Below, piece after piece: positions 1-64,000 of a stretch of DNA of 64,000 nt. Each line of letters opens with the position of its first letter. Within the stretch, counting starts at the first letter, position 1. The notes under the pieces were generated by a model, which saw nothing but the letters and a program-made list of their open reading frames with translations, was not told where the DNA came from and made no database searches. This stretch comes from Halanaerobium praevalens DSM 2228. Lineage in GTDB: Bacteria; Bacillota; Halanaerobiia; Halanaerobiales; Halanaerobiaceae. The stretch spans positions 1,984,001 through 2,048,000 of the forward strand of contig NC_017455.1 of assembly GCF_000165465.1 (NCBI RefSeq), read 5' to 3'. Made by a program: the position numbers and the translations under genes.

Positions 1-308
1 GCTTTTACCTTTTTTATTTTTTCCTTCGGACCTGAAACCTGAACAGCTCCCGCATAAGAATTAGAACCCACAGTTACAATTGGCACAACTTTAGTTTCTT
101 CTTGAACCGCAACTCCTTTATTTAAAGTCATCGTATTAATAAAATCATTAATTGGGCCAGCAAACTGATCAACTACAACTCCGATTCCAACTGTTTTTAA
201 AATAGATCCTAAAATATCAGAACTTGCTAAAACAGAAGTTGAGAGCAGAGGTAAAACTAAAAAACTGAGTATTAAAATAATAGAAATTAATATTTTAAAA
301 TTATTCAT
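1..308 (-). CDS. Hypothetical secreted protein (3' end outside window)
   Basis: The gene runs off the left edge, so only about 102 N-terminal codons are visible. The ATG at 306-308 follows a strong ribosome site (AGGAGGTGATAG, 310-321). The first 30 residues are a signal peptide: MNNFKIL, a hydrophobic stretch, then SVLAS. The mature part begins with SDILGSILKTVGIG and contains VVPIVTVGSNSYAGAVQV. I do not recognise a family. It is probably exported to the periplasm or surface, and lies downstream of the patatin gene on the same strand. Confidence 0.65.
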   Translation of the reverse strand, partial: MNNFKILISIILILSFLVLPLLSTSVLASSDILGSILKTVGIGVVVDQFAGPINDFINTMTLNKGVAVQEETKVVPIVTVGSNSYAGAVQVSGPKEKIKKVK

Positions 309-356
309 TCTATCACCTCCTTAACAAATATTAAATTTATCGTTCAGTAAAACAGT

Positions 357-2210
357 TTAAAATTCATAACCTATTTCTAAACCAATTCTATCAGATTCGT
401 CATCAAAATCATAAGCAAAATACAAATCTACTTCCATTGGACTAAGGCCTAATAAATAAAGCTGAGAATTAAAACCAATCCCTGCTGCTTCTCCACTTGC
501 TTCTTCATCTTGATAATAATCAGTAAATAAATAACCACCAATATCAGTAGTCTGAAAAAGCCCAGCAAAATAGAGTGGATCTAAAAAGCGATAAGTATAT
601 TTAAAATCTAGGGTTGCCTGAAACTCTGTTCTATCAGCTAAAGACTGGCCCCGATATATAATCGGAGAATTTAAAACATCTGTATTATTAAAAACTATAT
701 TGCTTTCTAAATCCCATTTATCACCCAAATCTAAATTAATTATGTTTGAAGAAAGAATAGCTAAATCAGATTGATCTACATCATAAATAATATCATTTTC
801 TGATTGAATTCTAGTTAAATCGAATTTAGTATCAAATTTAGTCCCTAAAAGATAATATTTTCTGTCCTGCTGTCTACCAAAACCAATTGAATTTTGAAAA
901 TGATCAGTAAAATATTTTAGCTCTAAACGATAATCATCTTTTGTTGCTGAATTATAGTCATTGCCATAAGCAAGAAGCAAATCAGTTTTTTTAGTCATTT
1001 TTTTAATTTCAAAACGAGCTTCATAACCCTGATCAAAAAATTCGTCTCCTTTAATATCTAAAGCAAAATTATCTTGCTTAAAATTAATACCTGTTTGAAA
1101 ATTATCAGCAAAAGGAATAATTAGATCTTGATCAAAATAAGATTTTTCCCGCCCATAATTCAAAAATAAATTTCTGGCTCTACCTTCAACTACAAAGCGA
1201 TCATATTCTAAATCAGAAAGAGTAGCTTGAATATCACTTTTTTCTCTAGCTTGATATTTTATTAATTCAATTCCATTTGCACTTAATCTTTTTTTCAAAG
1301 CTGGCATTTGTTTTTTTGTTTTTTGATATCCAAGTTCAACTAATTTAGCAGCTTGATTAAAGTCCATAAAATTATAATCACTAACATCAATATCTATCAC
1401 AAAATCTGCATAATTATCAATTATTTGCTGAGAATAATTATCCTGCAAAACATTTAAAAATCTATTAATTGAAGCACGAGCACTATTTAAATCTTGAGTA
1501 TTTTTTTCTGGAAAAGAAGTTGTAGCGATTACAAAATCAGCTCCTAAAACTGATACTGCTTTAGCAGGTGTTGCTTCTAAAATTCCAGCATCCATAAAAT
1601 ATTTATCATCTCGATGTTCAATTGGAAAATAAAGGGGGATAGAATAAGAACTCTGAATAACATCAGAAATTCTGCCCTGAGTAGTTAAATATTTTTTACC
1701 TGCTTTTAATTCAAAGCTTAAAAGAGCAGCTGGCACTTTAAAATTTTCCAGTCTTTTATTTGGCGATATTTCTTCCATAAAAAGATTAAGTTTTTTAGTA
1801 TCAATTAGAGAACCACTGCCACCAATCCCTAAGTCAATTAAGCGGCCAAAAGAAGTAGTAGTTACTACATCTAGCATCTGTTTAGTGTTTAAGCCACCAC
1901 CATAAAGGGTACTGACTATTGCTCCCATACTAGTTCCACTCATAAAATCAATTGGTATTCCTGCTTCTTCCAAGGCCTTAATCACTCCAAAATTAACCAT
2001 GGCCCTTGCTCCACCACCTGATAAGGCAAGTCCCACCACAGGTCTGTCCAAATCTTGATATTTAGCCTTAAATTCCTGGTAATTTTCAACTAAATAGCTT
2101 TCTGATCCAAATTCAATTTCAGTTAACTTAACCTGAGACTCTGATTCTGCAGAAACAGGATTATTAAAAAGTATTATTAATATTAACAATAAAAATAAGC
2201 TTTTTTTCAT
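357..2210 (-). CDS. Patatin-like phospholipase with C-terminal outer-membrane barrel
   Basis: A 617-residue exported protein. Residues 1-22 are a signal peptide. The patatin domain (about 56-260) has the oxyanion loop SGGGARA (64-70), the nucleophile motif GTSMG (Ser94) and the catalytic Asp in MDAGI near 207, so a lipid acyl hydrolase is expected. About residues 310-350 could be one POTRA-like unit. The remaining 260 residues alternate polar and hydrophobic strands and end in Phe (IGLEIGYEF), as Omp85/BamA-type barrels do. This is the layout of PlpD-type proteins, which tether or export a patatin through their own barrel. RBS GGGAGG precedes the ATG. It lies downstream of the SLH porin gene, separated by a terminator. 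Confidence 0.85.
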   Translation of the reverse strand: MKKSLFLLLILIILFNNPVSAESESQVKLTEIEFGSESYLVENYQEFKAKYQDLDRPVVGLALSGGGARAMVNFGVIKALEEAGIPIDFMSGTSMGAIVSTLYGGGLNTKQMLDVVTTTSFGRLIDLGIGGSGSLIDTKKLNLFMEEISPNKRLENFKVPAALLSFELKAGKKYLTTQGRISDVIQSSYSIPLYFPIEHRDDKYFMDAGILEATPAKAVSVLGADFVIATTSFPEKNTQDLNSARASINRFLNVLQDNYSQQIIDNYADFVIDIDVSDYNFMDFNQAAKLVELGYQKTKKQMPALKKRLSANGIELIKYQAREKSDIQATLSDLEYDRFVVEGRARNLFLNYGREKSYFDQDLIIPFADNFQTGINFKQDNFALDIKGDEFFDQGYEARFEIKKMTKKTDLLLAYGNDYNSATKDDYRLELKYFTDHFQNSIGFGRQQDRKYYLLGTKFDTKFDLTRIQSENDIIYDVDQSDLAILSSNIINLDLGDKWDLESNIVFNNTDVLNSPIIYRGQSLADRTEFQATLDFKYTYRFLDPLYFAGLFQTTDIGGYLFTDYYQDEEASGEAAGIGFNSQLYLLGLSPMEVDLYFAYDFDDESDRIGLEIGYEF

Positions 2211-2350
2211 ATTTACCTCCCAGAATAAATTGACTAAAATTAAAAAATTAAACTTCTAATATCTATTATAACATTGGATAACTATTTATAAAAGTCTAAA
2301 ATTAAAAATCAAATAATCTTATTTAAGCTGCTAATTAATTTAAATTAAAT

Positions 2351-2378
2351 GCAAAAAAGCCGGAGGCAAGCCTCCGAC
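2351..2378 (-). terminator. Rho-independent terminator of the porin gene
   Basis: A perfect GC-rich stem, CGGAGGC / GCCTCCG with a two-base loop (2361-2376), is followed on the minus strand by GCTTTTTTGC. It lies about 40 bases after the porin stop codon. Confidence 0.85.
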
Positions 2379-2417
2379 TTTAATTTAAACTTAATTATTA
2401 AACTAATTGAGCTTTGT

Positions 2418-4385
2418 TTAGAAGCTTACGGTAAGTGCTGTTGTAATTGCATAACCTGTACCGTCTTCTTCAGAACCAGTTGTATTATTTTCAGGGATAC
2501 TATTTTTTCCACCATCAATATCACTATCTATATCAGTAAATGGATTATCTTCCCAAGATGCTGAACCATCAATTACCATAGCTTCTGTTCTCCAGCTAAT
2601 ATTATCTCTTAACTTTTTATCAACAAATCCTGTTAAATAGATATAATCTTTGTAATCAGCATTAACTCTTTCAATATCTTTGTAGTTTAAGTTAGCACCC
2701 ATAGTCATTGTTTCACTATAAGCATATTCAGTACCTAAACCGATTAATGTATATTCATTATCTTTTTCAAAACCATCACCATCAGCATATTCAACAAAAG
2801 CTCTGTTTGTATACTTACCATAGTTATTATCTAAACCAAGATTAATAACCATCTTGTCATCTGCTTTTAACTGTTTACCCTGAATAGTTGCACTAGCATC
2901 TTTATCATAAACATTTTCCCATCTGTCTCCAGCTTCAGCAAACATTACAAAACCATTGATCTTATTATTCTCATTTAACTGATAATCTCCACCTAGTTCA
3001 ACTTTAGTATAATCACCAAAGTCTTCTTCTAAGTCATTACGAGCTGCAACAAAATCTTCACCTGCATACTCGATTAAAGCATATGATTTGAAGTTATCAG
3101 TGAAAATATAATCTGCATTTAATTTTGCAAACATATCGTCATCATCATTACCTTTATCATCTTCATATTCACCATAAACAATTTCTCCACCTAAGTTTAA
3201 AGCCTCACTAATTTGATTTTCTAAACCTAGAGCAATTAATGTATTGTCATAAGGAGTATCAGCAGCACCTTCTCTCTTTCCTTTAGCTGCTAAACCATCA
3301 ACAACACTTCTAGCTTGGTAAACTTTAGCTGATAAAGTTCCTAATTCTGTATCTCTATGAGCTGTTAAACCAAAGTATTTTTCGTCAGCCATGTCATCAT
3401 TACCGGCATTATTTTTATTGTCTTCATCATTACCACCAGCAAAAGCTTTGAAATCAGTATTATACATGCTAGTTGTTACTTCAACACCTTCAAAGTCTTC
3501 ATCTAAGAAGTAATTTTCTGGATAATAATCTTCAATATCTCCAATTCTAAAATTGGTATTGTCAAAAGATACTTCTAATAAAGCTGTATCCATTTTAAAA
3601 TCACTTTGGTCTTTTTCAGTATAATTCATAACATTTCTTTCATCCATAAAAGCATTAGTGATTGTATCAACAGCTAAATTAAATTCTGCTCCATTTAGCT
3701 CTCCTGCAATATTGAAGTCATATTCCTGCCAGAATCTTTCTTCTGCAGGGAATTCATCTGGATCTGTCCAGAAATCTTCATCAATTGCATCACCATCAGC
3801 TAACATTTCTAGTACTGCTCTTTCTTCTTTTTCATTATCACCATAATTAGCAGTTTCAGCTAAAGTTTTAACATCCATTGTAAATTCGATATTATCTTCT
3901 GGTACATCCATAGCATCTACTTTAGCAGCTAATTCGTCTACGTCTTTTCCTAAAGCTTCTACGTCTGCACCTAGAACTTTAAGCTCAGCGCGTAATTCGA
4001 ATGTTAAAGCATCAACGATATCTGCTACTTCTTCAGCTTGAGCATCGCTTAAGCTTTCATTTGTGTTCTTTTCCATTAAAGACTTAACAATAGCTGTTAC
4101 GTCTTCAGCTTGACCATTAGTTAGTCCTTGACCCATTGCGTCCATTTCGTCAACAATGTTATCTAAAGCACGGCTAACCATTACAGCCATTTCGTAACGA
4201 GTCATTGACTCATCACCTTTGTACTCGCCATCTGGATATCCTTCAACGATTCCAGCAGCTACCAACTTGTTAATAGCATTATATGACCAGTGACTAGCAG
4301 GTACATCTGAGAAAGAAGCACCAAATGCTGGCATAGCTAATGCTACTACTAACATTAAAGCAATTGTAATTATATATTTTTTCAT
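2418..4385 (-). CDS. SLH-domain outer-membrane porin
   Basis: About 655 residues. The ATG at 4385 is preferred over upstream in-frame codons because GAGGAG lies 9 bases before it and it starts directly with a signal peptide (MKKYIITIALMLVV...FGA). Residues about 22-66 form one SLH domain (FSDVPASHWSYNAINKLV, then MTRYEMAVMV), which binds secondary cell-wall polymer on peptidoglycan. Residues about 95-165 are an alanine/glutamate-rich coiled coil. The rest is acidic with alternating strands ending ITTALTVSF, typical of a beta-barrel. SLH plus coiled coil plus barrel is the Omp-alpha/porin layout of diderm Firmicutes and Thermotogae. The acidic composition (many D/E, few C) fits a halophile. 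It has its own promoter with a TetR-type dyad and a long leader. Confidence 0.85.
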   Translation of the reverse strand: MKKYIITIALMLVVALAMPAFGASFSDVPASHWSYNAINKLVAAGIVEGYPDGEYKGDESMTRYEMAVMVSRALDNIVDEMDAMGQGLTNGQAEDVTAIVKSLMEKNTNESLSDAQAEEVADIVDALTFELRAELKVLGADVEALGKDVDELAAKVDAMDVPEDNIEFTMDVKTLAETANYGDNEKEERAVLEMLADGDAIDEDFWTDPDEFPAEERFWQEYDFNIAGELNGAEFNLAVDTITNAFMDERNVMNYTEKDQSDFKMDTALLEVSFDNTNFRIGDIEDYYPENYFLDEDFEGVEVTTSMYNTDFKAFAGGNDEDNKNNAGNDDMADEKYFGLTAHRDTELGTLSAKVYQARSVVDGLAAKGKREGAADTPYDNTLIALGLENQISEALNLGGEIVYGEYEDDKGNDDDDMFAKLNADYIFTDNFKSYALIEYAGEDFVAARNDLEEDFGDYTKVELGGDYQLNENNKINGFVMFAEAGDRWENVYDKDASATIQGKQLKADDKMVINLGLDNNYGKYTNRAFVEYADGDGFEKDNEYTLIGLGTEYAYSETMTMGANLNYKDIERVNADYKDYIYLTGFVDKKLRDNISWRTEAMVIDGSASWEDNPFTDIDSDIDGGKNSIPENNTTGSEEDGTGYAITTALTVSF

Positions 4386-4762
4386 AAAATTTAACACTCC
4401 TCTTGTTTTCTTTTTAGAATTTTTCAATCTAAGTTTTACTTGAATCTGATAATAATTCAGTTTTTAAGAAAACAATAAGTGACCTAGTTTCCTTATTATT
4501 TTTGCTTAAAACTTATTTTTTTAGCAGATTCTATTTATGTCATTCTATCCTCAAAAATTGTGAGTGTTTTTTTCACCTCCTTTTAAATTTTAATCAGGAT
4601 AGATTAACAACAATAAAATAAACCAGGAGAAAACCGGTGCCCCCCGAAATGATTTATCAGCAGGAACAACAAGGGGTAACAAGTCGCTTACTGAATAAAT
4701 CATTTATGAAATTTAATCACGCTTTCTCCTAGTTCAAACCTAAAGTCAAATTTATATGACTG
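4386..4762 (-). other. Long 5' leader of the porin mRNA
   Basis: The porin start codon is about 375 bases downstream of the predicted transcription start. The leader holds the structured element at 4625-4730 and, after it, an isolated AAAAGGAGGTG (about 4574-4584) not followed by a convincing long ORF (an in-frame GTG would give only 13 codons). A weak AATAAG/CTTATT hairpin occurs near 4467-4495. I see no protein gene. Confidence 0.5.
4625..4730 (-). ncRNA. Unassigned structured RNA element in the porin leader
   Basis: Read on the minus strand, an 8-bp closing stem AGGAGAAA / TTTCTCCT (4723-4730 with 4625-4632) encloses a second long stem of about 14 bp with one bulge (4691-4705 with 4647-4660; AAATGATTTAT..). 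The apical loop (4661-4690) contains CCCC, which could pair with GGGGGG just 3' of the inner stem (4640-4645), giving a pseudoknot. Closing stem, long helix and loop-to-joiner pairing resemble a riboswitch or other cis-regulatory RNA, but the sequence does not match SAM, TPP, cobalamin, c-di-GMP, purine or lysine riboswitches as I know them. The strand is inferred from the promoter at 4776-4805. Confidence 0.55.
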
Positions 4763-4775
4763 ACTGGTCATTCAT
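4756..4775. promoter_or_regulatory. TetR-type operator at the porin promoter
   Basis: A 20-base palindrome, ATGAnTGACnnGTCAnTCAT, lies immediately downstream of the porin -10 and over the probable start site. It shares the core TGACCrGTyAGTC with the dyad next to the tetR promoter (12215-12232), 11 of 13 positions identical. Binding by the TetR protein encoded at 11602-12180 is an inference. Confidence 0.65.
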
Positions 4776-4805
4776 AATATAACATAATAAATTATACTTT
4801 GTCAA
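4776..4805 (-). promoter_or_regulatory. SigA promoter of the porin transcript
   Basis: On the minus strand: -35 TTGACA (4800-4805), 18-base spacer, -10 TATATT (4776-4781); shifting by one gives TTATAT at 17. The -35 lies inside the last codons of the upstream gene. Confidence 0.7.
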
Positions 4806-5691
4806 CTATATATTCATTTATTTTATTAAATTCTGCTTCCAAATTTAATTTTTCAGTTTCTGATAAAGAACTAATTGGCTCAAAATCAAGTATTTTAGCT
4901 AACAAATATTTAAAAGCTTCTGTTTCTTCTAAATTTTGGACAAACTGCATAAATTCATTTAAAGCTAATTGTTGTTTTTTAGCCAGCTCTAAACTGTTGT
5001 TACTAAATTTTAAAGCCAAATCTTTAAAAAAACTTGGCAATAAGTTAAAATATTTACTTATTGTCTTAACACCTAAATCTAAATTTAAATAATAAAAATC
5101 ATCAGCCAAAACTAAAAATTCAAATTGGTTTTTATATTTTCCTTTAAGTAATTTAAACTTTTTTAAATCTAAATCATAAAAAGAAACTGGATCAATTAAA
5201 AATCCTTGCAAATTATTAAAAGCTAAACTTTTTTCAATTAATTTCTGACTATCAATTAAATTTAAAAGCCTGCTATCTAAATTAATATAAAAATCAGACC
5301 TACAATTTTTATTAAGATAAGCAAGGTCAAGCAGATACGCTTCTAAATTAGACTTCAAATTAATTTTATCTAAAGAGGATAATCTGATTACTAATTTAAA
5401 TTGTTTAGGAAAAAGATTTAACTCCTCAATTATTGTTTGAATTGTAGCTAAAGAACTAAAATCAGTTTCAATTAAAACATCAGCTTTAGCTGGCATTAAA
5501 TTTAAGAGTTGAAAATAAAATTTTTGCTGTTGTTTATAATTTAGCTTTAAAAAATTATAAGCAGCAGTTTTTAGATAAAATTTATTTTGGCCATTTTTAA
5601 GATTATGTTCTAATAATTTTTTAGTCTTTTGATAATCAAACTGTTGCTTAGCATCATAAAAATTAGGGATTAAAGAATAAACTTGTTTCAT
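4792..5691 (-). CDS. DapA/NanA-like TIM-barrel protein lacking the Schiff-base lysine
   Basis: About 299 residues, rich in Lys, Leu, Phe and Asn. The ATG at 5691 has AAGGG 8 bases upstream; the in-frame GTG at 5700 lies too close to it. Length and order of motifs follow the dihydrodipicolinate synthase/N-acetylneuraminate lyase family: an opening SLIPNFYD...FDYQKTKKLLEHNLKNGQ, then a late FLVLADDFYYLNLDLGVKTISKYFN matching the family's S-G-D-D...LG-A-G-x-I-S-x-x-x-N region. Where the family has the catalytic Lys (G-I-K-E-x-S), this protein reads FLIDPVSF, and the Gly-Thr-Thr-Gly-E motif is also gone (YLKTAAYNF). I infer a non-catalytic or re-purposed homologue. It follows the efflux operon terminator and precedes the porin promoter. 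Confidence 0.55.
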   Translation of the reverse strand: MKQVYSLIPNFYDAKQQFDYQKTKKLLEHNLKNGQNKFYLKTAAYNFLKLNYKQQQKFYFQLLNLMPAKADVLIETDFSSLATIQTIIEELNLFPKQFKLVIRLSSLDKINLKSNLEAYLLDLAYLNKNCRSDFYINLDSRLLNLIDSQKLIEKSLAFNNLQGFLIDPVSFYDLDLKKFKLLKGKYKNQFEFLVLADDFYYLNLDLGVKTISKYFNLLPSFFKDLALKFSNNSLELAKKQQLALNEFMQFVQNLEETEAFKYLLAKILDFEPISSLSETEKLNLEAEFNKINEYIVDKV

Positions 5692-5721
5692 TAAAATCAC
5701 CCTTACTATTTAAAATTTTTA

Positions 5722-5753
5722 AAGCTGAGAAGAATTAAATCTCTTCTCAGCTT
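5722..5753. terminator. Terminator hairpin after the efflux operon
   Basis: AAGCTGAGAAGA pairs with TCTTCTCAGCTT around a short loop, about 12 bases past the RND stop codon. The T-run is better on the plus strand (CTTTTTTT) than on the minus strand (CTTTAAAAATTTT), so it may be bidirectional. Confidence 0.75.
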
Positions 5754-5765
5754 TTTTTGACTAAC

Positions 5766-8700
5766 TTAAATCAATTTTGCTGCTTCTTCTTTGGAAATTC
5801 CCTTAACTTTAGCTACAATAATTGTTCTTAAATCTGTAACTAGAGAATAGAAAATTGGAATTACAAATAAAGTTAAGAAAGTAGCAAAAGTTAAACCACT
5901 AACAATTACAATCCCCATCGGCTGAGTTGATTCTGAACCTTCACCAATGCCCATTGCTATTGGTAAAAGACCCAAAATAGTTGTTAAGGCTGTCATCATA
6001 ATTGGCCTTAATCTAACTGTTCCAGCTGTAATTATAGCTTCAATTTTATCTGTACCCTTACGCCGCAGCTGATTAATATAATCAACCATAACTATAGCAT
6101 TATTAACAACTATCCCTGCTAGAGTTATGAGACCTAAAATTGAAGGAACAGAAACTATACTATTAGTAATATACATTCCAAAAATAACTCCAATCAAAGC
6201 TAGGGGAATAGTAAACATAATAGTAAAAGGATGAACAAGTGACTCAAATTGAGAAGCCATTACCATATAAATTAAAATAATAGCTAAGCCAAAAGCCATA
6301 CCTAAACTGCTAAATGATTCCTGCATATCTTCAAACTCACCTTCATAGCTAAATCTATAACCATCTGGTAATTCAACTTTAGCTAAACGAGATTGAATTT
6401 GGCCCATTACAGTCCCTAAATCTACACCATGGATATCAGCAGTTATTTCCGAATAACGCTCTTGGTCTTTACGCAGAATTTCTACAGGTCCTTCAGTTAT
6501 TTCCAAATCAGCTAATCGGCTAAGAGGGATCATCTCACCTGAAGATGTTTGGATATTCAACTCAGATACCTGAGACATTTTTTCAATTTGGTCTTCTTCT
6601 AGACGAACTCGGATATCATACTCATCACCTGCAATTTCATAACGAGTAGCAGTTGTACCATCAATAGCAGATCTAACTGTATTTGCAATTTGACTTACAT
6701 TTAAGCCAAAACGACTTGCTATAGAACGATTAACATTAATTTGATATTCAGGCTGTCCTTCAGTAAAACTATCTTCAATTTCTCTCAGTCCTTCTATATC
6801 TTCAATAGCGGCAACAGCTTTTGCGGTCTCTTCCTCTAAGGTGCCAAGATCATCACCTCTTAATTTAACATTAACTGGAGCACCTCCACCACCACCTCCG
6901 CCACCACTCTGTTCTTCAACAGAAAGGTCAACATCAGGTATTTTAACTTTTTGCCTTAAAGATTCCATTATCTCATTAGTTGATCTATTTCTTGCAGCAG
7001 AATCAACAAGCTGCACATTTATATTTCCAATATGACTACTTGTATTTGAAGACATTCGACCTCCAGAACCCACATTTGCAATCACAGTCTCTACTTCTTC
7101 TATTTCCATTAAAGTTGATTCTATTTCTGTAGAAACTTCATTTGAACGTTTCAATGATGTACCTACTGGAAGCTCATAACTAACAGTAAAGGCTCCCTGG
7201 TCTGTACTAGGCATAAATTCAAAACCAATATGTGGGACCAAAGCAAAACTACCTGCAAGTAAAACTACTAATAAAACAGCAAAAACCCAACGGTGTTTTA
7301 AAGCTCGAGTTAAAGAGCTTTTATATAATTTCTTAATTCTACCTTCTTTTTTACTGCGATCGAGCTCTTCTTGTGAGACTTTCAAAATTTTAGAAGCCAA
7401 CATTGGGATTAAGGTTAAAGCAACTAACAAAGAAGCAATTAAAGAAAAAGCTACTGTTAAAGCCAAATCTTTAAATAACTGACCTGCCATCCCTTCCACA
7501 AATACTATTGGTAAGAAAACAACTACAGTTGTAATTGTAGAGGCTACAATGGCCTTGCCAACTTCTGATGATCCTTCACGAGCTGCTTCAATTTTACCTT
7601 CACCTAAACTTCGGTAACGATAAATGTTTTCTAATACAACTACTGCATTATCGACCAGCATCCCGACTCCAAGGGCCAGTCCACCTAAAGAAATTACATT
7701 TAAGTTAACATCAGCAAAATACATTAAAATAAAAGTACCAATAATAGAAATCGGCATTGCTGTTGCTATAATTATTGTACTTCTAATATTCCTTAAAAAT
7801 AAGAAGAGGATAATAACGGCTAATAAACCACCGACAACAGCATTTTGACTAACACTAGCAATAGAATCTTCAATAAATTCGGATTGATCCATTGCTAAAG
7901 AAAAACTATAATTTTGATAATCATTCTGAATATTATCTATTTCTTCTCTAACTAATTTTGCTACTTCAACAGTATTAGAATCTGTCTGTTTTTGAATTGA
8001 AAGTGAAAGACTCCGCTCACCATTAGTTCTAGCTAAAGTAGATAAATCTGCAAAACCGTCTTTAACTTCTGCTACATCAGATAATTTAATTTGACCATTT
8101 CCAACTGGAATATTAATATTTCTAATTTCATCTAAATTTGAAAATTTACCAACTGTTCTAACTAAAAATTCAGTATCTCCCTGTAGTACCTCACCAGCAG
8201 AAACATTGACATTTTCTGACCTAACTATATTTGTAATCGTATCATAATCTAAATTATAGTGTTTTAACTTATCTCTTTTTACTGAAACAATAATTTCTCT
8301 TTCTAATCCACCCTGCATATTAACCTGAGCTACTCCAGAAATTCTTTCTAAACGGGGGATTAATTCATCATCTACTTCTTCTTTTAGTTCATCAATTTCT
8401 AAACCTTCTGCCGAAACACCATAATTCATAATTGGCATCATTGAAGGATCAAATTTGAAAATCATTGGAGACTCAGCATCTTCAGGCAAAACCGAACTAC
8501 TAATTAAATCCACCTGTTCTCTTAAATCCTGAACTGCAAAATCCATATCTCGACCCCAATTAAATTCAACAACTACTGTAGAAGAACCCATAGAAGAGGT
8601 AGAATTAATTCCTTTAACACCTTCTACAGTAGCAACAGAGCTTTCAACCTGTTTTGTAATTAAATTTTCTATTTCCTCTGAGCCAACACCTTCATAAGTT

Positions 8701-8846
8701 GTAATTATAGCTGCTCCTGGAAAAGTTATATCTGGAAAAAGATCAAGACTCAATCTTGAGAGCGCAACTGTTCCTATTAAAAGCACCATCAAGATAATCA
8801 TTGCAGTTGTTACTGATCTCTTTATCGAAAAATCTGATATTTTCAT
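5766..8846 (-). CDS. RND-family multidrug efflux pump (AcrB/HAE1 type)
   Basis: A 1026-residue inner-membrane antiporter and the pump component of a tripartite exporter. It opens with the RND start MKISDFSIKRSVTTAMI and a first membrane helix. Two large periplasmic loops (about 40-330 and 560-860) separate two groups of membrane helices; TM4 has ALGVGMLVDNAVVVLENI with the proton-relay Asp residues, and the second half repeats GIVVNNAIVMVDYIN. Length matches the family. A run of eight or nine glycines near residue 650 (SGGGGGGGG, DNA 6881-6908) sits in the second periplasmic loop and is a likely slippage site. The start overlaps the adaptor stop by 4 bases (ATGA), so translation is coupled. 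Substrate unknown. Confidence 0.93.
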   Translation of the reverse strand: MKISDFSIKRSVTTAMIILMVLLIGTVALSRLSLDLFPDITFPGAAIITTYEGVGSEEIENLITKQVESSVATVEGVKGINSTSSMGSSTVVVEFNWGRDMDFAVQDLREQVDLISSSVLPEDAESPMIFKFDPSMMPIMNYGVSAEGLEIDELKEEVDDELIPRLERISGVAQVNMQGGLEREIIVSVKRDKLKHYNLDYDTITNIVRSENVNVSAGEVLQGDTEFLVRTVGKFSNLDEIRNINIPVGNGQIKLSDVAEVKDGFADLSTLARTNGERSLSLSIQKQTDSNTVEVAKLVREEIDNIQNDYQNYSFSLAMDQSEFIEDSIASVSQNAVVGGLLAVIILFLFLRNIRSTIIIATAMPISIIGTFILMYFADVNLNVISLGGLALGVGMLVDNAVVVLENIYRYRSLGEGKIEAAREGSSEVGKAIVASTITTVVVFLPIVFVEGMAGQLFKDLALTVAFSLIASLLVALTLIPMLASKILKVSQEELDRSKKEGRIKKLYKSSLTRALKHRWVFAVLLVVLLAGSFALVPHIGFEFMPSTDQGAFTVSYELPVGTSLKRSNEVSTEIESTLMEIEEVETVIANVGSGGRMSSNTSSHIGNINVQLVDSAARNRSTNEIMESLRQKVKIPDVDLSVEEQSGGGGGGGGAPVNVKLRGDDLGTLEEETAKAVAAIEDIEGLREIEDSFTEGQPEYQINVNRSIASRFGLNVSQIANTVRSAIDGTTATRYEIAGDEYDIRVRLEEDQIEKMSQVSELNIQTSSGEMIPLSRLADLEITEGPVEILRKDQERYSEITADIHGVDLGTVMGQIQSRLAKVELPDGYRFSYEGEFEDMQESFSSLGMAFGLAIILIYMVMASQFESLVHPFTIMFTIPLALIGVIFGMYITNSIVSVPSILGLITLAGIVVNNAIVMVDYINQLRRKGTDKIEAIITAGTVRLRPIMMTALTTILGLLPIAMGIGEGSESTQPMGIVIVSGLTFATFLTLFVIPIFYSLVTDLRTIIVAKVKGISKEEAAKLI

Positions 8847-10327
8847 CGATTTCTCACCTCAACTGACTGTCCATCCTCTAGGTTGCTTTGACCCCTTATA
8901 ACTACTTCTTCTCCAGCAGTTAAGCCAGCTAAAATCTCAACTTTACTGTCAGTTGCAATTCCGATCTGAATATCTTTTCTTAGAGCTTTACCAGACTCAA
9001 TAACAAAGATATATGGTTGATCACTATTTAAATCAACAATACTTTCAATTGGGACCACAACTGCTTGGCCTGCTTTACCTTTTGCTAAACTAACATCTGC
9101 AAACATCCCTGCTCTTAGTTTATGATCTTTATTTTCTATTTTTACTTTAACTAAAAAAGTACGACTAGAACTATCTGCTGCTGGAGCAATATTTGTAATT
9201 TCTCCATCTATAAAATGCTGCATTGTTTCAGGTTTTACTTTTACTAGCTCACCCTTCTTAATAGCAGATGCTGTAGCAGCAGTTACACCAATTTCAGCAT
9301 ATAATTCATCTATATTTATCAAATTAACTACAGTCTGACCATTAGAGATCATTTCACCTTGATCCACATTAACCTGATTTACTACTCCTGTAAAAGAAGC
9401 TGTAATTTTTGTTTTAGAAATCTGATCTTTTGTCTGATCAAGACTTGCTTCAGCCTGTCTTAATGAAGCCAGTCCAGCTCTTACTTTTTCCTCTCTCGGA
9501 CCTCTTTCAGCTTCATCTAGATTTGCTTTAGAGACTTCCAAATTACTTTGTGCATTTTCTACCTGATTACGAGCATTTTCTAACTGTTGTTTGAGTTCAG
9601 TTGGATTATCATAAGTTGCTTTTGTTAACTGATAATTTCTTTCCGCTACCGCAAGTGAAGTTTTTGCCTGACTCAAAGAACTTTCAGCATTTTCAAAAGA
9701 ATTTTCTGCTTGATCTAATTTATTTTCGGAAATTACATTATCAGCATAAAGCTTTTTTGACCGCTGATAATCTTTTTTTGCCTGATCATAATTAATTTGA
9801 GCTTGATTTAAACTTTGTTTTGAATTTTCCAACTGCTGTTCAGCACTTACAAGCTGCTGTTCTAAACTTCTACGATTATTATACAATTCTTCCATTAATT
9901 TTAAATTAGTTTTTGCACTTTCTAAACTGTTTTTTGCATTTTCATATGACGACTTAACTCTTGTCATTTCTTCTTCAGTTGCTCCATTTTTCAACTCATT
10001 ATAATTAGCACGAGCACTTTCTAATGCAGCTTCAGACTGCCTTTTTTGAATTAGTAATGTTTGATCATCAATTTTAATTAATTCTGATCCAGCTTCTATT
10101 TCATCACCAATTTCAACATTAACTTTTTCTGCCACTCCACCAGTCTGAGCTGGAATATCTACATCCTGAATAGGTGTTAAAGTACCAGTTATCAACTCAT
10201 CTAAGCTTATATCTTCTGTTTTTGATTCTGTTACCTCTACAACCTGCCCAGCTTGGGCGGCTACACTACTGCTAATAAATAAGACGACCATTACTAAAAA
10301 AATTATACTTTTATTTTTCATTCTCAA
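8843..10327 (-). CDS. RND efflux periplasmic adaptor (membrane fusion protein)
   Basis: A 494-residue HlyD/AcrA-type adaptor linking the RND pump to TolC. Signal peptide (VVLFISSSVAAQA), then a lipoyl/barrel-sandwich half (TLTPIQDVDIPAQTGGVAEKVNVEIGDEIEAG). Residues about 80-280 are a long coiled-coil hairpin, longer than in AcrA, with repeated S-L-x-Q-A units. The second lipoyl half (ITASFTGVVNQVNVDQGE) and beta-barrel follow. The start is either TTG at 10327 (GAGG six bases upstream) or ATG at 10321; I keep the TTG because of spacing. It overlaps the end of tolC by 17 bases. Confidence 0.9.
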   Translation of the reverse strand: MRMKNKSIIFLVMVVLFISSSVAAQAGQVVEVTESKTEDISLDELITGTLTPIQDVDIPAQTGGVAEKVNVEIGDEIEAGSELIKIDDQTLLIQKRQSEAALESARANYNELKNGATEEEMTRVKSSYENAKNSLESAKTNLKLMEELYNNRRSLEQQLVSAEQQLENSKQSLNQAQINYDQAKKDYQRSKKLYADNVISENKLDQAENSFENAESSLSQAKTSLAVAERNYQLTKATYDNPTELKQQLENARNQVENAQSNLEVSKANLDEAERGPREEKVRAGLASLRQAEASLDQTKDQISKTKITASFTGVVNQVNVDQGEMISNGQTVVNLINIDELYAEIGVTAATASAIKKGELVKVKPETMQHFIDGEITNIAPAADSSSRTFLVKVKIENKDHKLRAGMFADVSLAKGKAGQAVVVPIESIVDLNSDQPYIFVIESGKALRKDIQIGIATDSKVEILAGLTAGEEVVIRGQSNLEDGQSVEVRNR

Positions 10328-11600
10328 TCACATCCTCAAAATATTCTTTTAAACGGCCAGTTTTATCTAAAGTTCTAAATCTTTCAATATCATAGTCATA
10401 TTCAGACTGAAGCAAAGAAATTTTAGCTTGGTTATAAGTTGATTGAGCATCAATTACATCAGTATTACTAGCAACTCCTGCCTCATAACTTTTATTTGCA
10501 ATTTCTAAATTTTCTTCAGCATTTTCTAAAGATAATTTTTCTAAATCTACTGCTTCTTTTGTTTCTTTAACAGTTAAAATCGAATCTTCTACTTCAATAT
10601 CCAGATTTTCTAATAGATCCTGGCGTTTATTTTTTAATTTCTGAAATTCGTTTTCCTGTTTGTCAGCCTTAATACCACCTTTACCGCCATCATACAAGGG
10701 GATATTTAGACCTAAAGTCATTTTCCAACTTTCTTGATCCATAAATTCTTCTCCCTGCCAAGCATAAGAACCATTTAAAGAAAGATTTGGCCGATAATAC
10801 TGACCCTCTAATTTCTGATTTAACTTTAAAATCTCTTTATTTAATTCTATAATCATTAACTGATTATCATTTGCTAGAGCTGTTTTAAAAAGCTGACTCT
10901 GATCTAAACTAAAATCAAAAACTGTTTCTGGTTTTTCAACACTATATTGAGTTTGGGAATTTAATAACTGGGCCAGCCGCCGCCGAGCAATTTTCAAATC
11001 ATTTTTAGCTGCTGTCAGCTTTTCTTCAGCCTTTCTTTGTTCAATTTGACTCTGCAATAAATCGCGCCGAATAGCGATTCCAGCTTCTAAATTATTTTTC
11101 ACTACCCGCAAATGCTCATCTACTGTAGCTAAAGCTTCTTCTCTAATTTCAACCATTCCTTCAGCCTGTAAAACTCCATAATAAGCCTGAATTAGAGAGA
11201 AAATCTGAGCTTCAACTGTGTCTTCATATTCTGCTCTAGCCATTTCTAAACTATAATTAGCAATTTCTTTCTGCATTGGTACTTTACCACCAGTCCAAAG
11301 TGTCTGTGATAAACCAACAGAAGTACTATAGCTTTCATCAGAGCCCGTTGACTGTTTTTCATCAAATTTTGTATAAGAACTCTGCAGATCTAAAGTTGGA
11401 AAATAAGATCTAATTGCTAGATCTATATCTTTTTCTGCAGTTTGAATATCTTTACGTGCATTTTTTAAAGTTCTATTCTGCTCAACTAAAAGTTGAACTG
11501 CTTGATCTAGTTCTAAATTTTCAGCAGCCAATACATTGACACTTAAAAATGAAAAAATTAAAACTAAAATTAAGCTAATAACTAAATTTTTATTTTTCAT
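10311..11600 (-). CDS. tolC: TolC-family outer-membrane efflux protein
   Basis: About 430 residues with a signal peptide (LVISLILVLIFSFLSVNVLAAE). Two similar halves carry the TolC alternation of long helices and short barrel strands (AYYGVLQAEGMVEIREEALATVDEHLRVVKN and SYEAGVASNTDVIDAQSTYNQAKISLLQSEYDY). It should form the outer-membrane duct for the adaptor and pump encoded next. The ATG at 11600 is chosen because GAGAGGAGC lies 6 bases upstream; it falls one base after the tetR stop, so the two are probably translationally coupled. Confidence 0.9.
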   Translation of the reverse strand: MKNKNLVISLILVLIFSFLSVNVLAAENLELDQAVQLLVEQNRTLKNARKDIQTAEKDIDLAIRSYFPTLDLQSSYTKFDEKQSTGSDESYSTSVGLSQTLWTGGKVPMQKEIANYSLEMARAEYEDTVEAQIFSLIQAYYGVLQAEGMVEIREEALATVDEHLRVVKNNLEAGIAIRRDLLQSQIEQRKAEEKLTAAKNDLKIARRRLAQLLNSQTQYSVEKPETVFDFSLDQSQLFKTALANDNQLMIIELNKEILKLNQKLEGQYYRPNLSLNGSYAWQGEEFMDQESWKMTLGLNIPLYDGGKGGIKADKQENEFQKLKNKRQDLLENLDIEVEDSILTVKETKEAVDLEKLSLENAEENLEIANKSYEAGVASNTDVIDAQSTYNQAKISLLQSEYDYDIERFRTLDKTGRLKEYFEDVIENEK

Positions 11601-11601
11601 C

Positions 11602-12180
11602 TTAATGCTCCTCTCTACTAATCCCATTCATTAAAAAATCATAAATAAAATCTATTTTCTGATCTACATTTTCTGCCCCATCTAATAATTTTTTAGTCTG
11701 GGGAGTAAATAAAACTGTTAAAATAATAGTTGCAATATCATTTGGATCTGCATCTTTAATAAACCCTTCTGCAATTCCCTGTTCAATAATATTAGTAACT
11801 ACACCTATATTTTGCTGATGTTTTAATTCAAGTGTATCCTTAAAATTATTATTTATCAGTTCAATATTATTTCTAAAAACATCCAAAATGTTCAAATTAT
11901 CAACTAAAGTTTCTAAAACACATTCAATTAAATTTTTGATCTTTTCTTTGCTAGTCCCCTCTTTGTTAACAATTTCTGTAAACAAACGATTAAAATGATC
12001 CATTCCACTAAATGCAATTTCTCTAAAAAGTTCTTTTTTACTATCAAAATGCCAATAAAGAGTCCCCTTACTAATTTCTGCTCCCTCAGCTATTTCGGTC
12101 ATTGAAACACCATGATAATTATTTTCAGCAAAAAGCTCAACTGCTGATGTTAAAATCCTTGTTTTTGTATCTTGAGCCAT
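11602..12180 (-). CDS. TetR/AcrR-family repressor of the efflux operon
   Basis: 192 residues. The N-terminal HTH (TRILTSAVELFAENNYHGVSMTEIAEGAEISKGTLYWHFDSKKELF, given here as the region 6-51) is canonical TetR; the rest is the all-helical ligand and dimer domain. It is the first gene of tetR-tolC-adaptor-RND, an arrangement in which the repressor normally controls its own operon and is released by pump substrates. Two palindromes flanking its perfect promoter support autoregulation, and a related palindrome at 4756-4775 suggests the porin gene is a second target. RBS GGAGGGCGTT precedes the ATG. Confidence 0.92.
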   Translation of the reverse strand: MAQDTKTRILTSAVELFAENNYHGVSMTEIAEGAEISKGTLYWHFDSKKELFREIAFSGMDHFNRLFTEIVNKEGTSKEKIKNLIECVLETLVDNLNILDVFRNNIELINNNFKDTLELKHQQNIGVVTNIIEQGIAEGFIKDADPNDIATIILTVLFTPQTKKLLDGAENVDQKIDFIYDFLMNGISREEH

Positions 12181-12214
12181 AACGCCCTCCTTAATTATTC
12201 TAAACTTATTTTCT

Positions 12215-12232
12215 CGACTAACCGGTCAGTTG
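12215..12232. promoter_or_regulatory. TetR operator 1 (downstream of -10)
   Basis: Imperfect palindrome CGACTAACCGGTCAGTTG just downstream of the tetR -10, covering the likely start site. Its centre ACCGGT is symmetric, and the core resembles the site at the porin promoter. Confidence 0.75.
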
Positions 12233-12234
12233 TT

Positions 12235-12263
12235 ATTATAACCATAAATTAAATTTTTGTCAA
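12235..12263 (-). promoter_or_regulatory. Consensus SigA promoter of tetR-tolC-adaptor-RND
   Basis: Perfect -35 TTGACA (12258-12263), exactly 17 bases, perfect -10 TATAAT (12235-12240) on the minus strand. So strong a promoter would need a repressor, which agrees with the flanking dyads. Confidence 0.9.
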
Positions 12264-12277
12264 CCGATCGGTCGAGA
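12260..12277. promoter_or_regulatory. TetR operator 2 (overlapping -35)
   Basis: Palindrome CAACCGATCGGTCG overlaps the -35 box. With operator 1 it forms a larger inverted arrangement (TTTCTCGAC at one end, GTCGAGAAA at the other) enclosing the whole promoter. Confidence 0.7.
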
Positions 12278-12359
12278 AACTAAAAAAGTTTATCTATTTA
12301 TAATTTACTAAATTTTCGCTCTATTTAATCTAAATTATTATTTTTTCTTTTTTTAATAA

Positions 12360-12653
12360 TTATTCAACAGTATAATCATCAACAACGATAGCATCTGGAT
12401 CTTTTTTCTTCTTCTCTAAATCGGGATCACCCTTTTCATATTTTGCCAAAAGTTTTCTTAGTACAGGCCACATTACTATAAAAACTGCAATATCATCAAT
12501 TTGACCTAAAATTGGAAAAAAATCACCTACTAAATCAAAAGGCAAAATCAAATAAGCAACTGGTACTAAAAATAGTGCCTTTTTACTTAGCTTCACCTCA
12601 GAATTTTTCATAAAACTTATAATCTGAAAAATAGTTTTTAAACTTTTACCCAT
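12360..12653 (-). CDS. DUF1232 (YkvA-like) small membrane protein
   Basis: 97 residues from the ATG at 12653, which has AGAGGTG upstream; an in-frame start 30 bases earlier lacks a ribosome site. The DUF1232 signature is clear: ALFLVPVAYLILPFDLVGDFFPILGQIDD, here residues about 31-59, followed by AVFIVMWPVLRKLL, giving two hydrophobic segments around a DP/GxxDD element. The C-terminus is charged (KYEKGDPDLEKKKK). Function of the family is unknown. It stands alone, upstream of tetR on the same strand. Confidence 0.8.
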   Translation of the reverse strand: MGKSLKTIFQIISFMKNSEVKLSKKALFLVPVAYLILPFDLVGDFFPILGQIDDIAVFIVMWPVLRKLLAKYEKGDPDLEKKKKDPDAIVVDDYTVE

Positions 12654-12786
12654 AATTACACCTCTTTTACTTAAAATAGCCAAAAATATTAATTTAAGCT
12701 AATATAAAATATATCATTCTCATTTAAAAAGTTAATTTAATCAGCTTCATATTACTTATTATACTATATCAAAAATAAAAGAACAA

Positions 12787-12813
12787 AGAGAGCAGAAATA
12801 AAATCTGCTCTCT
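12787..12813 (-). terminator. Terminator of the metNIQ operon
   Basis: Stem AGAGAGCAGA / TCTGCTCTCT with a 7-base A/T loop, followed on the minus strand by TTGTTCTTTTATTTTTG, 20 bases after the metQ stop. Confidence 0.88.
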
Positions 12814-12832
12814 TCACAATTAACTATTCTAA

Positions 12833-13684
12833 TTAAAATATATAATCACCTGTTTTACTTCTCACTGCTCCAGCTGCTTGACCACTGTCTAGCGGCTCAA
12901 ATGCTGGTACAACAGCACCTTCATATTCTTCCAAAATAAATTCTTTAACAGCCTCAGATTGAATAACTGCTTTTAAAATTTTAATTTTTTGACTATCTTT
13001 ATCCTCAGCTCGAACAGCAATTACATTAACATAAGGTGAATTTTTACCTTCAATTAATAAAGCATCTGCAACTGGATTTAAATCTGCTTCTAAAGCATAA
13101 TTAGTATTTATAATTGCAGCTGCTACATCATTTAAAACTCGAGGGAGCTGTGCTGCACCTAACTCTTTAAATTTTAAGTTTTTAGGATTTTCCTTAATAT
13201 CAACTGGAGTTACATTTAAATTATTAGGATCTTTTAAACTAATTAAGCCTTTACTGTCTAATAAAATTAGGGCCCTACCTTCATTTGAAGGATCATTAGG
13301 AATAGCAATTTGAGCTCCAGCTGGAATTTCTTCTAAACTATTATATTTTTCAGAGTATAAAGCAATTGGTTCTAAATGGACTTTAATCACAGCTTTTAAA
13401 TTCAAAGCTCTATTTTTGTTAAATTCTTTTAAATAAGGAATATGCTGAAAAAAATTAGCATCAATACTACCATCAGCTAAGGCAATATTTGGAGTAACAT
13501 AATCTGTAAACTCAACTAAATCTAAATCAATCCCTGCTGCTTTTAACTCAGTTCTAATAAAATCTAAAATTTCTGCATGAGGCACTGGAGTAGCACCTAT
13601 ACTTAATTTATGATCAGCAGCCTGTACAGAACCAACAAAGACAATACTTAATAAAACTAAAATTAAAATTGTTTTCTTTAACAT
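12833..13684 (-). CDS. metQ: Methionine ABC importer, substrate-binding protein (NlpA family)
   Basis: 283 residues. Binds methionine in the periplasm and delivers it to MetI/MetN. Family motifs: KLSIGATPVPHAEILDF after the signal peptide, VEFTDYVTPNIALADGSIDANFFQHIPYL (about residues 58-86), and a late AAAIINTNYALEADL. The signal sequence ends VGSVQAADHK with no lipobox cysteine, so the protein should be soluble and not lipid-anchored as in monoderm Firmicutes; this fits a cell with an outer membrane. RBS GAGGAGAG precedes the ATG. Last gene of an operon controlled by the SAM-I riboswitch. Confidence 0.92.
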   Translation of the reverse strand: MLKKTILILVLLSIVFVGSVQAADHKLSIGATPVPHAEILDFIRTELKAAGIDLDLVEFTDYVTPNIALADGSIDANFFQHIPYLKEFNKNRALNLKAVIKVHLEPIALYSEKYNSLEEIPAGAQIAIPNDPSNEGRALILLDSKGLISLKDPNNLNVTPVDIKENPKNLKFKELGAAQLPRVLNDVAAAIINTNYALEADLNPVADALLIEGKNSPYVNVIAVRAEDKDSQKIKILKAVIQSEAVKEFILEEYEGAVVPAFEPLDSGQAAGAVRSKTGDYIF

Positions 13685-13764
13685 AATTATCTCTCCTCTT
13701 CTACTTTAATTAGATTTTTAAATTATCTATAACTTAAATTTATTTCAAGTTGATTAAATATTAA

Positions 13765-14439
13765 TTAAGCACGATGATCAAAAAAATCAGCTATTTGATT
13801 ACCAATAAACTGAATAAGCTGAACTAAAATCACTAAAATAACTATAGTTTTTAATAAAATAATAATTTGAAAACGATGATAACCATAACGAATCGCTATA
13901 TCACCAAGACCACCTGCTCCAACTGCTCCTCCCATGGCTGAGTAATTAACCAAACTAATAGCAGTTAAAGTTAAACCCAAAATAATAGCTGGTAATGCTT
14001 CTGCAATTAATACTTTAAAAATTATCTGCAGAGGATTAGCTCCCATTGATTGAGCTGATTCGATTACTCCTTGATCAATTTCTAAAATTGCATTATCTAT
14101 CACTCGACCTAAAAAAGGAATAGCAGCCAAAGAAAGTGGTACAATCGCTGCATTAGTTCCAATTGAACTGCCAACTATAAATCTGGTTATGGGAATTATA
14201 GTTACCATTAAAATAATAAAAGGAACTGAACGGCCAAGATTAATTATACTATTTAAAATAAAATTAATTTTCTTATTTGGTAAAATATGCTCTGCCCTAG
14301 TAACTGTAGTTAAAACACCAAGTGGTAATCCACCTAAAATTCCAAAAAACAGAGAAACAGCTACCATATATAATGTTTCTAAAGTCCCATTAATCAACAA
14401 ATTATTGTTTTGAATAAATTCTGCAGCAAAATTAAACAT
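13765..14439 (-). CDS. metI: Methionine ABC importer permease
   Basis: 224 residues with five membrane segments. It carries the inner-membrane permease EAA loop (DNAILEIDQGVIESAQSMGANPLQIIFKVLIAEALPAI, residues about 112-150) that contacts the ATPase, and the MetI-type SAMGGAVGAGGLGDIAIRYGY near the C-terminus. The start overlaps the last 8 bases of metN; an 80-base gap separates it from metQ. Confidence 0.93.
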   Translation of the reverse strand: MFNFAAEFIQNNNLLINGTLETLYMVAVSLFFGILGGLPLGVLTTVTRAEHILPNKKINFILNSIINLGRSVPFIILMVTIIPITRFIVGSSIGTNAAIVPLSLAAIPFLGRVIDNAILEIDQGVIESAQSMGANPLQIIFKVLIAEALPAIILGLTLTAISLVNYSAMGGAVGAGGLGDIAIRYGYHRFQIIILLKTIVILVILVQLIQFIGNQIADFFDHRA

Positions 14440-15454
14440 CTTCTAACACCTCTACTCTTAAATCTTGACTTCTTAAATAATCAATACTAGCTTCTATTTT
14501 TGTCAATTTTCCTTCTAAATCTAAAATTAAAGTTCCAAAAGGAACAGCCTGAATTTCATCAATATTACCATATAAAATATTTGCATCAACTGAATAATGT
14601 TTGACTAAATCTGAAATATATGGTGCATGAGTTTTTTCACCTAGAAAAGAAATCCTAATTAATTTGCCAGGTCTTTTTTGATGTAAATATTTAATGATTC
14701 TTTGAGGTAACTCAAAATCTATAACTGAACTAATAAATTTTTTAGTTAAATCTTTTTGGGGATTAGCAAAAATATCTAGTATAGAACCTGATTCAATAAT
14801 TTTACCTGATTCTAAGACACCGACCCGGTCACAAACTTCTTTAATCACCTCCATTTCATGAGTAATTAAAATAATAGTCAAATTCATTTCATCTCTAATT
14901 TTAGCTAAAAGTTCTAATGTAGCCTTAGTACTTTCGGGGTCTAAAGAAGAAGTTGCCTCATCAGATAAAAGTACATCTGGCTCATTAGCTAAAGCTCTAG
15001 CTATACCTACTCTTTGTTTTTGACCTCCAGATAGTTGAGCTGGATAATGATCTAAACGATCTGCTAAGCCTACTAAAGCTAATAATTTTTTGGCTTTTTT
15101 ACGCCTTTTATTTTTCTTTACCCCAGCAATTTCTAAAGGAAACTCTACATTTTTTAAAACAGTTCGTGAAGTTAAGAGATTAAAATGCTGAAAAATCATA
15201 CCTATTTTTTGCCGAGCAGCTCTTAGATTGCTTGAACTAAGCTCTGTTAAATCAGTCCCGTTAATATTAATTGAACCTGAACTAGGCTGTTCTAACAAAT
15301 TAAGCATTCTAATCAAGGTACTTTTACCAGCCCCACTAGGGCCAATCATTCCAAATATTTCTCCTGCCTCAATTTCCAGATTAAGCCCATCAATTGCTTT
15401 AATAATTCCCTGTTTAACAACATAATTTTTGCTTAAATTTTTAATTTTTATCAA
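14432..15454 (-). CDS. metN: Methionine ABC importer ATPase
   Basis: 340 residues. Walker A GPSGAGKST, signature LSGGQKQR, Walker B VLLSDEATS and the H-loop TH are all intact. After the nucleotide-binding domain (to about 250) the C-terminal NIL/ACT-like domain (about 265-340) is present; in MetN it binds methionine and inhibits transport. The start is a TTG with GAGGTGG upstream. First gene of metNIQ behind the SAM-I riboswitch. Confidence 0.95.
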   Translation of the reverse strand: MIKIKNLSKNYVVKQGIIKAIDGLNLEIEAGEIFGMIGPSGAGKSTLIRMLNLLEQPSSGSININGTDLTELSSSNLRAARQKIGMIFQHFNLLTSRTVLKNVEFPLEIAGVKKNKRRKKAKKLLALVGLADRLDHYPAQLSGGQKQRVGIARALANEPDVLLSDEATSSLDPESTKATLELLAKIRDEMNLTIILITHEMEVIKEVCDRVGVLESGKIIESGSILDIFANPQKDLTKKFISSVIDFELPQRIIKYLHQKRPGKLIRISFLGEKTHAPYISDLVKHYSVDANILYGNIDEIQAVPFGTLILDLEGKLTKIEASIDYLRSQDLRVEVLEDV

Positions 15455-15478
15455 AATATACCACCTCTAAATATAATA

Positions 15479-15505
15479 AAACTGCTCCCAAAATAAAGAG
15501 CAGTT
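15479..15505 (-). other. Second hairpin between riboswitch terminator and metN
   Basis: AACTGCTC / GAGCAGTT stem with a 10-base loop, followed on the minus strand by TTTTATTATATTT. It looks like a weak terminator or a 5'-end-stabilising hairpin, about 25 bases before metN. Confidence 0.45.
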
Positions 15506-15512
15506 AGAATGA

Positions 15513-15533
15513 AAAAAATCCTCTTGAGAGGAT
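15513..15533 (-). terminator. Riboswitch-controlled intrinsic terminator
   Basis: ATCCTCT / AGAGGAT stem followed by TTTTTTTC on the minus strand. CCTCTC of the stem can instead pair with GAGAGG at the riboswitch 3' edge (about 15541-15547), the expected antiterminator switch. Confidence 0.85.
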
Positions 15534-15540
15534 TTTATTA

Positions 15541-15648
15541 CCTCTCATCTATCATTTCTCTTTTGGAAATGCTGGAATTAGCACCTTACTAATTAAAAGT
15601 AGGTTGCCGGGTATCATAGGGCCAGTCCCTCCACCGCTCTTGATGATC
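15541..15648 (-). ncRNA. SAM-I (S-box) riboswitch
   Basis: On the minus strand the S-box landmarks appear in order: CAAGAGCGGTGGAGGGACTGG is split as CAAGAG, GGTGGAGGGAC, TGGCCC; then TGATACCCGGCAACC; then a P3 arm, AAGGTGCTAATTCC, a P4 arm, and the closing GATAGATGAGAG. With SAM bound the downstream terminator forms and metNIQ is turned off, matching feedback control of methionine uptake. Confidence 0.95.
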
Positions 15649-15674
15649 TTTATTTTATTTTTAAGTTATTAGAT

Positions 15675-15703
15675 AGTTTATCACTATAATTTAATTAAGT
15701 CAA
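15675..15703 (-). promoter_or_regulatory. SigA promoter of metNIQ
   Basis: -35 TTGACT (15698-15703), 17-base spacer, -10 TAAACT (15675-15680) on the minus strand, about 25 bases before the riboswitch. Confidence 0.75.
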
Positions 15704-15738
15704 GCAATTTTAATAATTTATCCATTTGAGAATTAACT

Positions 15739-15773
15739 CACTTGTACCCGGTTCAAGTGAATTAAATCACTTG
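15739..15773 (-). repeat. Three CACTTG/CAAGTG half-sites at the helicase 3' end
   Basis: Half-sites at 15739-15744, 15754-15759 and 15768-15773 can form either of two mutually exclusive hairpins across the stop codon of the helicase gene. No U-run follows, so it is a poor intrinsic terminator; it may stabilise the 3' end. Confidence 0.4.
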
Positions 15774-17795
15774 TTTATCTTTTCGCATCTGAATCCCAGA
15801 ACCCCCTTTTTTACTTTCTACACTTGTAAAATCAAGCCTCTGCTTTGGCAGCTCAGTTAAAAACCGTGATGGATAAAGCTGTTTATACTGACCCTGTTCT
15901 CCAGCTACTTTAGTTTTGGCAAAAGAAATAAAAAGCAATTTTTCAGCTCGAGTCATAGCTACATAAAATAAACGTCTTTCTTCTTCAACTGCATAAGGGT
16001 TTAGCCCAGCTTCTTTTGCTTCCAAACTTTTCAAATGGGGAAAAACCTCTTCTTCTGCTCCAATAATAAAAACTACTGGAAATTCCAACCCTTTAGCCGA
16101 ATGAGCAGTCATCACTTTTACTTTTTGCTCCTTATTTTCACTTATATCTTTATCAGCAATTAATTTATTAATTAATAAATAATCATAAAGTCCGCGGCCA
16201 GGATTATTTTTTCGGAAATTAGATATATCCTCCAAAAACATATTTAAATATCTTTTTCTGCCTTCAGGGTCATCAAGCTCAGCTAATACATTTTGCTCAA
16301 AATCTACCCTTTGATAAAGTTCTAAAGCTTTTTTATCCATCGGTAATTTTTCCTCACGCAGATCATAAATACTATCAATTACTCGTCGCTGAAATTCAAT
16401 AATATTTGCTGCTTTATTATTACCAATTCCCTTAACAACAGTTGGACTTTCAAAAACATCTGTAATTTTCATTTTATTTTCGCGAGCATATTTAGTAATC
16501 TCACTTAATAAAATTTCTCCAACTCCATGAACTTCAATTCTAAACAATCTTTTTAAAGCTAAACGATCATTAGGATTAACTATTAATTTTAAATAATTAA
16601 CAAAATATCTTATTTCCTGGCGATCAAAAAAGCTGAGGCCACCAACTAACTGATGTGGAATTCTAAACTTTGGTAATTGTTTTTGGAGCTGCATTGACTG
16701 AAAATGACTGCGGCATAAAATAGCAATGTCACTTAATTTATAATTATAAAAATCTACTAGGTGATTTATTCTTTTACAAACATATTTTGCCTCAACCAAA
16801 GGACTTTCAGCTTCAGCTATAAAAATGGGAGCTCCATCATCTGATTCAGTCCAAGCTTCTTTAACTTTATTTTGAGTATTATTATTTATTAACTTATTTG
16901 AAGCAGAAATAATATTATTTGAACTACGATAATTGCGCTCAAGTTTAATTACAACTGCTTCTGGATAATCTTGTTCAAATTCTAAAATATTACTAATATC
17001 TGCCCCTCTAAAACCATAAATACCCTGCCAGTCATCACCAACAACAAATATATTATTTTGAGGTTTGGCCAATAAAGAAATTAACTGATATTGAGAATGA
17101 TTTACATCCTGATATTCATCTACCTGAATATATTTAAATTTATTTTGATATTTAGTCAAAATTGCTGGATTAGACTCCAAAAGTTCAATTGTTTTCTTAA
17201 TTAAATCATTAAAATCAAAACAATTATTATTTGCTAATACTCTTTCATATTCTTGATAAATTTTACTAACAATTTGATAAAAATGTTTTGAACCTTGATT
17301 TTCAGCTTGGGCATACTCAGCTGTTAAATCAGCAGCTAAAACTAATTCCATCTTTGCCTTAGCAATAATATTAAAAATCATTTTTGGATCATATTCAGTA
17401 GCTTCTAAACCAAAATCAAATATAATATCTTCTACAATTGCCAGCGAATCCTTAGTATCATAAATCAAACAACCTTCAGCTCTATTTATTTTATTTAAAT
17501 TTTCTCTTAGTATTTTAAGACAAATACTATGAAAAGTACCAAGGTTCATTTCATCTATAATCTCTGATCCAATTAATTTGCCGATTTTAGCTTTCATATC
17601 ATCAGCAGCTCGATTAGTAAAAGTAACTGTTAAAATATTTTGGTGACTAACTCCATTTTGAATTAAATTAGCAGTTCTATAAGTTAGAGTTCGTGTTTTA
17701 CCACTACCAGCTCCAGCCAGTACTAAAACTGGCCCAGTTAAAGTCTGAGCTGCAATTTTTTGTTTAGGGTTCAAATCATTTAATAAGTGCTTCAT
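15762..17795 (-). CDS. UvrD/PcrA/Rep-like superfamily 1 DNA helicase
   Basis: 677 residues. SF1A helicase motifs in order: Q-motif LNPKQKIAAQ, motif I LVLAGAGSGKT (26-36), Ia TFTNRAA, motif II VDEYQD (near 228), III GDDWQGIYGFRGAD, IV KLERNYRS, V TAHSAKGLEFPVVF, VI EERRLFYVAMTRA. It unwinds DNA 3' to 5' in repair or replication restart. Slightly shorter than PcrA (about 720-740) and without a recognisable PcrA C-terminal Tudor extension, so Rep-like function is equally possible. GGAGTAAATA precedes the ATG. Confidence 0.9.
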   Translation of the reverse strand: MKHLLNDLNPKQKIAAQTLTGPVLVLAGAGSGKTRTLTYRTANLIQNGVSHQNILTVTFTNRAADDMKAKIGKLIGSEIIDEMNLGTFHSICLKILRENLNKINRAEGCLIYDTKDSLAIVEDIIFDFGLEATEYDPKMIFNIIAKAKMELVLAADLTAEYAQAENQGSKHFYQIVSKIYQEYERVLANNNCFDFNDLIKKTIELLESNPAILTKYQNKFKYIQVDEYQDVNHSQYQLISLLAKPQNNIFVVGDDWQGIYGFRGADISNILEFEQDYPEAVVIKLERNYRSSNNIISASNKLINNNTQNKVKEAWTESDDGAPIFIAEAESPLVEAKYVCKRINHLVDFYNYKLSDIAILCRSHFQSMQLQKQLPKFRIPHQLVGGLSFFDRQEIRYFVNYLKLIVNPNDRLALKRLFRIEVHGVGEILLSEITKYARENKMKITDVFESPTVVKGIGNNKAANIIEFQRRVIDSIYDLREEKLPMDKKALELYQRVDFEQNVLAELDDPEGRKRYLNMFLEDISNFRKNNPGRGLYDYLLINKLIADKDISENKEQKVKVMTAHSAKGLEFPVVFIIGAEEEVFPHLKSLEAKEAGLNPYAVEEERRLFYVAMTRAEKLLFISFAKTKVAGEQGQYKQLYPSRFLTELPKQRLDFTSVESKKGGSGIQMRKDKQVI

Positions 17796-17842
17796 TATTT
17801 ACTCCTTTTATTTGCCTAATTATATTATTTAAAGTAAAGAAA

Positions 17843-17878
17843 GCCGCCTGCTAATTAAAACTCATCTCAGCAGACAGC
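17843..17878 (-). terminator. Terminator after the PHP gene
   Basis: As minus-strand RNA, GCUGUCUGCU pairs with AGCAGGCGGC using two G-U pairs, followed by TTTCTTTACTTT. Confidence 0.65.
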
Positions 17879-17935
17879 TAATATTTCTAAGCTAACGGTT
17901 TATAATTATATAAAACTTTCAGTTAAATTACAAGC

Positions 17936-18823
17936 CTATTTTGGGCTTTCAGAATTTTCTTTTTGCATAAAAGCTTCTAGTTTTTCTAATTCAGCTCTGC
18001 TTAAACCACAGTCCCCTGGCAAAATTCCAGGAGAATTTTCTCCATGGTAATCAGAACCACCTGTTATTAGTAAATCTAGTTCATTTGCAATTTTTTTATA
18101 ATGCTCAGTTGTTTTCTGATCATGTTTAGTTTGATAAACCTCAATTCCTTTTAATCCAACCTCTTTTAACCTTGCAATTTCTGCTTGCTCAAGAGCAGGA
18201 CCATGATTGATAACATAAGGATGTGCAATTACAGGTATTCCACCTGCATTTAAAATTACTTCTATTGCCTCAGCTGGTAAAACATTTTTCTTTTCGGCAT
18301 AAGCTTTTCCTCCACCAGCTATTAATTCTTGAGTAAAAGCATCTCCTATTTCATCAATATATCCCTTTTCTACCATTGCTCTTGCTAGATGAGGACGCCC
18401 TAAACTAACACCTGTAGCAAATTTCTTAACATCCTCAAACTCAAGCGGATAACCCATTTGACTAAGTTTCTCAATCATCTTATGAGTTCTCTCTACTCTT
18501 GAATCTAAAATTGCCTCTGTTAACCCAAGTAAAGCATCATTTTCTAAATCAATAAAATAACCTAAAATATGATATTCAGCTCCACCACGATAAGTAGAAA
18601 TTTCTATTCCTGGAATAACCTTTAAACCCTTTTTACTAGCCAAAGCCTGAGTTTCTTTAACTGAATTAAGATTATCATGATCAGTAACTGCAATAGTCTC
18701 TAAACCTAATTCAAGACAAGTATCTACAAGTTCTGCTGGAGTTGAAGCTCCATCAGAAGCAGTTGTATGCATGTGTAAATCAATTTTTTTTCTTTCTCCA
18801 AAATTATTTTTATTTTTAGACAT
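17936..18823 (-). CDS. PHP-domain phosphoesterase (nucleoside 3',5'-bisphosphate phosphatase-like)
   Basis: 295 residues from ATG 18823. PHP metal motifs: DLHMHTTASDG near the N-terminus, AVTDHDN, PGIEIST, a central VIAHPYV and a C-terminal GGSDYHG, which together hold the three-metal site. The length and order match the YciV/RnaseAM-type family that removes the 3' phosphate from pAp-like nucleotides or trims 5' RNA ends. It could instead be a general PHP phosphatase. A TTG lies directly before the ATG; GGAG is 10 bases upstream of the ATG. Confidence 0.82.
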   Translation of the reverse strand: MSKNKNNFGERKKIDLHMHTTASDGASTPAELVDTCLELGLETIAVTDHDNLNSVKETQALASKKGLKVIPGIEISTYRGGAEYHILGYFIDLENDALLGLTEAILDSRVERTHKMIEKLSQMGYPLEFEDVKKFATGVSLGRPHLARAMVEKGYIDEIGDAFTQELIAGGGKAYAEKKNVLPAEAIEVILNAGGIPVIAHPYVINHGPALEQAEIARLKEVGLKGIEVYQTKHDQKTTEHYKKIANELDLLITGGSDYHGENSPGILPGDCGLSRAELEKLEAFMQKENSESPK

Positions 18824-18989
18824 CAATATCAGTCTCCTTAAACTTTTTTAGACTAAATTTAAAAGCTAAATTAATCTTATTTAGTCAAACTATAGTTTTA
18901 GTTTATCAGAAAAACTTTAAAATATCATTAAATCATAGAAAACAATTTATATTTTTAAATAGATAATTTTTTAACTATTATTAGCTAAA

Positions 18990-19751
18990 TCAAATTCTAC
19001 CCTTTAAATAATACCAAAACAAACCAATCCACTCATGTAAAGCAGTTAAATTAGCATTTAATGCACCACGGCTGGGGAAATAATCTAGCCAACTTAATTT
19101 ATGGTTATAAATAAAACCAGAATGAACAGGCAATACTTCTATCTGTTGGGCTTTAAAAACAGTCATCGATCTTAACATATGATAAGCAGAAGTAAATAAA
19201 TACACTTTTTTAACCTGATGCTGTTTAATCCATTTTCTTAAATACGCTGCATTTTCAAAAGTTGTTTGAGCCTTAGTTTCAGAAAAATAAAATTCTAAAT
19301 CCATTCCTAAATCCTGCAAAAATTCTGAAGCTGCATCTGCTTCAGAAATATTTTGCTGACCAATAGCAACTCCACCAGAATAGATTAAAGGAGTTTTTAA
19401 ACTGCGATGAAGCTCATAACCCTTAACCAAACGCTGCAAACTATGAGTGGAAGGAGTTGTTTTTTTAGCTGAATAATAGTTTGAGCCTCCACCTAAAACT
19501 ACAATGGGGTATTTTTGAGAAACTTCTACTAAATTTCTTTCAGCATAATTTTCCAAAGGATGAACTAAGACTCTAGCTCCCACAGCAGTTGCCAGAAAAA
19601 TAAGAAAAATTAAACTAAAAACCGCAGTCAATCTGATTAATTTAGAACTCTTATTTTTAAATAAATAAATTAAGAAAACAAAATTTAAAACTATAAAAAT
19701 TCCAGGCGGCAGCAAAAAAGAAGCTATTATTTTCTCAAGAGCTAAAATCAA
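18990..19751 (-). CDS. YdcF/SanA-like DUF218 membrane protein
   Basis: About 254 residues from a TTG at 19751; an in-frame ORF extends to 19832 but that part overlaps the preceding gene by 98 bases and lacks a ribosome site. Two N-terminal membrane helices (LLPPGIFIVLNFVFLIYLF and LTAVFSLIFLIFLATAVG), then the DUF218 domain with PIVVLGGGSNY, a central LIYSGG, FSETKAQTTFENA and VYLFTSAYHMLRSM. Family members act in envelope or vancomycin-barrier functions of unknown chemistry. It is coupled to the nucleoside hydrolase gene by overlap. Confidence 0.75.
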   Translation of the reverse strand: MILALEKIIASFLLPPGIFIVLNFVFLIYLFKNKSSKLIRLTAVFSLIFLIFLATAVGARVLVHPLENYAERNLVEVSQKYPIVVLGGGSNYYSAKKTTPSTHSLQRLVKGYELHRSLKTPLIYSGGVAIGQQNISEADAASEFLQDLGMDLEFYFSETKAQTTFENAAYLRKWIKQHQVKKVYLFTSAYHMLRSMTVFKAQQIEVLPVHSGFIYNHKLSWLDYFPSRGALNANLTALHEWIGLFWYYLKGRI

Positions 19752-20628
19752 TTTGATCCCAAGCTCTAAAAACGATATTTTTAAATCTCTTTGTATCAAC
19801 AATAATTGAAGGCAGGTTAATAACTGCTCCACTCTGCAGTTTAGCTGCTGTTTTTTCAGTCTTAATGGTACTGGATTTTAAATCTTCAACACTAGAAACA
19901 AACTGAGACTTATTATAAGCAAAAAGTTCTGGAGCCACAAAATAAACCACAGCTACTAGATCCCACATATAAAAGCCACTTAAACCAATGACTTCAGAAG
20001 AATATTGATACCAGCTTTCAATTGCTTTTTTGATATAAGCACGGATAGCCTTATTTTTAGATCTTTTAATTCTGCGCCATGATTTTTCGCCAAAACGAGC
20101 TGCTAAAGCAAGATTCCTAGATAATAAGGCAACAGGAACTTCAGCTTTTAGTACTTTTTCCGCTGCTTTTGGATCCAGACTAAAATTAAGATCAGTAATT
20201 AATTGATTAGAAATTTCAATTTTTTCTGTAATTCCACCCATAATAATAATTTCTTTTAAATTCCTAAAAAAATCAGGATCAATTTTTGCAGCTGCATATA
20301 AATTTGTTAGAGGGCCAATTGCAATTAGAGTTATTTCATTTTTATTTTCAGCAGCAGTTTGAGCTAAATATTGAGCTGCTTTCGTTTCTAAATCACAAGC
20401 TTTAGCTGCTCCTTTAAAATGTGGTATTTTATTTTTTAAATTAAAATCATTTATCATTTTTTCAGTAGTCTGATAAGTGTTTTCCAAATTACTATTACCA
20501 AAAACACTTGTTAGAGCCATTAAATCTATCTCAGAGCTTCCAACTAAAAAGAGAAATGCTAGGCCAGCAGTAACATCTTTCTGCTTTAGTCCCATTGTAT
20601 TATCAAAATCTAAAATTACTTTTTTCAT
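19735..20628 (-). CDS. Inosine/uridine-preferring nucleoside hydrolase family protein
   Basis: 297 residues from ATG 20628, with AAGGAAGC just upstream; 30 further N-terminal codons of open frame have no ribosome site. The N-terminal metal motif reads VILDFDNTMGLKQKDVTAGLAF: it belongs to the DNTMG variant of the family, but the usual DVDDG is DVTAG here. Later motifs include TSVFGNSNLENTY, LIAIGPLTNLYAA, IIIMGG and NFSLDPKAAEKVL. Expected reaction is N-glycosidic cleavage of nucleosides, though loss of one or two Ca2+-binding aspartates could weaken or change activity. Confidence 0.78.
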   Translation of the reverse strand: MKKVILDFDNTMGLKQKDVTAGLAFLFLVGSSEIDLMALTSVFGNSNLENTYQTTEKMINDFNLKNKIPHFKGAAKACDLETKAAQYLAQTAAENKNEITLIAIGPLTNLYAAAKIDPDFFRNLKEIIIMGGITEKIEISNQLITDLNFSLDPKAAEKVLKAEVPVALLSRNLALAARFGEKSWRRIKRSKNKAIRAYIKKAIESWYQYSSEVIGLSGFYMWDLVAVVYFVAPELFAYNKSQFVSSVEDLKSSTIKTEKTAAKLQSGAVINLPSIIVDTKRFKNIVFRAWDQIDFSS

Positions 20629-20814
20629 TTTAGCTTCCTTAAACCAATTATTTGCTAGTTCTTTGTTTAATTTCAACAAAAATTCAAAAAATCCTGCCTT
20701 TTTACAATTTTTTGGCAAAGCTTAAAATTTGGGATGAAAAATTTTGCTCTAAAGTATATAATAGATAATAAAGAAGATCAATCTTAACTAAAAAGAAAAA
20801 TTAGGAGGCAGCAG

Positions 20815-21723
20815 ATGAATTTTTTCAAAGATAAACTAATAATTATTTTAAGCATTAGCTTTTTTATATTTATTTTTTTTAGTCCTTTAAGTTTAGCTAA
20901 TTATCAAAAATCAGAACTCTTAATTTCCCCCACAGCCTTAAAAGAAAAATTAGAGCTTGATAATAATAAGCTGAAAATAATAGATGTCCGCAGTAGCCTT
21001 AACTATCTTTTAGCTCATATCCCAGGAGCTGTTAATTTACAGCCAGCTAATTTTAGCAATGATAAAGCTTGGGTTTCAGGTTTAATTGCTGAACCACAGA
21101 ATTTTAATTTTGTAGTTGCAAAAAAGGGAATTCATAATGATTCTGAAATTATAATTTATGCTGATCAAAATCAAGTCTGGCCAACAAGGCTCTGGTTTAT
21201 TTTTAAACTTTACGGAAAAAATAAGGTTAGAATCTTAAAAGGAGGGCTTAAAGCCTGGAAGGAAGAAGATTTTGCTTTAGAGAGAATGTCTTTTAGGCCC
21301 CAAAAAGGTGATTTTGTAGTAAATAAAGTCAATAATGATTTGTTAATAAATACTGACACTATTGCTGAAAATCTAAATAATAAAGATTTTTTAATAGTAG
21401 ATACAAGACCGAAAGCAGAATTTTTAGGACAAAACACAACAGCAAAGGCTCAACGTCAGGGTAGAATCCCTAATTCTGTACACTTAGATTGGCAAGAATT
21501 TTTAGATCAAAATAATAATTTTAAATCAATAGCAGTTATTAAAGAAATTTTGGCAGCTAAAGGAATTAATAAAAATAAAGAAACTATTGTCTTTTTATCG
21601 CGTGAGGGAGTTGAGGCCAGTTTTAGTTTTTTTACTCTCAAATTATTAGGCTATAATAATCTAAAATTATATGATGATTCCTGGCTTGGCTGGAGTCAAA
21701 GAAAAGATTTACCAATTCAATAA
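20815..21723 (+). CDS. Exported tandem rhodanese-like protein without catalytic cysteine
   Basis: 302 residues on the plus strand, ATG preceded by AGGAGGCAGCAG. An N-terminal signal or anchor (IIILSISFFIFIFFSPLSLA) is followed by two rhodanese domains: KIIDVRSSLNYLLAHIPGAVNL ... RLWFIFKLYG ... ILKGGLKAW, and FLIVDTRPKAEF ... GRIPNSVHLDW. In active sulfurtransferases the second domain has Cys-x-x-Gly-x; here the loop reads FLSREGVEAS, Ser in place of Cys. Activity as thiosulfate or 3-mercaptopyruvate sulfurtransferase is therefore doubtful; a binding role is possible. Transcribed alone, divergent from the nucleoside hydrolase gene. Confidence 0.8.
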   Translation: MNFFKDKLIIILSISFFIFIFFSPLSLANYQKSELLISPTALKEKLELDNNKLKIIDVRSSLNYLLAHIPGAVNLQPANFSNDKAWVSGLIAEPQNFNFVVAKKGIHNDSEIIIYADQNQVWPTRLWFIFKLYGKNKVRILKGGLKAWKEEDFALERMSFRPQKGDFVVNKVNNDLLINTDTIAENLNNKDFLIVDTRPKAEFLGQNTTAKAQRQGRIPNSVHLDWQEFLDQNNNFKSIAVIKEILAAKGINKNKETIVFLSREGVEASFSFFTLKLLGYNNLKLYDDSWLGWSQRKDLPIQ

Positions 21724-21783
21724 AAAACCCCTTTTTTCTAAACTAAATTTTTAATAGCCAATCTAGTTATTAAAAGGGGTTTT
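21724..21783. terminator. Bidirectional terminator
   Basis: AAAACCCCTTTT (21724-21735) pairs with AAAAGGGGTTTT (21772-21783) around a 36-base loop. It lies between the converging rhodanese and YaiI genes and has T-runs on both strands. Confidence 0.75.
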
Positions 21784-21821
21784 AATCTCAAACTGATATT
21801 TATTTATTAAATTTTATTCTC

Positions 21822-22256
21822 TTAAGAGTTTTCAATTAGCCTAGTTAATCCTTTTTGAAAACGCTGATCATCAAGTTCTGATCTTTTCTGGTGGCTAGTC
21901 TGCCTACCAGTTCTTTTTCTAGTTTTAAACTGAAAGTGTCTTTTAGCCAAAAGCATTTCTATATTTTGGTCAGTAAACTCTCTCCCAGAAAAACTGAGAA
22001 CCTTTGCTTTTTTTGCTAAAGCTAAAGCAGCAAGACCATAATCAGATGTAATAACAATATCCTCTGGCTCTATATTGTTACAAAGCAGCATATCAACAGA
22101 TTGAAAACCTTGATCAACAACCTTTAAAACTCCATATTCAAGTTGGTGCTGATGGTTTAAATCAGTATAAACAATTAAATCAATTGTAGAAGCTGCTGCT
22201 AACTCAACAATAATTTCAATTACAGGACAACTATCTCCATCAACTAAAATTCGCAT
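21822..22256 (-). CDS. YaiI/YqxD family protein (DUF188, UPF0178)
   Basis: 144 residues, the usual family length. NYN/PIN-like fold markers: ILVDGDSCPVIEII at the start, QGFQSVDMLL, DIVITSDYGLAALALAKKA, and the C-terminal RHFQFKTRKRTGRQTSHQKR-type basic segment (given as region 109-129). The biochemical role is unknown; the acidic residues suggest a nuclease. Its ATG overlaps the stop of the adenosyltransferase gene (TAATG). Confidence 0.88.
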   Translation of the reverse strand: MRILVDGDSCPVIEIIVELAAASTIDLIVYTDLNHQHQLEYGVLKVVDQGFQSVDMLLCNNIEPEDIVITSDYGLAALALAKKAKVLSFSGREFTDQNIEMLLAKRHFQFKTRKRTGRQTSHQKRSELDDQRFQKGLTRLIENS

Positions 22257-22807
22257 TACTTTTTAAAATTAACATAATCCAAATCAGTTTCAGAATAACG
22301 AGCTAAAGTATAAATTAAATCTGAGAGACGATTAACATATTTCTGTAAATCTAAACTAATATCTGCTTTACCAGCTAATTTTGTAATCCGTCTTTCAGCT
22401 CTTCTACAAATAGTTCTAGCTTGGTGTAAAGCACCACTAGCTTTAGAACTACCAGGAATAATAAACATCGATCTTTCTTTTTTGTTCATCTGTTCTAAAT
22501 AATAGTCAATCTTATCTTCTAGAAATTTTATATCTTCTTCAGTGATTTTTTCAGGAAACTTATTCCAATTAGGTGTTGCTAATTCCCCAGCTAAATTAAA
22601 TAATTTACGCTGAATAGAACGAATAAGATCATAAATTTCTTCATCATCTACAAAATTCTTAGCAAAGCCCAAAACAGAATTAAGCTCATCTACTGTACCA
22701 TAACTTTCTACTCTCACAGAATCTTTAGGCACGCGAGAATTGTCATAAAGACTTGTTTTACCTTTGTCTCCACCCTTAGTATAAATTTTCATGTCTTTAC
22801 CTTCCAT
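22256..22807 (-). CDS. Cob(I)alamin adenosyltransferase (PduO type)
   Basis: 183 residues. Converts cob(I)alamin plus ATP to adenosylcobalamin. The PduO-type ATP-binding start KIYTKGGDKGKTSLYDNSRVPK is present (region 6-27), then VESYGTVDELNS, FIIPGSSKASGALHQARTICRRAER and VNRLSDLIYTLARY. The product is the cofactor of glutamate mutase encoded at 40.5-44 kb, a functional link despite the distance. ATG 22807 has AGGAG 10 bases upstream; ATG 22792 with AAGG is a plausible alternative start. Confidence 0.92.
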   Translation of the reverse strand: MEGKDMKIYTKGGDKGKTSLYDNSRVPKDSVRVESYGTVDELNSVLGFAKNFVDDEEIYDLIRSIQRKLFNLAGELATPNWNKFPEKITEEDIKFLEDKIDYYLEQMNKKERSMFIIPGSSKASGALHQARTICRRAERRITKLAGKADISLDLQKYVNRLSDLIYTLARYSETDLDYVNFKK

Positions 22808-22847
22808 TTGATCACTTCTCCTTTTTATTTTTTTAATTTGACTTAGC

Positions 22848-23492
22848 TTAGGGAATAGTTACTTTTTTCTCTAAACGATTAAATAAATAAACAAAAAACA
22901 TAATTACAGCTAAATAAATTAAAGCTACTAAAAAATAAACATTAAAGAATTGATAATTACGACTAGCTAGTAATTTTGCTTCTGTCATTAATTCTTTAGC
23001 TCCAATTACATAAGCTAAAGATGAATATTTGATCATATAAATAAACTCATTTGTCCAAGCTGGAATTACTCTTCTTAAGGCTTGTGGTAAAATAATATAT
23101 CTAATACCCTGCCATTTAGTCATCCCAATAGATTGGGCTGCCTTAAGTTGACTCCCACTAATTGACTGAATTGAGCCTCTTAAATATTCTGCCTGATATA
23201 CCCCACTATTAATAATAAAGCTAATCACAGCAGCAGTAAGTGGAGCTAAGCGAATTCCATAACTAGGCAGACCATAATAAATTATAAAAAGTTGAACTAA
23301 AAGTGGTGTGCCACGAATAATAGAAATAAATATTCTCACTAAAGTAGAAATAACTTTATTTCCATAAATTTTTCCCAGAGCTAATAAACTACCTAAAATA
23401 GTTCCCGAAAAACAAGAAATGATTGTAACAAATACAGTAACTCCAAGTCCTCGCAAAAATAAGGGATAATATTCACTTAAAATATCTAACAT
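22848..23492 (-). CDS. Polar amino-acid ABC importer permease (second subunit)
   Basis: 214 residues, HisM/GlnP family. Membrane helices, a VRIFISIIRGTPLLVQLFIIYYGLP element (region 51-75) typical of polar amino-acid permeases, and the EAA loop GSQLKAAQSIGMTKWQGIRYIILPQALR. It overlaps the ATPase stop by one base. With the paralogous permease at 24240-24926 it probably forms a heterodimer. Substrate not decidable from sequence. Confidence 0.88.
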   Translation of the reverse strand: MLDILSEYYPLFLRGLGVTVFVTIISCFSGTILGSLLALGKIYGNKVISTLVRIFISIIRGTPLLVQLFIIYYGLPSYGIRLAPLTAAVISFIINSGVYQAEYLRGSIQSISGSQLKAAQSIGMTKWQGIRYIILPQALRRVIPAWTNEFIYMIKYSSLAYVIGAKELMTEAKLLASRNYQFFNVYFLVALIYLAVIMFFVYLFNRLEKKVTIP

Positions 23493-24250
23493 TAATTTTC
23501 ACCCTCACCATATAAGTTAGTCAACTGAAATAAAAATTCCTTTGTTCTTTGATGATCAGGATTTGTAAATAACTTCTCTGGGTCACCCTGTTCAACAATG
23601 TTTCCAGCTTCCATAAAAATTAACTCATCAGCAACACTGCGAGCAAAACCCATTTCATGAGTTACAACTAACATTGTCATTCCTTCTTCTGCCAAGTTAC
23701 GCATAACTTTTAGTACTTCTCCAGTTAATTCAGGATCTAAAGCAGAAGTAGGCTCATCAAATAAAATTAATTTAGGCTGCATTGCTAAAGCACGAGCAAT
23801 ACCTACTCTTTGTTTTTGGCCCCCTGATAATTGAGAGGGATAAGAAGCTGCATATTCTTTAAGTCCTACTCTTTCTAATTCTAAAAGAGCTAATTCTTCT
23901 GCTTCTTTTTTATCCATTTTTTTAACTTTAGTTAAACCAACCATTACATTTCCTTTGGCAGTTAAATGATTAAATAAACCAAAATCTTGAAAAACAAAGC
24001 CAATCTGCTGTCTTATTTCGTTAATTTTCTGAGCAGTGGTAATTTCCTGATCTTCTAAATATATTTTCCCCTTTTTAGGTGGAATTAAACGAATAATATT
24101 ATTTAAAATTGTACTTTTTCCAGTTCCACTTGGTCCAACAATAACTTTAGTTTCTCCTTTATCTAAAGCAAAGGAAATCCCTTTTAAAACTTCTTCATTT
24201 TCAAAACTATGATGTAAATCTTCTATTTTCAATAAATGCTTAGTAGGCAT
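23492..24250 (-). CDS. Polar amino-acid ABC importer ATPase (GlnQ-like)
   Basis: About 253 residues from ATG 24250 (AGGGGG 8 bases upstream; the longer frame begins at a TTG). Walker [11 protein letters not shown]-loop, signature [16 protein letters not shown], Walker [16 protein letters not shown]-loop VTHEMGFA: a complete HisP/GlnQ-type ATPase. It sits between two permease genes and overlaps both (11 and 1 bases). Confidence 0.93.
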
Positions 24251-24926
24251 CTGAATGTCCCCCTTCAATACCTATCCCTGGAATCTTATATTTTTTCTCA
24301 AACAGAGATAGAGCTCCATTAACTATAGTTGTTAAAACAAAATAAATTGCAGCAATGGTCAAATAAATTAACATTGGCCTATTTGCAGTAGCAATAAAAT
24401 ATTCTCCCTGTCTTAAAAGTTCTACAACTCCAATTGTAAAAGCAAGTGAAGTATCTTTCAGTACAATTGCTGATTCATTAGCAACAGGAGGTAAAGCAAT
24501 TCTAATGGCCTGTGGGCTAATTATATAAAAGAAAGCCTTCATTTTACTCATGCCAAGGGAAAGAGCTGCATTCATTTGTGAACCCCCAACTGACTGAATA
24601 GCTCCCCGATAAATTTGAGATTGATAAGCTGCAGATCGAAGTCCAATTCCAATCACTGCTGCTTTAAAAATTGAAATTTGTAAACCCAGCATTGGCAAAC
24701 CAAAATTTAGTAAAAGTAAAATTAATAATAAAGGAATACTGCGGGCCAAACGCTCATAAACTGCTACTAAAGCCTGAACCAGCTTATTTCCATAAGCCTG
24801 TGCAAAAGCCACAGGTAAACCAATTACTACTCCAATTAAAAGGCTCCAAAAGGTTAATTGAATGGTCACTAAAGTTCCTTCTAAAAGATAAGGTAATGCT
24901 TCTTTAATTATTTCTAAATTATTCAT
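24240..24926 (-). CDS. Polar amino-acid ABC importer permease (first subunit)
   Basis: 228 residues, HisQ/GlnP-type. Membrane helices, [20 protein letters not shown] (residues about 60-79) and the EAA loop [28 protein letters not shown]. The promoter-proximal side carries a terminator hairpin (25131-25165) after the binding-protein gene, so the permease/ATPase genes are probably expressed by partial read-through at a lower level. Confidence 0.88.
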
Positions 24927-25130
24927 AATCTGTCCTTTCTCAAAAATTTTAACAAACTTTTAAAATCATAATTCCACTCTTAAAAGTTATTTTAAATTAT
25001 TTAATCTAATTTTTTAAAATAAAATCTATGATTAAGCAGTTTCAATTAATTCCCACAATCAACTAACTTTTGAGAATAAAATCATTTAACAGGCAAAAAA
25101 TTAAGCTTAACTCTAAAATTAAAAAAACTC

Positions 25131-25165
25131 CCCCCTATTTTAGCAAAGTTAAACCAAAATAGAGG
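25131..25165 (-). terminator. Attenuating terminator between binding protein and permease genes
   Basis: CCTCTATTTTGG pairs with CTAAAATAGGGG and is followed on the minus strand by GGAGTTTTTTTAATTTT, about 20 bases past the binding-protein stop. It would allow more binding protein than membrane subunits. Confidence 0.75.
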
Positions 25166-25182
25166 AAAAGTATAATTAAATT

Positions 25183-25917
25183 TTATTCAAAATGTTTTTC
25201 AATTAATTGATCCATAGTTCCATTTTCTTTTAATTTTGCTAAACCTTCATTTAACTTTTGTCTAAGCTCTTCATTATTTTTACTAACAGCAATTCCATAT
25301 TCTTCTCCAGTAATTACTTCTGCTACTACCTTAACTGGATTATTTTTACTATAAGTTTCTGCAACTGGTTTATCTAAAACAGCTGCATCAATGTTTTTAT
25401 TAGCTAAATCTCTAATCACAAAAACAAAAGAATCATAGTTTCTGATCTCACCTGTTAAAATATCAGCCTTAATTAATTTGTTTCTCACCCAAGCATCACC
25501 AGTAGTACCAGTTTGAACTCCAATATCATTATCCCCAAATAAAACTGTTAAGTCTTCCTCGGAATCCTGATGGACTAAGACTGATTGGTTAGCAGAATAA
25601 TAGGGCTCAGAAAAAGAAACAACCTTTTTTCTTTGCTCACTAATTGTCATTCCAGCAGCTACCAGATCTAAACTACCAGAAGCTAACCCTGGAACTAAAG
25701 AATCAAAACTAAGATCTCTAAATTCAACTTCAAACCCCTGCAAATCAGCAATTGCTTTAACTATATCAATATCAAAACCTACTATTTCACCAGCTTCTAC
25801 ATATTCAAAAGGTGGAAAACTTGCATTAGTCCCTACAACATAGCGCTGAGCCATAACCCCAGAACTTAAAGTCAACACTGTCAAAACTACTAAAATTGTT
25901 ACTAAAGTTTTTTTCAT
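25183..25917 (-). CDS. Polar amino-acid ABC importer, periplasmic binding protein
   Basis: 244 residues, SBP family 3. Signal peptide ending GVMAQ without lipobox cysteine, so soluble. Motifs: YVVGTNASFPPFEYVEAGEIVGFDIDI (region 26-52), LDLVAAGMTISEQRKKVVSFSEPYY, IGVQTGTTGDAW and a late GIAVSKNNEEL. Binds a polar amino acid; the Arg and Asp contacts to the alpha-amino and carboxyl groups are conserved in this layout. RBS AAAGGAGG. First gene of the operon. Confidence 0.9.
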   Translation of the reverse strand: MKKTLVTILVVLTVLTLSSGVMAQRYVVGTNASFPPFEYVEAGEIVGFDIDIVKAIADLQGFEVEFRDLSFDSLVPGLASGSLDLVAAGMTISEQRKKVVSFSEPYYSANQSVLVHQDSEEDLTVLFGDNDIGVQTGTTGDAWVRNKLIKADILTGEIRNYDSFVFVIRDLANKNIDAAVLDKPVAETYSKNNPVKVVAEVITGEEYGIAVSKNNEELRQKLNEGLAKLKENGTMDQLIEKHFE

Positions 25918-26002
25918 TTAAATAATTCCTCCTTTAATTAGATTGCTAAATTCTCACTACTCTTTTTACTGCTCTCTTGCTAAAAAAAATATCTTAACAT
26001 TG

Positions 26003-26031
26003 ATTATACCATAATCCTGGAATTAGCAAAA
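26003..26031 (-). promoter_or_regulatory. Promoter of the amino-acid ABC importer
   Basis: Minus-strand extended -10 TGGTATAAT (TATAAT at 26003-26008), with a weak -35 TTTTGC 17 bases upstream. Confidence 0.55.
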
Positions 26032-26087
26032 GCTATATTTAAATTTAATTTAAGACTTAATCTTCTGAAACTTAAATTAAATAAAAA

Positions 26088-26122
26088 AATTCCTGCTGTC
26101 TAGCTTAATTACAGCAGGAATT
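26088..26122 (-). terminator. Terminator of ahpCF
   Basis: Stem AATTCCTGCTGT / ACAGCAGGAATT followed on the minus strand by TTTTTTATTTAATTT, about 35 bases after the ahpF stop. Confidence 0.88.
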
Positions 26123-26155
26123 ATAATTATCATTTTTTATTATGGGGTGTTTTTC

Positions 26156-27682
26156 TTAATTTCTAATTAAATAATCAAAAGCTGCTAAAGCTGCACTAGC
26201 TCCAGAACCAATTGAAATAACAATTTGTTTATAAATGCTATCTGCACAATCACCAGCTGCAAAAACTCCAGCTAAATTGGTACTCTGATTGGCAGTGGTT
26301 ATAATTTCACCATATTGATTCAGCTCAACTTTATCTTTTAGCCAATCTGTATTTGCTTTTAAACCAATTTGCACAAAAACTCCATCTAAATCAAGTTCTT
26401 GTTTTTGACCACTATCTCTTTCAACATAACTAATAGCATTTACTGTATCTGTTCCCTTAATTTCCTGACAATCTACATTTTTAATTACCTTAAGATTATC
26501 AATCTCTTCTAATCGATTTTGGAGAACCTGATCAGCTTTTAATTCTGGTAGAAATTCTAATAAGGTTACACTCTTAGCAATCCCAGCCAAATCAATTGCT
26601 GCTTCGACTCCAGAATTACCACCTCCGATAACAGCCACATCTTTATCTTCAAACATTGGGCCATCACAGTGAGGACAATAAGCAACTCCTTTATTCTTAA
26701 ACTCAGCTTCACCAGGAATATTAAGTTGGCGCCAGCTTGCTCCAGTAGCAGCAATTAAAGTTTTAGACTTTAAAACTGCTCCACTTTCTAGCTCTAATTC
26801 TACTAATTCATTTTTTTCTAAACTCTTAGCTTTTTGAGATAAAATTAAGTCAATATCATAGTCTTCAATATGTTCTTTAAATTTACTGATTAATTTAGAA
26901 CCCTCTATATTTTTTTGACCAATAAAGTTCTCAATTTCAGCAGTATCTAAAACTTGGCCGCCAAAACGTTCAGCTACAATTGCAGTTTTAATCCCTTTTC
27001 GCGCTGCATAAATAGCAGCACTGGCTGCTGCTGGACCTCCACCGACAATTAAGACATCATAAGGATCTTTCTCATTTAATTCAGAATTATCTATTTTACC
27101 AACTAAATGTTCCAAGATCTTAGTTAAAGTTAAACGACCACTCTTAAAGAATTCTCCATTTAAATAAATTGCTGGTACAGCTAAGATGCTTTTTTCTTCA
27201 ACCTCACCTTTAAAGAAAGCACCATCAATCATTGTATGAGTAATATTGGGGTTAATTATACTCATAATATTTAAAGCTTGTACAACATCAGGACAATTAT
27301 TACAACTTAAGCTAATATAAGTTTCAAAATTATATTCTTGCTCAATATTTTTTATCTGCTTAATTAATTTTGCTTCTACCTTAGGTTCTCGACCACTAGC
27401 CTGCAGTAAAGCTAAAACTAGTGAATTTAATTCATGACCTAAAGGTATACCAGCAAAACTAACACCAGTCTCTTGACCTGCTGCAGTTAAGCTAAAACTA
27501 GGTGTTCTGGCCAGCGAAGTTTCTTTTAGTTCAAGTTTAGAAGAAAGAGAGGCTAATTCTTTTAAAAATGAATGCATTTCTTTAGATTTTTGATCAGAAC
27601 CAATGCTGGCTTTAATTAAAACATTGGCTTCTAATAACTGAAAATATTCTTTTAATTGCTCTTTGATATCTGCCTCTAACAT
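26156..27682 (-). CDS. ahpF: Alkyl hydroperoxide reductase subunit F (NADH:peroxiredoxin reductase)
   Basis: 508 residues, close to the family length. The N-terminal tandem thioredoxin-fold domain has the redox pair in YISLSCNNCPDV (about 131-134). The C-terminal thioredoxin-reductase-like part has FAD motif VGGGPAAASAAIYAARKG, the second disulfide in AYCPHCDGP, the NAD(P) motif AVIGGGNSGVEAAIDLA, and FAD motif GVFAAGDCAD. Electrons pass from NADH via FAD to AhpC, encoded 15 bases upstream. RBS AAGGAG precedes the ATG. Confidence 0.94.
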   Translation of the reverse strand: MLEADIKEQLKEYFQLLEANVLIKASIGSDQKSKEMHSFLKELASLSSKLELKETSLARTPSFSLTAAGQETGVSFAGIPLGHELNSLVLALLQASGREPKVEAKLIKQIKNIEQEYNFETYISLSCNNCPDVVQALNIMSIINPNITHTMIDGAFFKGEVEEKSILAVPAIYLNGEFFKSGRLTLTKILEHLVGKIDNSELNEKDPYDVLIVGGGPAAASAAIYAARKGIKTAIVAERFGGQVLDTAEIENFIGQKNIEGSKLISKFKEHIEDYDIDLILSQKAKSLEKNELVELELESGAVLKSKTLIAATGASWRQLNIPGEAEFKNKGVAYCPHCDGPMFEDKDVAVIGGGNSGVEAAIDLAGIAKSVTLLEFLPELKADQVLQNRLEEIDNLKVIKNVDCQEIKGTDTVNAISYVERDSGQKQELDLDGVFVQIGLKANTDWLKDKVELNQYGEIITTANQSTNLAGVFAAGDCADSIYKQIVISIGSGASAALAAFDYLIRN

Positions 27683-27697
27683 CTTTTAAACAACTCC

Positions 27698-28261
27698 TTA
27701 GATTTTACCTACTAGATCTAGTCCAGGCTTTAAGGTTTTACTTCCTTCTTCCCATTTAGCAGGACATACTTCATCAGGATTATTCCTTACATATTGAGCA
27801 GCTTTAATTTTTCTAACAAGAGCACTAGAGTCTCTGCCTAAGTTACCAGCATTAATCTCTACACCCTGTACTACTCCATCTGGATCAATAATAAAAGTAC
27901 CACGATCTGCTAAACCATCTTCCTCAATTAAAACATCAAAGTTTTCACACAGAGTATGAGATGGATCTCCAACCATTACAAATTCTATTTTTCCAATTGT
28001 GTCAGAATTATCATGCCAAGCTTTGTGAGTAAAGTGAGTATCTGTTGAAACAGAATAAACTTCAACTCCCATTTCTTTTAAAGCATCATATTCATTTTGT
28101 AAATCTTCTAATTCTGTTGGGCAGACAAAAGTAAAGTCAGCTGGATAAAAAACTACTACACTCCACTGTCCTTCAAAGTCTTCCTCTGTAACCTCTAGAA
28201 ATTCTCCGTTCTGATAAGCGTTAGCTTTAAATGGCATTACTTTCTTTCCTACTAATGACAT
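27698..28261 (-). CDS. ahpC: Alkyl hydroperoxide reductase subunit C (2-Cys peroxiredoxin)
   Basis: 187 residues. Peroxidatic Cys47 in [16 protein letters not shown], resolving Cys near 168 in EVCPAKW, and the AhpC C-terminal helix. Reduces H2O2 and organic hydroperoxides; AhpF re-reduces it. Important for an anaerobe meeting oxygen. First gene of ahpCF, with its own strong promoter. Confidence 0.96.
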
Positions 28262-28326
28262 AATTTTTTCCTCCTATTGATATATTTTAATGTATTTATT
28301 AAGACTGATTACTGTTATCGATTATT

Positions 28327-28355
28327 ATTATTGCATATCTTTTATTATTTGTCAA
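28327..28355 (-). promoter_or_regulatory. SigA promoter of ahpCF
   Basis: -35 TTGACA (28350-28355), 17 bases, -10 AATAAT (28327-28332) on the minus strand. The AT-rich dyad-like stretch just downstream (TAATAATCGATAACAG) could be a regulator site, but it is a poor match to the PerR box. Confidence 0.7.
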
Positions 28356-28427
28356 GTGAATTTTATCTTTTTTCTGTTTAAAAAAATAAAAAAATCATTT
28401 CATCTGCTAACTATCTCTTTAATTTCC

Positions 28428-28456
28428 TTGCTTTCTCCCTTAAAAATAGATATAAT
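28428..28456 (+). promoter_or_regulatory. SigA promoter of the M23 peptidase-bactofilin operon
   Basis: -35 TTGCTT (28428-28433), 17 bases, -10 TATAAT (28451-28456), about 45 bases before the start codon. Confidence 0.7.
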
Positions 28457-28499
28457 TAAAAAGAGTTTGATTAATTAAAAAATAGGCTGGGTGAACATT

Positions 28500-29486
28500 A
28501 TGAAAGAAAAAATAAAAAACTTTTTATTACAAAAGTTTCATTTAAAAATAGTTCCAGATTCAGCAGAGAAAAATATTAAAACTTTTTCTTTAACTGCTCT
28601 TTACCCTGTTTTAGGAATTTTGATCTTAATTTTAATTTTAACTTCTTTATTTATAGGTCTTGGCACTTACAAAATAAAATATGATTCTACTCAAAATCAG
28701 ATTAAAGAAGCCGAAAGTACTGCTGCCAAAAATAAGTTTCTCAAAAAAGAATTAGTTAAATTAAAATCTGATACAGATAAGCTCAGAAATTCATTGGTGA
28801 TGTTAAATGAATATCAGCATAATGTTTATCAATTACTTAAAAATGAAGATTTTGATATTAAAGAAGAAGATTTTAAGCTTAAAGACTTAGAACTTAAAAA
28901 TTTAGATAAACCAGATTTACCCCAAGGTGGAGTTTTTAAAAGTTATGAAATTAAAAATCAAGCAGATTTAATCAATAATATAAAAATGAACTTATCTTTA
29001 CTTAAAAAAGAAATACCTGTCCATAATAAAAGATTAGCTAAATTTGAACATAAAATAGAAGAACAAAAAATAAAAAATAGAGCTAGACCAAGTATTTGGC
29101 CTTTAGCCGATAATGGTGATGGCTATATTTCTTCTCATTTCGGACCCCGAAGTGACCCTAAATCTCATCAAAATGCTTTTCATGAAGGCCTTGATGTTGC
29201 TGTTTGGTACAATACACCTGTTTTAGCAGCTGCTTATGGGAAAGTTACTCATGTTGGTTGGAAAGGAGGTTATGGTAGAGCAGTTATTATTGACCATGGT
29301 CAAGGATATAAAACTCTCTACGGTCACTTAAATGGTTATAAAGTTAAAAAAGGAGATTATGTTAAAAGAGGAGATACAATTGCTTTAACTGGTAATTCAG
29401 GTCGTAGTACAGGACCACATCTCCATTATGAAGTATTGGTAAACTCTAAACCTAAAAACCCGTTAGATTACATAGGAGGAAGATAA
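28500..29486 (+). CDS. Membrane-anchored M23 (LytM) murein endopeptidase
   Basis: 328 residues from ATG 28500. A cytoplasmic tail, one membrane helix (VLGILILILILTSLFIGLGTY, about 36-56), a coiled-coil stalk (about 60-200), and the LytM domain with zinc ligands in SSHFGPRSDP, FHEGLDVAV and GPHLHYEV. All catalytic His/Asp positions appear present, so it should cut peptidoglycan cross-bridges. Stop TAA is directly followed by the bactofilin ATG. Bactofilins in several bacteria recruit M23 enzymes to shape the wall, so a functional pair is likely. Confidence 0.9.
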   Translation: MKEKIKNFLLQKFHLKIVPDSAEKNIKTFSLTALYPVLGILILILILTSLFIGLGTYKIKYDSTQNQIKEAESTAAKNKFLKKELVKLKSDTDKLRNSLVMLNEYQHNVYQLLKNEDFDIKEEDFKLKDLELKNLDKPDLPQGGVFKSYEIKNQADLINNIKMNLSLLKKEIPVHNKRLAKFEHKIEEQKIKNRARPSIWPLADNGDGYISSHFGPRSDPKSHQNAFHEGLDVAVWYNTPVLAAAYGKVTHVGWKGGYGRAVIIDHGQGYKTLYGHLNGYKVKKGDYVKRGDTIALTGNSGRSTGPHLHYEVLVNSKPKNPLDYIGGR

Positions 29487-29918
29487 ATGTTTAATAGTTC
29501 TAAAAATGAAGAAAATAAAACACAAAGCAAAGAAATAGAAAGCATTATTGGCAAAGGAGCAAAAATAACTGGAGAATTAGTTACTTCTAATTCAGTTAGA
29601 GTTGAAGGAAAAATAGATGGTTCAATTGAATCAAAATCAACTTTAGTAATTGGTAAAGAAGCTTTAATAAAAAATAAAGTTCAAGCTAAAAATATAACTA
29701 TTGCTGGTCAAGTTGAAGGAGAAATTATAGCTCATAATAAAGTAGAACTACTCCAAACTGCTAAAGTTAATGCTGATATTAGTACCAAATCTTTAAAAAT
29801 AGAAGAAGGAGCTGTTTTTAATGGCTCTAGCAAATCACTAACTGAGCATAAAACAGCAAAAATTAATCAAAAAGATAAAAAACAAAAAACAAAAAGTAAC
29901 AATAAAAATAAGAAATAA
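29487..29918 (+). CDS. Bactofilin (DUF583 cytoskeletal protein)
   Basis: 143 residues. The central right-handed beta-helix (about 20-110) is marked by repeating G/V/I positions: IIGKGAKITGELVTSNSVRVEGKIDGSI (region 21-48), then LVIGKEALIKNKVQAKNITIAGQVEGEI. The C-terminal tail is basic (KINQKDKKQKTKSNNKNKK) and may bind membrane or nucleic acid. Polymerises without nucleotide and scaffolds wall enzymes. The AGGAGGAAG site lies inside the end of the M23 gene. Confidence 0.92.
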   Translation: MFNSSKNEENKTQSKEIESIIGKGAKITGELVTSNSVRVEGKIDGSIESKSTLVIGKEALIKNKVQAKNITIAGQVEGEIIAHNKVELLQTAKVNADISTKSLKIEEGAVFNGSSKSLTEHKTAKINQKDKKQKTKSNNKNKK

Positions 29919-29923
29919 AAGCA

Positions 29924-29956
29924 AAAAAACGCTAACAATTAAGTTAGCGTTTTTTA
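29924..29956. terminator. Bidirectional terminator
   Basis: AACGCTAAC / GTTAGCGTT with T-runs on both sides, between the converging bactofilin and sodium:alanine symporter genes. Confidence 0.9.
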
Positions 29957-29988
29957 TATGTAACAAATATTATTTTTAATTAAAAAAT

Positions 29989-31401
29989 TTAATCCCAACA
30001 CTCAACTTCAGCTGTTTCAGAAATTGTATCCTTTTTAAAAACAGGATTTTTGCCTAGTTTTTTCTGATCTGCATAGTCTTTAAGTACTTTAGCAGCTATA
30101 GGAGCTAAGAAAGTAATTGCAATTAAATTAACAAAAGCCATTAAACCCATTGATAAATCTGCCATATTCCAAACTAAATTAATTTTAGAAACAGAACCAA
30201 ATAAAACCATAGCTAAAACAGCAATTCGATAAACAATCAACCAATTATTACTTATATTACCAAATTTAATATTTGTTTCACCATAAACATAATTTCCTAA
30301 AATGGAACTAAAAGCAAATAATAAAATAGCTATAGCTACAAAAATATCTGCCCAAGGACCAACAGTTTTGGTTAAAGCTAATTGAGTTAATTGAATCCCT
30401 TCTAAACCAGTTTCAGTATAAACTCCAGAAATTATAATTACAAAAGCAGTAGCACTACAGATTAAAATCGTATCAGTAAAAACTGCTAAAGTTTGAACTA
30501 ATCCCTGTTTAACTGGGTGAGTAACTTCTGCGGTAGCAGCTGCATTAGGAGCACTACCCATTCCAGCTTCATTTGAGAAAAGACCTCTTTTAATTCCCAT
30601 CATAATAGTAGCACCTAAACCACCACCAATAGCTTCATTTAAACCAAAAGCATTACTGAAAATTAATGAAAAAACTTCTGGAACAGCAGATAAATTCTTG
30701 AAAACTACAATTAGAGCTATGATTAAATAACCAATTGCCATAATAGGTACTATTTTTTCAACTGTCCTGGCAATTCTTTTAACTCCACCAAAAATTATAA
30801 TTGCTACAAAAGCAGATAATACAATTCCTACTCCAAAACGACTAAAACCAAAAGCTTCTTCAAAAGCAAAAGTAATAGTATTAGCTTGAACTGCATTAAA
30901 AACTAAACCAAAAGAAAAGGTTAATAAAACTGAAAATAAAATTCCCATCCATTTTTGATTTAAAGCCTGATCCATATAATAGGCAGGTCCACCCCGATAA
31001 TTTCCGTTTTCATCCTTAATCTTATATACCTGGGCCAGAGTAGATTCAATAAAACCAGAAGCAGCTCCAATTAAAGCAACTACCCACATCCAAAAAACTG
31101 CCCCTGGACCTCCAACAGCAATAGCAATTGCTACTCCTGCCAAGTTACCAGTTCCCACTCGAGAAGCAATAGTAACACAAAAAGCCTGAAAAGATGAAAC
31201 TTGATCCCCCAGTTCTTGACCAGAAACAGAACTAACAGCTTTTTCACTTAAGAGAGTAATCATCTCTTTTATAAATCTAAACTGAACAAATTTAGTTTTA
31301 AAAGTAAAATAAAGTCCTAAACCTAAGAGCATATAAACTAAGGCATAAGACCAAACTATTTTGTTCCCCCAGCCTATAATATTTTCTAAAACAGCTAACA
31401 T
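29989..31401 (-). CDS. alsT: Sodium:alanine/glycine symporter (AgcS family)
   Basis: 470 residues from ATG 31401 (AGGAG 8 bases upstream; the GTG at 31410 is too close to it). About 10-11 membrane helices and family signatures: SSFQAFCVTIASRVGTGNLAGVAIA (region 67-91), GGPGAVFWMWVVAL, FSNEAGMGSAPNAAA. Takes up Ala, Gly or Gln with Na+. Its position downstream of glutaminase makes glutamine transport plausible, since AgcS members in Firmicutes near glsA are often glutamine carriers. Confidence 0.9.
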   Translation of the reverse strand: MLAVLENIIGWGNKIVWSYALVYMLLGLGLYFTFKTKFVQFRFIKEMITLLSEKAVSSVSGQELGDQVSSFQAFCVTIASRVGTGNLAGVAIAIAVGGPGAVFWMWVVALIGAASGFIESTLAQVYKIKDENGNYRGGPAYYMDQALNQKWMGILFSVLLTFSFGLVFNAVQANTITFAFEEAFGFSRFGVGIVLSAFVAIIIFGGVKRIARTVEKIVPIMAIGYLIIALIVVFKNLSAVPEVFSLIFSNAFGLNEAIGGGLGATIMMGIKRGLFSNEAGMGSAPNAAATAEVTHPVKQGLVQTLAVFTDTILICSATAFVIIISGVYTETGLEGIQLTQLALTKTVGPWADIFVAIAILLFAFSSILGNYVYGETNIKFGNISNNWLIVYRIAVLAMVLFGSVSKINLVWNMADLSMGLMAFVNLIAITFLAPIAAKVLKDYADQKKLGKNPVFKKDTISETAEVECWD

Positions 31402-31459
31402 CTTATCCACTCCTCTATAATATTAATCTTCTTAAAATTACTCTAAAATACTTTCTAAC

Positions 31460-32410
31460 TTATAAAATACTTAAATCTAAAGCCTGAGCCAAATTTTCTA
31501 AAATTTTGAGACCTGTAATACTATTTCCATTGGCATCTAAAGCAGGACCAAAAGTCCCAATTCCAAATTTACCTGGAACAATAGCTAACATTCCACCACC
31601 AACACCACTTTTGGCTGGCAGCCCAACTTTAACAGCAAATTCGCCTGATTCATTATATAAACCACAAGTCACCATCAAAGCACGTACTAATTTAACTATA
31701 GCTGCTGGAACAATTTGCTCTTTAGTTTCATAATCTACTCCATCATTGGCCAGTATAGCTCCTAAACTTGCTAATTCTTTTGCTGTAACTAAAATAGAAC
31801 ACTGCCTAAAATATAAATCAAGTGCTGCTTCCACCTCCCCTTCAATAATGTTTTTTTCCTTCATATAATAAGCTAAAGTTCTATTTCGAATTCCAGTTCT
31901 TTTTTCTGATAAATATACTCGCTCATCTAATTCTAAGTTATCACTTTTAGTAATTTTTTTAAAAAAATTCATTATTCTTGCAAATTTAATTTGAGGGCTA
32001 TCACCTTTAATCATCGAAGTTACAGCTATTGCTCCAGCATTAATCATCGGATTAAAAGGTTTATTACAGCAATTAATACTTTCAATTGCATTATAAGATT
32101 TACCTGAAGGCTCCATCCCTACCTTTTTAAAAACAGCATCTCTTCCATTATCTAATAAAGCTAAAATTAAAGTAATAATTTTAGAAATACTCTGGATAGT
32201 AAATCTAGTCTGATAAGCACCTGCATTAAACGATTCTCCTTTAATTGTCCAGATACTCAAACCAACTTGAGTAGGATCTGCCTCAGTTAAAACAGGAATA
32301 TAGCTTGCCAAATTACCTAATTTAGCATAATGCCTATTATTTTCAACCACTTCTTCTACTTTTTGCTGTAATTGCTCTTTATTTTTAGAAATTAAGCTAT
32401 TATATAGCAT
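31460..32410 (-). CDS. glsA: Glutaminase
   Basis: 316 residues, the usual length of the serine-dependent beta-lactamase-fold glutaminase. Motifs: nucleophile SxxK in TIQSISKIITL (about 76-86), FNPMINAGAIAV, and the C-terminal SGVGGGMLAIVPGKFGIGTFGPALD (region 267-291). Hydrolyses glutamine to glutamate and ammonia, feeding the glutamate fermentation pathway encoded upstream. RBS GGAGGCCAGT. It probably forms an operon with the symporter gene 58 bases downstream. Confidence 0.95.
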   Translation of the reverse strand: MLYNSLISKNKEQLQQKVEEVVENNRHYAKLGNLASYIPVLTEADPTQVGLSIWTIKGESFNAGAYQTRFTIQSISKIITLILALLDNGRDAVFKKVGMEPSGKSYNAIESINCCNKPFNPMINAGAIAVTSMIKGDSPQIKFARIMNFFKKITKSDNLELDERVYLSEKRTGIRNRTLAYYMKEKNIIEGEVEAALDLYFRQCSILVTAKELASLGAILANDGVDYETKEQIVPAAIVKLVRALMVTCGLYNESGEFAVKVGLPAKSGVGGGMLAIVPGKFGIGTFGPALDANGNSITGLKILENLAQALDLSIL

Positions 32411-32500
32411 ACTGGCCTCCTTTATTTTATCATAATTCAGTCTAATTTTAAAATTTTAACTTAACTGCACCTAAATTTAGCTTATTTTTTCAGAAAAAAA

Positions 32501-32539
32501 TAGTGTCAGGAATCTTAATTAATTTTAAGCCTGACACTA
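32501..32539 (-). terminator. Terminator of the fumAB-gltS operon
   Basis: TAGTGTCAGG / CCTGACACTA with a 19-base loop, then ATTTTTTTCTG on the minus strand. Confidence 0.88.
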
Positions 32540-32582
32540 ATTAAAACAATTTAATTAAAAGCATTTTTATTACCTAAATAAT

Positions 32583-33770
32583 TTAAGCAATTAAATTTGC
32601 AACTGTAGTAATAATTATAGCATTTGTAAAGTCAATTAAAAAAGCTCCAACTATTGGTAAAACAAAAAATGCCCTTGGCGCAGAACCAAATTTATCAACT
32701 AGAGCTTCCATATTAGCTACTCCATTCGGGGTTGCTCCCATACCAAAACCACAAATACCACCAGATAAAACAGCTCCATCATAATCTTTATTCATTAGTT
32801 TGAATACAACAAAATAAGCCATTAAAGCCATAAAAATCGCTTGAGCTATTAAAATAATAAGCATTGGTCCTGCTATATCAGCAAGTTCCCATAAACGCAA
32901 GCTCATCAAAGCCATTGACAAAAAGATATTAAGTCCAATACTACCAATTAAATTATTAGCTTTGCTATTTATTTCCCATTTACCAGTTGCTTCTCCTAAA
33001 TTAAGTATTAAAGCAGCAATAATCATTGCACTTATGTAAGCAGGTAAAGTAAAATTTAAACTATCAAAGAATTTTTCAACTACAGAACCAAAACTCATAG
33101 CAATTAAAATTACCATAAAAGTTTTAAAAATACTTTGGTAATTTAATCTTTCTTCTTGCTCACCCTTCTGCTTATTCTCATATTGCTCAGGCTGAGGATT
33201 TAAATTGTTTTTTTCAATTAATTTTTTACCAATTGGACCTCCAATTAAACCACCAATAACAAGGCCAAAGGTTGCAGCTGCCATTGCTGCTGTCAAAGCA
33301 CCCTCAATTCCATACTGCTGTTCAAATAGCTGCCCAAAAGCTGCTCCAGTTCCATGACCACCAATCATCGAAATAGAACCAGAAAGTAGAGCCATTAAAG
33401 GATTAATATGCAGTATTTTAGAAAGCACTATCGAAATAGCATTTTGACCAAGAGCTATAAAAGTTGCCACAAGCCAAAATAAAGCTACCTGAATCCCTCC
33501 TTTTTTTACTAACTCTAAACTAGCACCTAAGCCTACAGTAGTAAAGAAGACAATCATTGCTGGACTTTGTAAACTAGTATCAAAATTTAAAAATAAAACT
33601 CCACTTTCTCTCATAATTAAATTTAAGAAAGCAAATAAAATACCCCCAATAACTGGAGCCGGTATACAAAACCTATCCAGAAAATCAACTTTAGATCTGA
33701 CCCAGTTCCCAAAATAATAAATCACAACTGCCAAAGTAATTGTTTGAATCATGTCTAAATTTATTTCCAT
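32583..33770 (-). CDS. gltS: Sodium/glutamate symporter
   Basis: 395 residues from ATG 33770; a GTG 12 bases upstream is in frame but sits against the AGGAG site. GltS (ESS family) with two inverted repeats of membrane helices. Signatures: PAPVIGGILFAFLN, GGHGTGAAFG, an asymmetric cytoplasmic loop (KKLIEKNNLNPQPEQYENKQ, about 187-206), and the second-half GGICGFGMGATPNGVANM. Imports glutamate with Na+. It is 37 bases after fumB in the sigma-54-type operon, so substrate uptake is regulated with the catabolic enzymes. Confidence 0.93.
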   Translation of the reverse strand: MEINLDMIQTITLAVVIYYFGNWVRSKVDFLDRFCIPAPVIGGILFAFLNLIMRESGVLFLNFDTSLQSPAMIVFFTTVGLGASLELVKKGGIQVALFWLVATFIALGQNAISIVLSKILHINPLMALLSGSISMIGGHGTGAAFGQLFEQQYGIEGALTAAMAAATFGLVIGGLIGGPIGKKLIEKNNLNPQPEQYENKQKGEQEERLNYQSIFKTFMVILIAMSFGSVVEKFFDSLNFTLPAYISAMIIAALILNLGEATGKWEINSKANNLIGSIGLNIFLSMALMSLRLWELADIAGPMLIILIAQAIFMALMAYFVVFKLMNKDYDGAVLSGGICGFGMGATPNGVANMEALVDKFGSAPRAFFVLPIVGAFLIDFTNAIIITTVANLIA

Positions 33771-33807
33771 AAATACCACCACTCCTATTTAAGTTTTTTT
33801 AAGATAA

Positions 33808-34347
33808 TCAGCTATCCCCCTTTTGATATAAATTATTAGCTTCTGCATCAATTACAACTGTTGCTGGAAAATCTTCTACTTCTAATTTTCTCACAGCTTC
33901 TGCCCCTAAATCTTCATAGGCAATAATTTCAGCTTTTTTTATTCTCTGGGCAATTAAAGCTGCTGCTCCACCAGTAGCTGCAAAATAAACTGCTCCTTCT
34001 GCCTGCATAGTATCAATAACTTCTTGGTTTCTTAAACCTTTACCAATCATTCCCTTTAAACCTTCTTTAATAAAAGCTGGAGCAAAAGGATCCATTCTAT
34101 AACTTGTTGTTGGTCCAGCCGAACCTATTGCCTGACCAGGTTTAGCAGGAGCAGGTCCTACATAGTAAATTATCTGATTTTTCAAAGCAAAAGGTAATTC
34201 TTCTCCTTTTTCTAAACTAGCTAACATTCTAGCATGAGCAGCATCTCTTGCAGTATAAATTGTACCACTAATTAAAACACTATCTCCTGCTTTTAATTCC
34301 TTAACTTTTTCTAAAGTTAAGGGAGTTTGTATTTTTACCTTACTCAT
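33808..34347 (-). CDS. Class I fumarase/mesaconase, beta subunit
   Basis: 179 residues, C-terminal half of the two-subunit iron-sulfur hydro-lyases. Motifs: GDSVLISGTIYTARDAAHARM, YYVGPAPAKPGQAIGSAGPTTSYRMD (region 66-91), KGLRNQEVIDTM and AVYFAATGGAAALIA. With the alpha subunit it hydrates fumarate to malate; given the methylaspartate pathway here, mesaconate to (S)-citramalate is the more likely reaction. Twelve bases after the alpha gene; GGAGC upstream of the ATG. Confidence 0.9.
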   Translation of the reverse strand: MSKVKIQTPLTLEKVKELKAGDSVLISGTIYTARDAAHARMLASLEKGEELPFALKNQIIYYVGPAPAKPGQAIGSAGPTTSYRMDPFAPAFIKEGLKGMIGKGLRNQEVIDTMQAEGAVYFAATGGAAALIAQRIKKAEIIAYEDLGAEAVRKLEVEDFPATVVIDAEANNLYQKGDS

Positions 34348-34359
34348 TTTATCAGCTCC

Positions 34360-35202
34360 TTAAGCTAAAATTCTTGTTTGGTGTCTTGTAACATGACAAC
34401 TAATATTAACAGCAACTGGTAAACCAGCAATATGAGTTGGATATTTTTCTATTTTAACATCTAAAGCTGTAGTTAAACCACCTAAACCTTGGGGACCAAC
34501 ATCTAATTGATTTACTTCTTTTAATAATTGTTTTTCCAAAGCAGCTGTTTTCGGATCAGGATTTCTAGCTCCTACTTTTCTTAATAAAGATTTTTTAGCA
34601 ATTAAAGCAGCTTTTTCAAAAGTACCACCAATTCCCACTCCTACAATAATTGGAGGACAAGGATTTGGACCTGCTTCAGCAACTGTTTTTAAGACAAATT
34701 CTTTAACTCCTTCAACTCCAGCAGTTGGTTTTAACATTTTAATCTGACTCATATTTTCACTACCAAATCCTTTTGGAGCCACAGTTATTTTTAAGCCATC
34801 CCCAGCCACAATTTCTGCATGAATAACAGCTGGTGTATTATCTTTAGTATTTTCTCTATCTAATGGGTCACTTACAACTGACTTTCTTAAATAACCTTCT
34901 TTATAACCTTTAGCAACTCCTTGGTTAATAGCTGAGTAAAGCTCTCCACCTTCAATTACAGCATCTTGACCTAATTCTACGAAAACAACAGTCATTCCTG
35001 TATCCTGACAAATAGGTACTCGTTCTTTTTTAGCAATTTTAGCATTTTCAATTAACTGTTCTAAAATATTTTTTGCGACCTCAGATTCTTCTTTAGCTAA
35101 AGCTTCTTTATAACTTTGAACAATATCATCACCTAAATTATAATTAGCTTCCATACACATTTCAGCTACTTTATTTGTAATTTCTGCAGCTTTTATTCCC
35201 AT
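34360..35202 (-). CDS. Class I fumarase/mesaconase, alpha subunit
   Basis: 280 residues, carrying the [4Fe-4S] cluster ligands: VPICQDTGMTVVF, GPNPCPPIIVGVGIGGTFE, and the C-terminal ISCHVTRH. These three cysteines are the set expected for the family. Together with the beta subunit it is the candidate mesaconate hydratase of the methylaspartate route of glutamate fermentation. First gene of fumA-fumB-gltS, 36 bases after a good -24/-12 promoter. RBS AGGAGGG. Confidence 0.9.
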   Translation of the reverse strand: MGIKAAEITNKVAEMCMEANYNLGDDIVQSYKEALAKEESEVAKNILEQLIENAKIAKKERVPICQDTGMTVVFVELGQDAVIEGGELYSAINQGVAKGYKEGYLRKSVVSDPLDRENTKDNTPAVIHAEIVAGDGLKITVAPKGFGSENMSQIKMLKPTAGVEGVKEFVLKTVAEAGPNPCPPIIVGVGIGGTFEKAALIAKKSLLRKVGARNPDPKTAALEKQLLKEVNQLDVGPQGLGGLTTALDVKIEKYPTHIAGLPVAVNISCHVTRHQTRILA

Positions 35203-35238
35203 TTTTTTCCCTCCTAATAATAATTCACTTATATATTA

Positions 35239-35255
35239 TGCAGATCTCATTCCAT
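35239..35255 (-). promoter_or_regulatory. Sigma-54 (-24/-12) promoter of fumAB-gltS
   Basis: Minus strand ATGGAATGAGATCTGCA: GG and GC dinucleotides separated by exactly 10 bases, with the T-x-GC-A of the -12 element. Predicted start about 25 bases before the alpha-subunit ATG. Confidence 0.65.
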
Positions 35256-35271
35256 AAATCTAAAAAATAAA

Positions 35272-35299
35272 AATATTTAGAATTATTATCCTAAATATT
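35272..35299. promoter_or_regulatory. Inverted repeat upstream of the fumAB promoter
   Basis: AATATTTAG and CTAAATATT separated by 10 bases, 17 bases upstream of the -24 element. Possible activator or IHF-type site; AT-richness makes chance more likely. Confidence 0.35.
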
Positions 35300-35404
35300 A
35301 GTGTTTAATCATTTATTAATTTTTTTAAAACTTATTTTTAGAATAATAGACTCCAAAAAAAGATCAATAATTTGGTTAATAAAAGTTAAATAGGCTCTTA
35401 ACTT

Positions 35405-35422
35405 AACCCATTAAACCCATTA
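35405..35422. promoter_or_regulatory. Candidate enhancer: tandem ACCCATTA repeats
   Basis: AACCCATTAAACCCATTA, two copies of the same 8-mer spaced 8-9 bases, about 150 bases upstream of the -24 element. A closely similar pair lies upstream of the glmS sigma-54 promoter (44241-44257). Distance and duplication suit an activator binding site. Confidence 0.5.
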
Positions 35423-35425
35423 TTT

Positions 35426-37471
35426 TTAATCAGAAACTGTTTTTAAAACTTTAATTCCCTTTGCAGTTATAGTTGTTCCCTGCCTACCAACTCCAATTTC
35501 AACCATATTTTGAGCCTCTAATTTATTTAATCTACTTCTCACCATTTGGGGTGATAAATAAAGATCATTTACTTTGGCATTTTCGGCTATTTCTCTTCTA
35601 CCTGTTCTGTGGTCTAACTGTCTGGCCAAATATAATTCATTTAAAATAAATAAGTATTCTTTTTCTTCACCTAAGTCTAACTTCGCTAACTCATTTTCTT
35701 GAATATTAGTTTCTTTTTGATTTTTCCTTAAAAAATGAGGTGGCAGATCTTGAATCCCAATTTCTCCTGTATAAATTTGAACTAAATATTCAATACAATT
35801 TTCTAATTCGCGTACATTTCCCTGCCAATTATAATTATATAATTTACTAATTAATGGCTTTGATAATTCCATATCTTTGGCATCAAATTTATTAAAAAAA
35901 TATTCAATTAATAATAAAATATCTTCTCTCCGCTTCCGCAGAGGTGGAATAAATAAAGAAAGAACATTTAATCTATAATAAAGATCCTCCCTAAATTCTC
36001 CAGTCTGGATTAACTGATATAGATCTTTATTTGTAGCAGCCACAACTCTAATATCAATTGGTATCATTTTAGTGCCACCAATTCTCATTATTTCTTTTTC
36101 CTGCAAAACTCGCAGCAGCCTGGCCTGAATATTAGCAGAAATATCTCCTATTTCATCCAAAAATATCGTACCTGTATGTGCCTGCTCAAAGACTCCGGGT
36201 TTACCACCCTTTTTAGCTCCAGTAAAAGCTCCCCCTTCATATCCAAAGAGCTCACTTTCTAACAGATTATCAGGAAAAGCTGCACAATTAATAGCCACAA
36301 AAGGATTTTGAAAACGATCTGAATAATTATGGATTGATTGGGCAAAAAGTTCTTTACCAGTACCACTTTCACCCTGAATTAAAATAGTCGATTCGCTTTT
36401 AGCAATTTTTTTCGCCTTTTTTATTACCTTTTTTATTTCTTTACTTTGACCAATAATATTTTGAAAATTATACTTAGCAATATGGCCTTTTTTCTTCAGT
36501 TTCAGTCTCAAATCAGCTTCTAATTTTTTAATATCTGTAACATCTTTAAAAGTTGCTAAAGCCCCAATAATCTTCCCATCCATTTCAACTGGAACCCTAG
36601 TACTGACTATTTTATTATTGCCAACATCTTGTAAAGCATTTTTATGTACAATTTTATTAGTTAAGATTTGATCTAATTTTGTGTTAGGGATAGTTGGAGC
36701 AACTTTTTTACCAATCACTGCTTCAGTTTTCATTGAAAAGATTTCTTCTGCTTTTTGATTAAAAATTTCTATTTCTTGATCTTGATTAATATAAATAATT
36801 CCATCATGGACATGGTTCATAACTGTATCTAATTTTTTATTTGTTCTTTCCTGATCTTTAATCCGATGGTTTAATCTTTTACCCATTGTCACTAATTCTC
36901 TAATATAATGTGAAGATAAAAAATCAAAATTAGTATCCATAATCCCCATTTTAACAGCGATTTCTATAATAGTAGTAATATCTAAAACTCGACTGCCAAT
37001 ATTAACAACGCGCTCAATATAATCAGGAATTAAATGTTCTTCTCCTAAATTAATAGCAATTTTGACATTAGCTGGTGCTTTTTTACCAGGATAATATGGT
37101 ATTAATTCTAAATGATTAATCCCTACTTCTTCTAAAAGAGATTTGGCCTCATAAGCCCCTAATTTAGTATCATTAATCAATAAAACACGGCTCTGATCAT
37201 TAATTTTAATTAAATCTTCTAAATAAGAAATATTAAGTGATCTTCTGGCAATTAAAACGTCACTTTGAGCAAAAATATAATCATCTATATTTTTTTCTTT
37301 AATCAATGACTTTGTAGTCAAAACCATATCTGACTTAATTTTTTGAGATTTCAACTCTTCAGTTGTTAAATATTTAATCATTATTTTATCTGCAAAAATA
37401 TCATTTAACTGTCTTCTAAATAAATTACTGGTAACTTTACTAATTGTTAAAACAACTAATTCTTTTTTCAA
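35426..37471 (-). CDS. Sigma-54-dependent transcriptional activator of glutamate catabolism
   Basis: 681 residues from a TTG with AGAGG 8 bases upstream. Residues 1-190: an unfamiliar N-terminal sensor ending in a helical stretch. About 205-310: PAS domain (VMNHVHDGIIYINQDQEIEIF). About 330-570: AAA+ domain with Walker A GESGTGKE, the sigma-54 contact loop GAFTGA, Walker B TIFLDEIGD and the arginine finger region REDLYYRLNVL. The C-terminus (about 590-681) is not the usual Fis-type HTH but reads like a winged helix (QMVRSRLNKLEAQNMVEIG). It is the last gene next to the glm operon and adjacent to the fumAB promoter; both promoters are sigma-54-like. The ligand sensed may be glutamate or an intermediate. 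Confidence 0.88.
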   Translation of the reverse strand: MKKELVVLTISKVTSNLFRRQLNDIFADKIMIKYLTTEELKSQKIKSDMVLTTKSLIKEKNIDDYIFAQSDVLIARRSLNISYLEDLIKINDQSRVLLINDTKLGAYEAKSLLEEVGINHLELIPYYPGKKAPANVKIAINLGEEHLIPDYIERVVNIGSRVLDITTIIEIAVKMGIMDTNFDFLSSHYIRELVTMGKRLNHRIKDQERTNKKLDTVMNHVHDGIIYINQDQEIEIFNQKAEEIFSMKTEAVIGKKVAPTIPNTKLDQILTNKIVHKNALQDVGNNKIVSTRVPVEMDGKIIGALATFKDVTDIKKLEADLRLKLKKKGHIAKYNFQNIIGQSKEIKKVIKKAKKIAKSESTILIQGESGTGKELFAQSIHNYSDRFQNPFVAINCAAFPDNLLESELFGYEGGAFTGAKKGGKPGVFEQAHTGTIFLDEIGDISANIQARLLRVLQEKEIMRIGGTKMIPIDIRVVAATNKDLYQLIQTGEFREDLYYRLNVLSLFIPPLRKRREDILLLIEYFFNKFDAKDMELSKPLISKLYNYNWQGNVRELENCIEYLVQIYTGEIGIQDLPPHFLRKNQKETNIQENELAKLDLGEEKEYLFILNELYLARQLDHRTGRREIAENAKVNDLYLSPQMVRSRLNKLEAQNMVEIGVGRQGTTITAKGIKVLKTVSD

Positions 37472-37513
37472 CTCTTACACCTCTTAACAAAGCAAATAAT
37501 ATCAAATGAAATC

Positions 37514-37566
37514 GGGCTATTTGGCTCTTTTATCTAATCTTTTTAGTTCAAACAAGCAAATAGCCC
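37514..37566 (-). other. Long-stem hairpin between DUF4387 gene and activator gene
   Basis: GGGCTATTTG pairs with CAAATAGCCC around a 32-base A/T-rich loop. Only GATTTCATTT follows on the minus strand, so termination would be partial; it could reduce read-through from the glm operon into the activator gene. Confidence 0.5.
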
Positions 37567-37580
37567 ATTTCAAATTTAAC

Positions 37581-37916
37581 TTATAAAGGTATTTCTATAT
37601 TTAATAAAGGAGCATGCTGTTGGGCTCCATAAACATCTGTTTCACCAACATCACCAGAAGCAAAAGGTCTAATAATAGTAACTTTAATTGCCTTGGCAGG
37701 ATCATAGTTTATCACATTAATCACATTTTCAACAGGAATATCATATAATTTAGCAATTAATTCCTTATTGATGGCTGCTGATTTTTTGACTTTTTGATAA
37801 ATTTCGAAATTCTTAAAAATAAAGTCAAATGTTAATTCAAAAGGGCCAGCATTTTTACTTCTAATTACATCAACTAATTCTGTAATTTTTCTAAGCTTAG
37901 CTTGAGAAATGATCAT
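37581..37916 (-). CDS. DUF4387 family protein
   Basis: 111 residues, full length for DUF4387. Markers: ITELVDVIRSKNAGPFELTFDFIF (region 11-34), then YDIPVENVINVINYDPAKAIKVTIIRPFASGDVGETDVYGAQQHAPLL (39-104). The start is a GTG-ATG pair right after AAGAAGG. The family nearly always follows an AtuA-like gene, as here, so the two probably form one enzyme. The reaction is unknown; in this operon it must concern methylaspartate, mesaconate, citramalate or a derivative. Confidence 0.8.
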   Translation of the reverse strand: MIISQAKLRKITELVDVIRSKNAGPFELTFDFIFKNFEIYQKVKKSAAINKELIAKLYDIPVENVINVINYDPAKAIKVTIIRPFASGDVGETDVYGAQQHAPLLNIEIPL

Positions 37917-37936
37917 CACCTTCTTTATTTTATAAT

Positions 37937-39298
37937 TTAAAGTTCTTCAATTTTAATTGGAAAAAGACTAGTTGGATCTTGAACAGTTATTAAATGATGG
38001 AGATTAAATTCATAAACTTCCCCAGCTTTAAGATCAGAAGGAGAATAAGGAAAAGCCAAATTACCTGCAGTAGCAACTCGACCTGGATAACCATAATGAA
38101 GCATAGTTGAACGAGCAAAACTACAAATAGTATTTGCTAAATCTTGAGTTTTAGCTACTACCTCAATTATAATTCCAACTTCATGTGAATTAATTTCTGT
38201 TTCTGGCTCTAACTTACCCATTACAGCATTTTCACCATAGATTCTAAAAATAAGTTGGTAATCATCCTGATCTAATTGATCAAAATTATCTCGCACAGTA
38301 TCCCGCACAACTTTTTTAATATGATCTAATTGCTTAATCATAATTGGATCTCTAGTTCCTGCTATAGAAACTGTTCTATAACCTACTTTTTTGGCTCCTT
38401 CTAACTTAACTGTATAAGCTTGATCTTCAACAAATTTACTACCACTAACCTTAACTCTTCTTTCATCTAATTGCTCAAATTTAGAGTTAGTTAAATCAAT
38501 AACCCCACCTGGACCATGTAATTTAAATGGATTTGCTTTTTCATATAAAGTATGAGCTGCAACAGAAGTAGTTGTACAGCGTCTTTTAGGATTAAGAGGT
38601 TCTAAAATAAAATGATCTTTAGTTAAAATCCCAAACATACTATCACTACCACTGCCTGGATTAGCAGCAATAGCAGCACACTCCATAATTTTACCCATAT
38701 GTAAAGCTAAACCTTTAGGGAAACCATGTTTAACACAAAAACCAGCAAAAACAGTTGGATCATAAGCTCGACCAGCAATAATAACATCTGCCTCAAGCTC
38801 TAAAGCTTTAATAAAAGGCTCAACTCCCATTTGACCAACTATTCTGGTCGAATCTTCAATATCTTCTTCAGTTATTGCTGGAGCTGGAAAAAGAGCTTCA
38901 ACCTGATCTTTTTCATATCTCTTTCTAATTTCTTTTTTATCTAATTCTGAAGAAATTGTAGCTAATTTAAAACTTAAGTCTTCTTCAGCAACTATTTCTT
39001 TGACAATTTCAATTCCCCAATCTAAATGAGGTTGACCACCAGACCCTCCCATTGTTCCTACAATAACAGGTATATTTCTTGCTTGACCTGCCTTAATCAT
39101 TAATCTTAAATCTCTTTTAACAGCTGTTCTATCAGTAAAAGAAACACCTGCTCCCAGATAATAAGGTCCTGGGTCAGTAGAACCTGCATCAACTGCTATT
39201 AAATCAGGCTCCATCTCTAAACCTTTTTCAAAAGACTCTTTAGGAAAACCGTAGCCTAAAATTGCTGTCGGCGATAAAATTCTTAATTCCTTTTTCAA
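37937..39298 (-). CDS. AtuA-like (DUF1446) protein
   Basis: About 453 residues from a TTG at 39298 (GGAG 8 bases upstream; an in-frame GTG at 39307 touches the ribosome site). Markers: LSPTAILGYGFPKESFEKGLE, LIAVDAGSTDPGPYYLGAG, VGTMGGSGGQPHLDWGIEIV, and DVIIAGRAYDPTVFAGFC. Homologous to AtuA of acyclic terpene use but without a defined reaction. It lies between methylaspartate ammonia-lyase and DUF4387 in one operon. A role in converting or activating mesaconate or citramalate is an inference from position only. Confidence 0.82.
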   Translation of the reverse strand: MKKELRILSPTAILGYGFPKESFEKGLEMEPDLIAVDAGSTDPGPYYLGAGVSFTDRTAVKRDLRLMIKAGQARNIPVIVGTMGGSGGQPHLDWGIEIVKEIVAEEDLSFKLATISSELDKKEIRKRYEKDQVEALFPAPAITEEDIEDSTRIVGQMGVEPFIKALELEADVIIAGRAYDPTVFAGFCVKHGFPKGLALHMGKIMECAAIAANPGSGSDSMFGILTKDHFILEPLNPKRRCTTTSVAAHTLYEKANPFKLHGPGGVIDLTNSKFEQLDERRVKVSGSKFVEDQAYTVKLEGAKKVGYRTVSIAGTRDPIMIKQLDHIKKVVRDTVRDNFDQLDQDDYQLIFRIYGENAVMGKLEPETEINSHEVGIIIEVVAKTQDLANTICSFARSTMLHYGYPGRVATAGNLAFPYSPSDLKAGEVYEFNLHHLITVQDPTSLFPIKIEEL

Positions 39299-39319
39299 GA
39301 ATATCACTCCAATTAATTA

Positions 39320-40573
39320 TTATTTATTAGCTTCATCTTTGTATTTTAATATTTCTAAAATGCGATTCATTTCATTTTTAACAATCATAATTGCTTCATC
39401 TACACCCATTCCTGGTTTAGCAAGTACTTGATCAGGTTGAGTAGCTAAAGCTAAGTTAACACAGATTCTAGAAGAACGATCTGTTTCATTACAAGTTCCT
39501 CCCTGATAAGCACCAACATTATTTTCCTTACAGTACATTACAGCTTCAATAGTGTTGTTTATACCACCTAAGTCAGGAGTCTTGATCTGAACCACATCTG
39601 CTGCCTCATGGTCTACAAATAATTTAATATCTTCTAAAGTATTACACCACTCATCAGCAACTAATTCAACTTTTATATCTCGGCGAGCTAATTCATCTTT
39701 TAGAGCTTTCATATCTTTAATCTGGGCTTCTCTACTACCTGAATCCATTGGACCTTCTATTCTTAAATCATATGGCTCAGCTTCTGCTGCTAATTCAGCT
39801 AAATAATCAGCCATTTTAACTGGATCATTATCAAAAGCAACACCTATTGTTCCATAAACATCAAGGTGAAAAGCAGGGTGATACTCTTGATCAACAGCTA
39901 TTTTTTTGATTCTGTTTTTTAACCAATTAACATATTCTTTTAATTTTTCACCATTTTTACCTAATTTCTCTTCTACATGATTAATCAAACCGTGTGGTAT
40001 AACTTCAGCCTGTTTAATAATCATTTTATCAGCATTTAAATGTCTGCTATCACCAGTTTGAGAAAAAACTGGTACAGGTTTAGGATCTAGTTCTAAATTA
40101 TATTCTTCAGCAACTATTTCTGCCATTGTCTTATTTTTTGCTTGAGCAACAGCACTTAATAAAGCCTGAGTAATTCCATATCTTAAGGCTGTATGCATTC
40201 TTTTACCATTAATTTTTAAGCTATCAAATTCTGCTGCTAATTCTTTAAAATTATCAACTTCACGACCTTCAAGACGTGGTGCAATTTCTGCTTTAATTAC
40301 TGGTAGAAAATCATCTGCTAAAAATAAGGGATCTCTACCTCCTGCTCCTGAATACTGAACAGCTGCACAATCACCATAAGCAATTTGATCATTTTCTAAA
40401 ATAATCATAATCGAAATTGACTCTCCAGCCTGTCTTACCTTAGAAAAACCAGGAGTTTGGGCCTTACCAATATAAGTTGCTCCATCACCTTTAGCCTCTC
40501 CCTTAACTGCAGCCTGATCATCAAAATAAAAGCCTGTATATCCTTTGGATGCTAATACTTTTTTTATTTGCAA
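39320..40573 (-). CDS. mal: Methylaspartate ammonia-lyase
   Basis: 417 residues (family about 413). Enolase-superfamily enzyme eliminating ammonia from (2S,3S)-3-methylaspartate to give mesaconate. Markers: [17 protein letters not shown], the substrate-contact region SGSREAQI, the metal Asp in FHLDVYG and ELVADEWCN, and the catalytic Lys in [14 protein letters not shown] near 331. The start is a TTG with AGGAGG 7 bases upstream, overlapping the end of glmE by 10 bases. Confidence 0.95.
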
Positions 40574-42039
40574 GAGTTTTCCTCCTTTTTATTCTTTTTA
40601 GGACGCCCAACAAGTTCTCCTTGACCTACAGCATAAATATCATCAATTACCATCTGGAAACTAGCTTCTCTACCTTCATCTTTACCTCTATCCTCTAATT
40701 TTTTCTGGTGGAATTTAACTATTTCTTCTGTAAAAGGAAGATTACCATGGTCTAAATAACGAACAGCCCCTTCATTATCACGAGCAGGTAAAATTTTGCC
40801 TGCATTAAAACGACTAGGAGCAAAAGGAATATCAATTACACCTGCTTTAAAGGCTTTAACTACACCTTGAGCTAAATCTCCCTTACCTAATTCTAAAACA
40901 TGATCCATTATTTGCTTTGTTTCTTTTTTAATCATTTCTTTTTCTTTTTCTAATTTATCATTTGAGGCTAAACTTTGGTCTCTTAACATATTAATAACCT
41001 GTTTACTTGCTTTAAGTCCTTCAGCATTTGCTTCTTTTGTAGGGATTCCCAAAGCCTCATGTGTTGTTTTAGTAATAACTTTAGTTGCATTTCCTAAAGC
41101 TGCAGTTGAAGCTCCCCAGGAAATAACTGCAAAAGCTTGGGCTTCATCTTGGGGAAAACCTCCCATCCACTGATGGAAAACAGTAGTTAACATTATATCT
41201 TTAAAATCAGCAAAATATTCTGCTGCTAATTCTCTCAAAGATTCTAAAGCTGCAACATCTTGGACTAAGTTTCCACATTGACCATAACCTAAAGTTAAAT
41301 TTTTAACTCCCTGTTCTGCAGCCAAGAGTCCTTCCACTAAAGCTACAGTATGAGAAACAGATGGGGGAACTAAAGTACCAGTTAAAGGTCCAAAAGGTTC
41401 TCTGTTAATAGAGATCCCATTTTCTTCATAAAGACCAACTAAACGATCAACATACTGCCAATCATAAATTGTTCTTTCAATAGAAACTTCTTTTGCATAC
41501 GGAATATTATAAGAAATTCCTCCACCTTCAAAATCAGTAAAACCACCTGCTAGTGTTATTTCGGCTAATAAGCGAGCATCTGGGGTTCCATGTCTAACTT
41601 GTAAAGGTGAAGCTAAAGCTTCTACAACTTCTCTACAACCTTGAACTCCATGATTCACAGCTGGAAAACCATTTAACATTGATCTTTTTTCTTCTCTACT
41701 TTCTTTAATTCCAGCTTCTGCATCTTCGTAATTATTTTGTCTTGTATAACTATCTATTGTTGTTGGTAAAATATCTGCTTTACCTTCATCTTGCAAAAAT
41801 CTAAGTAATTCTATATGTTTATCGATTAAAGCAACTCCCGCTCGTGGCTGAATAAGAGTAATTCCACTTTCTTTAGCTTCTTTTAATTTGGCAGTAACTC
41901 TTTTTTTAGGCTCTATATTTTTTTGATATTCAATAGCCTCTTCTAAGTCCACATCTTGACCAGTAGGCCATTGTTTTAAAACTTCTTCTCTAATTTGATT
42001 AAACTTTTCTAAACTCCATTTTTTGTTTTCTATTTTCAT
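40564..42039 (-). CDS. glmE: Glutamate mutase epsilon subunit (methylaspartate mutase E)
   Basis: 491 residues (family about 483-485). The TIM-barrel subunit where the adenosylcobalamin radical carries out glutamate to 3-methylaspartate. Markers: [77 protein letters not shown] (split over 152-186), and NLVQDVAAL. Good AGGAGG site 8 bases before the ATG, located inside the last 41 bases of glmL. Confidence 0.96.
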
Positions 42040-43441
42040 CTTTTCTACCTCCTATAGGGGATAAATATTTTCTAGCAATCTCAAAGGCAAGCTCTGAATC
42101 AACTCCTGCCAACAAACCAATTGCTGATAATAGATATTTTTGATCGAGCATCATTTTTGGTGCTTTAGGTGCTAAAACAGTTGGATTTGATTCAGTATAA
42201 AAACTAGCTCTTAAGATTTCGGAAGCAGAATCATTATTAATCAAAACTCCGCCTGTCCCTATTATTAAATCAAGCTCAGTTAAGTCTTTACCATATTGAG
42301 CATAGTTTTCACCAAATGGACCATAAACTGCTTTAATCCTACCAACATGTCTAGCTACAGCATTTTTAGCTGCAGCACTAGCAATTGCAATTTCAAATCT
42401 TTTTTCTTTTTCAGTTTGCGGTATGTATTCAATATTTGAATTTATTTTTTTTATATATTCAAATAATTCTTCTGATTTTTGGCCCTCAAGATAACTTAAT
42501 AATTCCTTTTTAGTCACCGAATCAGCTAAACTCGGAGCACTATATCTCATCCCTAAATCTCCTTCAACAGTTCTTTTAAGATAAGGTTCTTCTAAACCTC
42601 TTAAACTAACTTTAGCTTTAGTTGGATAACCATCAGCAGCAGAATGAATATCAGTTGTTGCTCCACCAATATCAACTACCATTAAATCTCCAAATCCAGC
42701 CTGATTTTCAGTTCCAGTAGCAATTAATTCTGCTGCTTTCATTACTGCTGAAGGAGTGGGCATAATTAAATCATCTATATGTTTTTTAGCTTTTGATAAA
42801 CCTTTAGCATATATAATCTTATCTAAAAAAACTTTGCGAATAGTTTGCCGCACAGGTTCAATATTTAATTTTTCTAATTTGGCCATTACATTTTCAGTTA
42901 AATGAACTTCTTTACCAGCTTTAGTCAATATTTGTTCTACTTCATCTGCTGCAGCCTTATTACCTGCTACCACAATTGGGGTCTGATCTAAATTTGTGGG
43001 GGCCAGCTTTTTGGCATTATTTAGTATTATTTCTTTATTTCCCCCATCAGTACCACCAGATAAAAGGATTAAATCAGGGTTTTTAGTTTCTATTTCAGCA
43101 ATTTCAGCTTTATTTAATTGATAGGAATAAGTCCCGATCACTTTGGCTCCTGCTCCCAGGGCTGCTCTTTTAGCCGCTTCTGCTGTTAGACTAGGCACTA
43201 AGCCAATTACAATCATTTTTAGTCCACCAGCCGCACTGCTGCAAGCTAATTTTTGATCTATACTAGCCAGATCTTCTCCCTGAGCTTCTAATTTAGTAAA
43301 TACTTTTTTAATACCTATATTTACATCATTCCAGACAGTAGTAATTGCTTTTGCAGCAGCTAGTAATCGGGCTTGATCAAGATCAAAAACAACTCCTTTT
43401 GTATAAGTGCTGCCAATATCAAGTAATAATATCTTTTTCAT
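41999..43441 (-). CDS. glmL: Glutamate mutase-associated ATPase GlmL
   Basis: 480 residues from ATG 43441; 24 further bases of open frame upstream lack a ribosome site. An ASKHA-fold ATPase: phosphate-1 loop [27 protein letters not shown], and a second phosphate loop [13 protein letters not shown]. GlmL/MutL proteins sit between the S and E genes of glutamate mutase and are thought to protect or reactivate the B12 enzyme. Overlaps glmE by 41 bases. Confidence 0.92.
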
Positions 43442-43494
43442 TTCGCCACCCCAATCTAATTTCAAAAAATTGCTTGAATCTTAAAAAACAAAAT

Positions 43495-43962
43495 TTAATC
43501 ATCTAGACCTAAATCTTTTTTCAAATCTGCTATTGATACTTCAGGCATTGTTCCTGGAGGATAAACTCTATCAAAACCCATCTCAAGAAACTTTTTCTTA
43601 ACTGGTTCCCAATCTTGTTTTCCAACAACAAGATTACCACCAACATAAAGTAGTACATCATCTAAACCAGCTTCAACACATTTAGCCTTAAAGCCCTTAC
43701 AATCCATTTCTCCATGTCCATATAATGAAGAAACTAAAATAACATCAGCATCTGTTTCTACAGCAGCATTAATAAACTCTTCTTGAGCAGCTAAAACTCC
43801 TATATTAACTACATTAAATCCAGCTTGAGTAAAAGCTTCTTCCAGAATTCGATTGCCAACTGCATGAACATCAGAGCCAATAACCCCAATTACTAGAGTT
43901 TTTTGTTCAGTTTCCTGTTTGTTTTCTGTTTTTTGTACTTCTTTTGTTTTAGTTTTTTGCAT
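43495..43962 (-). CDS. glmS: Glutamate mutase sigma subunit (B12-binding)
   Basis: 155 residues. Cobalamin-binding Rossmann domain: [19 protein letters not shown] holds the DxHxxG motif whose His replaces dimethylbenzimidazole as the lower cobalt ligand; then [15 protein letters not shown] and [11 protein letters not shown]. About 20 extra polar residues (Lys, Glu, Gln, Thr) precede the usual start, but the ATG used has AGGTGGG 7 bases upstream, so the extension is probably real. First gene of the glm operon, downstream of a sigma-54 promoter. Confidence 0.95.
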
Positions 43963-44047
43963 TAGCTAACCCACCTTTTTGATTTTTTAAATTAATCAAA
44001 CTATTGCAAATAAAAAATTAAACTTTAACTTTGCATCTAAAATATAT

Positions 44048-44064
44048 TGCATATCCTATGCCAA
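44048..44064 (-). promoter_or_regulatory. Sigma-54 (-24/-12) promoter of the glm operon
   Basis: Minus strand TTGGCATAGGATATGCA matches the 17-base consensus (YTGGCACGRNNNTTGCW) at all key positions, with GG and GC 10 bases apart. About 75 bases of leader precede the glmS ATG. Confidence 0.85.
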
Positions 44065-44158
44065 AATCAAAGTTTGAGCTAAAAAAGTCTTTTTTTGTTA
44101 GAATTATTAGTTTGACTAAAAAAATAACTGTTTTGACTTAAATTTAGAGCCTAAAATT

Positions 44159-44172
44159 TGTCGAATTATCGA
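44159..44172. promoter_or_regulatory. Palindrome upstream of the glm promoter
   Basis: GTCGAATTATCGAC, 95 bases upstream of the -24 element. AGTCAAA-type direct repeats occur between it and the promoter (about 44111-44140). Candidate activator site. Confidence 0.4.
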
Positions 44173-44206
44173 CTAAAAACTTTTGTAAAAAAAGTTATGA
44201 GATTTA

Positions 44207-44257
44207 ATGGGGTGTTTAACTCCTTTAACTAGTTTAAAATAACCCATTAACCCAATT
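44207..44257. promoter_or_regulatory. Candidate enhancer with inverted and tandem CCCATTA repeats
   Basis: TAATGGGGTGTTTAA (about 44207-44221) faces TTTAAAATAACCCATTA (about 44233-44249), the latter continuing as ACCCAATTA. The CCCATTA units recur at 35405-35422 upstream of the other sigma-54 promoter. Distance of 145-195 bases from the -24 element suits an enhancer. Confidence 0.5.
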
Positions 44258-44276
44258 AGAAAATTATTTGCAGTTA

Positions 44277-44371
44277 GAAAAAGCTTCCCTCTTTCATCAA
44301 ATTTTAAGCGAAAATAAAAAGGGAAGCTCTCTTTTGGATTACATTATATAGTATTTTCTGAAAAATTGCAC
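44277..44371 (-). ncRNA. Candidate short terminated transcript upstream of glmS
   Basis: A minus-strand -10 TATAAT (44343-44348) with a weak -35 GTGCAA (44366-44371, 17-base spacing) is followed almost at once by a terminator: AGGGAAGCT (44282-44290) pairs with AGCTTCCCT (44320-44328), then TTTTT. The transcript would be about 60 bases with no ORF. It is either a small RNA or a terminated leader. Confidence 0.45.
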
Positions 44372-44430
44372 CCTTAATTTAAAAAAATATTAAAGACCCT
44401 ACTTTAAGGTTGTAAAACGGGTTATCAACG

Positions 44431-44489
44431 AGTTAATCTAAGCTCTGAGATAAGAAGTTGCAGTCTCGCTGGTAGAACTTCTATTAACT
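44431..44489. ncRNA. Candidate three-way-junction RNA
   Basis: AGTTAAT/ATTAACT (44431-44437 with 44483-44489) closes a junction holding a hairpin AGAAGTT/AACTTCT (44453-44459 with 44476-44482) whose tip has CAG/CTG around CGAGA, plus a small TCT/AGA arm. Almost every base is in a helix. Strand undecided. It lies between the terminator of the flgTPO-like operon and the short-transcript promoter. Confidence 0.4.
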
Positions 44490-44501
44490 GTTTTAATTAA
44501 A

Positions 44502-44552
44502 AATTCCCTGCTTAATAAAAGAACTTTATTATCCTTTTATCAGCAGGGAATT
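44502..44552 (-). terminator. Terminator of the flgT-flgP-flgO-like operon
   Basis: AATTCCCTGCT pairs with AGCAGGGAATT, loop of about 29 bases with inner pairing, then TTTAATTAAAAC on the minus strand. Confidence 0.75.
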
Positions 44553-44594
44553 GCTTTTTTTATAGCTTTTATTTTGTTTTGAATAATTTTAATT

Positions 44595-45167
44595 TTACTG
44601 CATAGTTCGCTGAATATAATTTTCACCTAAAAGTGAGTGAATAAGCTCATCTTTATCAATTACTAACTTAGTTGCAGAGTAAATATAGCCACTTTCTATA
44701 GAAACTAATTTGGCCATTAAATGTATTTCTTTTTTAATACTATAATATCTACCAATAATTATACTGTCTGCACCTAAGAGTTCACCAATTTTTTCAGAGG
44801 TTTCTTGTTTTAAAACTCCAGAAGTCATTCTATCTTGTTCTTCTAAAATAGAATTTAAACGCTGGCGTTCTAAAACCTTAATTTTTGAACCACCAGTATT
44901 GGTTAACTTAATAATTAAATCTTCACTAATAAAGTTACTCAATTTTGTTTTTTGATTATTTTGATTTAAAAAATCAGCAACTGCTAGCTTATAGTCTTGA
45001 TCAGCTGGAAGCTGCATAAAAAGTTCTGTTGTTAAATCAGAAACTATTTTATCTAGAGCATCATTTAAATTATCGGCTGCTGCTGGCCCAGCTGCTAAAA
45101 CCAGAATCAGCAGAGTTAAAACTAAATATTTATTTAATAATCTATTGATTTTCAAAAATTTACTCAT
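44595..45167 (-). CDS. FlgO-like exported protein
   Basis: 190 residues. Signal peptide (LVLTLLILVLAAGPAAA), then a FlgO/CsgG-like domain: KLAVADFLNQNNQKTKLSNFISEDLIIKLTN (region 61-91), KVLERQRLNSILEEQ, and GELLGADSIIIGRYYSI. FlgO of Vibrio is an outer-membrane protein needed for stable flagella. The start ATG overlaps the upstream gene's end (11 bases by the longer frame) and has no ribosome site of its own, so it is translationally coupled. With the two genes upstream it forms an O/P/T-like set. Confidence 0.72.
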   Translation of the reverse strand: MSKFLKINRLLNKYLVLTLLILVLAAGPAAADNLNDALDKIVSDLTTELFMQLPADQDYKLAVADFLNQNNQKTKLSNFISEDLIIKLTNTGGSKIKVLERQRLNSILEEQDRMTSGVLKQETSEKIGELLGADSIIIGRYYSIKKEIHLMAKLVSIESGYIYSATKLVIDKDELIHSLLGENYIQRTMQ

Positions 45168-45969
45168 CAATTACAGCAACAACATTAGCTTGTCTAAATA
45201 CTTTAGTACTTTCTAATTCTCTATTAATTACTGCTGCATCTCCATTACTAACAACTACAACTGTACCAGCTTCACCACTAACATTAATCGCTTCTACAAT
45301 TAAAGGATTATCTCCAACTCTAGGTAATTCAGAAGCTCTTTCTACTGAAGGAGCAAAACCAACTAAGCCTTTATCTACAGCTGGTTCAAATAAAGCCTTA
45401 GTATTATCATAAACAACAGTTCCATTTTCGGCTTCAATTCTAAACATTACCTGTGGTTTTAAATCAACATTGCGGGCATCAATTACCAGACCTGTATATT
45501 CTGTTTCTTTAGCAGCTGGTTTAGTGGCAAACTCTGTACTCTGTTTTTCGTAAAAAACTCGGTTAAATTCATCAATATCTTTACGCATAGTTACTTGATA
45601 AATTCCTTCTTCCCAGTTTTCACTTCCTCTAACAACATAAGTTCCATTAATAAAACCTTCTAAACTTTGATTAATTTTAGAATTTGCCATCGCATTTACT
45701 ACTGTTACATCTTTAGTAATATGTACTCCTTTGATATATTCCAACATTTTTGCGCGAGCGTCAACAATTGCCCCTTCTCTAGCTAAAACCTTAGCCTGAG
45801 CCGCATTTGACATATTATCAGGTGCTACTGCCATCCCTACTGTCTCAACTGAGCCCTTAAAATATTTAACCATTACATTTGATACTAAATCTTCGTCTGC
45901 ACTAACTGCAGTTGCCAGTGTAAGAACTAAAAATGTTGTAATTAATACTGCTGTTAATAGTTTTTTCAT
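45160..45969 (-). CDS. FlgP/LPP20-like exported protein
   Basis: 269 residues from ATG 45969 (AGGAG 9 bases upstream). Signal peptide (LLTAVLITTFLVLTLATAVSA) without lipobox. An LPP20/FlgP-type domain follows: ETVGMAVAPDNMSNAAQAKVLAREGAIVDARAKMLEYIKGV (region 35-75), VRGSENWEEGIYQVTMRKDI. The C-terminal half (TGLVIDARNVDLKPQVMFRI) is an extra beta-rich domain. FlgP is an outer-membrane lipoprotein of the flagellar basal disk in Vibrio and Campylobacter; here it would be unlipidated. Confidence 0.7.
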   Translation of the reverse strand: MKKLLTAVLITTFLVLTLATAVSADEDLVSNVMVKYFKGSVETVGMAVAPDNMSNAAQAKVLAREGAIVDARAKMLEYIKGVHITKDVTVVNAMANSKINQSLEGFINGTYVVRGSENWEEGIYQVTMRKDIDEFNRVFYEKQSTEFATKPAAKETEYTGLVIDARNVDLKPQVMFRIEAENGTVVYDNTKALFEPAVDKGLVGFAPSVERASELPRVGDNPLIVEAINVSGEAGTVVVVSNGDAAVINRELESTKVFRQANVVAVIDE

Positions 45970-46005
45970 TATTATCATCTCCTAATTTAATAACTAAACT
46001 TTTAA

Positions 46006-47214
46006 TTAATTGGCTTGAAGTTCTAAATAATCAGGGCCCAGCTTTTTAACCTGCAGAGGAAATTCTTTTTCATTTGCAAATCTTTCTGCTAAAACCGCTG
46101 TAGTTTGTAAGACTTTTAATAAATAAGAAGCAGAATCATCTGCAAAACTATATAATTTAAAATTCTGAACTCCACTCAGCTTCTTAATTACTTTTTCCAG
46201 TTTAGTTAAATCTTCGTATGCTGCTAAATTATTTACTTTTAGCTTCAAGTTTTTTTGACCACTATTTAAGTCAACTAAAGGTAATAATGCCTGAGCTAAA
46301 TTTTCAGCTCCAGCTCTACCTGCTTTTTCAATAGCTAAGTCTAAAGCTTTTTGAGTTGATCTAGCATAGGCTTTTTCAGTAAAAGTAATTTTTTTAAGTT
46401 CTTCTCCAGTTTGAGCACTATAAACTAAAAAAGAACTTTTAACTCCAGCAATTTTTAAAAGACCAAAACCAAAATCTTTTTCTCCTAGTTGTTTAAGTTC
46501 ACTTTGGCCAATAATTAATAATTCAAAAGGAAATTGAAAACTATCAACCAACTGTGAAGAATTCTGTTCCCATCCCTGTAAACCACCAACTACCTGCAAA
46601 AAATCTAGTTCACTACTTTGTTTAGCTAATCTAAAACCAAGACCTTTTAAATTAAGACTTAAATTTCTTTGGATTTGATCTGAAATTTTATTGATCCCTG
46701 CTTGTTCAGTCAAAGAATCTTCAATCTCTCTAACATAAAGCTGAAATTCATTTGAATTAGATCCAGCTAAAGCCGTTGTCTGAACATCTTCTACAAACAA
46801 AAGTAGCCTGGGATTATTCGTCTGATTTTCAATAATTAACTTTAGTTCTTCTAAATCTGAAAAGAGTTTAGACGTAACCTCTGCCTTAATTTCCAATTTG
46901 TAAACACCAGCTGCAGCTGATTGACTTAAAATCTGATAATTACTAATATAGCCTTCAGCTTGAGAATAAATACGACTACTAATTAATTTAGAATTTTCAA
47001 CTAAAATTGATTTTCTAATAAAATTACCTGCTGCTTGCCTTACAGATTTAACCATTGCTTTTTGCAAAGCTTCTTTGCGAGCTAATTCTACCCCTGCAAT
47101 TATTTCTGCTTCAGCGCTAACTGTTATTTCTTGAGCTTGAGTTAATGGTGTGATTAATGTTAGTAAGATTAGTATAATAAATATTTTCAAAAAAGCGCTT
47201 CTGATTATTTTCAC
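46006..47214 (-). CDS. FlgT-like exported protein
   Basis: About 402 residues. The start is uncertain: GTG at 47214, an upstream in-frame TTG at 47241 or a downstream TTG at the signal peptide are all possible. The signal peptide is KIFIILILLTLITPLTQAQ. Just after it comes a FlgT-N-like domain: ITVSAEAEIIAGVELARKEALQKAMVKSVRQAAGNFI (region 29-65), with ISSRIYSQAEGYISNYQIL. The middle part resembles the FlgT second domain (QEFLLIIGQSELKQL). FlgT builds the H-ring at the outer membrane in Vibrio. First gene of the operon. Confidence 0.68.
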   Translation of the reverse strand: MKIIRSAFLKIFIILILLTLITPLTQAQEITVSAEAEIIAGVELARKEALQKAMVKSVRQAAGNFIRKSILVENSKLISSRIYSQAEGYISNYQILSQSAAAGVYKLEIKAEVTSKLFSDLEELKLIIENQTNNPRLLLFVEDVQTTALAGSNSNEFQLYVREIEDSLTEQAGINKISDQIQRNLSLNLKGLGFRLAKQSSELDFLQVVGGLQGWEQNSSQLVDSFQFPFELLIIGQSELKQLGEKDFGFGLLKIAGVKSSFLVYSAQTGEELKKITFTEKAYARSTQKALDLAIEKAGRAGAENLAQALLPLVDLNSGQKNLKLKVNNLAAYEDLTKLEKVIKKLSGVQNFKLYSFADDSASYLLKVLQTTAVLAERFANEKEFPLQVKKLGPDYLELQAN

Positions 47215-47245
47215 CTCTTTTCTGCCAATTATAAGTATCAAATAT

Positions 47246-47275
47246 ATTATCGTTTAAAACTACTCATTTCTTAAA
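47246..47275 (-). promoter_or_regulatory. Possible sigma-28 (flagellar) promoter
   Basis: Minus strand TTTAAG, about 15 bases, then ACGATAAT, resembling TAAA-N15-GCCGATAA. The predicted start falls about 25 bases before the preferred GTG of the FlgT-like gene. Moderate match only. Confidence 0.4.
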
Positions 47276-47422
47276 TAGCTTTAGCTCTTATCTAAGTGAT
47301 TAAAATCACCATAAGTTAAATTAAAGCTTATTTACAGGTTTATACAATTGAATTTGAATTTGCTAAAATATTGATTATCAGAAAACATTTTAATAATTGC
47401 TTTATCATATTCAGCAATGTTT

Positions 47423-48154
47423 CTACTGCTGCCAGGCTAAAAGTGCTTCTAAAGCTAATTTTATTTCTCTGCTTTCTCCTGCCATAATAACTTCATCTTC
47501 TTCAACATAGCTATTAATTCCAGCAGACGAGTCCTGACTATCATTAACTACTACATTTAAAATTGAAGCTGCTCGCAGTTTGCGTAAATTAGCTAGAGTA
47601 AAAAGAGCAGCAGTTTCCATATCTGAGGCCAGAACATTTTTCTGCTTCCAGTAATCAATAACTTCCTGGTTATGATCGATATAAAATGACTCATGGCTGC
47701 GGCAGATACCGAGACTAAAATCAAAGCCTAAATCTTCAGCTTTAGTTTTAAGACAATTACTCAATTCAAAATCACTTACTGCTGGGTATTCAGTTTTAAC
47801 ATAGGTCTTACTTAAACCATCTTCTCTAACAGCTGCTGTCACAATTATTAACTCTCCCAATTTAAGTTCAGGTTGTAAAGCTCCACAACTGCCAATTCTA
47901 ATTAAATTTTTAGCACCACAATTAGCAAGTTCTTCAACTGCAATTCCCATTGAACAACCACCAATTCCAGTTGAAGTAACTGTAAGCGGCATTCCTTTGT
48001 AATTACCAGTTATTGTTCTAAATTCTCGATTAAAAGCAATTTCTTTGACCTGACTCAACTCTGAAGCAACTCTCAAAACCCGCTCTGGATCTCCAGGCAA
48101 TAATACATTTTCGGCAATTTCCTCTGCTTGACAGAGCAAATGTGCTTCTTTCAT
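47423..48154 (-). CDS. Nucleoside phosphorylase (uridine/purine type)
   Basis: 243 residues, PNP/UDP family. Motifs: ENVLLPGDPERVLRVA (phosphate and ribose site), STGIGGCSMGIAVEEL, IRIGSCGALQPELKLGELII, and the ribose/base site ASDMETAALFTLANL (about 184-198) with the conserved Met-Glu-Thr. Splits nucleosides with phosphate to base and ribose-1-phosphate. It lies downstream of a BMP-type nucleoside importer, giving uptake plus breakdown. Uridine phosphorylase is more likely than DeoD by length and motif spacing. Confidence 0.85.
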   Translation of the reverse strand: MKEAHLLCQAEEIAENVLLPGDPERVLRVASELSQVKEIAFNREFRTITGNYKGMPLTVTSTGIGGCSMGIAVEELANCGAKNLIRIGSCGALQPELKLGELIIVTAAVREDGLSKTYVKTEYPAVSDFELSNCLKTKAEDLGFDFSLGICRSHESFYIDHNQEVIDYWKQKNVLASDMETAALFTLANLRKLRAASILNVVVNDSQDSSAGINSYVEEDEVIMAGESREIKLALEALLAWQQ

Positions 48155-48232
48155 TTGATCACTCCTAAATTCTTAATTTATATTTATTTAAATTAATCTT
48201 GCTCAAGCAATTTCAAGCCAGAGTTCATTCTA

Positions 48233-49717
48233 TTAAAAACTAGATCCTAATTTGGGCTCCATCAGAGCAGCTTCTCTTAAGATTTCAGTTCTTGTTGGCT
48301 GAATATAGATATTTTCAAGCAAATCTTTTAACTCCAAATCAGCAGTTAAGCTTAGGCTAGAAACAATCTCTGAAAGCTGGTCTCCAACAAAATAAACTCC
48401 CAGAATTTTTTCAGACTCTGCTGCCAGCATAATTTTAACAAAACCCTTTTTTTGACTAATTAAGCTGCGCCAGCAATCTTTAAAATAGTACTTTTGAACT
48501 CGATATGCAATATTTTTAGCCTTTAACTGAGTTTCTGATAAACCAAAACCACCAATTTCAGGCAGAGTAAAAATATTTAAAGGAATAGTTTGAGCTGCTG
48601 CTGTTTTTAAATGAGTAACTGGCTTTTTATAATGAGCTTTTAACTTATTTTTGAAAATATCTAGCTGTTTAAGCTCATTAACTGCTATTAAGGCATCATT
48701 TATTGCTGTACTGGCAATTCCAAAATTACCATTAAGATCTCCCAAAGCATAAACTGCTGGGTTAGTTGTCTGTAATTTCGAATTAACCTGCAGACCTTGT
48801 TTATTAAAAGCAAGCTGCATTTTTTCAATTCCAGCAGGGAAATTTGCTTCTCTACCAGCTGTAAATAAGATTTTATCTACTATTAAAGTCTTAGTTCCAG
48901 TAGAACTCGCCCCTTGAGCAGTCTCTACTTGAACAGCTCTAGTAGTTTTAGTTTGCTTAGAATTTAAATTAGATTCTACTTCTACTTTAACTACTTTTTG
49001 ATTTTTAAGCTCAGTTATTTCTGCTTTTTTTAAAGTAGTTGAAGTCATAATTTCAACTCCATTTTTTTCAAGTTCCTGTTTTAAAACTTTAGTTAGATCT
49101 TGATCAATTCCAGGCAGCAGACTATCTTTTTGATCTAAAATATAGACTTTAACTCCTAAAAAACTAAAAATAGAGGCAAATTCTGCTCCTTCAATATTCA
49201 TACCTATAATTAACATACTTTCTGGTAATTTTTTAAAACTGACTGCTTCTTTATGAGAAATAATCGGCTCTTGTTCTAACTCTAAACCAGCATTTGTTTT
49301 AACTTGACTGCCGCTAGCCAAAATAACCCGTTCTGCTTTTATCAATTTTTCTTTTAATTCAAATTCATGGGCGGAATTAAAATGGCCCTCACCATAAAAA
49401 AGATCAGCTCCTGCTTGACTTAAATCTTTTTTAATTTTAGCTTCAATTTTTTTAAAATCAGCAGCCTGCAGCAAAAAATCAGTTTTTTTTAAATCTAACT
49501 TAAACTCCGGTAACATCTTTTTTGTTTTTTGATAAGCTTTGATTTTATCAGCAATCATTTTGACTGGTAAACTACCCCAATAAAAAGCAGTTCCCCCTAA
49601 TTCATTTTTTTCGACAATAGCTGTTTTAAGACCAGCTCTAGCAGCTTCACGGGCTGCATAAAAACCAGCTGCTCCAGCCCCAATTACTAATAAATCATAA
49701 TTAAGTTTCTGCTTCAT
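48233..49717 (-). CDS. Pyridine nucleotide-disulfide oxidoreductase homologue without redox cysteines
   Basis: 494 residues. FAD fold: LLVIGAGAAGFYAAREAARAGLKTAIVEK; NAD fold SMLIIGMNIEGAEFASIFSFLG; second FAD contact VYALGDLNG; C-terminal dimer domain. Family members (lipoamide dehydrogenase, mercuric reductase) read GGTCxxxGCxPSK; this one reads GGTAFYWGSLPVKM, so both cysteines are absent, and the catalytic His of the C-terminal H-P-T motif is Gln (IYIQPTRTEIL). The NAD GxGxxG is also altered to GMNIEG. It should not work as a disulfide reductase; a flavin oxidoreductase or transhydrogenase-like role is possible. It sits in the nucleoside uptake cluster. Confidence 0.75.
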   Translation of the reverse strand: MKQKLNYDLLVIGAGAAGFYAAREAARAGLKTAIVEKNELGGTAFYWGSLPVKMIADKIKAYQKTKKMLPEFKLDLKKTDFLLQAADFKKIEAKIKKDLSQAGADLFYGEGHFNSAHEFELKEKLIKAERVILASGSQVKTNAGLELEQEPIISHKEAVSFKKLPESMLIIGMNIEGAEFASIFSFLGVKVYILDQKDSLLPGIDQDLTKVLKQELEKNGVEIMTSTTLKKAEITELKNQKVVKVEVESNLNSKQTKTTRAVQVETAQGASSTGTKTLIVDKILFTAGREANFPAGIEKMQLAFNKQGLQVNSKLQTTNPAVYALGDLNGNFGIASTAINDALIAVNELKQLDIFKNKLKAHYKKPVTHLKTAAAQTIPLNIFTLPEIGGFGLSETQLKAKNIAYRVQKYYFKDCWRSLISQKKGFVKIMLAAESEKILGVYFVGDQLSEIVSSLSLTADLELKDLLENIYIQPTRTEILREAALMEPKLGSSF

Positions 49718-49740
49718 TATTGCACCTCTTTTTTTACTTT

Positions 49741-50676
49741 TTAATTAACAGTTTTTAAAGCTTTTTCATCTTTTTTAGCAAGCTGTCTTTTAGCAATTAT
49801 AAATAAAGCAATTACTGTAAAAAGATAAGGAATGGCCTTACTAAATTGAGAAGGAACCCCTACTCCCTGCAGCCTCATACCTACTGCATCAAAAAAACCA
49901 AATAAAAGAGCTGCTGCAAAGGTCTTAACTGGATGTGAACGCCCAAAAATTATTGCTGCCAAAGCAATAAAACCACGATCAGCACTCATTCCTTCTGAAA
50001 ATAGAGTTAGATAACCTAAGGATAAATGCGCTCCTGCTAAACCAGTAAAAATCCCACACATCACAGAACTAAAATGCTTCATTAACTGTGAACTAACACC
50101 AACTGTATCTAGGGCTTCTGGATATTCACCTGCTGCCCTTAACCACATGCCATAGGGAGTTTTATAAAGAAAAATTGTAACCAAAATAACTAAAATCCAG
50201 CTCAAATAAACTGTTACTGAATGATTATTAAAAATTAGATTTAAGAAATTAATATTTTCTAAAAAAGGAATATTAATTCTAGGAATAGCAACAATTTTAT
50301 CAGAAGAAAAAGCACCTTTTACCCCAAAAATAGTTCTTAACAGAAAAACAGTTAAACCACCAGCAAAAATATTAATTGCAATTCCCACAATAAATTCATC
50401 TGCTTTTAATTTAACTACCATAAAACTAAAAAATAAGCCAATTACTATCCCTGATAAAACAGCAAAAGCTACTCCCATCAATGAACTAGCAAAAAGATAA
50501 CTACCTAAAACAGCAAAAAAGGCTCCAATTAAAATCATACCATCCATTCCGATATTTAAAATATCTGCCTGCATAGTTAATAATCCACCCAAAGCTGCTA
50601 AAATTAGAGGAGTTGAGGTTCGAATAGTATTCTGAATTACTGATAAGTTAAAAATCCTTGCTAAAATTTCTTCCAT
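49741..50676 (-). CDS. Nucleoside ABC importer permease (NupQ-like)
   Basis: 311 residues, BPD_transp_2 family. Markers: TPLILAALGGLLTMQADILNIGMDGMILIGAF (region 20-51), and the late ADRGFIALAAIIFGRSHP. Eight to ten membrane helices. Partner of the permease encoded directly upstream (one-base gap). RBS GGAGGAAG. Confidence 0.88.
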   Translation of the reverse strand: MEEILARIFNLSVIQNTIRTSTPLILAALGGLLTMQADILNIGMDGMILIGAFFAVLGSYLFASSLMGVAFAVLSGIVIGLFFSFMVVKLKADEFIVGIAINIFAGGLTVFLLRTIFGVKGAFSSDKIVAIPRINIPFLENINFLNLIFNNHSVTVYLSWILVILVTIFLYKTPYGMWLRAAGEYPEALDTVGVSSQLMKHFSSVMCGIFTGLAGAHLSLGYLTLFSEGMSADRGFIALAAIIFGRSHPVKTFAAALLFGFFDAVGMRLQGVGVPSQFSKAIPYLFTVIALFIIAKRQLAKKDEKALKTVN

Positions 50677-51732
50677 TTAAACTTCCTCCTCTTTCTTTAA
50701 AAATCCTTTAATAATTTTTTTCATTCCAGCCTCACCTGCAATAAAGAAGATAATTACTGACTGAATAATTAAAACCAATTCTGAAGGGATTTCAGTTGCC
50801 ATTTCCATTGACATGGAACCTGTTTTTAAGGCAGCAAAGAAAAATGACATAAAAATGATTCCCAATGGATTATTTTTAACAATTAAAGCAATTAAAAGTC
50901 CATCAAAATAATAACCGGGAGAAATCCCCTGTAAAAATCTAAAATGAGTCCCTAAAACCTCAAAAGAACCTGCTATTCCAGCTAATCCACCGGAAATTAG
51001 CATTGCTGTAATCATTCGCTTTTTAGAGTTAACTCCTCCATAATCAGCAAATTCTTTATTTTGACCTACCATTTTAAAATCATAACCTAAAGTTGTTTTT
51101 TCTAAAAGATAATAGATTGTAATCCCCATTAAAGCTACCATAAAGATACTGCTATTTAAATCAGAAAGTCTAACTAAGCGGCTCAGCTGATAACCTTCTC
51201 CAATCATATCTGTTCCACCCATTTTGCCTTGACTTGTGGCAAAGGGATAATTAACCAAATAACCAGTAAAAAAGATAGCGACACTGTTTAGCATAATTGT
51301 GGTAATAACTTCATCAATCTTGTAATAGACTTTCAGTACCGCTGGAATATAGGCGTAAGCAGCTCCAACTGCTGCTGCCGCTAAAACTGCCAGCAATATC
51401 CCAAGGTAACCAGGCAAACTAGTAAATGTAATTCCTACATAAGCTGCGGCAAAAGCACCTAAATAAAGCTGTCCTTCTCCTCCAATATTGTAAATCCCAG
51501 CTCGAAAAGAAACAGCTGTAGCTAAACCTGTTAAAACTAAAGGTACCATTTTGGCTAAAGTCGTAGCAAAACGATACTGAGAATTAAAGGCACCCGCAAA
51601 CATCGCTTGATAACCAAGTAGTGGATCTTTACCATAAAGCCACATAATAATAGCACCAATTAAAAGGGCTGCTGCAATAGAAATAAATAAAGAGCTTAAA
51701 TATTCTAATTTATATTTATCTTTTTTAATCAA
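50677..51732 (-). CDS. Nucleoside ABC importer permease (NupP-like)
   Basis: 351 residues. Starts at a TTG overlapping the ATPase stop by 4 bases. Markers: VPLVLTGLATAVSFRAGIYNIGGEGQLYLGAF (region 60-91), DEVITTIMLNSVAIFF, and GGLAGIAGSFEVLG. Multi-spanning BPD_transp_2 permease; together with the next gene it forms the membrane channel. Confidence 0.88.
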   Translation of the reverse strand: MIKKDKYKLEYLSSLFISIAAALLIGAIIMWLYGKDPLLGYQAMFAGAFNSQYRFATTLAKMVPLVLTGLATAVSFRAGIYNIGGEGQLYLGAFAAAYVGITFTSLPGYLGILLAVLAAAAVGAAYAYIPAVLKVYYKIDEVITTIMLNSVAIFFTGYLVNYPFATSQGKMGGTDMIGEGYQLSRLVRLSDLNSSIFMVALMGITIYYLLEKTTLGYDFKMVGQNKEFADYGGVNSKKRMITAMLISGGLAGIAGSFEVLGTHFRFLQGISPGYYFDGLLIALIVKNNPLGIIFMSFFFAALKTGSMSMEMATEIPSELVLIIQSVIIFFIAGEAGMKKIIKGFLKKEEEV

Positions 51733-53261
51733 TTGGCTTCACCCCTGTTCTCAGTCATATAAAGGCCTATTTCTTTTTTAGATAAATCTTTGTCATTTTC
51801 AAATTCACCTGTTATTTGACCTTCATAAATTGTTAAAATCCGATCAGAAAGCCGCATGATTTCATCTAATTCTGCTGAAACTAAAAGTACTGCACAGCCG
51901 TCATTTCTCTTTTTCATTATTTGCTGATGGATAAATTCTATAGCTCCAATATCCACTCCCCTTGTTGGTTGAGAAATCAATAAAATTGGACTATTAAAAG
52001 AAAATTCGCGGGCAATAACCATTTTCTGCATATTCCCACCAGAAAGACTACCTGCACTCACTTCTGCTCCCGGAGTTCTGATATCAAACTGCTCAATCAG
52101 ATTTTCAGCTTCTTGTTTGACTGCCTGCTGTTTAAGCTGAATTTTTTTAACAGCAAAATCTTTTTGATACTGTTTTCCCATTAAAAGGTTTTCAGCAATA
52201 CTAGCTTCTTTACTCATTCCGTTTTTTAACCTATCTTCGGGAATATGAACTACACCTGAATCGCGAATTTCCCCACTTTGGGCTGCCGAAAGATCTCTAC
52301 CATTAATTATTATTTTACCTGAATCAATTTCTCGTAAACCAGCAATTACCTCTACTAGTTCGGATTGACCATTACCTTCTACTCCAGCAATTCCTAAGAT
52401 TTCTCCACTGTGAACCTGAAAAGAAATATCTTTAACAGCCTCTAAGTTTCGATTGTCACGCGCTTTTAGCTTTTGGACCTCAAGTCTGGCTGGCCCTTTA
52501 TTTGAAGCTCGCTCTAATTCTGCAAGTAAGACTTCACGCCCAACCATTAATTCTGCAATCTGAGCTTTAGTAGCACTTTGAGTAGGCATTGTTTTTAACT
52601 TTTTACCAGCTCTCATTACTGTTACGCGATCTGAAATATTCATAACCTCATTTAGCTTATGAGTAATAAAAATAACTGTTTTATTTTTTTCTTTAACTAA
52701 ATTTTTAATTACTTCAAATAATTCTTCAGTTTCCTGAGGAGTTAAAACTGCTGTCGGCTCATCTAAGATTAAAATATCTGCTCCATGATATAGGACTTTT
52801 AAAATTTCAATTCGCTGTTGAATTCCAACTGAAACATCTACTACTTTCTGTAGTGGGTCAACCTCTAAGCCATATTCTGCCGCCAGCTTTTTGGTTACTG
52901 TCTCTGCTTTTTTTAAATCAGTAAAAATACTTTTCCGACGGGGTTCATAACCTAAAACTATATTTTCAGCAATTGTAAAAGAAGGAATCAACATAAAATG
53001 CTGATGGACCATACCAATTCCCCTTTTTATTGCCTGAGCTGGGTTAGCAATTTTTTCTTCTTTTCCTTCAATATAAATTCTGCCTGAAGTCGGCTGATGC
53101 AGGCCGTATAATATTTTAAGCAAAGTTGTTTTGCCAGCCCCATTTTCTCCAACTATAGCGTGGATTTCTCCTTTATTAATAGTTAAATCAATATCATTAT
53201 TTGCTATAACTCCTGGAAACTCCTTTCTAATCTTTTCAAAACGAATTAATTCTGCTGCCAT
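51729..53261 (-). CDS. Nucleoside ABC importer ATPase (tandem NBD, NupO-like)
   Basis: About 510 residues from ATG 53261 (GAGGTG upstream). A longer open frame reaches 53312 but runs through the terminator at 53293-53321, so it is not used. Two nucleotide-binding domains: first Walker A GENGAGKTT, a full VDVSVGIQQRIEILKVLYHGADILILDEPTA (split over 143-173); second domain with a degenerate Walker A (GVEGNGQSE) and SLSGGNMQKMVIAREF. This is the RbsA/YufO layout for BMP-type nucleoside transport. Confidence 0.92.
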   Translation of the reverse strand: MAAELIRFEKIRKEFPGVIANNDIDLTINKGEIHAIVGENGAGKTTLLKILYGLHQPTSGRIYIEGKEEKIANPAQAIKRGIGMVHQHFMLIPSFTIAENIVLGYEPRRKSIFTDLKKAETVTKKLAAEYGLEVDPLQKVVDVSVGIQQRIEILKVLYHGADILILDEPTAVLTPQETEELFEVIKNLVKEKNKTVIFITHKLNEVMNISDRVTVMRAGKKLKTMPTQSATKAQIAELMVGREVLLAELERASNKGPARLEVQKLKARDNRNLEAVKDISFQVHSGEILGIAGVEGNGQSELVEVIAGLREIDSGKIIINGRDLSAAQSGEIRDSGVVHIPEDRLKNGMSKEASIAENLLMGKQYQKDFAVKKIQLKQQAVKQEAENLIEQFDIRTPGAEVSAGSLSGGNMQKMVIAREFSFNSPILLISQPTRGVDIGAIEFIHQQIMKKRNDGCAVLLVSAELDEIMRLSDRILTIYEGQITGEFENDKDLSKKEIGLYMTENRGEAN

Positions 53262-53292
53262 TACTTTCACCTCAATCACTTTTGATAAAAAT

Positions 53293-53321
53293 AAGGGAGA
53301 AGCAACTTTCACTCCTCCCTT
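53293..53321 (-). terminator. Terminator between binding protein and ATPase genes
   Basis: AAGGGAG / CTCCCTT with a 15-base loop, then ATTTTTATC on the minus strand. As in the amino-acid importer, it would raise binding-protein output relative to membrane subunits. Confidence 0.7.
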
Positions 53322-53366
53322 AATTAATCTACTTTAGTTTTTAAAAGCTAAAATCTAATTCATTTC

Positions 53367-54386
53367 TTAATAAGCTGTAGGTACTTCAATTTCACCACTA
53401 ATAATCTGTTCTTTGATAACCTGGACTTTTTCTTTGATTTCAGCTGGAACTATCTGGTTCATTTCTTCAGTTCCATAACCGATATAAACTCCCTCTTCTT
53501 CTAAACCATAAGTATAAAGACTGCCTGAATTAAGTTCATCTGCAATAATTCTCTCAATTGACTCATAAACTGAGACATTAACTGCCTTAACTACACTTGC
53601 AATGATCACCTCAGGATTAATATAACGCTGATCTGCATCAACACCAATTACATAATTATCTTTTTCTCCTGCTGCCTGGAAAACGCCTTCTCCTGTTTTA
53701 CCAGCTGCTGCAAAAACAATATCTGCTCCTTGAGAAAAGAGAGTCAAGGCTGATTCTTTACCCTGGGCTGGATCTTCAAAATCACCAGCAAAAACTGTTT
53801 CTACTTTAGTTTCCGAATCAACATATTTGGCACCTTCCTGATAACCAACTTGAAAGTTTCTAATCACAGGAATATCCATCCCACCTACCATTCCAATTAT
53901 TTTTTCTGCTGTAATATTTGGAACTTCAGTTTTAGTAGTCATCATAGCAGCTAAAGCACCTGCTAAAAATGAACCTTCATTTTCTTTATATACTATAGAT
54001 GTAATATTAGCTTGATCTTCTATCGTGTTATCAACATAAATATATTCTACCTCTGGAAACTCTGGTGCCACAGTTTGAACTACGTCGTAAAATTCAAATC
54101 CAACTACAATTACTACATCACCATACATTGAACCCTGAATCAGGCGATCTCTAAATAGAGAGGGATCATTTCTACATTCTAAAACGCGAGAGTCAATCCC
54201 AAAATCTTCTTCTGCCCATTCTACACCCTCAGCAGCTGAATCATAAAATGAACGATCACCTAAACCACCAGAAACTACCAGTGCAACTTTAAGCTCTGAT
54301 TCTGCCTGTACAGCCTCTGTTTCTAAAATCACTGCAGAACTACAAATAAAAAATAAAGCTAATGTTAAAAATAAAAATTTTTTCAT
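53367..54386 (-). CDS. BMP-family nucleoside-binding protein
   Basis: 340 residues from ATG 54386; an in-frame GTG 12 bases upstream is nearer the ribosome site (GGAGAAGG) and cannot be excluded. Signal peptide ends TEAVQAES with no lipobox. BMP (PnrA/TmpC) motifs: KVALVVSGGLGDRSFYDSAAEGVEWA (region 34-59), EGSFLAGALAAMMT, IGMVGGMDIPVI, VFAAAGKTGEGVF and NYVIGVDADQ. Binds purine or pyrimidine nucleosides in the periplasm for the NupO/P/Q-like transporter downstream. Confidence 0.9.
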   Translation of the reverse strand: MKKFLFLTLALFFICSSAVILETEAVQAESELKVALVVSGGLGDRSFYDSAAEGVEWAEEDFGIDSRVLECRNDPSLFRDRLIQGSMYGDVVIVVGFEFYDVVQTVAPEFPEVEYIYVDNTIEDQANITSIVYKENEGSFLAGALAAMMTTKTEVPNITAEKIIGMVGGMDIPVIRNFQVGYQEGAKYVDSETKVETVFAGDFEDPAQGKESALTLFSQGADIVFAAAGKTGEGVFQAAGEKDNYVIGVDADQRYINPEVIIASVVKAVNVSVYESIERIIADELNSGSLYTYGLEEEGVYIGYGTEEMNQIVPAEIKEKVQVIKEQIISGEIEVPTAY

Positions 54387-54398
54387 TTTAAATAACAC

Positions 54399-54695
54399 CT
54401 TCTCCTTTGTTTTTTAATATATTTAAACCGTTTTTTTATTGATCACGGCTTAACTGCTCTTCCTGTTTTAGTGCTTTTAAATCCCTGATTATTCACTGAT
54501 GCTGATTAAAAATTTCTAGCTCACCAAAATAATTGCCCCTTTTATAGATAGACTGGACATATTTCCGAAAATATTCTCAATTTTTTCATTATCTTTTATA
54601 ATTTTTTTAAAATTCAATTTTCGCACCTTAATTATAGATTATTTAGCCAAAAAAATAAAGGACAGATGTCCTAAAGAGCTTCATTAACTTAATTT
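54399..54695. other. Intergenic region upstream of the nucleoside importer
   Basis: About 300 AT-rich bases. I looked for a purine riboswitch and saw none. No clear -35/-10 pair or hairpin terminator stands out. The longest minus-strand ORF with an ATG here is only 14 codons. Confidence 0.5.
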
Positions 54696-54932
54696 TTAAT
54701 CATCAATTTCTAAAATATTAGAAATTATAAATTTATCTTCTCGAATATATTTTCTGATTAATTCTTCTTCAACTCCAGTTTTATTATGAATTTTTTTAAC
54801 TGTAGAATTAGGATGTTCCCAGAGAAAATCTTTGATTTTACGTAATTTATGCTGATTCTCTTCTTTACATTCATCACAGAGACCAGATTTGTTTTTAGTT
54901 AGTGAACCACAGAGATAGCAGTTTTTCACCAT
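54696..54932 (-). CDS. Zinc-ribbon/HTH protein, flagellar-operon (YvyF) type
   Basis: 78 residues, ATG with GGAGG 8 bases upstream. N-terminal zinc ribbon CYLCGSLTKNKSGLCDEC (two CxxC knuckles), then a short helical region and a winged-helix-like element KDFLWEHPNSTVKKIHNKTGVEEELIRKYIRED (region 34-66). This matches the flagellar operon protein family next to flgM in Clostridia and Bacilli, though shorter than the usual 130-140 residues. Probably a regulatory or assembly factor. Here it lies alone, downstream of the accessory genes. Confidence 0.7.
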   Translation of the reverse strand: MVKNCYLCGSLTKNKSGLCDECKEENQHKLRKIKDFLWEHPNSTVKKIHNKTGVEEELIRKYIREDKFIISNILEIDD

Positions 54933-55091
54933 ATTTTATGCCTCCAAAGATTATAATTATTTTTATTATATTTATATTTTAACAAATAAAGCTCTCCACC
55001 TAAATCACAGCTTTAGATGGATTTTTCTTGGCTGTTTTAGATAAAATATATTTTTCTATAGAAATCAAGAAAGAATAAAATTACTTAAAAT

Positions 55092-56102
55092 TTAAATATC
55101 AATACTCTTTATTAATTTATCTAATGAATCATAATTTTTAATTGCAATTTTGATTTCTTTTAATTTTTCATAGTCCTCTATTTTTTTAACATCTTTCGCA
55201 AAAGGTTTACTTGTCAAACCAAATTTCAATTCCAAAGCAAATTCAATCATTTCATGCATATTCTCGATTTTACCTTCTTCTTTACCTTCTTCTTTACCTT
55301 CTTCTCTTCCTTCTATTTTACCTTCTTCTTTTCCATCATGATAAATTTTTTCTGCTATAGTCATGATTACAGCACTCCCTTCAGCTGAAATTTTTTTTGA
55401 CTTTTGGTCCAATTCACTTAAAGAGATCTCTTCTCCAATATTTAAAATATACTTAACAACAGTTTCAATATACTCAAGTCCGGTTGTCTTTTTTCTCAGC
55501 TCAATTAATAAAGGCAGAATTTCTCGCAGTCCATTATCAAAATTATCATCAAAAATATGTGAGATTAGCTTTAAAAATAATTTTAATTTAATCTGGCCTT
55601 TGATTTCTGCATCAGAATAACTAGAAAAATCATAAATTAAATACTTATGGTCAGGTATATAATTTGATATAGCTGCTGGGATAGCTTCAATTAATTCTGA
55701 TAATCTGTCTCCACAATCCCATTTTCTATCTCCATGGTAAATAAGCATTGGAAGAATAGGCGGCAACTTCCTATTTTTGTTCTGCTTATGATAAAGCTTC
55801 CAGATATCTGCAATATAACCGAGCATCTGAATCGGTGTCATTTTGTCATAATAACTTTTGTGTTCAAATAAAACATAAATAAACCCATCTCTGCCATCTA
55901 TACTAACATTATATAAGATATCAGAAAAGCTTTCTTCTAATTCCTTATCTATAAAACTATCTTTGGCTACCTTAATATCTGTTAGATCGATTTCTTTTAA
56001 AATATTATCAGGCAGGTAATTTTGCAGAAAATCTACTGCCACTTCCTTATCACCGAGAGTTCTCTTAAAAAGAGAATCATGTGGGTTTTTAATAATATCC
56101 AA
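55092..56102 (-). CDS. Rpn/YhgA-like PD-(D/E)XK nuclease-transposase family protein
   Basis: 336 residues, TTG start with GGAGG 7 bases upstream. N-terminal HDSLFKRTLGDKEVAVDFLQNYLP is the family opening; the nuclease core reads ESFSDILYNV...GFIYVLFEHKSYYD, giving the D-x-n-E-x-K pattern; then PPILPMLIYHGDRKWD. Near the C-terminus a run of EGK/EGREEGKEEGK repeats (about 258-275) is usual in this family and can expand by slippage. Rpn proteins cut DNA and promote RecA-independent recombination. Reading frame intact. Confidence 0.85.
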   Translation of the reverse strand: MDIIKNPHDSLFKRTLGDKEVAVDFLQNYLPDNILKEIDLTDIKVAKDSFIDKELEESFSDILYNVSIDGRDGFIYVLFEHKSYYDKMTPIQMLGYIADIWKLYHKQNKNRKLPPILPMLIYHGDRKWDCGDRLSELIEAIPAAISNYIPDHKYLIYDFSSYSDAEIKGQIKLKLFLKLISHIFDDNFDNGLREILPLLIELRKKTTGLEYIETVVKYILNIGEEISLSELDQKSKKISAEGSAVIMTIAEKIYHDGKEEGKIEGREEGKEEGKEEGKIENMHEMIEFALELKFGLTSKPFAKDVKKIEDYEKLKEIKIAIKNYDSLDKLIKSIDI

Positions 56103-56442
56103 TTTAGTCCCTCCATCTTTGTAAACTTCTTATATATTTATTATATCATATTAGTGATGATTACAAAACAGATTATTCTGAAATTGTTTTCCCAATTATT
56201 GGTTCAGCAAATGGTAAATGCACATCAATTTATCAATATTTAATCTACCATCTTTATTTTTTAAACTTCAAAATTATAATTGTATTAATTTTTGTTTCAA
56301 TTCTACTATAATTAAAACATATATATGTTTTATATAAAAAAAACCACCTTATAGTGGTTGATTGTTTTAGTATTAATAATCAATTCAACACCCTGTCCCT
56401 TTAGTTGCATAGCTGCATTTCTTAAAGATAAAGCATTAGAAA
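56103..56442. other. Intergenic region with remnant of an unknown frame
   Basis: After the stop at 56443 the same frame stays open for about 40 codons (IISNALSLRNAAMQLKGQGV is the first part) and runs into the terminator at 56343-56358. The LRNAAMQLKGQ stretch looks protein-like, perhaps the tail of a small motility protein, but has no start. The rest (56103-56340) is AT-rich with nothing recognisable. Confidence 0.35.
56340..56360 (-). terminator. Intrinsic terminator
   Basis: ACCAC / GTGGT with a 6-base loop, followed by TTTTTTTT on the minus strand, about 85 bases beyond the amber-split gene. Confidence 0.75.
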
Positions 56443-57297
56443 TTATTTATTTAACCTGCTCCTTATTTGTTCAAAAATTTTATCTCTATTTTTAATTTCA
56501 ACACCCAGTTCTTTTTCTGTTTCATCTCTTAATAAGGCAATGTTTTTATTACTATTTTCATCTACAGTAATAACTGGTGTATTGAAAACTCGATTATATA
56601 CATCATTTGGATCATGAAAAAACAATGAATAAAATTTTTTTAATTTACTATAAATTTTTGAAGCTATTTTACTGTGCCGAATAATTACATCATGACCTGA
56701 TATATCTTCTATAATTTGAAAATCAAAGCTTTTAGGACCAACAACTTCAAAAGTTCCTGTGTTAAATATTTCTATATTGGAAAATAAATAAACAAGACTG
56801 GACTACGTTTTTAAAAATTTATTAGCTGAAATTGATTTTGGACAAACAAAAAAATCCAATCTTTTGTTTTCTGAAGCTTTAATTTCTGAATAAATAGATT
56901 TAGAATTATCCTTATTTGTCTTTCCAATATCTTTTAAGCTCATATTTTTTGGCAACCATAAACTAAATACTGGAAACGGAAATGGCTCTTTAGCATTTAT
57001 AGATCCTAAATGAGGCAGTTTAGCCACCTTATCAGAATAATCTTTTAAATGTATAACAGGAGAAGATAATACATTTTTATTTATATGTAAAAAATAACCG
57101 TGCCAGCTAATTGAATTAATTGTATGAGTCGGCTGAGTAAACTCTGTGAAATAGTTTCCCGCAACAATCTTATCAAAATACAAACCTTTTCCAGAATCAA
57201 TAAAAATATCAGTTTCTCCTTTTTTTGAATTTTTAGGAGATTTAATTTTAAAAGTCAGTATCTTTTTTCCAGCTTTTAAAACAACTATTTTATTCAC
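56443..57297 (-). pseudogene. Gene of unknown function split by an in-frame amber codon
   Basis: Two open segments lie in exactly the same frame: 164 codons from a GTG at 57297 (AAGGAAA upstream), a TAG at 56803-56805, then 119 codons to a TAA at 56443. The segment after the TAG (SSLVYLFSNIEIFNTGTFEV...) has no start codon or ribosome site near its beginning and reads as a natural continuation. Full product would be about 284 residues. N-part: IVVLKAGKKILTFKIKSP and FPVFSLWLPKNMSLKDIG. I recognise no domain. A nonsense mutation is the simplest explanation; sequence error, readthrough or pyrrolysine insertion are alternatives with no support here. It follows the HEPN-like gene. Confidence 0.65.
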
Positions 57298-57333
57298 TGC
57301 AGTTTCCTTTCACTATTAAAAACATCCAAATTA

Positions 57334-57444
57334 TTAAGTTAATGTTTTAAAATTAGAGTAATCAATAAATCCGAGCAATTCTGGAATATCGATAACATCA
57401 CAGCTGCAGCAAGTTATCTGCAGAGCGGTAAACTTGAATTTAAT
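57334..57444 (-). pseudogene. Short coding remnant, possibly the end of a TIR-domain gene
   Basis: An open stretch of 36 codons without start ends in a TAA. Its product includes CDVIDIPELLGFIDYSNF, which resembles the end of TIR domains (I-P-V-x-x-x-x-C-D-I-P-x-L-L-x-x-x-x-Y-x-D-F). Too short for certainty. It lies in the gap between the HEPN-like gene and the amber-split gene. Confidence 0.25.
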
Positions 57445-57501
57445 TTATGCTTGAGATATATTTTTTAAATAAAAAAACGTGGATAAATTTCAATTTCCAA
57501 T

Positions 57502-58239
57502 TCATACTAAATTTTTACGTTTAATTGCAACCTTAACTAATTTAGAAAGCTTATCAACTAAATTAGTAATTTTATTCCTAATTTCTTTTATATTAGAATT
57601 TTCATTAGTATGACTAACTTGATTTCTATAATAAGTATAAATAGTTTCAAGATACTCTTTATTGAAACGTGTAGTCTTTTTTTCTTTTACATTTTTATTT
57701 TGATTTCTAATAAAATCATCCACATTACCCTGAGAACTTTTCTTTTTATCACTATTTATTAAATCAAATAAAATACTGTATAAAAATAAAAATCTCGCAA
57801 TTTCATTTTTGATTTGAAGAGCACTTCTGTATAATTCAAAATAAAATGATTCTTTTTCATAATTCTTCTCTAGACAGTTAAATATTTCATTCAACTCTTG
57901 ACTATCAGTTTTTTTACATAAAGTTCTTACTGACTTTATTTTACCGTATCCTTTACTTGATTTTTTAGTTATCTCACTTCTTATCATAGGAATTCCTATA
58001 TAATTTGCAGTATTAAAAGCGATTTTATTTAAAATATTCTCCATTGCCTTTTTAGTTAATTTTCTAGCAATTTCAGGTTCAACTATTTTTTCTTCAATAA
58101 AAAATCTTATCCAGGTATCTTTATTATCATTTTTTTGAAATATAATTATTTTTTTAATTCCATCATAAATTGATTCAATTTTAAATTTACTATCAAAATT
58201 TAAACTTCTTATTTCAACACTATAGTCGATGTAGCTCAT
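57502..58239 (-). CDS. HEPN-like protein (Apea-type)
   Basis: 245 residues from ATG 58239 (AAGGAG 9 bases upstream); 60 further bases of open frame lack a ribosome site. N-terminal beta-rich part (SYIDYSVEIRSLNFDSKF, IIIFQKNDNKDTWIRFFI). The C-terminal half is helical: FELYRSALQIKNEIARFLFLYSILFDLI, then IYTYYRNQVSHTNENSNI, which holds the R-x4-H motif of HEPN domains (RNQVSH). HEPN proteins are often RNases in toxin-antitoxin or defence systems. Whether this one cuts RNA is unknown. It neighbours an amber-split gene and an Rpn nuclease. Confidence 0.6.
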   Translation of the reverse strand: MSYIDYSVEIRSLNFDSKFKIESIYDGIKKIIIFQKNDNKDTWIRFFIEEKIVEPEIARKLTKKAMENILNKIAFNTANYIGIPMIRSEITKKSSKGYGKIKSVRTLCKKTDSQELNEIFNCLEKNYEKESFYFELYRSALQIKNEIARFLFLYSILFDLINSDKKKSSQGNVDDFIRNQNKNVKEKKTTRFNKEYLETIYTYYRNQVSHTNENSNIKEIRNKITNLVDKLSKLVKVAIKRKNLV

Positions 58240-58426
58240 TTTATATAACTCCTTTTTTATATTTAGTTGGTAAATAGTTAAATTAGTTATATTTTTCATC
58301 TAATTATAGTCGGTCTATCCGTAGGAATATAACATGTTATAAATTTTGATCTTAACTAACCTAAATGTTATCGATCAAATTATTTCAACTTAAAATCCTT
58401 AGTTTTTTAGTTTCATCTTAAGATAG

Positions 58427-58597
58427 TTAAAATACTGCTGTAGCCCTCATGCTCCTCAGGTTCATTTCTATTTCAGCAAGTTTTCTTCTCTTTTTTATTA
58501 CTTCTGCTCTTTTATTTTTAGAAGTTTTTAGTTTAGAGTTTATTTCTTTTTTTAATTTCTTTATTATTTTAAGCAGCTTATCTATTTTTATTTGCAT
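58427..58597 (-). CDS. Small lysine-rich coiled-coil protein
   Basis: 56 codons starting at an ATG with AGGA 8 bases upstream, 18 bases after the preceding gene. The product starts MQIKIDKLLKIIKKLKKEI and continues with Arg/Lys-rich heptad-like repeats (KKRRKLAEIEMNLRSM). Strongly basic and helical throughout. Ribosome site and close spacing suggest a real gene co-transcribed with the 144-residue protein upstream. No family recognised. Confidence 0.55.
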   Translation of the reverse strand: MQIKIDKLLKIIKKLKKEINSKLKTSKNKRAEVIKKRRKLAEIEMNLRSMRATAVF

Positions 58598-58615
58598 TTT
58601 ATCAGTCCTAATTTT

Positions 58616-59050
58616 TTACCCCTGCTCATCTAATACATGCTCTTCCTTCTTGTCTTCAGCATAAATAAAACGATCTTTACCGGAGGCAGTCATTTTAAGC
58701 TGAACCTTACCGATTCCAAATTCTTCGTTGGCTTTATGCTGAATGGCAGCCTGTATCTCTGTTAAGTTATATTCTCCTGGATCAATTTTTAGAGCCCGAT
58801 TGCGGTTATTATGATTAATAAAAAAGATATTATTGCTGTTATTGATTTTGATCGGTCTTTTAATTCCATTTTTAGCTGCAAAATCTTCCAGGGTATAGGT
58901 GACTTTTTCTGTCGGCTGTGATTTAGTGAATCTGTCACCTTTTAGATCCTGTTTATTCTGCTCACTACTCTGATCAGGCTGGTTGAGTTGATTGACGATT
59001 ACATTTTTAATTTGGGTAAGGATATAATTAGTATTATCTACAGCAGACAT
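58616..59050 (-). CDS. Hypothetical protein in the flagellar region
   Basis: 144 residues; ATG with AGAGGTG upstream. The first 45 residues are polar and probably disordered (NQPDQSSEQNKQDLKGD). The remainder has one small domain: KRPIKINNSNNIFFINHNNRNRALKIDPGEYNLTEIQAAI (region 64-103) and VQLKMTASGKDRFIY. The L-x-I-x-P-G-x-Y-x-x-x-E-I-x-x-x-I pattern occurs in inserted domains of flagellins, hook-associated and phage-tail proteins, so a filament or tail-like association is possible but unproven. Confidence 0.6.
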   Translation of the reverse strand: MSAVDNTNYILTQIKNVIVNQLNQPDQSSEQNKQDLKGDRFTKSQPTEKVTYTLEDFAAKNGIKRPIKINNSNNIFFINHNNRNRALKIDPGEYNLTEIQAAIQHKANEEFGIGKVQLKMTASGKDRFIYAEDKKEEHVLDEQG

Positions 59051-59065
59051 TTTTAGTCACCTCTC

Positions 59066-59215
59066 TTAATTTTCTTCCAGTAACTCCTGATTGAAGTTTC
59101 TCATCTTATCCAAATATTCTACCATCTCTACTTCCAGTAAATCAGCTAGATAGTCAAAGTCTTCATTTTGTAGAGCTACCATAGCTCTGTTTAAAGCCTG
59201 AGTAAAATCTTTGTT
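59066..59215 (-). pseudogene. 3' remnant of a paralogue of the 61341-61922 gene
   Basis: Directly after the methyltransferase stop codon, in the same frame, 49 codons remain open: DFTQALNRAMVALQNEDF, DYLADLLEVEMVEYLDKM, then RNFNQELLEEN and TAA. This aligns with the C-terminus of the 193-residue protein at 61341-61922 (MNKPLSDLMVAYNKEDY, VLVADILEYEIVEHVETM). No start codon with ribosome site is present. The 5' part has been lost, probably when the neighbouring genes were inserted or by recombination between copies. Confidence 0.6.
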
Positions 59216-59887
59216 TTATTTGCGAATATAAGCAGGAACATGAGAAATAGAGTGCTTTTTAATTACTTTATTTACTTCCTTTTTATCTAAAAATTCATCT
59301 ACTGCTTTAGTTGCACCAGCTACTTTGCCATAATCATCTAATACTATTAATCCATTTTTGACAACTTTATCAAATAAATTTTCTAAAACAAATTTTGTAG
59401 GTTGGTAAACATCTACATCAATATGAAGCAAAGATATTTTTAATTCAGGATTTTTTATTAAATATTCAGGGATAGTTTTTATAATATCACCTTTAACTAG
59501 TTCATAATTTCTAAAATTTTTGTGTTTTAAAATTTTATCTAATTCTTCTACTGAAATTCCATTTCCCGCATTATTTTCGAATTTTTCTATAAACTCAATA
59601 TCATTCTCACTTGCCTTATTGGGGCGAGGAAATTCACCGAAAATATCAAACCCAATAATTTTTCTAGAGTAATAATTTTCAAGCATTTCTCTAAAACTAG
59701 AAAATCTTATTAAAGATGCACCTTTAAAAACTCCGCATTCAACAATATTTCCAGGTAAATCTATAATAGATTTATAAAGTTCATAATGGGATATTAATTT
59801 TGCCAATCGTTCTACTTTACTGGTCAAATAAAAACCATTCTCATATTCATAAGATTTATCTAAATTAAAATCAAAAATTCTATTCAT
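59216..59887 (-). CDS. TylF/macrocin O-methyltransferase-like protein
   Basis: 223 residues, class I SAM-dependent fold of the TylF/MycF family. SAM motif LPGNIVECGVFKGASLIRF (about 41-59), metal/catalytic region LLHIDVDVYQPTKFVLENL with D-x-D, and NGLIVLDDYGKVAGATKAVDEF. TylF-type enzymes methylate sugar hydroxyls and need a divalent metal. Beside a sugar-nucleotide synthase gene and a flagellin glycosyltransferase, methylation of a flagellar glycan is likely. GGAGTG upstream of the ATG. Confidence 0.8.
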   Translation of the reverse strand: MNRIFDFNLDKSYEYENGFYLTSKVERLAKLISHYELYKSIIDLPGNIVECGVFKGASLIRFSSFREMLENYYSRKIIGFDIFGEFPRPNKASENDIEFIEKFENNAGNGISVEELDKILKHKNFRNYELVKGDIIKTIPEYLIKNPELKISLLHIDVDVYQPTKFVLENLFDKVVKNGLIVLDDYGKVAGATKAVDEFLDKKEVNKVIKKHSISHVPAYIRK

Positions 59888-60013
59888 AATTTCACTCCAT
59901 TATTAAATTTCGTTAAGTCGAATCAGTTTTTTTTAGCCCATACCACACTAGTAATATCATTTTTAATCTCTATTAAAATTTAGAAAAAATAAAAATCATT
60001 TCATTAACAATTA

Positions 60014-61309
60014 TTAAAATGCTCCATGTCTATCTATAATATCATTTGTATTATGACCAACTAAAATATCAGAAATAATCTTATTTTCAGTTTTAATAAC
60101 TTTTAAAGCCTTTTTAATAATCAAATTCTCATACTTTTTCGGTAAAACAATTATGCCATCACTATCTGCAAATATTAAATCACCCGGACTAACTTCAACT
60201 CCCATGATATTGACTTTTTTATTAATACTTTCTGTAGTAGCTCTTTTTCTAACATCTTTTGAAATATTGCCGGTAGAAAAAACTGGGAAATCTAAATCTG
60301 TTACATCTTTTCTATCTCTAGTTTTCCCACCAATAATGGCACCAACAGCTCCACTTTTTATTGCTAAATTCGCATTCAGATTTCCAAAATATGCATATTC
60401 ACTTATTTCATTTTCCACTACAATAATATCGTTAGGAACTATGGTTTTATAAGATTCTAATGCTTCATAAATACCTCTAAAATCTTCACCCTTGTTCAAT
60501 TTTCTCAATTTCAAAGTTTTAGCTCTTCCCATAATTTTTTTATTTTTCATATTAGGTTTTAAACCACTTATGAAATTATCGAGATTTAAATCATCCATAA
60601 TATCAGATAACATTGCACTTGTTAAAATTTTAGATAAATTTCTAAATCTTTCTCTTTCTTCTTCTCGTTTCCCAGCCATTATATAACTTGCTAATTTAAA
60701 ATCTTCTGGATAATTAACATCTACTGCTTCAATAGACTCTGCTTCTAATAAATATGGATTACTTCCTATTCTTTTCTTTTTATTTAAAGCAACATCTTTA
60801 TTAACAATATAAAGTCCCATGGTTTCAATAATAGTATCATCCAAATCATTACTATTAGGAATATGCTCATTATTATATAAAGGGCCATTTTCATCCCATA
60901 AATACTGTTTTTCTTTATTAACTAAAACTATTGAATCATACCGTTCTTTGTTTTTTAATTTTTCTACCCCTTTACGAATAGTATCAATTTTGATAAATGG
61001 ACTAGTACATAAAATTTGTATATAAATATCTGCTTTCACTTTTTTTGCCTCATTAAACATTAACATATGACCGTCTGTACTATTATTTGCTAAAGATGGA
61101 TCTCGTCTTAAATATTTACAGTCTACCTCCGAAGCTAAATCAAAAACAGCTTCGGAATCTGAATCTAAATATACCTCATCAATAAAATCACATTTCATAA
61201 GTTTTTCTAATGTGTGCAGAAATAAAGGCTTTCCATCTAATAATTTAATGTTTTTTGATTTTATTCTTCTACTCTGACCTTTAGCAGGCAAAAAAGCTAC
61301 AACTCTCAT
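60014..61309 (-). CDS. CMP-sugar (NeuA-like) cytidylyltransferase fused to an RraA-like domain
   Basis: 431 residues, intact. Residues 1-225: nonulosonic-acid cytidylyltransferase, with the nucleotide loop FLPAKGQSRRIKSKNIKLLDGKPL (region 5-28), EVYLDSDSEAVFDLA and YIQILCTSPFI. Residues about 230-431: RraA/HMG-aldolase-like fold, with AIKSGAVGAIIGGKTRDRKDVTDLDFPVFSTG (about 327-358) and VSPGDLIFADSDGIIVLP, including the conserved Arg-Asp pair. CMP-activation of sialic-, legionaminic- or pseudaminic-like sugars is expected; the RraA-like half could be an aldolase or decarboxylase acting on the same 2-keto acid. RBS AGAGGG. Neighbours point to flagellin glycosylation. Confidence 0.82.
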   Translation of the reverse strand: MRVVAFLPAKGQSRRIKSKNIKLLDGKPLFLHTLEKLMKCDFIDEVYLDSDSEAVFDLASEVDCKYLRRDPSLANNSTDGHMLMFNEAKKVKADIYIQILCTSPFIKIDTIRKGVEKLKNKERYDSIVLVNKEKQYLWDENGPLYNNEHIPNSNDLDDTIIETMGLYIVNKDVALNKKKRIGSNPYLLEAESIEAVDVNYPEDFKLASYIMAGKREEERERFRNLSKILTSAMLSDIMDDLNLDNFISGLKPNMKNKKIMGRAKTLKLRKLNKGEDFRGIYEALESYKTIVPNDIIVVENEISEYAYFGNLNANLAIKSGAVGAIIGGKTRDRKDVTDLDFPVFSTGNISKDVRKRATTESINKKVNIMGVEVSPGDLIFADSDGIIVLPKKYENLIIKKALKVIKTENKIISDILVGHNTNDIIDRHGAF

Positions 61310-61340
61310 TTAAATTCCCTCTACTTTCTATTATAAATAA

Positions 61341-61922
61341 TTAATAACTCTTTTTTATTCTCCTATTAAATTCAACCATAGTTTCTACATGTTCAACTAT
61401 CTCATATTCCAAAATATCAGCAACTAAAACATAATCTTCTTTGTTATATGCCACCATTAAATCACTAAGAGGTTTATTCATATCATTTATCAAATTCTTA
61501 ATCTCTTCAGATAACTCTTTCTGATCTAAAAGAGAAGTGATTTTTATAATTACACCTGTATACCATTTCAAACCATCTATTATTAGTTTATATTTATTAT
61601 GGGCTTCTTTTTCTCTTCCATTTCTAAAAAGCGACGCAGTATTTTTTATACCACTATATAATTTAGGCAAATAATCTGAAGCCTCTTCAATAGTCTCTAT
61701 AATCAAAACCTCAGAAGTTTTTGTTACAAATTTGAGCTCCTTTATACTTGCCTTCTCATTAATATTCTCTTTTATATATTCTTCATTAACTGCAACATCA
61801 TTAATTAGAATTTTACTTAGAATTTCATCTTCTAAATTATTTTTTATTTTATTTAAGATATCAGGAACTTCTAAATCTTTGTATTTTTTAGTTACTTCCT
61901 CATTATTTAAATAAATTATCAT
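61341..61922 (-). CDS. Hypothetical protein paired with Maf glycosyltransferase
   Basis: 193 residues, ATG with AGGAGG 9 bases upstream. N-terminal beta-rich 70 residues (IIYLNNEEVTKKYKDLEVPD, LIEDEILSKIL...), then an all-helical part (SDYLPKLYSGIKNTASLF ... DMNKPLSDLMVAYNKEDYVLVADILEY, region 147-173). It overlaps the Maf stop by 20 bases. A C-terminal remnant of a second copy occurs at 59066-59215. The helical part looks like a four-helix bundle; a chaperone or adaptor for the filament glycosylation machinery is a guess. Confidence 0.65.
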   Translation of the reverse strand: MIIYLNNEEVTKKYKDLEVPDILNKIKNNLEDEILSKILINDVAVNEEYIKENINEKASIKELKFVTKTSEVLIIETIEEASDYLPKLYSGIKNTASLFRNGREKEAHNKYKLIIDGLKWYTGVIIKITSLLDQKELSEEIKNLINDMNKPLSDLMVAYNKEDYVLVADILEYEIVEHVETMVEFNRRIKKSY

Positions 61923-63843
61923 TATTTTCTTCCTCCTGATTATCTTTTTTTAAGTGTAAATTTTTAATTAAATTTATACATTTTTTTAATTCTTCTATAT
62001 ATTGAACTCGATAACTTCGGTAATATTTTATTTCTTCTTTTATTTTTTTAGTTTGATTCATATAGTATTTATTTTTAATTTCTTTATATTTCATAGACTC
62101 TACAATCAGTATGCGTTCAATACAATATTTAACATTTTCTAAAGACTTTAATTGATTCTCTAAACTCTTTAACTTATTTTGGAATTTAATTATCTCTCCC
62201 CTAGCTAATTCATTAGTATATTTAAGCTTTTTTTCCATATCACTTATTAAAGATAACTGCTTCGCAGACAAAACTATAGCCTGATTTAATTCTTGAAATA
62301 AATTTTTAATAGAATTCTCCAACTTGTTTTTAGGATAGTCATGTTTAACCGTTTCATATGTATTTTTTAATAATATTTTGGCATTTATATTAATATCTTC
62401 CTCACAATATTCTTTAATTGCCTTTTTCATAGTTTTAATTTCTGTATTCTTTATTTTTGCGCCACCTTCTGTAGCATCAATATATTTTCTGTCAGGATGT
62501 TTAGCAAAGTAATTATTAAAGAAACTTATCATTGTCATAAATGTTTTACTCGTCAAAACTTTCTCCCCTGTATAACTATCCACTGCAATCAAATTTTCAT
62601 TTGAAACTTTCTCATCCTCTTTATATGTTCCAGCAGCATGAGTTTTGCCATTAGCATATGCAAGATCTTGACCAGCTAAAATTATAGGATTTGCACCCAT
62701 TTTATAAGCTAAATCAACCATGCTGTGTGCAACTGTTCCCCCTGTTTTAATAGGTGTATATTCACCATTAATTTTTTCTACCCAACCACTAAAATTTCTT
62801 TTCATAGTAAAAAAAGATAATTTATCATTCCAGCGTCTTGGCGCCTTATAATAAGTACCTAACTCTAAAAATAAAATTATATCATTTAAATCTTTTACTT
62901 TTTTGAAATCAGAAAATTTATCTAAATGACCATCCATTGCTACTACTATATCTGGTTTTATATCATTTTTTATTAATGCTTCTAAAGCAGAATCTACACA
63001 TATTATTAAAGCTTTACCTTCAGCATTTTTAATATCATTGATATTTTTATCTAATGAAGGGCCAGCAGAAACACAAATTGCTGGTATATCTTTAAATTTT
63101 TCAAAAAAAGCATCAGCTTTAGGATTATTAAAAATAAAAAGAAGGTTAGCAATAATGTTATTCCTCCAATGTTTAGCTGATTTAATATTGGTAGCCAATT
63201 CGGTTTTCTTATAATTTATTCCTTCTTTAATTTCTTGATAAATATCTTTATATTCTTCACTAAATAATTTTACAGAAGGACTGTGTTCCAAAAAGTCCAA
63301 ATCCTTTTCAAGATTCAACTCATAATAAGCTATAATAGCATCAAATAATTCTTGTTTATTATCTAAAACAAAGATTATATTATCACTTTTTAATAATTTT
63401 CTTAAATCTATATACTTTAAGGCAATATAAAAAATAGAAAAGTAAGGTTCAATGATAAAAATTTTATCATATTTATTTTCAGCTGCTAATTTATTCAAAT
63501 GATATCCTAAACCAAATCCTAGGGCAAAAACCTGCTGTTTATTTTGAGTTTTAAACTCCTTAATCTGTCGTTCTGACTCCCTGATAGGATTATATGTGCT
63601 GTGAAAATATATATCATTATTCTTATATTTCACACGCATTGTGAGACCATCATTCTTAGCTTTTTCTAAATAAATAGTTAAATCATTTTCTTGATCAATA
63701 ATTTTTTTGATTATCTCTTTATCTTCTTCATCATTTATTTCAAGAAAATTATGTTCTTCATATTTTTTTATGCATTGATATAAATTTGGTTTTTTACTTT
63801 TAATTGCTCGCATATTTTTATTATAATTATCCAAAATAAACAC
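61903..63843 (-). CDS. Motility-associated (Maf) flagellin glycosyltransferase, DUF115
   Basis: 646 residues, GTG start. The central DUF115/MAF_flag10 domain (about 220-430): FKDIPAICVSAGPSLDKNI (about 248-266), LIICVDSALEALIKNDIKPDIVVAMDG, TVAHSMVDLAYKMGANPIILAGQDLAY. The N-terminal domain has QQVFALGFGLGYHLNKL. The C-terminal 150 residues are coiled coil. Maf proteins transfer nonulosonic sugars to Ser/Thr of flagellin. The gene lies between filament-type genes and the CMP-sugar synthase gene. Confidence 0.88.
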   Translation of the reverse strand: MFILDNYNKNMRAIKSKKPNLYQCIKKYEEHNFLEINDEEDKEIIKKIIDQENDLTIYLEKAKNDGLTMRVKYKNNDIYFHSTYNPIRESERQIKEFKTQNKQQVFALGFGLGYHLNKLAAENKYDKIFIIEPYFSIFYIALKYIDLRKLLKSDNIIFVLDNKQELFDAIIAYYELNLEKDLDFLEHSPSVKLFSEEYKDIYQEIKEGINYKKTELATNIKSAKHWRNNIIANLLFIFNNPKADAFFEKFKDIPAICVSAGPSLDKNINDIKNAEGKALIICVDSALEALIKNDIKPDIVVAMDGHLDKFSDFKKVKDLNDIILFLELGTYYKAPRRWNDKLSFFTMKRNFSGWVEKINGEYTPIKTGGTVAHSMVDLAYKMGANPIILAGQDLAYANGKTHAAGTYKEDEKVSNENLIAVDSYTGEKVLTSKTFMTMISFFNNYFAKHPDRKYIDATEGGAKIKNTEIKTMKKAIKEYCEEDININAKILLKNTYETVKHDYPKNKLENSIKNLFQELNQAIVLSAKQLSLISDMEKKLKYTNELARGEIIKFQNKLKSLENQLKSLENVKYCIERILIVESMKYKEIKNKYYMNQTKKIKEEIKYYRSYRVQYIEELKKCINLIKNLHLKKDNQEEENNDNLFK

Positions 63844-63897
63844 ATCCTAAAATTTGTATCATTAATATTACAAATAAATTCATTCAAATTTATAAAA

Positions 63898-63932
63898 AGG
63901 AGATTGATATTTATTAAATCAACCAATCTCCT
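63898..63932 (-). terminator. Terminator downstream of the edge gene
   Basis: AGGAGATTG pairs with CAATCTCCT (imperfect, small bulge), followed by TTTTTATAAATTTG on the minus strand, about 25 bases after the stop at 63956. Confidence 0.75.
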
Positions 63933-63955
63933 CAACAAAAATTATCTTATCATAT

Positions 63956-64000
63956 TTACATCATACTGCTTACAGTAGATCCCCCCATACTCTGGAGTTG
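63956..64000 (-). CDS. C-terminal end of a protein, possibly flagellar cap FliD
   Basis: Only the last 14 codons are in the window: QLQSMGGSTVSSMM then TAA. FliD proteins often end in a Met/Ser/Gln-rich tail of this type and commonly precede Maf-type genes, but the visible sequence is too short to decide. Confidence 0.35.
   Translation of the reverse strand, partial: QLQSMGGSTVSSMM

Follow-up and report, generated by a model that had tools for sequence, protein, structure and literature searches.

We propose that a 431-residue protein encoded in Halanaerobium praevalens DSM 2228, in which a cytidylyltransferase is joined to an RraA domain, is a bifunctional enzyme of octulosonic acid (Kdo-type) metabolism, with a CMP-octulosonate synthetase and a metal-dependent RraA half that would act on the same 2-keto-3-deoxy acid. 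We regard this as probable, if short of secure, and infer in this way the protein's substrate, its CMP transfer, its metal catalysis and its product.

The fusion is encoded by a single uninterrupted ORF on the reverse strand (60014–61309) of the window, by which we mean the whole 64,000-nucleotide stretch of DNA analysed. The N-terminal half (residues 1–214; 60668–61309, reverse strand) matches the Pfam family CTP_transf_3 at residues 5–170 (76.4 bits, cut-off 22.6), and the C-terminal half (residues 218–431; 60017–60658, reverse strand) matches the RraA-like family at residues 234–388 (102.9 bits, cut-off 24.5), covering profile positions 4–152 of 152, that is, a complete domain. The original prediction of a genuine NeuA-like/RraA fusion is borne out by the intact frame, by both domain matches and by fused orthologues; an assembly or joining error or a frameshift is ruled out as its source, since the gene lies on a single 2.31-Mb contig and fused orthologues occur elsewhere. 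An AlphaFold2 model built on an alignment of 21 orthologues contains both domains (mean pLDDT 88.9, pTM 0.82). The best solved structure for the N-terminal half is the CMP-Kdn synthetase 9t4z (Z 26.3 over 213 residues). The VIA-align rows cover mainly residues 1–214, and among the matches listed those to the C-terminal half are RraAS2 (5x15, Z 24.2), PSPTO_3204 (3k4i, Z 23.5) and HMG/CHA aldolase (3noj, Z 21.5). By Pfam match and modelled fold, the N-terminal half can be assigned to the CTP_transf_3 family, and the complete domain and metal motif of the C-terminal half likewise place it, as judged from sequence, in the RraA/HMG-CHA aldolase fold family. None of the four equivalog models compared with the fusion assigns it a known function: it scores 66.7 bits with PseF (TIGR03584, cut-off 205.7), 20 bits with KdsB (TIGR00466, cut-off 155.2), 69 bits with the ligK HMG/CHA aldolase (TIGR02798, cut-off 304.5) and 27 bits with the RNase E regulator RraA (TIGR02998, cut-off 241).

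The surroundings agree with the flagellin glycosylation setting that had been predicted for this locus. On the strand of the fusion lie a Maf-type flagellin glycosyltransferase with Maf_flag10_N (PF20157) and MptE-like (PF01973) domains (61903–63843), a 193-residue protein between Maf and the fusion (61341–61922), and a TylF-like O-methyltransferase that may be a tailoring enzyme (59216–59887; PF05711, 79 bits). FliD-like, flagellin and FlgK-like ORFs, named from their sequences, follow just past the window's end, and the fusion is downstream of the FliD-like and flagellin genes. In this genome, the fusion probably helps to decorate the flagellum. The 193-residue protein has no match in Pfam, NCBIfam or PHROGs, and is 26% identical to a Gracilibacillus protein (L067:3212–3832); as it adjoins Maf in both organisms, it is a candidate Maf accessory protein. 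Downstream of the cassette, a MauJ-like gene (57502–58299) has an unusually low G+C content (21%).

Conservation patterns suggest that neither half is a relic. Two RraA motifs, D-X20-R-D and G-X20-R-D-X2-E/D, were reportedly described by Mazurkewich in 2014. Most homologues have one of the two motifs and are likely class II pyruvate aldolases (PMC5065237). In the fusion family, the metal motif region (N310, R331-D332 and D335 in the window protein; 60305–60382, reverse strand) was read from a 21-sequence alignment, in which Arg331-Asp332 is invariant. The acidic partner is at position 310 (Asp or Glu) in 18 sequences and at position 335 in the three that have Asn310, those of the window, Gracilibacillus and Tissierellia. 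The loss of metal residues among homologues, anticipated as an objection to the original prediction, is therefore not seen, the motif being kept in all 21. In both halves, every comparison that yields a usable estimate has dN well under dS (a near-identical Photobacterium pair is uninformative), by which measure purifying selection is acting on both. Together with the kept metal motif, this rules out a dead RraA domain. In the N-terminal half, Lys10, Ser13, Arg15, Lys19, Asn20, Gln98 and Asp197 are invariant, and every fusion member has Asn199 at the site where cytidylyltransferases usually carry their second metal-ligand Asp. Asn also occupies the equivalent position in two unfused plasmid relatives of the N-terminal half. 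These, from Enterobacter and E. coli plasmids (L088:5995–8905 and L089:5995–8905; 35–38% identity), lie in an operon that also encodes a NeuB-type synthase and a member of the inositol-monophosphatase family.

The fusion is rare yet widely scattered. We found at least 22 other homologues, 21 of them full-length and one ended by a contig edge, with 46–70% identity to the window protein. A scan of GTDB species genomes, which relied on exact peptide patterns so that more members surely exist, gave 21 loci aligned over the fusion by tblastn (20 full-length; L086 stops at the contig end), and one additional full-length member came from a Bacteroidota draw; two of the contigs bearing fusion loci are short. 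The hosts span at least seven phyla, and include Bacillota (Gracilibacillus, Paenibacillus, a Tissierellia MAG, Acetatifactor), Pseudomonadota (Photobacterium, Saezia, Caedibacter), Bacteroidota, Thermodesulfobacteriota, Campylobacterota, Elusimicrobiota and Gastranaerophilales. A fusion limited to this assembly, or to close relatives, is ruled out by this spread. In genome draws, the centre genome was alone in carrying it among 347 Bacillota and among 249 Campylobacterota, and two of 296 Bacteroidota had it. The distribution is patchy because none of the 58 other genomes of the same class (59 searched) has a full-length match, and this patchiness points to horizontal transfer, as far as presence and absence of sequences can tell. 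No fused relatives appeared in the viral, phage or plasmid searches. The family tree splits into two clades with strong support, the window protein grouping with those of Gracilibacillus and Tissierellia (support 100/99). Pairwise distances in the two halves are correlated (0.84), consistent with one ancestral fusion event. Co-transfer of Maf and the fusion between Halanaerobium and Gracilibacillus is unsupported: Maf and the 193-residue protein are 26–27% identical between the two, whereas the fusion proteins share 70%, and the fusion gene thus seems to be transferred independently of both.

A search for the same fusion together with its neighbours, as the original prediction had called for, brought up Kdo genes recurrently. 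On the basis of ORF clustering over 22 loci and family searches, with about 17 kb inspected, at least one kds gene was found in 13 of 21 fusion loci. An arabinose-5-phosphate isomerase of the KpsF/KdsD family is present in 11 (the copy tested, from Photobacterium, reaches 201.6, slightly under the cut-off of 203.7), KdsA (Kdo-8-phosphate synthase) in eight, with both tested representatives above the equivalog cut-off, and KdsC (Kdo-8-phosphatase) in five, with both of those tested above the subfamily cut-off. If each genome has a single KdsA, about 0.1 of 21 loci would be expected to include it by chance. The fusion family is genomically linked to kdsA, kdsC and kdsD, the window locus excepted, where no kds gene adjoins the fusion. 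The gene order in Gracilibacillus is two flagellins, the 193-residue homologue, Maf, kdsA, kdsD, kdsC and the fusion, and in Paenibacillus it is ABC transporter genes, the fusion, kdsD, kdsA, kdsC and a PF05159 capsule protein. In L069 and L075 the fusion is followed by capsule proteins of PF05159, a family that we take to include Kdo transferases; a polysialyltransferase-like protein adjoins it in L083, and Maf/MptE-like proteins lie beside it in several further loci. The second clade (six members) has no kds neighbours, yet kdsA and kdsB are present in the genomes of its members.

Two loci have unusual gene content. In an Acetatifactor MAG (L070:3543–7936), the fusion has as neighbours a second, unfused cytidylyltransferase, a ribulose-phosphate 3-epimerase plus CBS protein, a KdsC-like phosphatase and another KdsA-like gene, and a variant ulosonate pathway is possible there. 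In Solidesulfovibrio (L072:10714–12024), a 436-residue ORF combining a KdsB-like domain with a KdsC-like phosphatase shares an operon with the fusion.

The association with Kdo extends to whole genomes. All 23 fusion genomes have a Kdo-8-P synthase above the curated cut-off, as compared with 36 of 397 genomes in a Bacillota draw. Most of the 30 KdsA loci read from that draw have the order kdsB-kdsA-kdsD(-kdsC) beside lpxK, in lipid-A operons, the exception being the Paenibacillus locus that bears the fusion; a few others were truncated or unreadable by simple ORF calls, and L095 has kdsB and no visible lpx gene. KdsB was not found in the kdsA-bearing genomes of Gracilibacillus, the Tissierellia MAG, Acetatifactor and Paenibacillus, which makes the fusion the obvious Kdo-activating enzyme in these four Gram-positive-lineage genomes; it is also missing from one 1.7-Mb MAG, where incompleteness may be the explanation. 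This apparent replacement of KdsB, and the existence of dedicated capsule enzymes such as KpsU, could also be expected of a plain CMP-Kdo synthetase, analogous to KpsU or KdsB, in which RraA only aids assembly or regulation. We consider that unlikely: the RraA half is under strong purifying selection, and it keeps R331-D332 with an acidic partner throughout, even where the acid shifts site. Diderm members already make CMP-Kdo via KdsB, so their fusion either makes a different product or serves, as KpsU does, as a second, dedicated synthetase; their retention of KdsB suggests that the product differs from CMP-Kdo.

The original prediction had instead named a nonulosonic acid as the substrate, and here it finds no support. 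As a NeuA/PseF-type enzyme with RraA as a proof-reading or new-sugar aldolase, the protein would fit the observations that its N-terminal half is nearer in sequence to NeuA/PseF than to KdsB, that Maf enzymes usually transfer nonulosonates, and that the window's genome has a NeuB cluster elsewhere. However, the PseF cut-off is missed, NeuB is missing from 14 of 22 fusion genomes, it is kdsD, kdsA and kdsC that recur beside the fusion, and the NeuB cluster of the window's genome has its own NeuA, all of which make such an activity improbable. It had also been remarked that no NeuB-type synthase is visible, which holds for the window but not for the genome, where NeuB and NeuA are found 1.6 Mb away, in addition to a lipid-A operon distant from the fusion with kdsB, kdsA and kdsD together after lpxK. 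A distant cluster (L064:4372–11623) holds NeuB, a NeuC-like epimerase, NeuA and a sugar amidotransferase-like gene, and appears legionaminate-like by eye. Finally, the RraA half might replace a synthase and build the ulosonic acid from pyruvate and an aldose for activation by the N-terminal half, as its class II pyruvate aldolase fold and the lack of a synthase gene in the window would allow, but KdsA is in every fusion genome and in eight adjacent to the fusion, so that a synthase is already there and this role is very improbable.

For the bifunctional Kdo-type enzyme, the most likely substrate is Kdo itself or a compound closely derived from it, because the free acid comes from KdsA and a phosphatase and, where KdsB is lacking, the N-terminal half stands out as the candidate for adding CMP. 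In the preceding steps, KdsD and KdsA, with either KdsC or conceivably an inositol-monophosphatase-like enzyme as the phosphatase, would supply free Kdo; the RraA half, of the divalent-metal class II pyruvate-aldolase type, would work on the 2-keto-3-deoxy acid, and the N-terminal half would put CMP onto it. In the window, the adjacent Maf may then move the sugar from the CMP-sugar to flagellin, possibly with O-methylation by the TylF-like enzyme, while in other loci the CMP-sugar may serve capsule or polysialyl-type transferases. For the window's genome, the suggested connection to Kdo comes from orthology and the distant kds operon. If CMP-Kdo is present, the C. botulinum Maf adds Kdo to flagellin (PMC11339370), which makes a link between Maf and octulosonates chemically plausible.

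The linked chemistry on a 2-keto acid sugar that was first suggested for the two halves gains support from these results. An enzyme with a pyruvate-aldolase fold can cleave the C3-C4 bond of a 2-keto-3-deoxy acid and form it again. Our leading guess for the RraA step, although itself a rather unlikely one, is C4 epimerisation by retro-aldol/aldol reaction, favoured because the product would be lost if cleavage went to completion. Next come other enolate or anomer chemistry and a non-catalytic structural role, the two being equally unlikely; editing or lyase activity is less likely again, and synthesis from pyruvate decidedly improbable. More broadly, and tentatively, RraA could be a sugar-acid epimerase or new enolate enzyme that turns Kdo into a new octulosonic acid, activated as a new CMP-sugar for flagellin or capsule, Gram-positives included; we think this possible rather than probable.

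Kdo is an eight-carbon sugar acid regarded as a hallmark of Gram-negative outer membranes. If our proposal is true, octulosonate glycans would occur in Gram-positives (Gracilibacillus and Paenibacillus, without KdsB), and a patchily distributed bifunctional enzyme would join Kdo genes to flagellin and capsule transferases. The enzyme could also bring to light a new sugar activated with CMP, and a part in biosynthesis for the RraA fold, most of whose physiological substrates are, to our knowledge, unknown. In the open-licence literature subset, we found no papers on the fusion, on a link between octulosonates and RraA, or on kdsA/kdsD with flagellin in Gram-positives.

Among known systems, the CMP-Kdn synthetase PpNeuA (9t4z) and NeuA/PseF share with the fusion the fold of the N-terminal half, most motifs and the CTP-dependent activation of a 2-keto-3-deoxy acid, but the fusion is only about 28% identical, has Asn where the metal-ligand Asp is usual, lies in a Kdo gene context and carries the RraA domain. 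KdsB and KpsU resemble it in proposed substrate class and pathway position, whereas its TIGR00466 score (20 bits, cut-off 155), its separate branch and its added domain set it apart. HMG/CHA aldolase and the RraA-like class II pyruvate aldolases (3noj, 3k4i, 5x15) have the same fold and the Arg-Asp motif with its acidic partner; the fusion differs from these in its joined cytidylyltransferase, in matching neither the ligK nor the RNase E regulator equivalog, in the invariance of Asp352, Tyr307 and Asn312 across its family, and in its sugar context rather than one of aromatic catabolism. The Maf flagellin glycosylation islands of Clostridium and Geobacillus likewise place Maf beside flagellin genes with a CMP-ulosonate enzyme; their known native donors are nonulosonates, whereas the evidence for the fusion points to an octulosonate.
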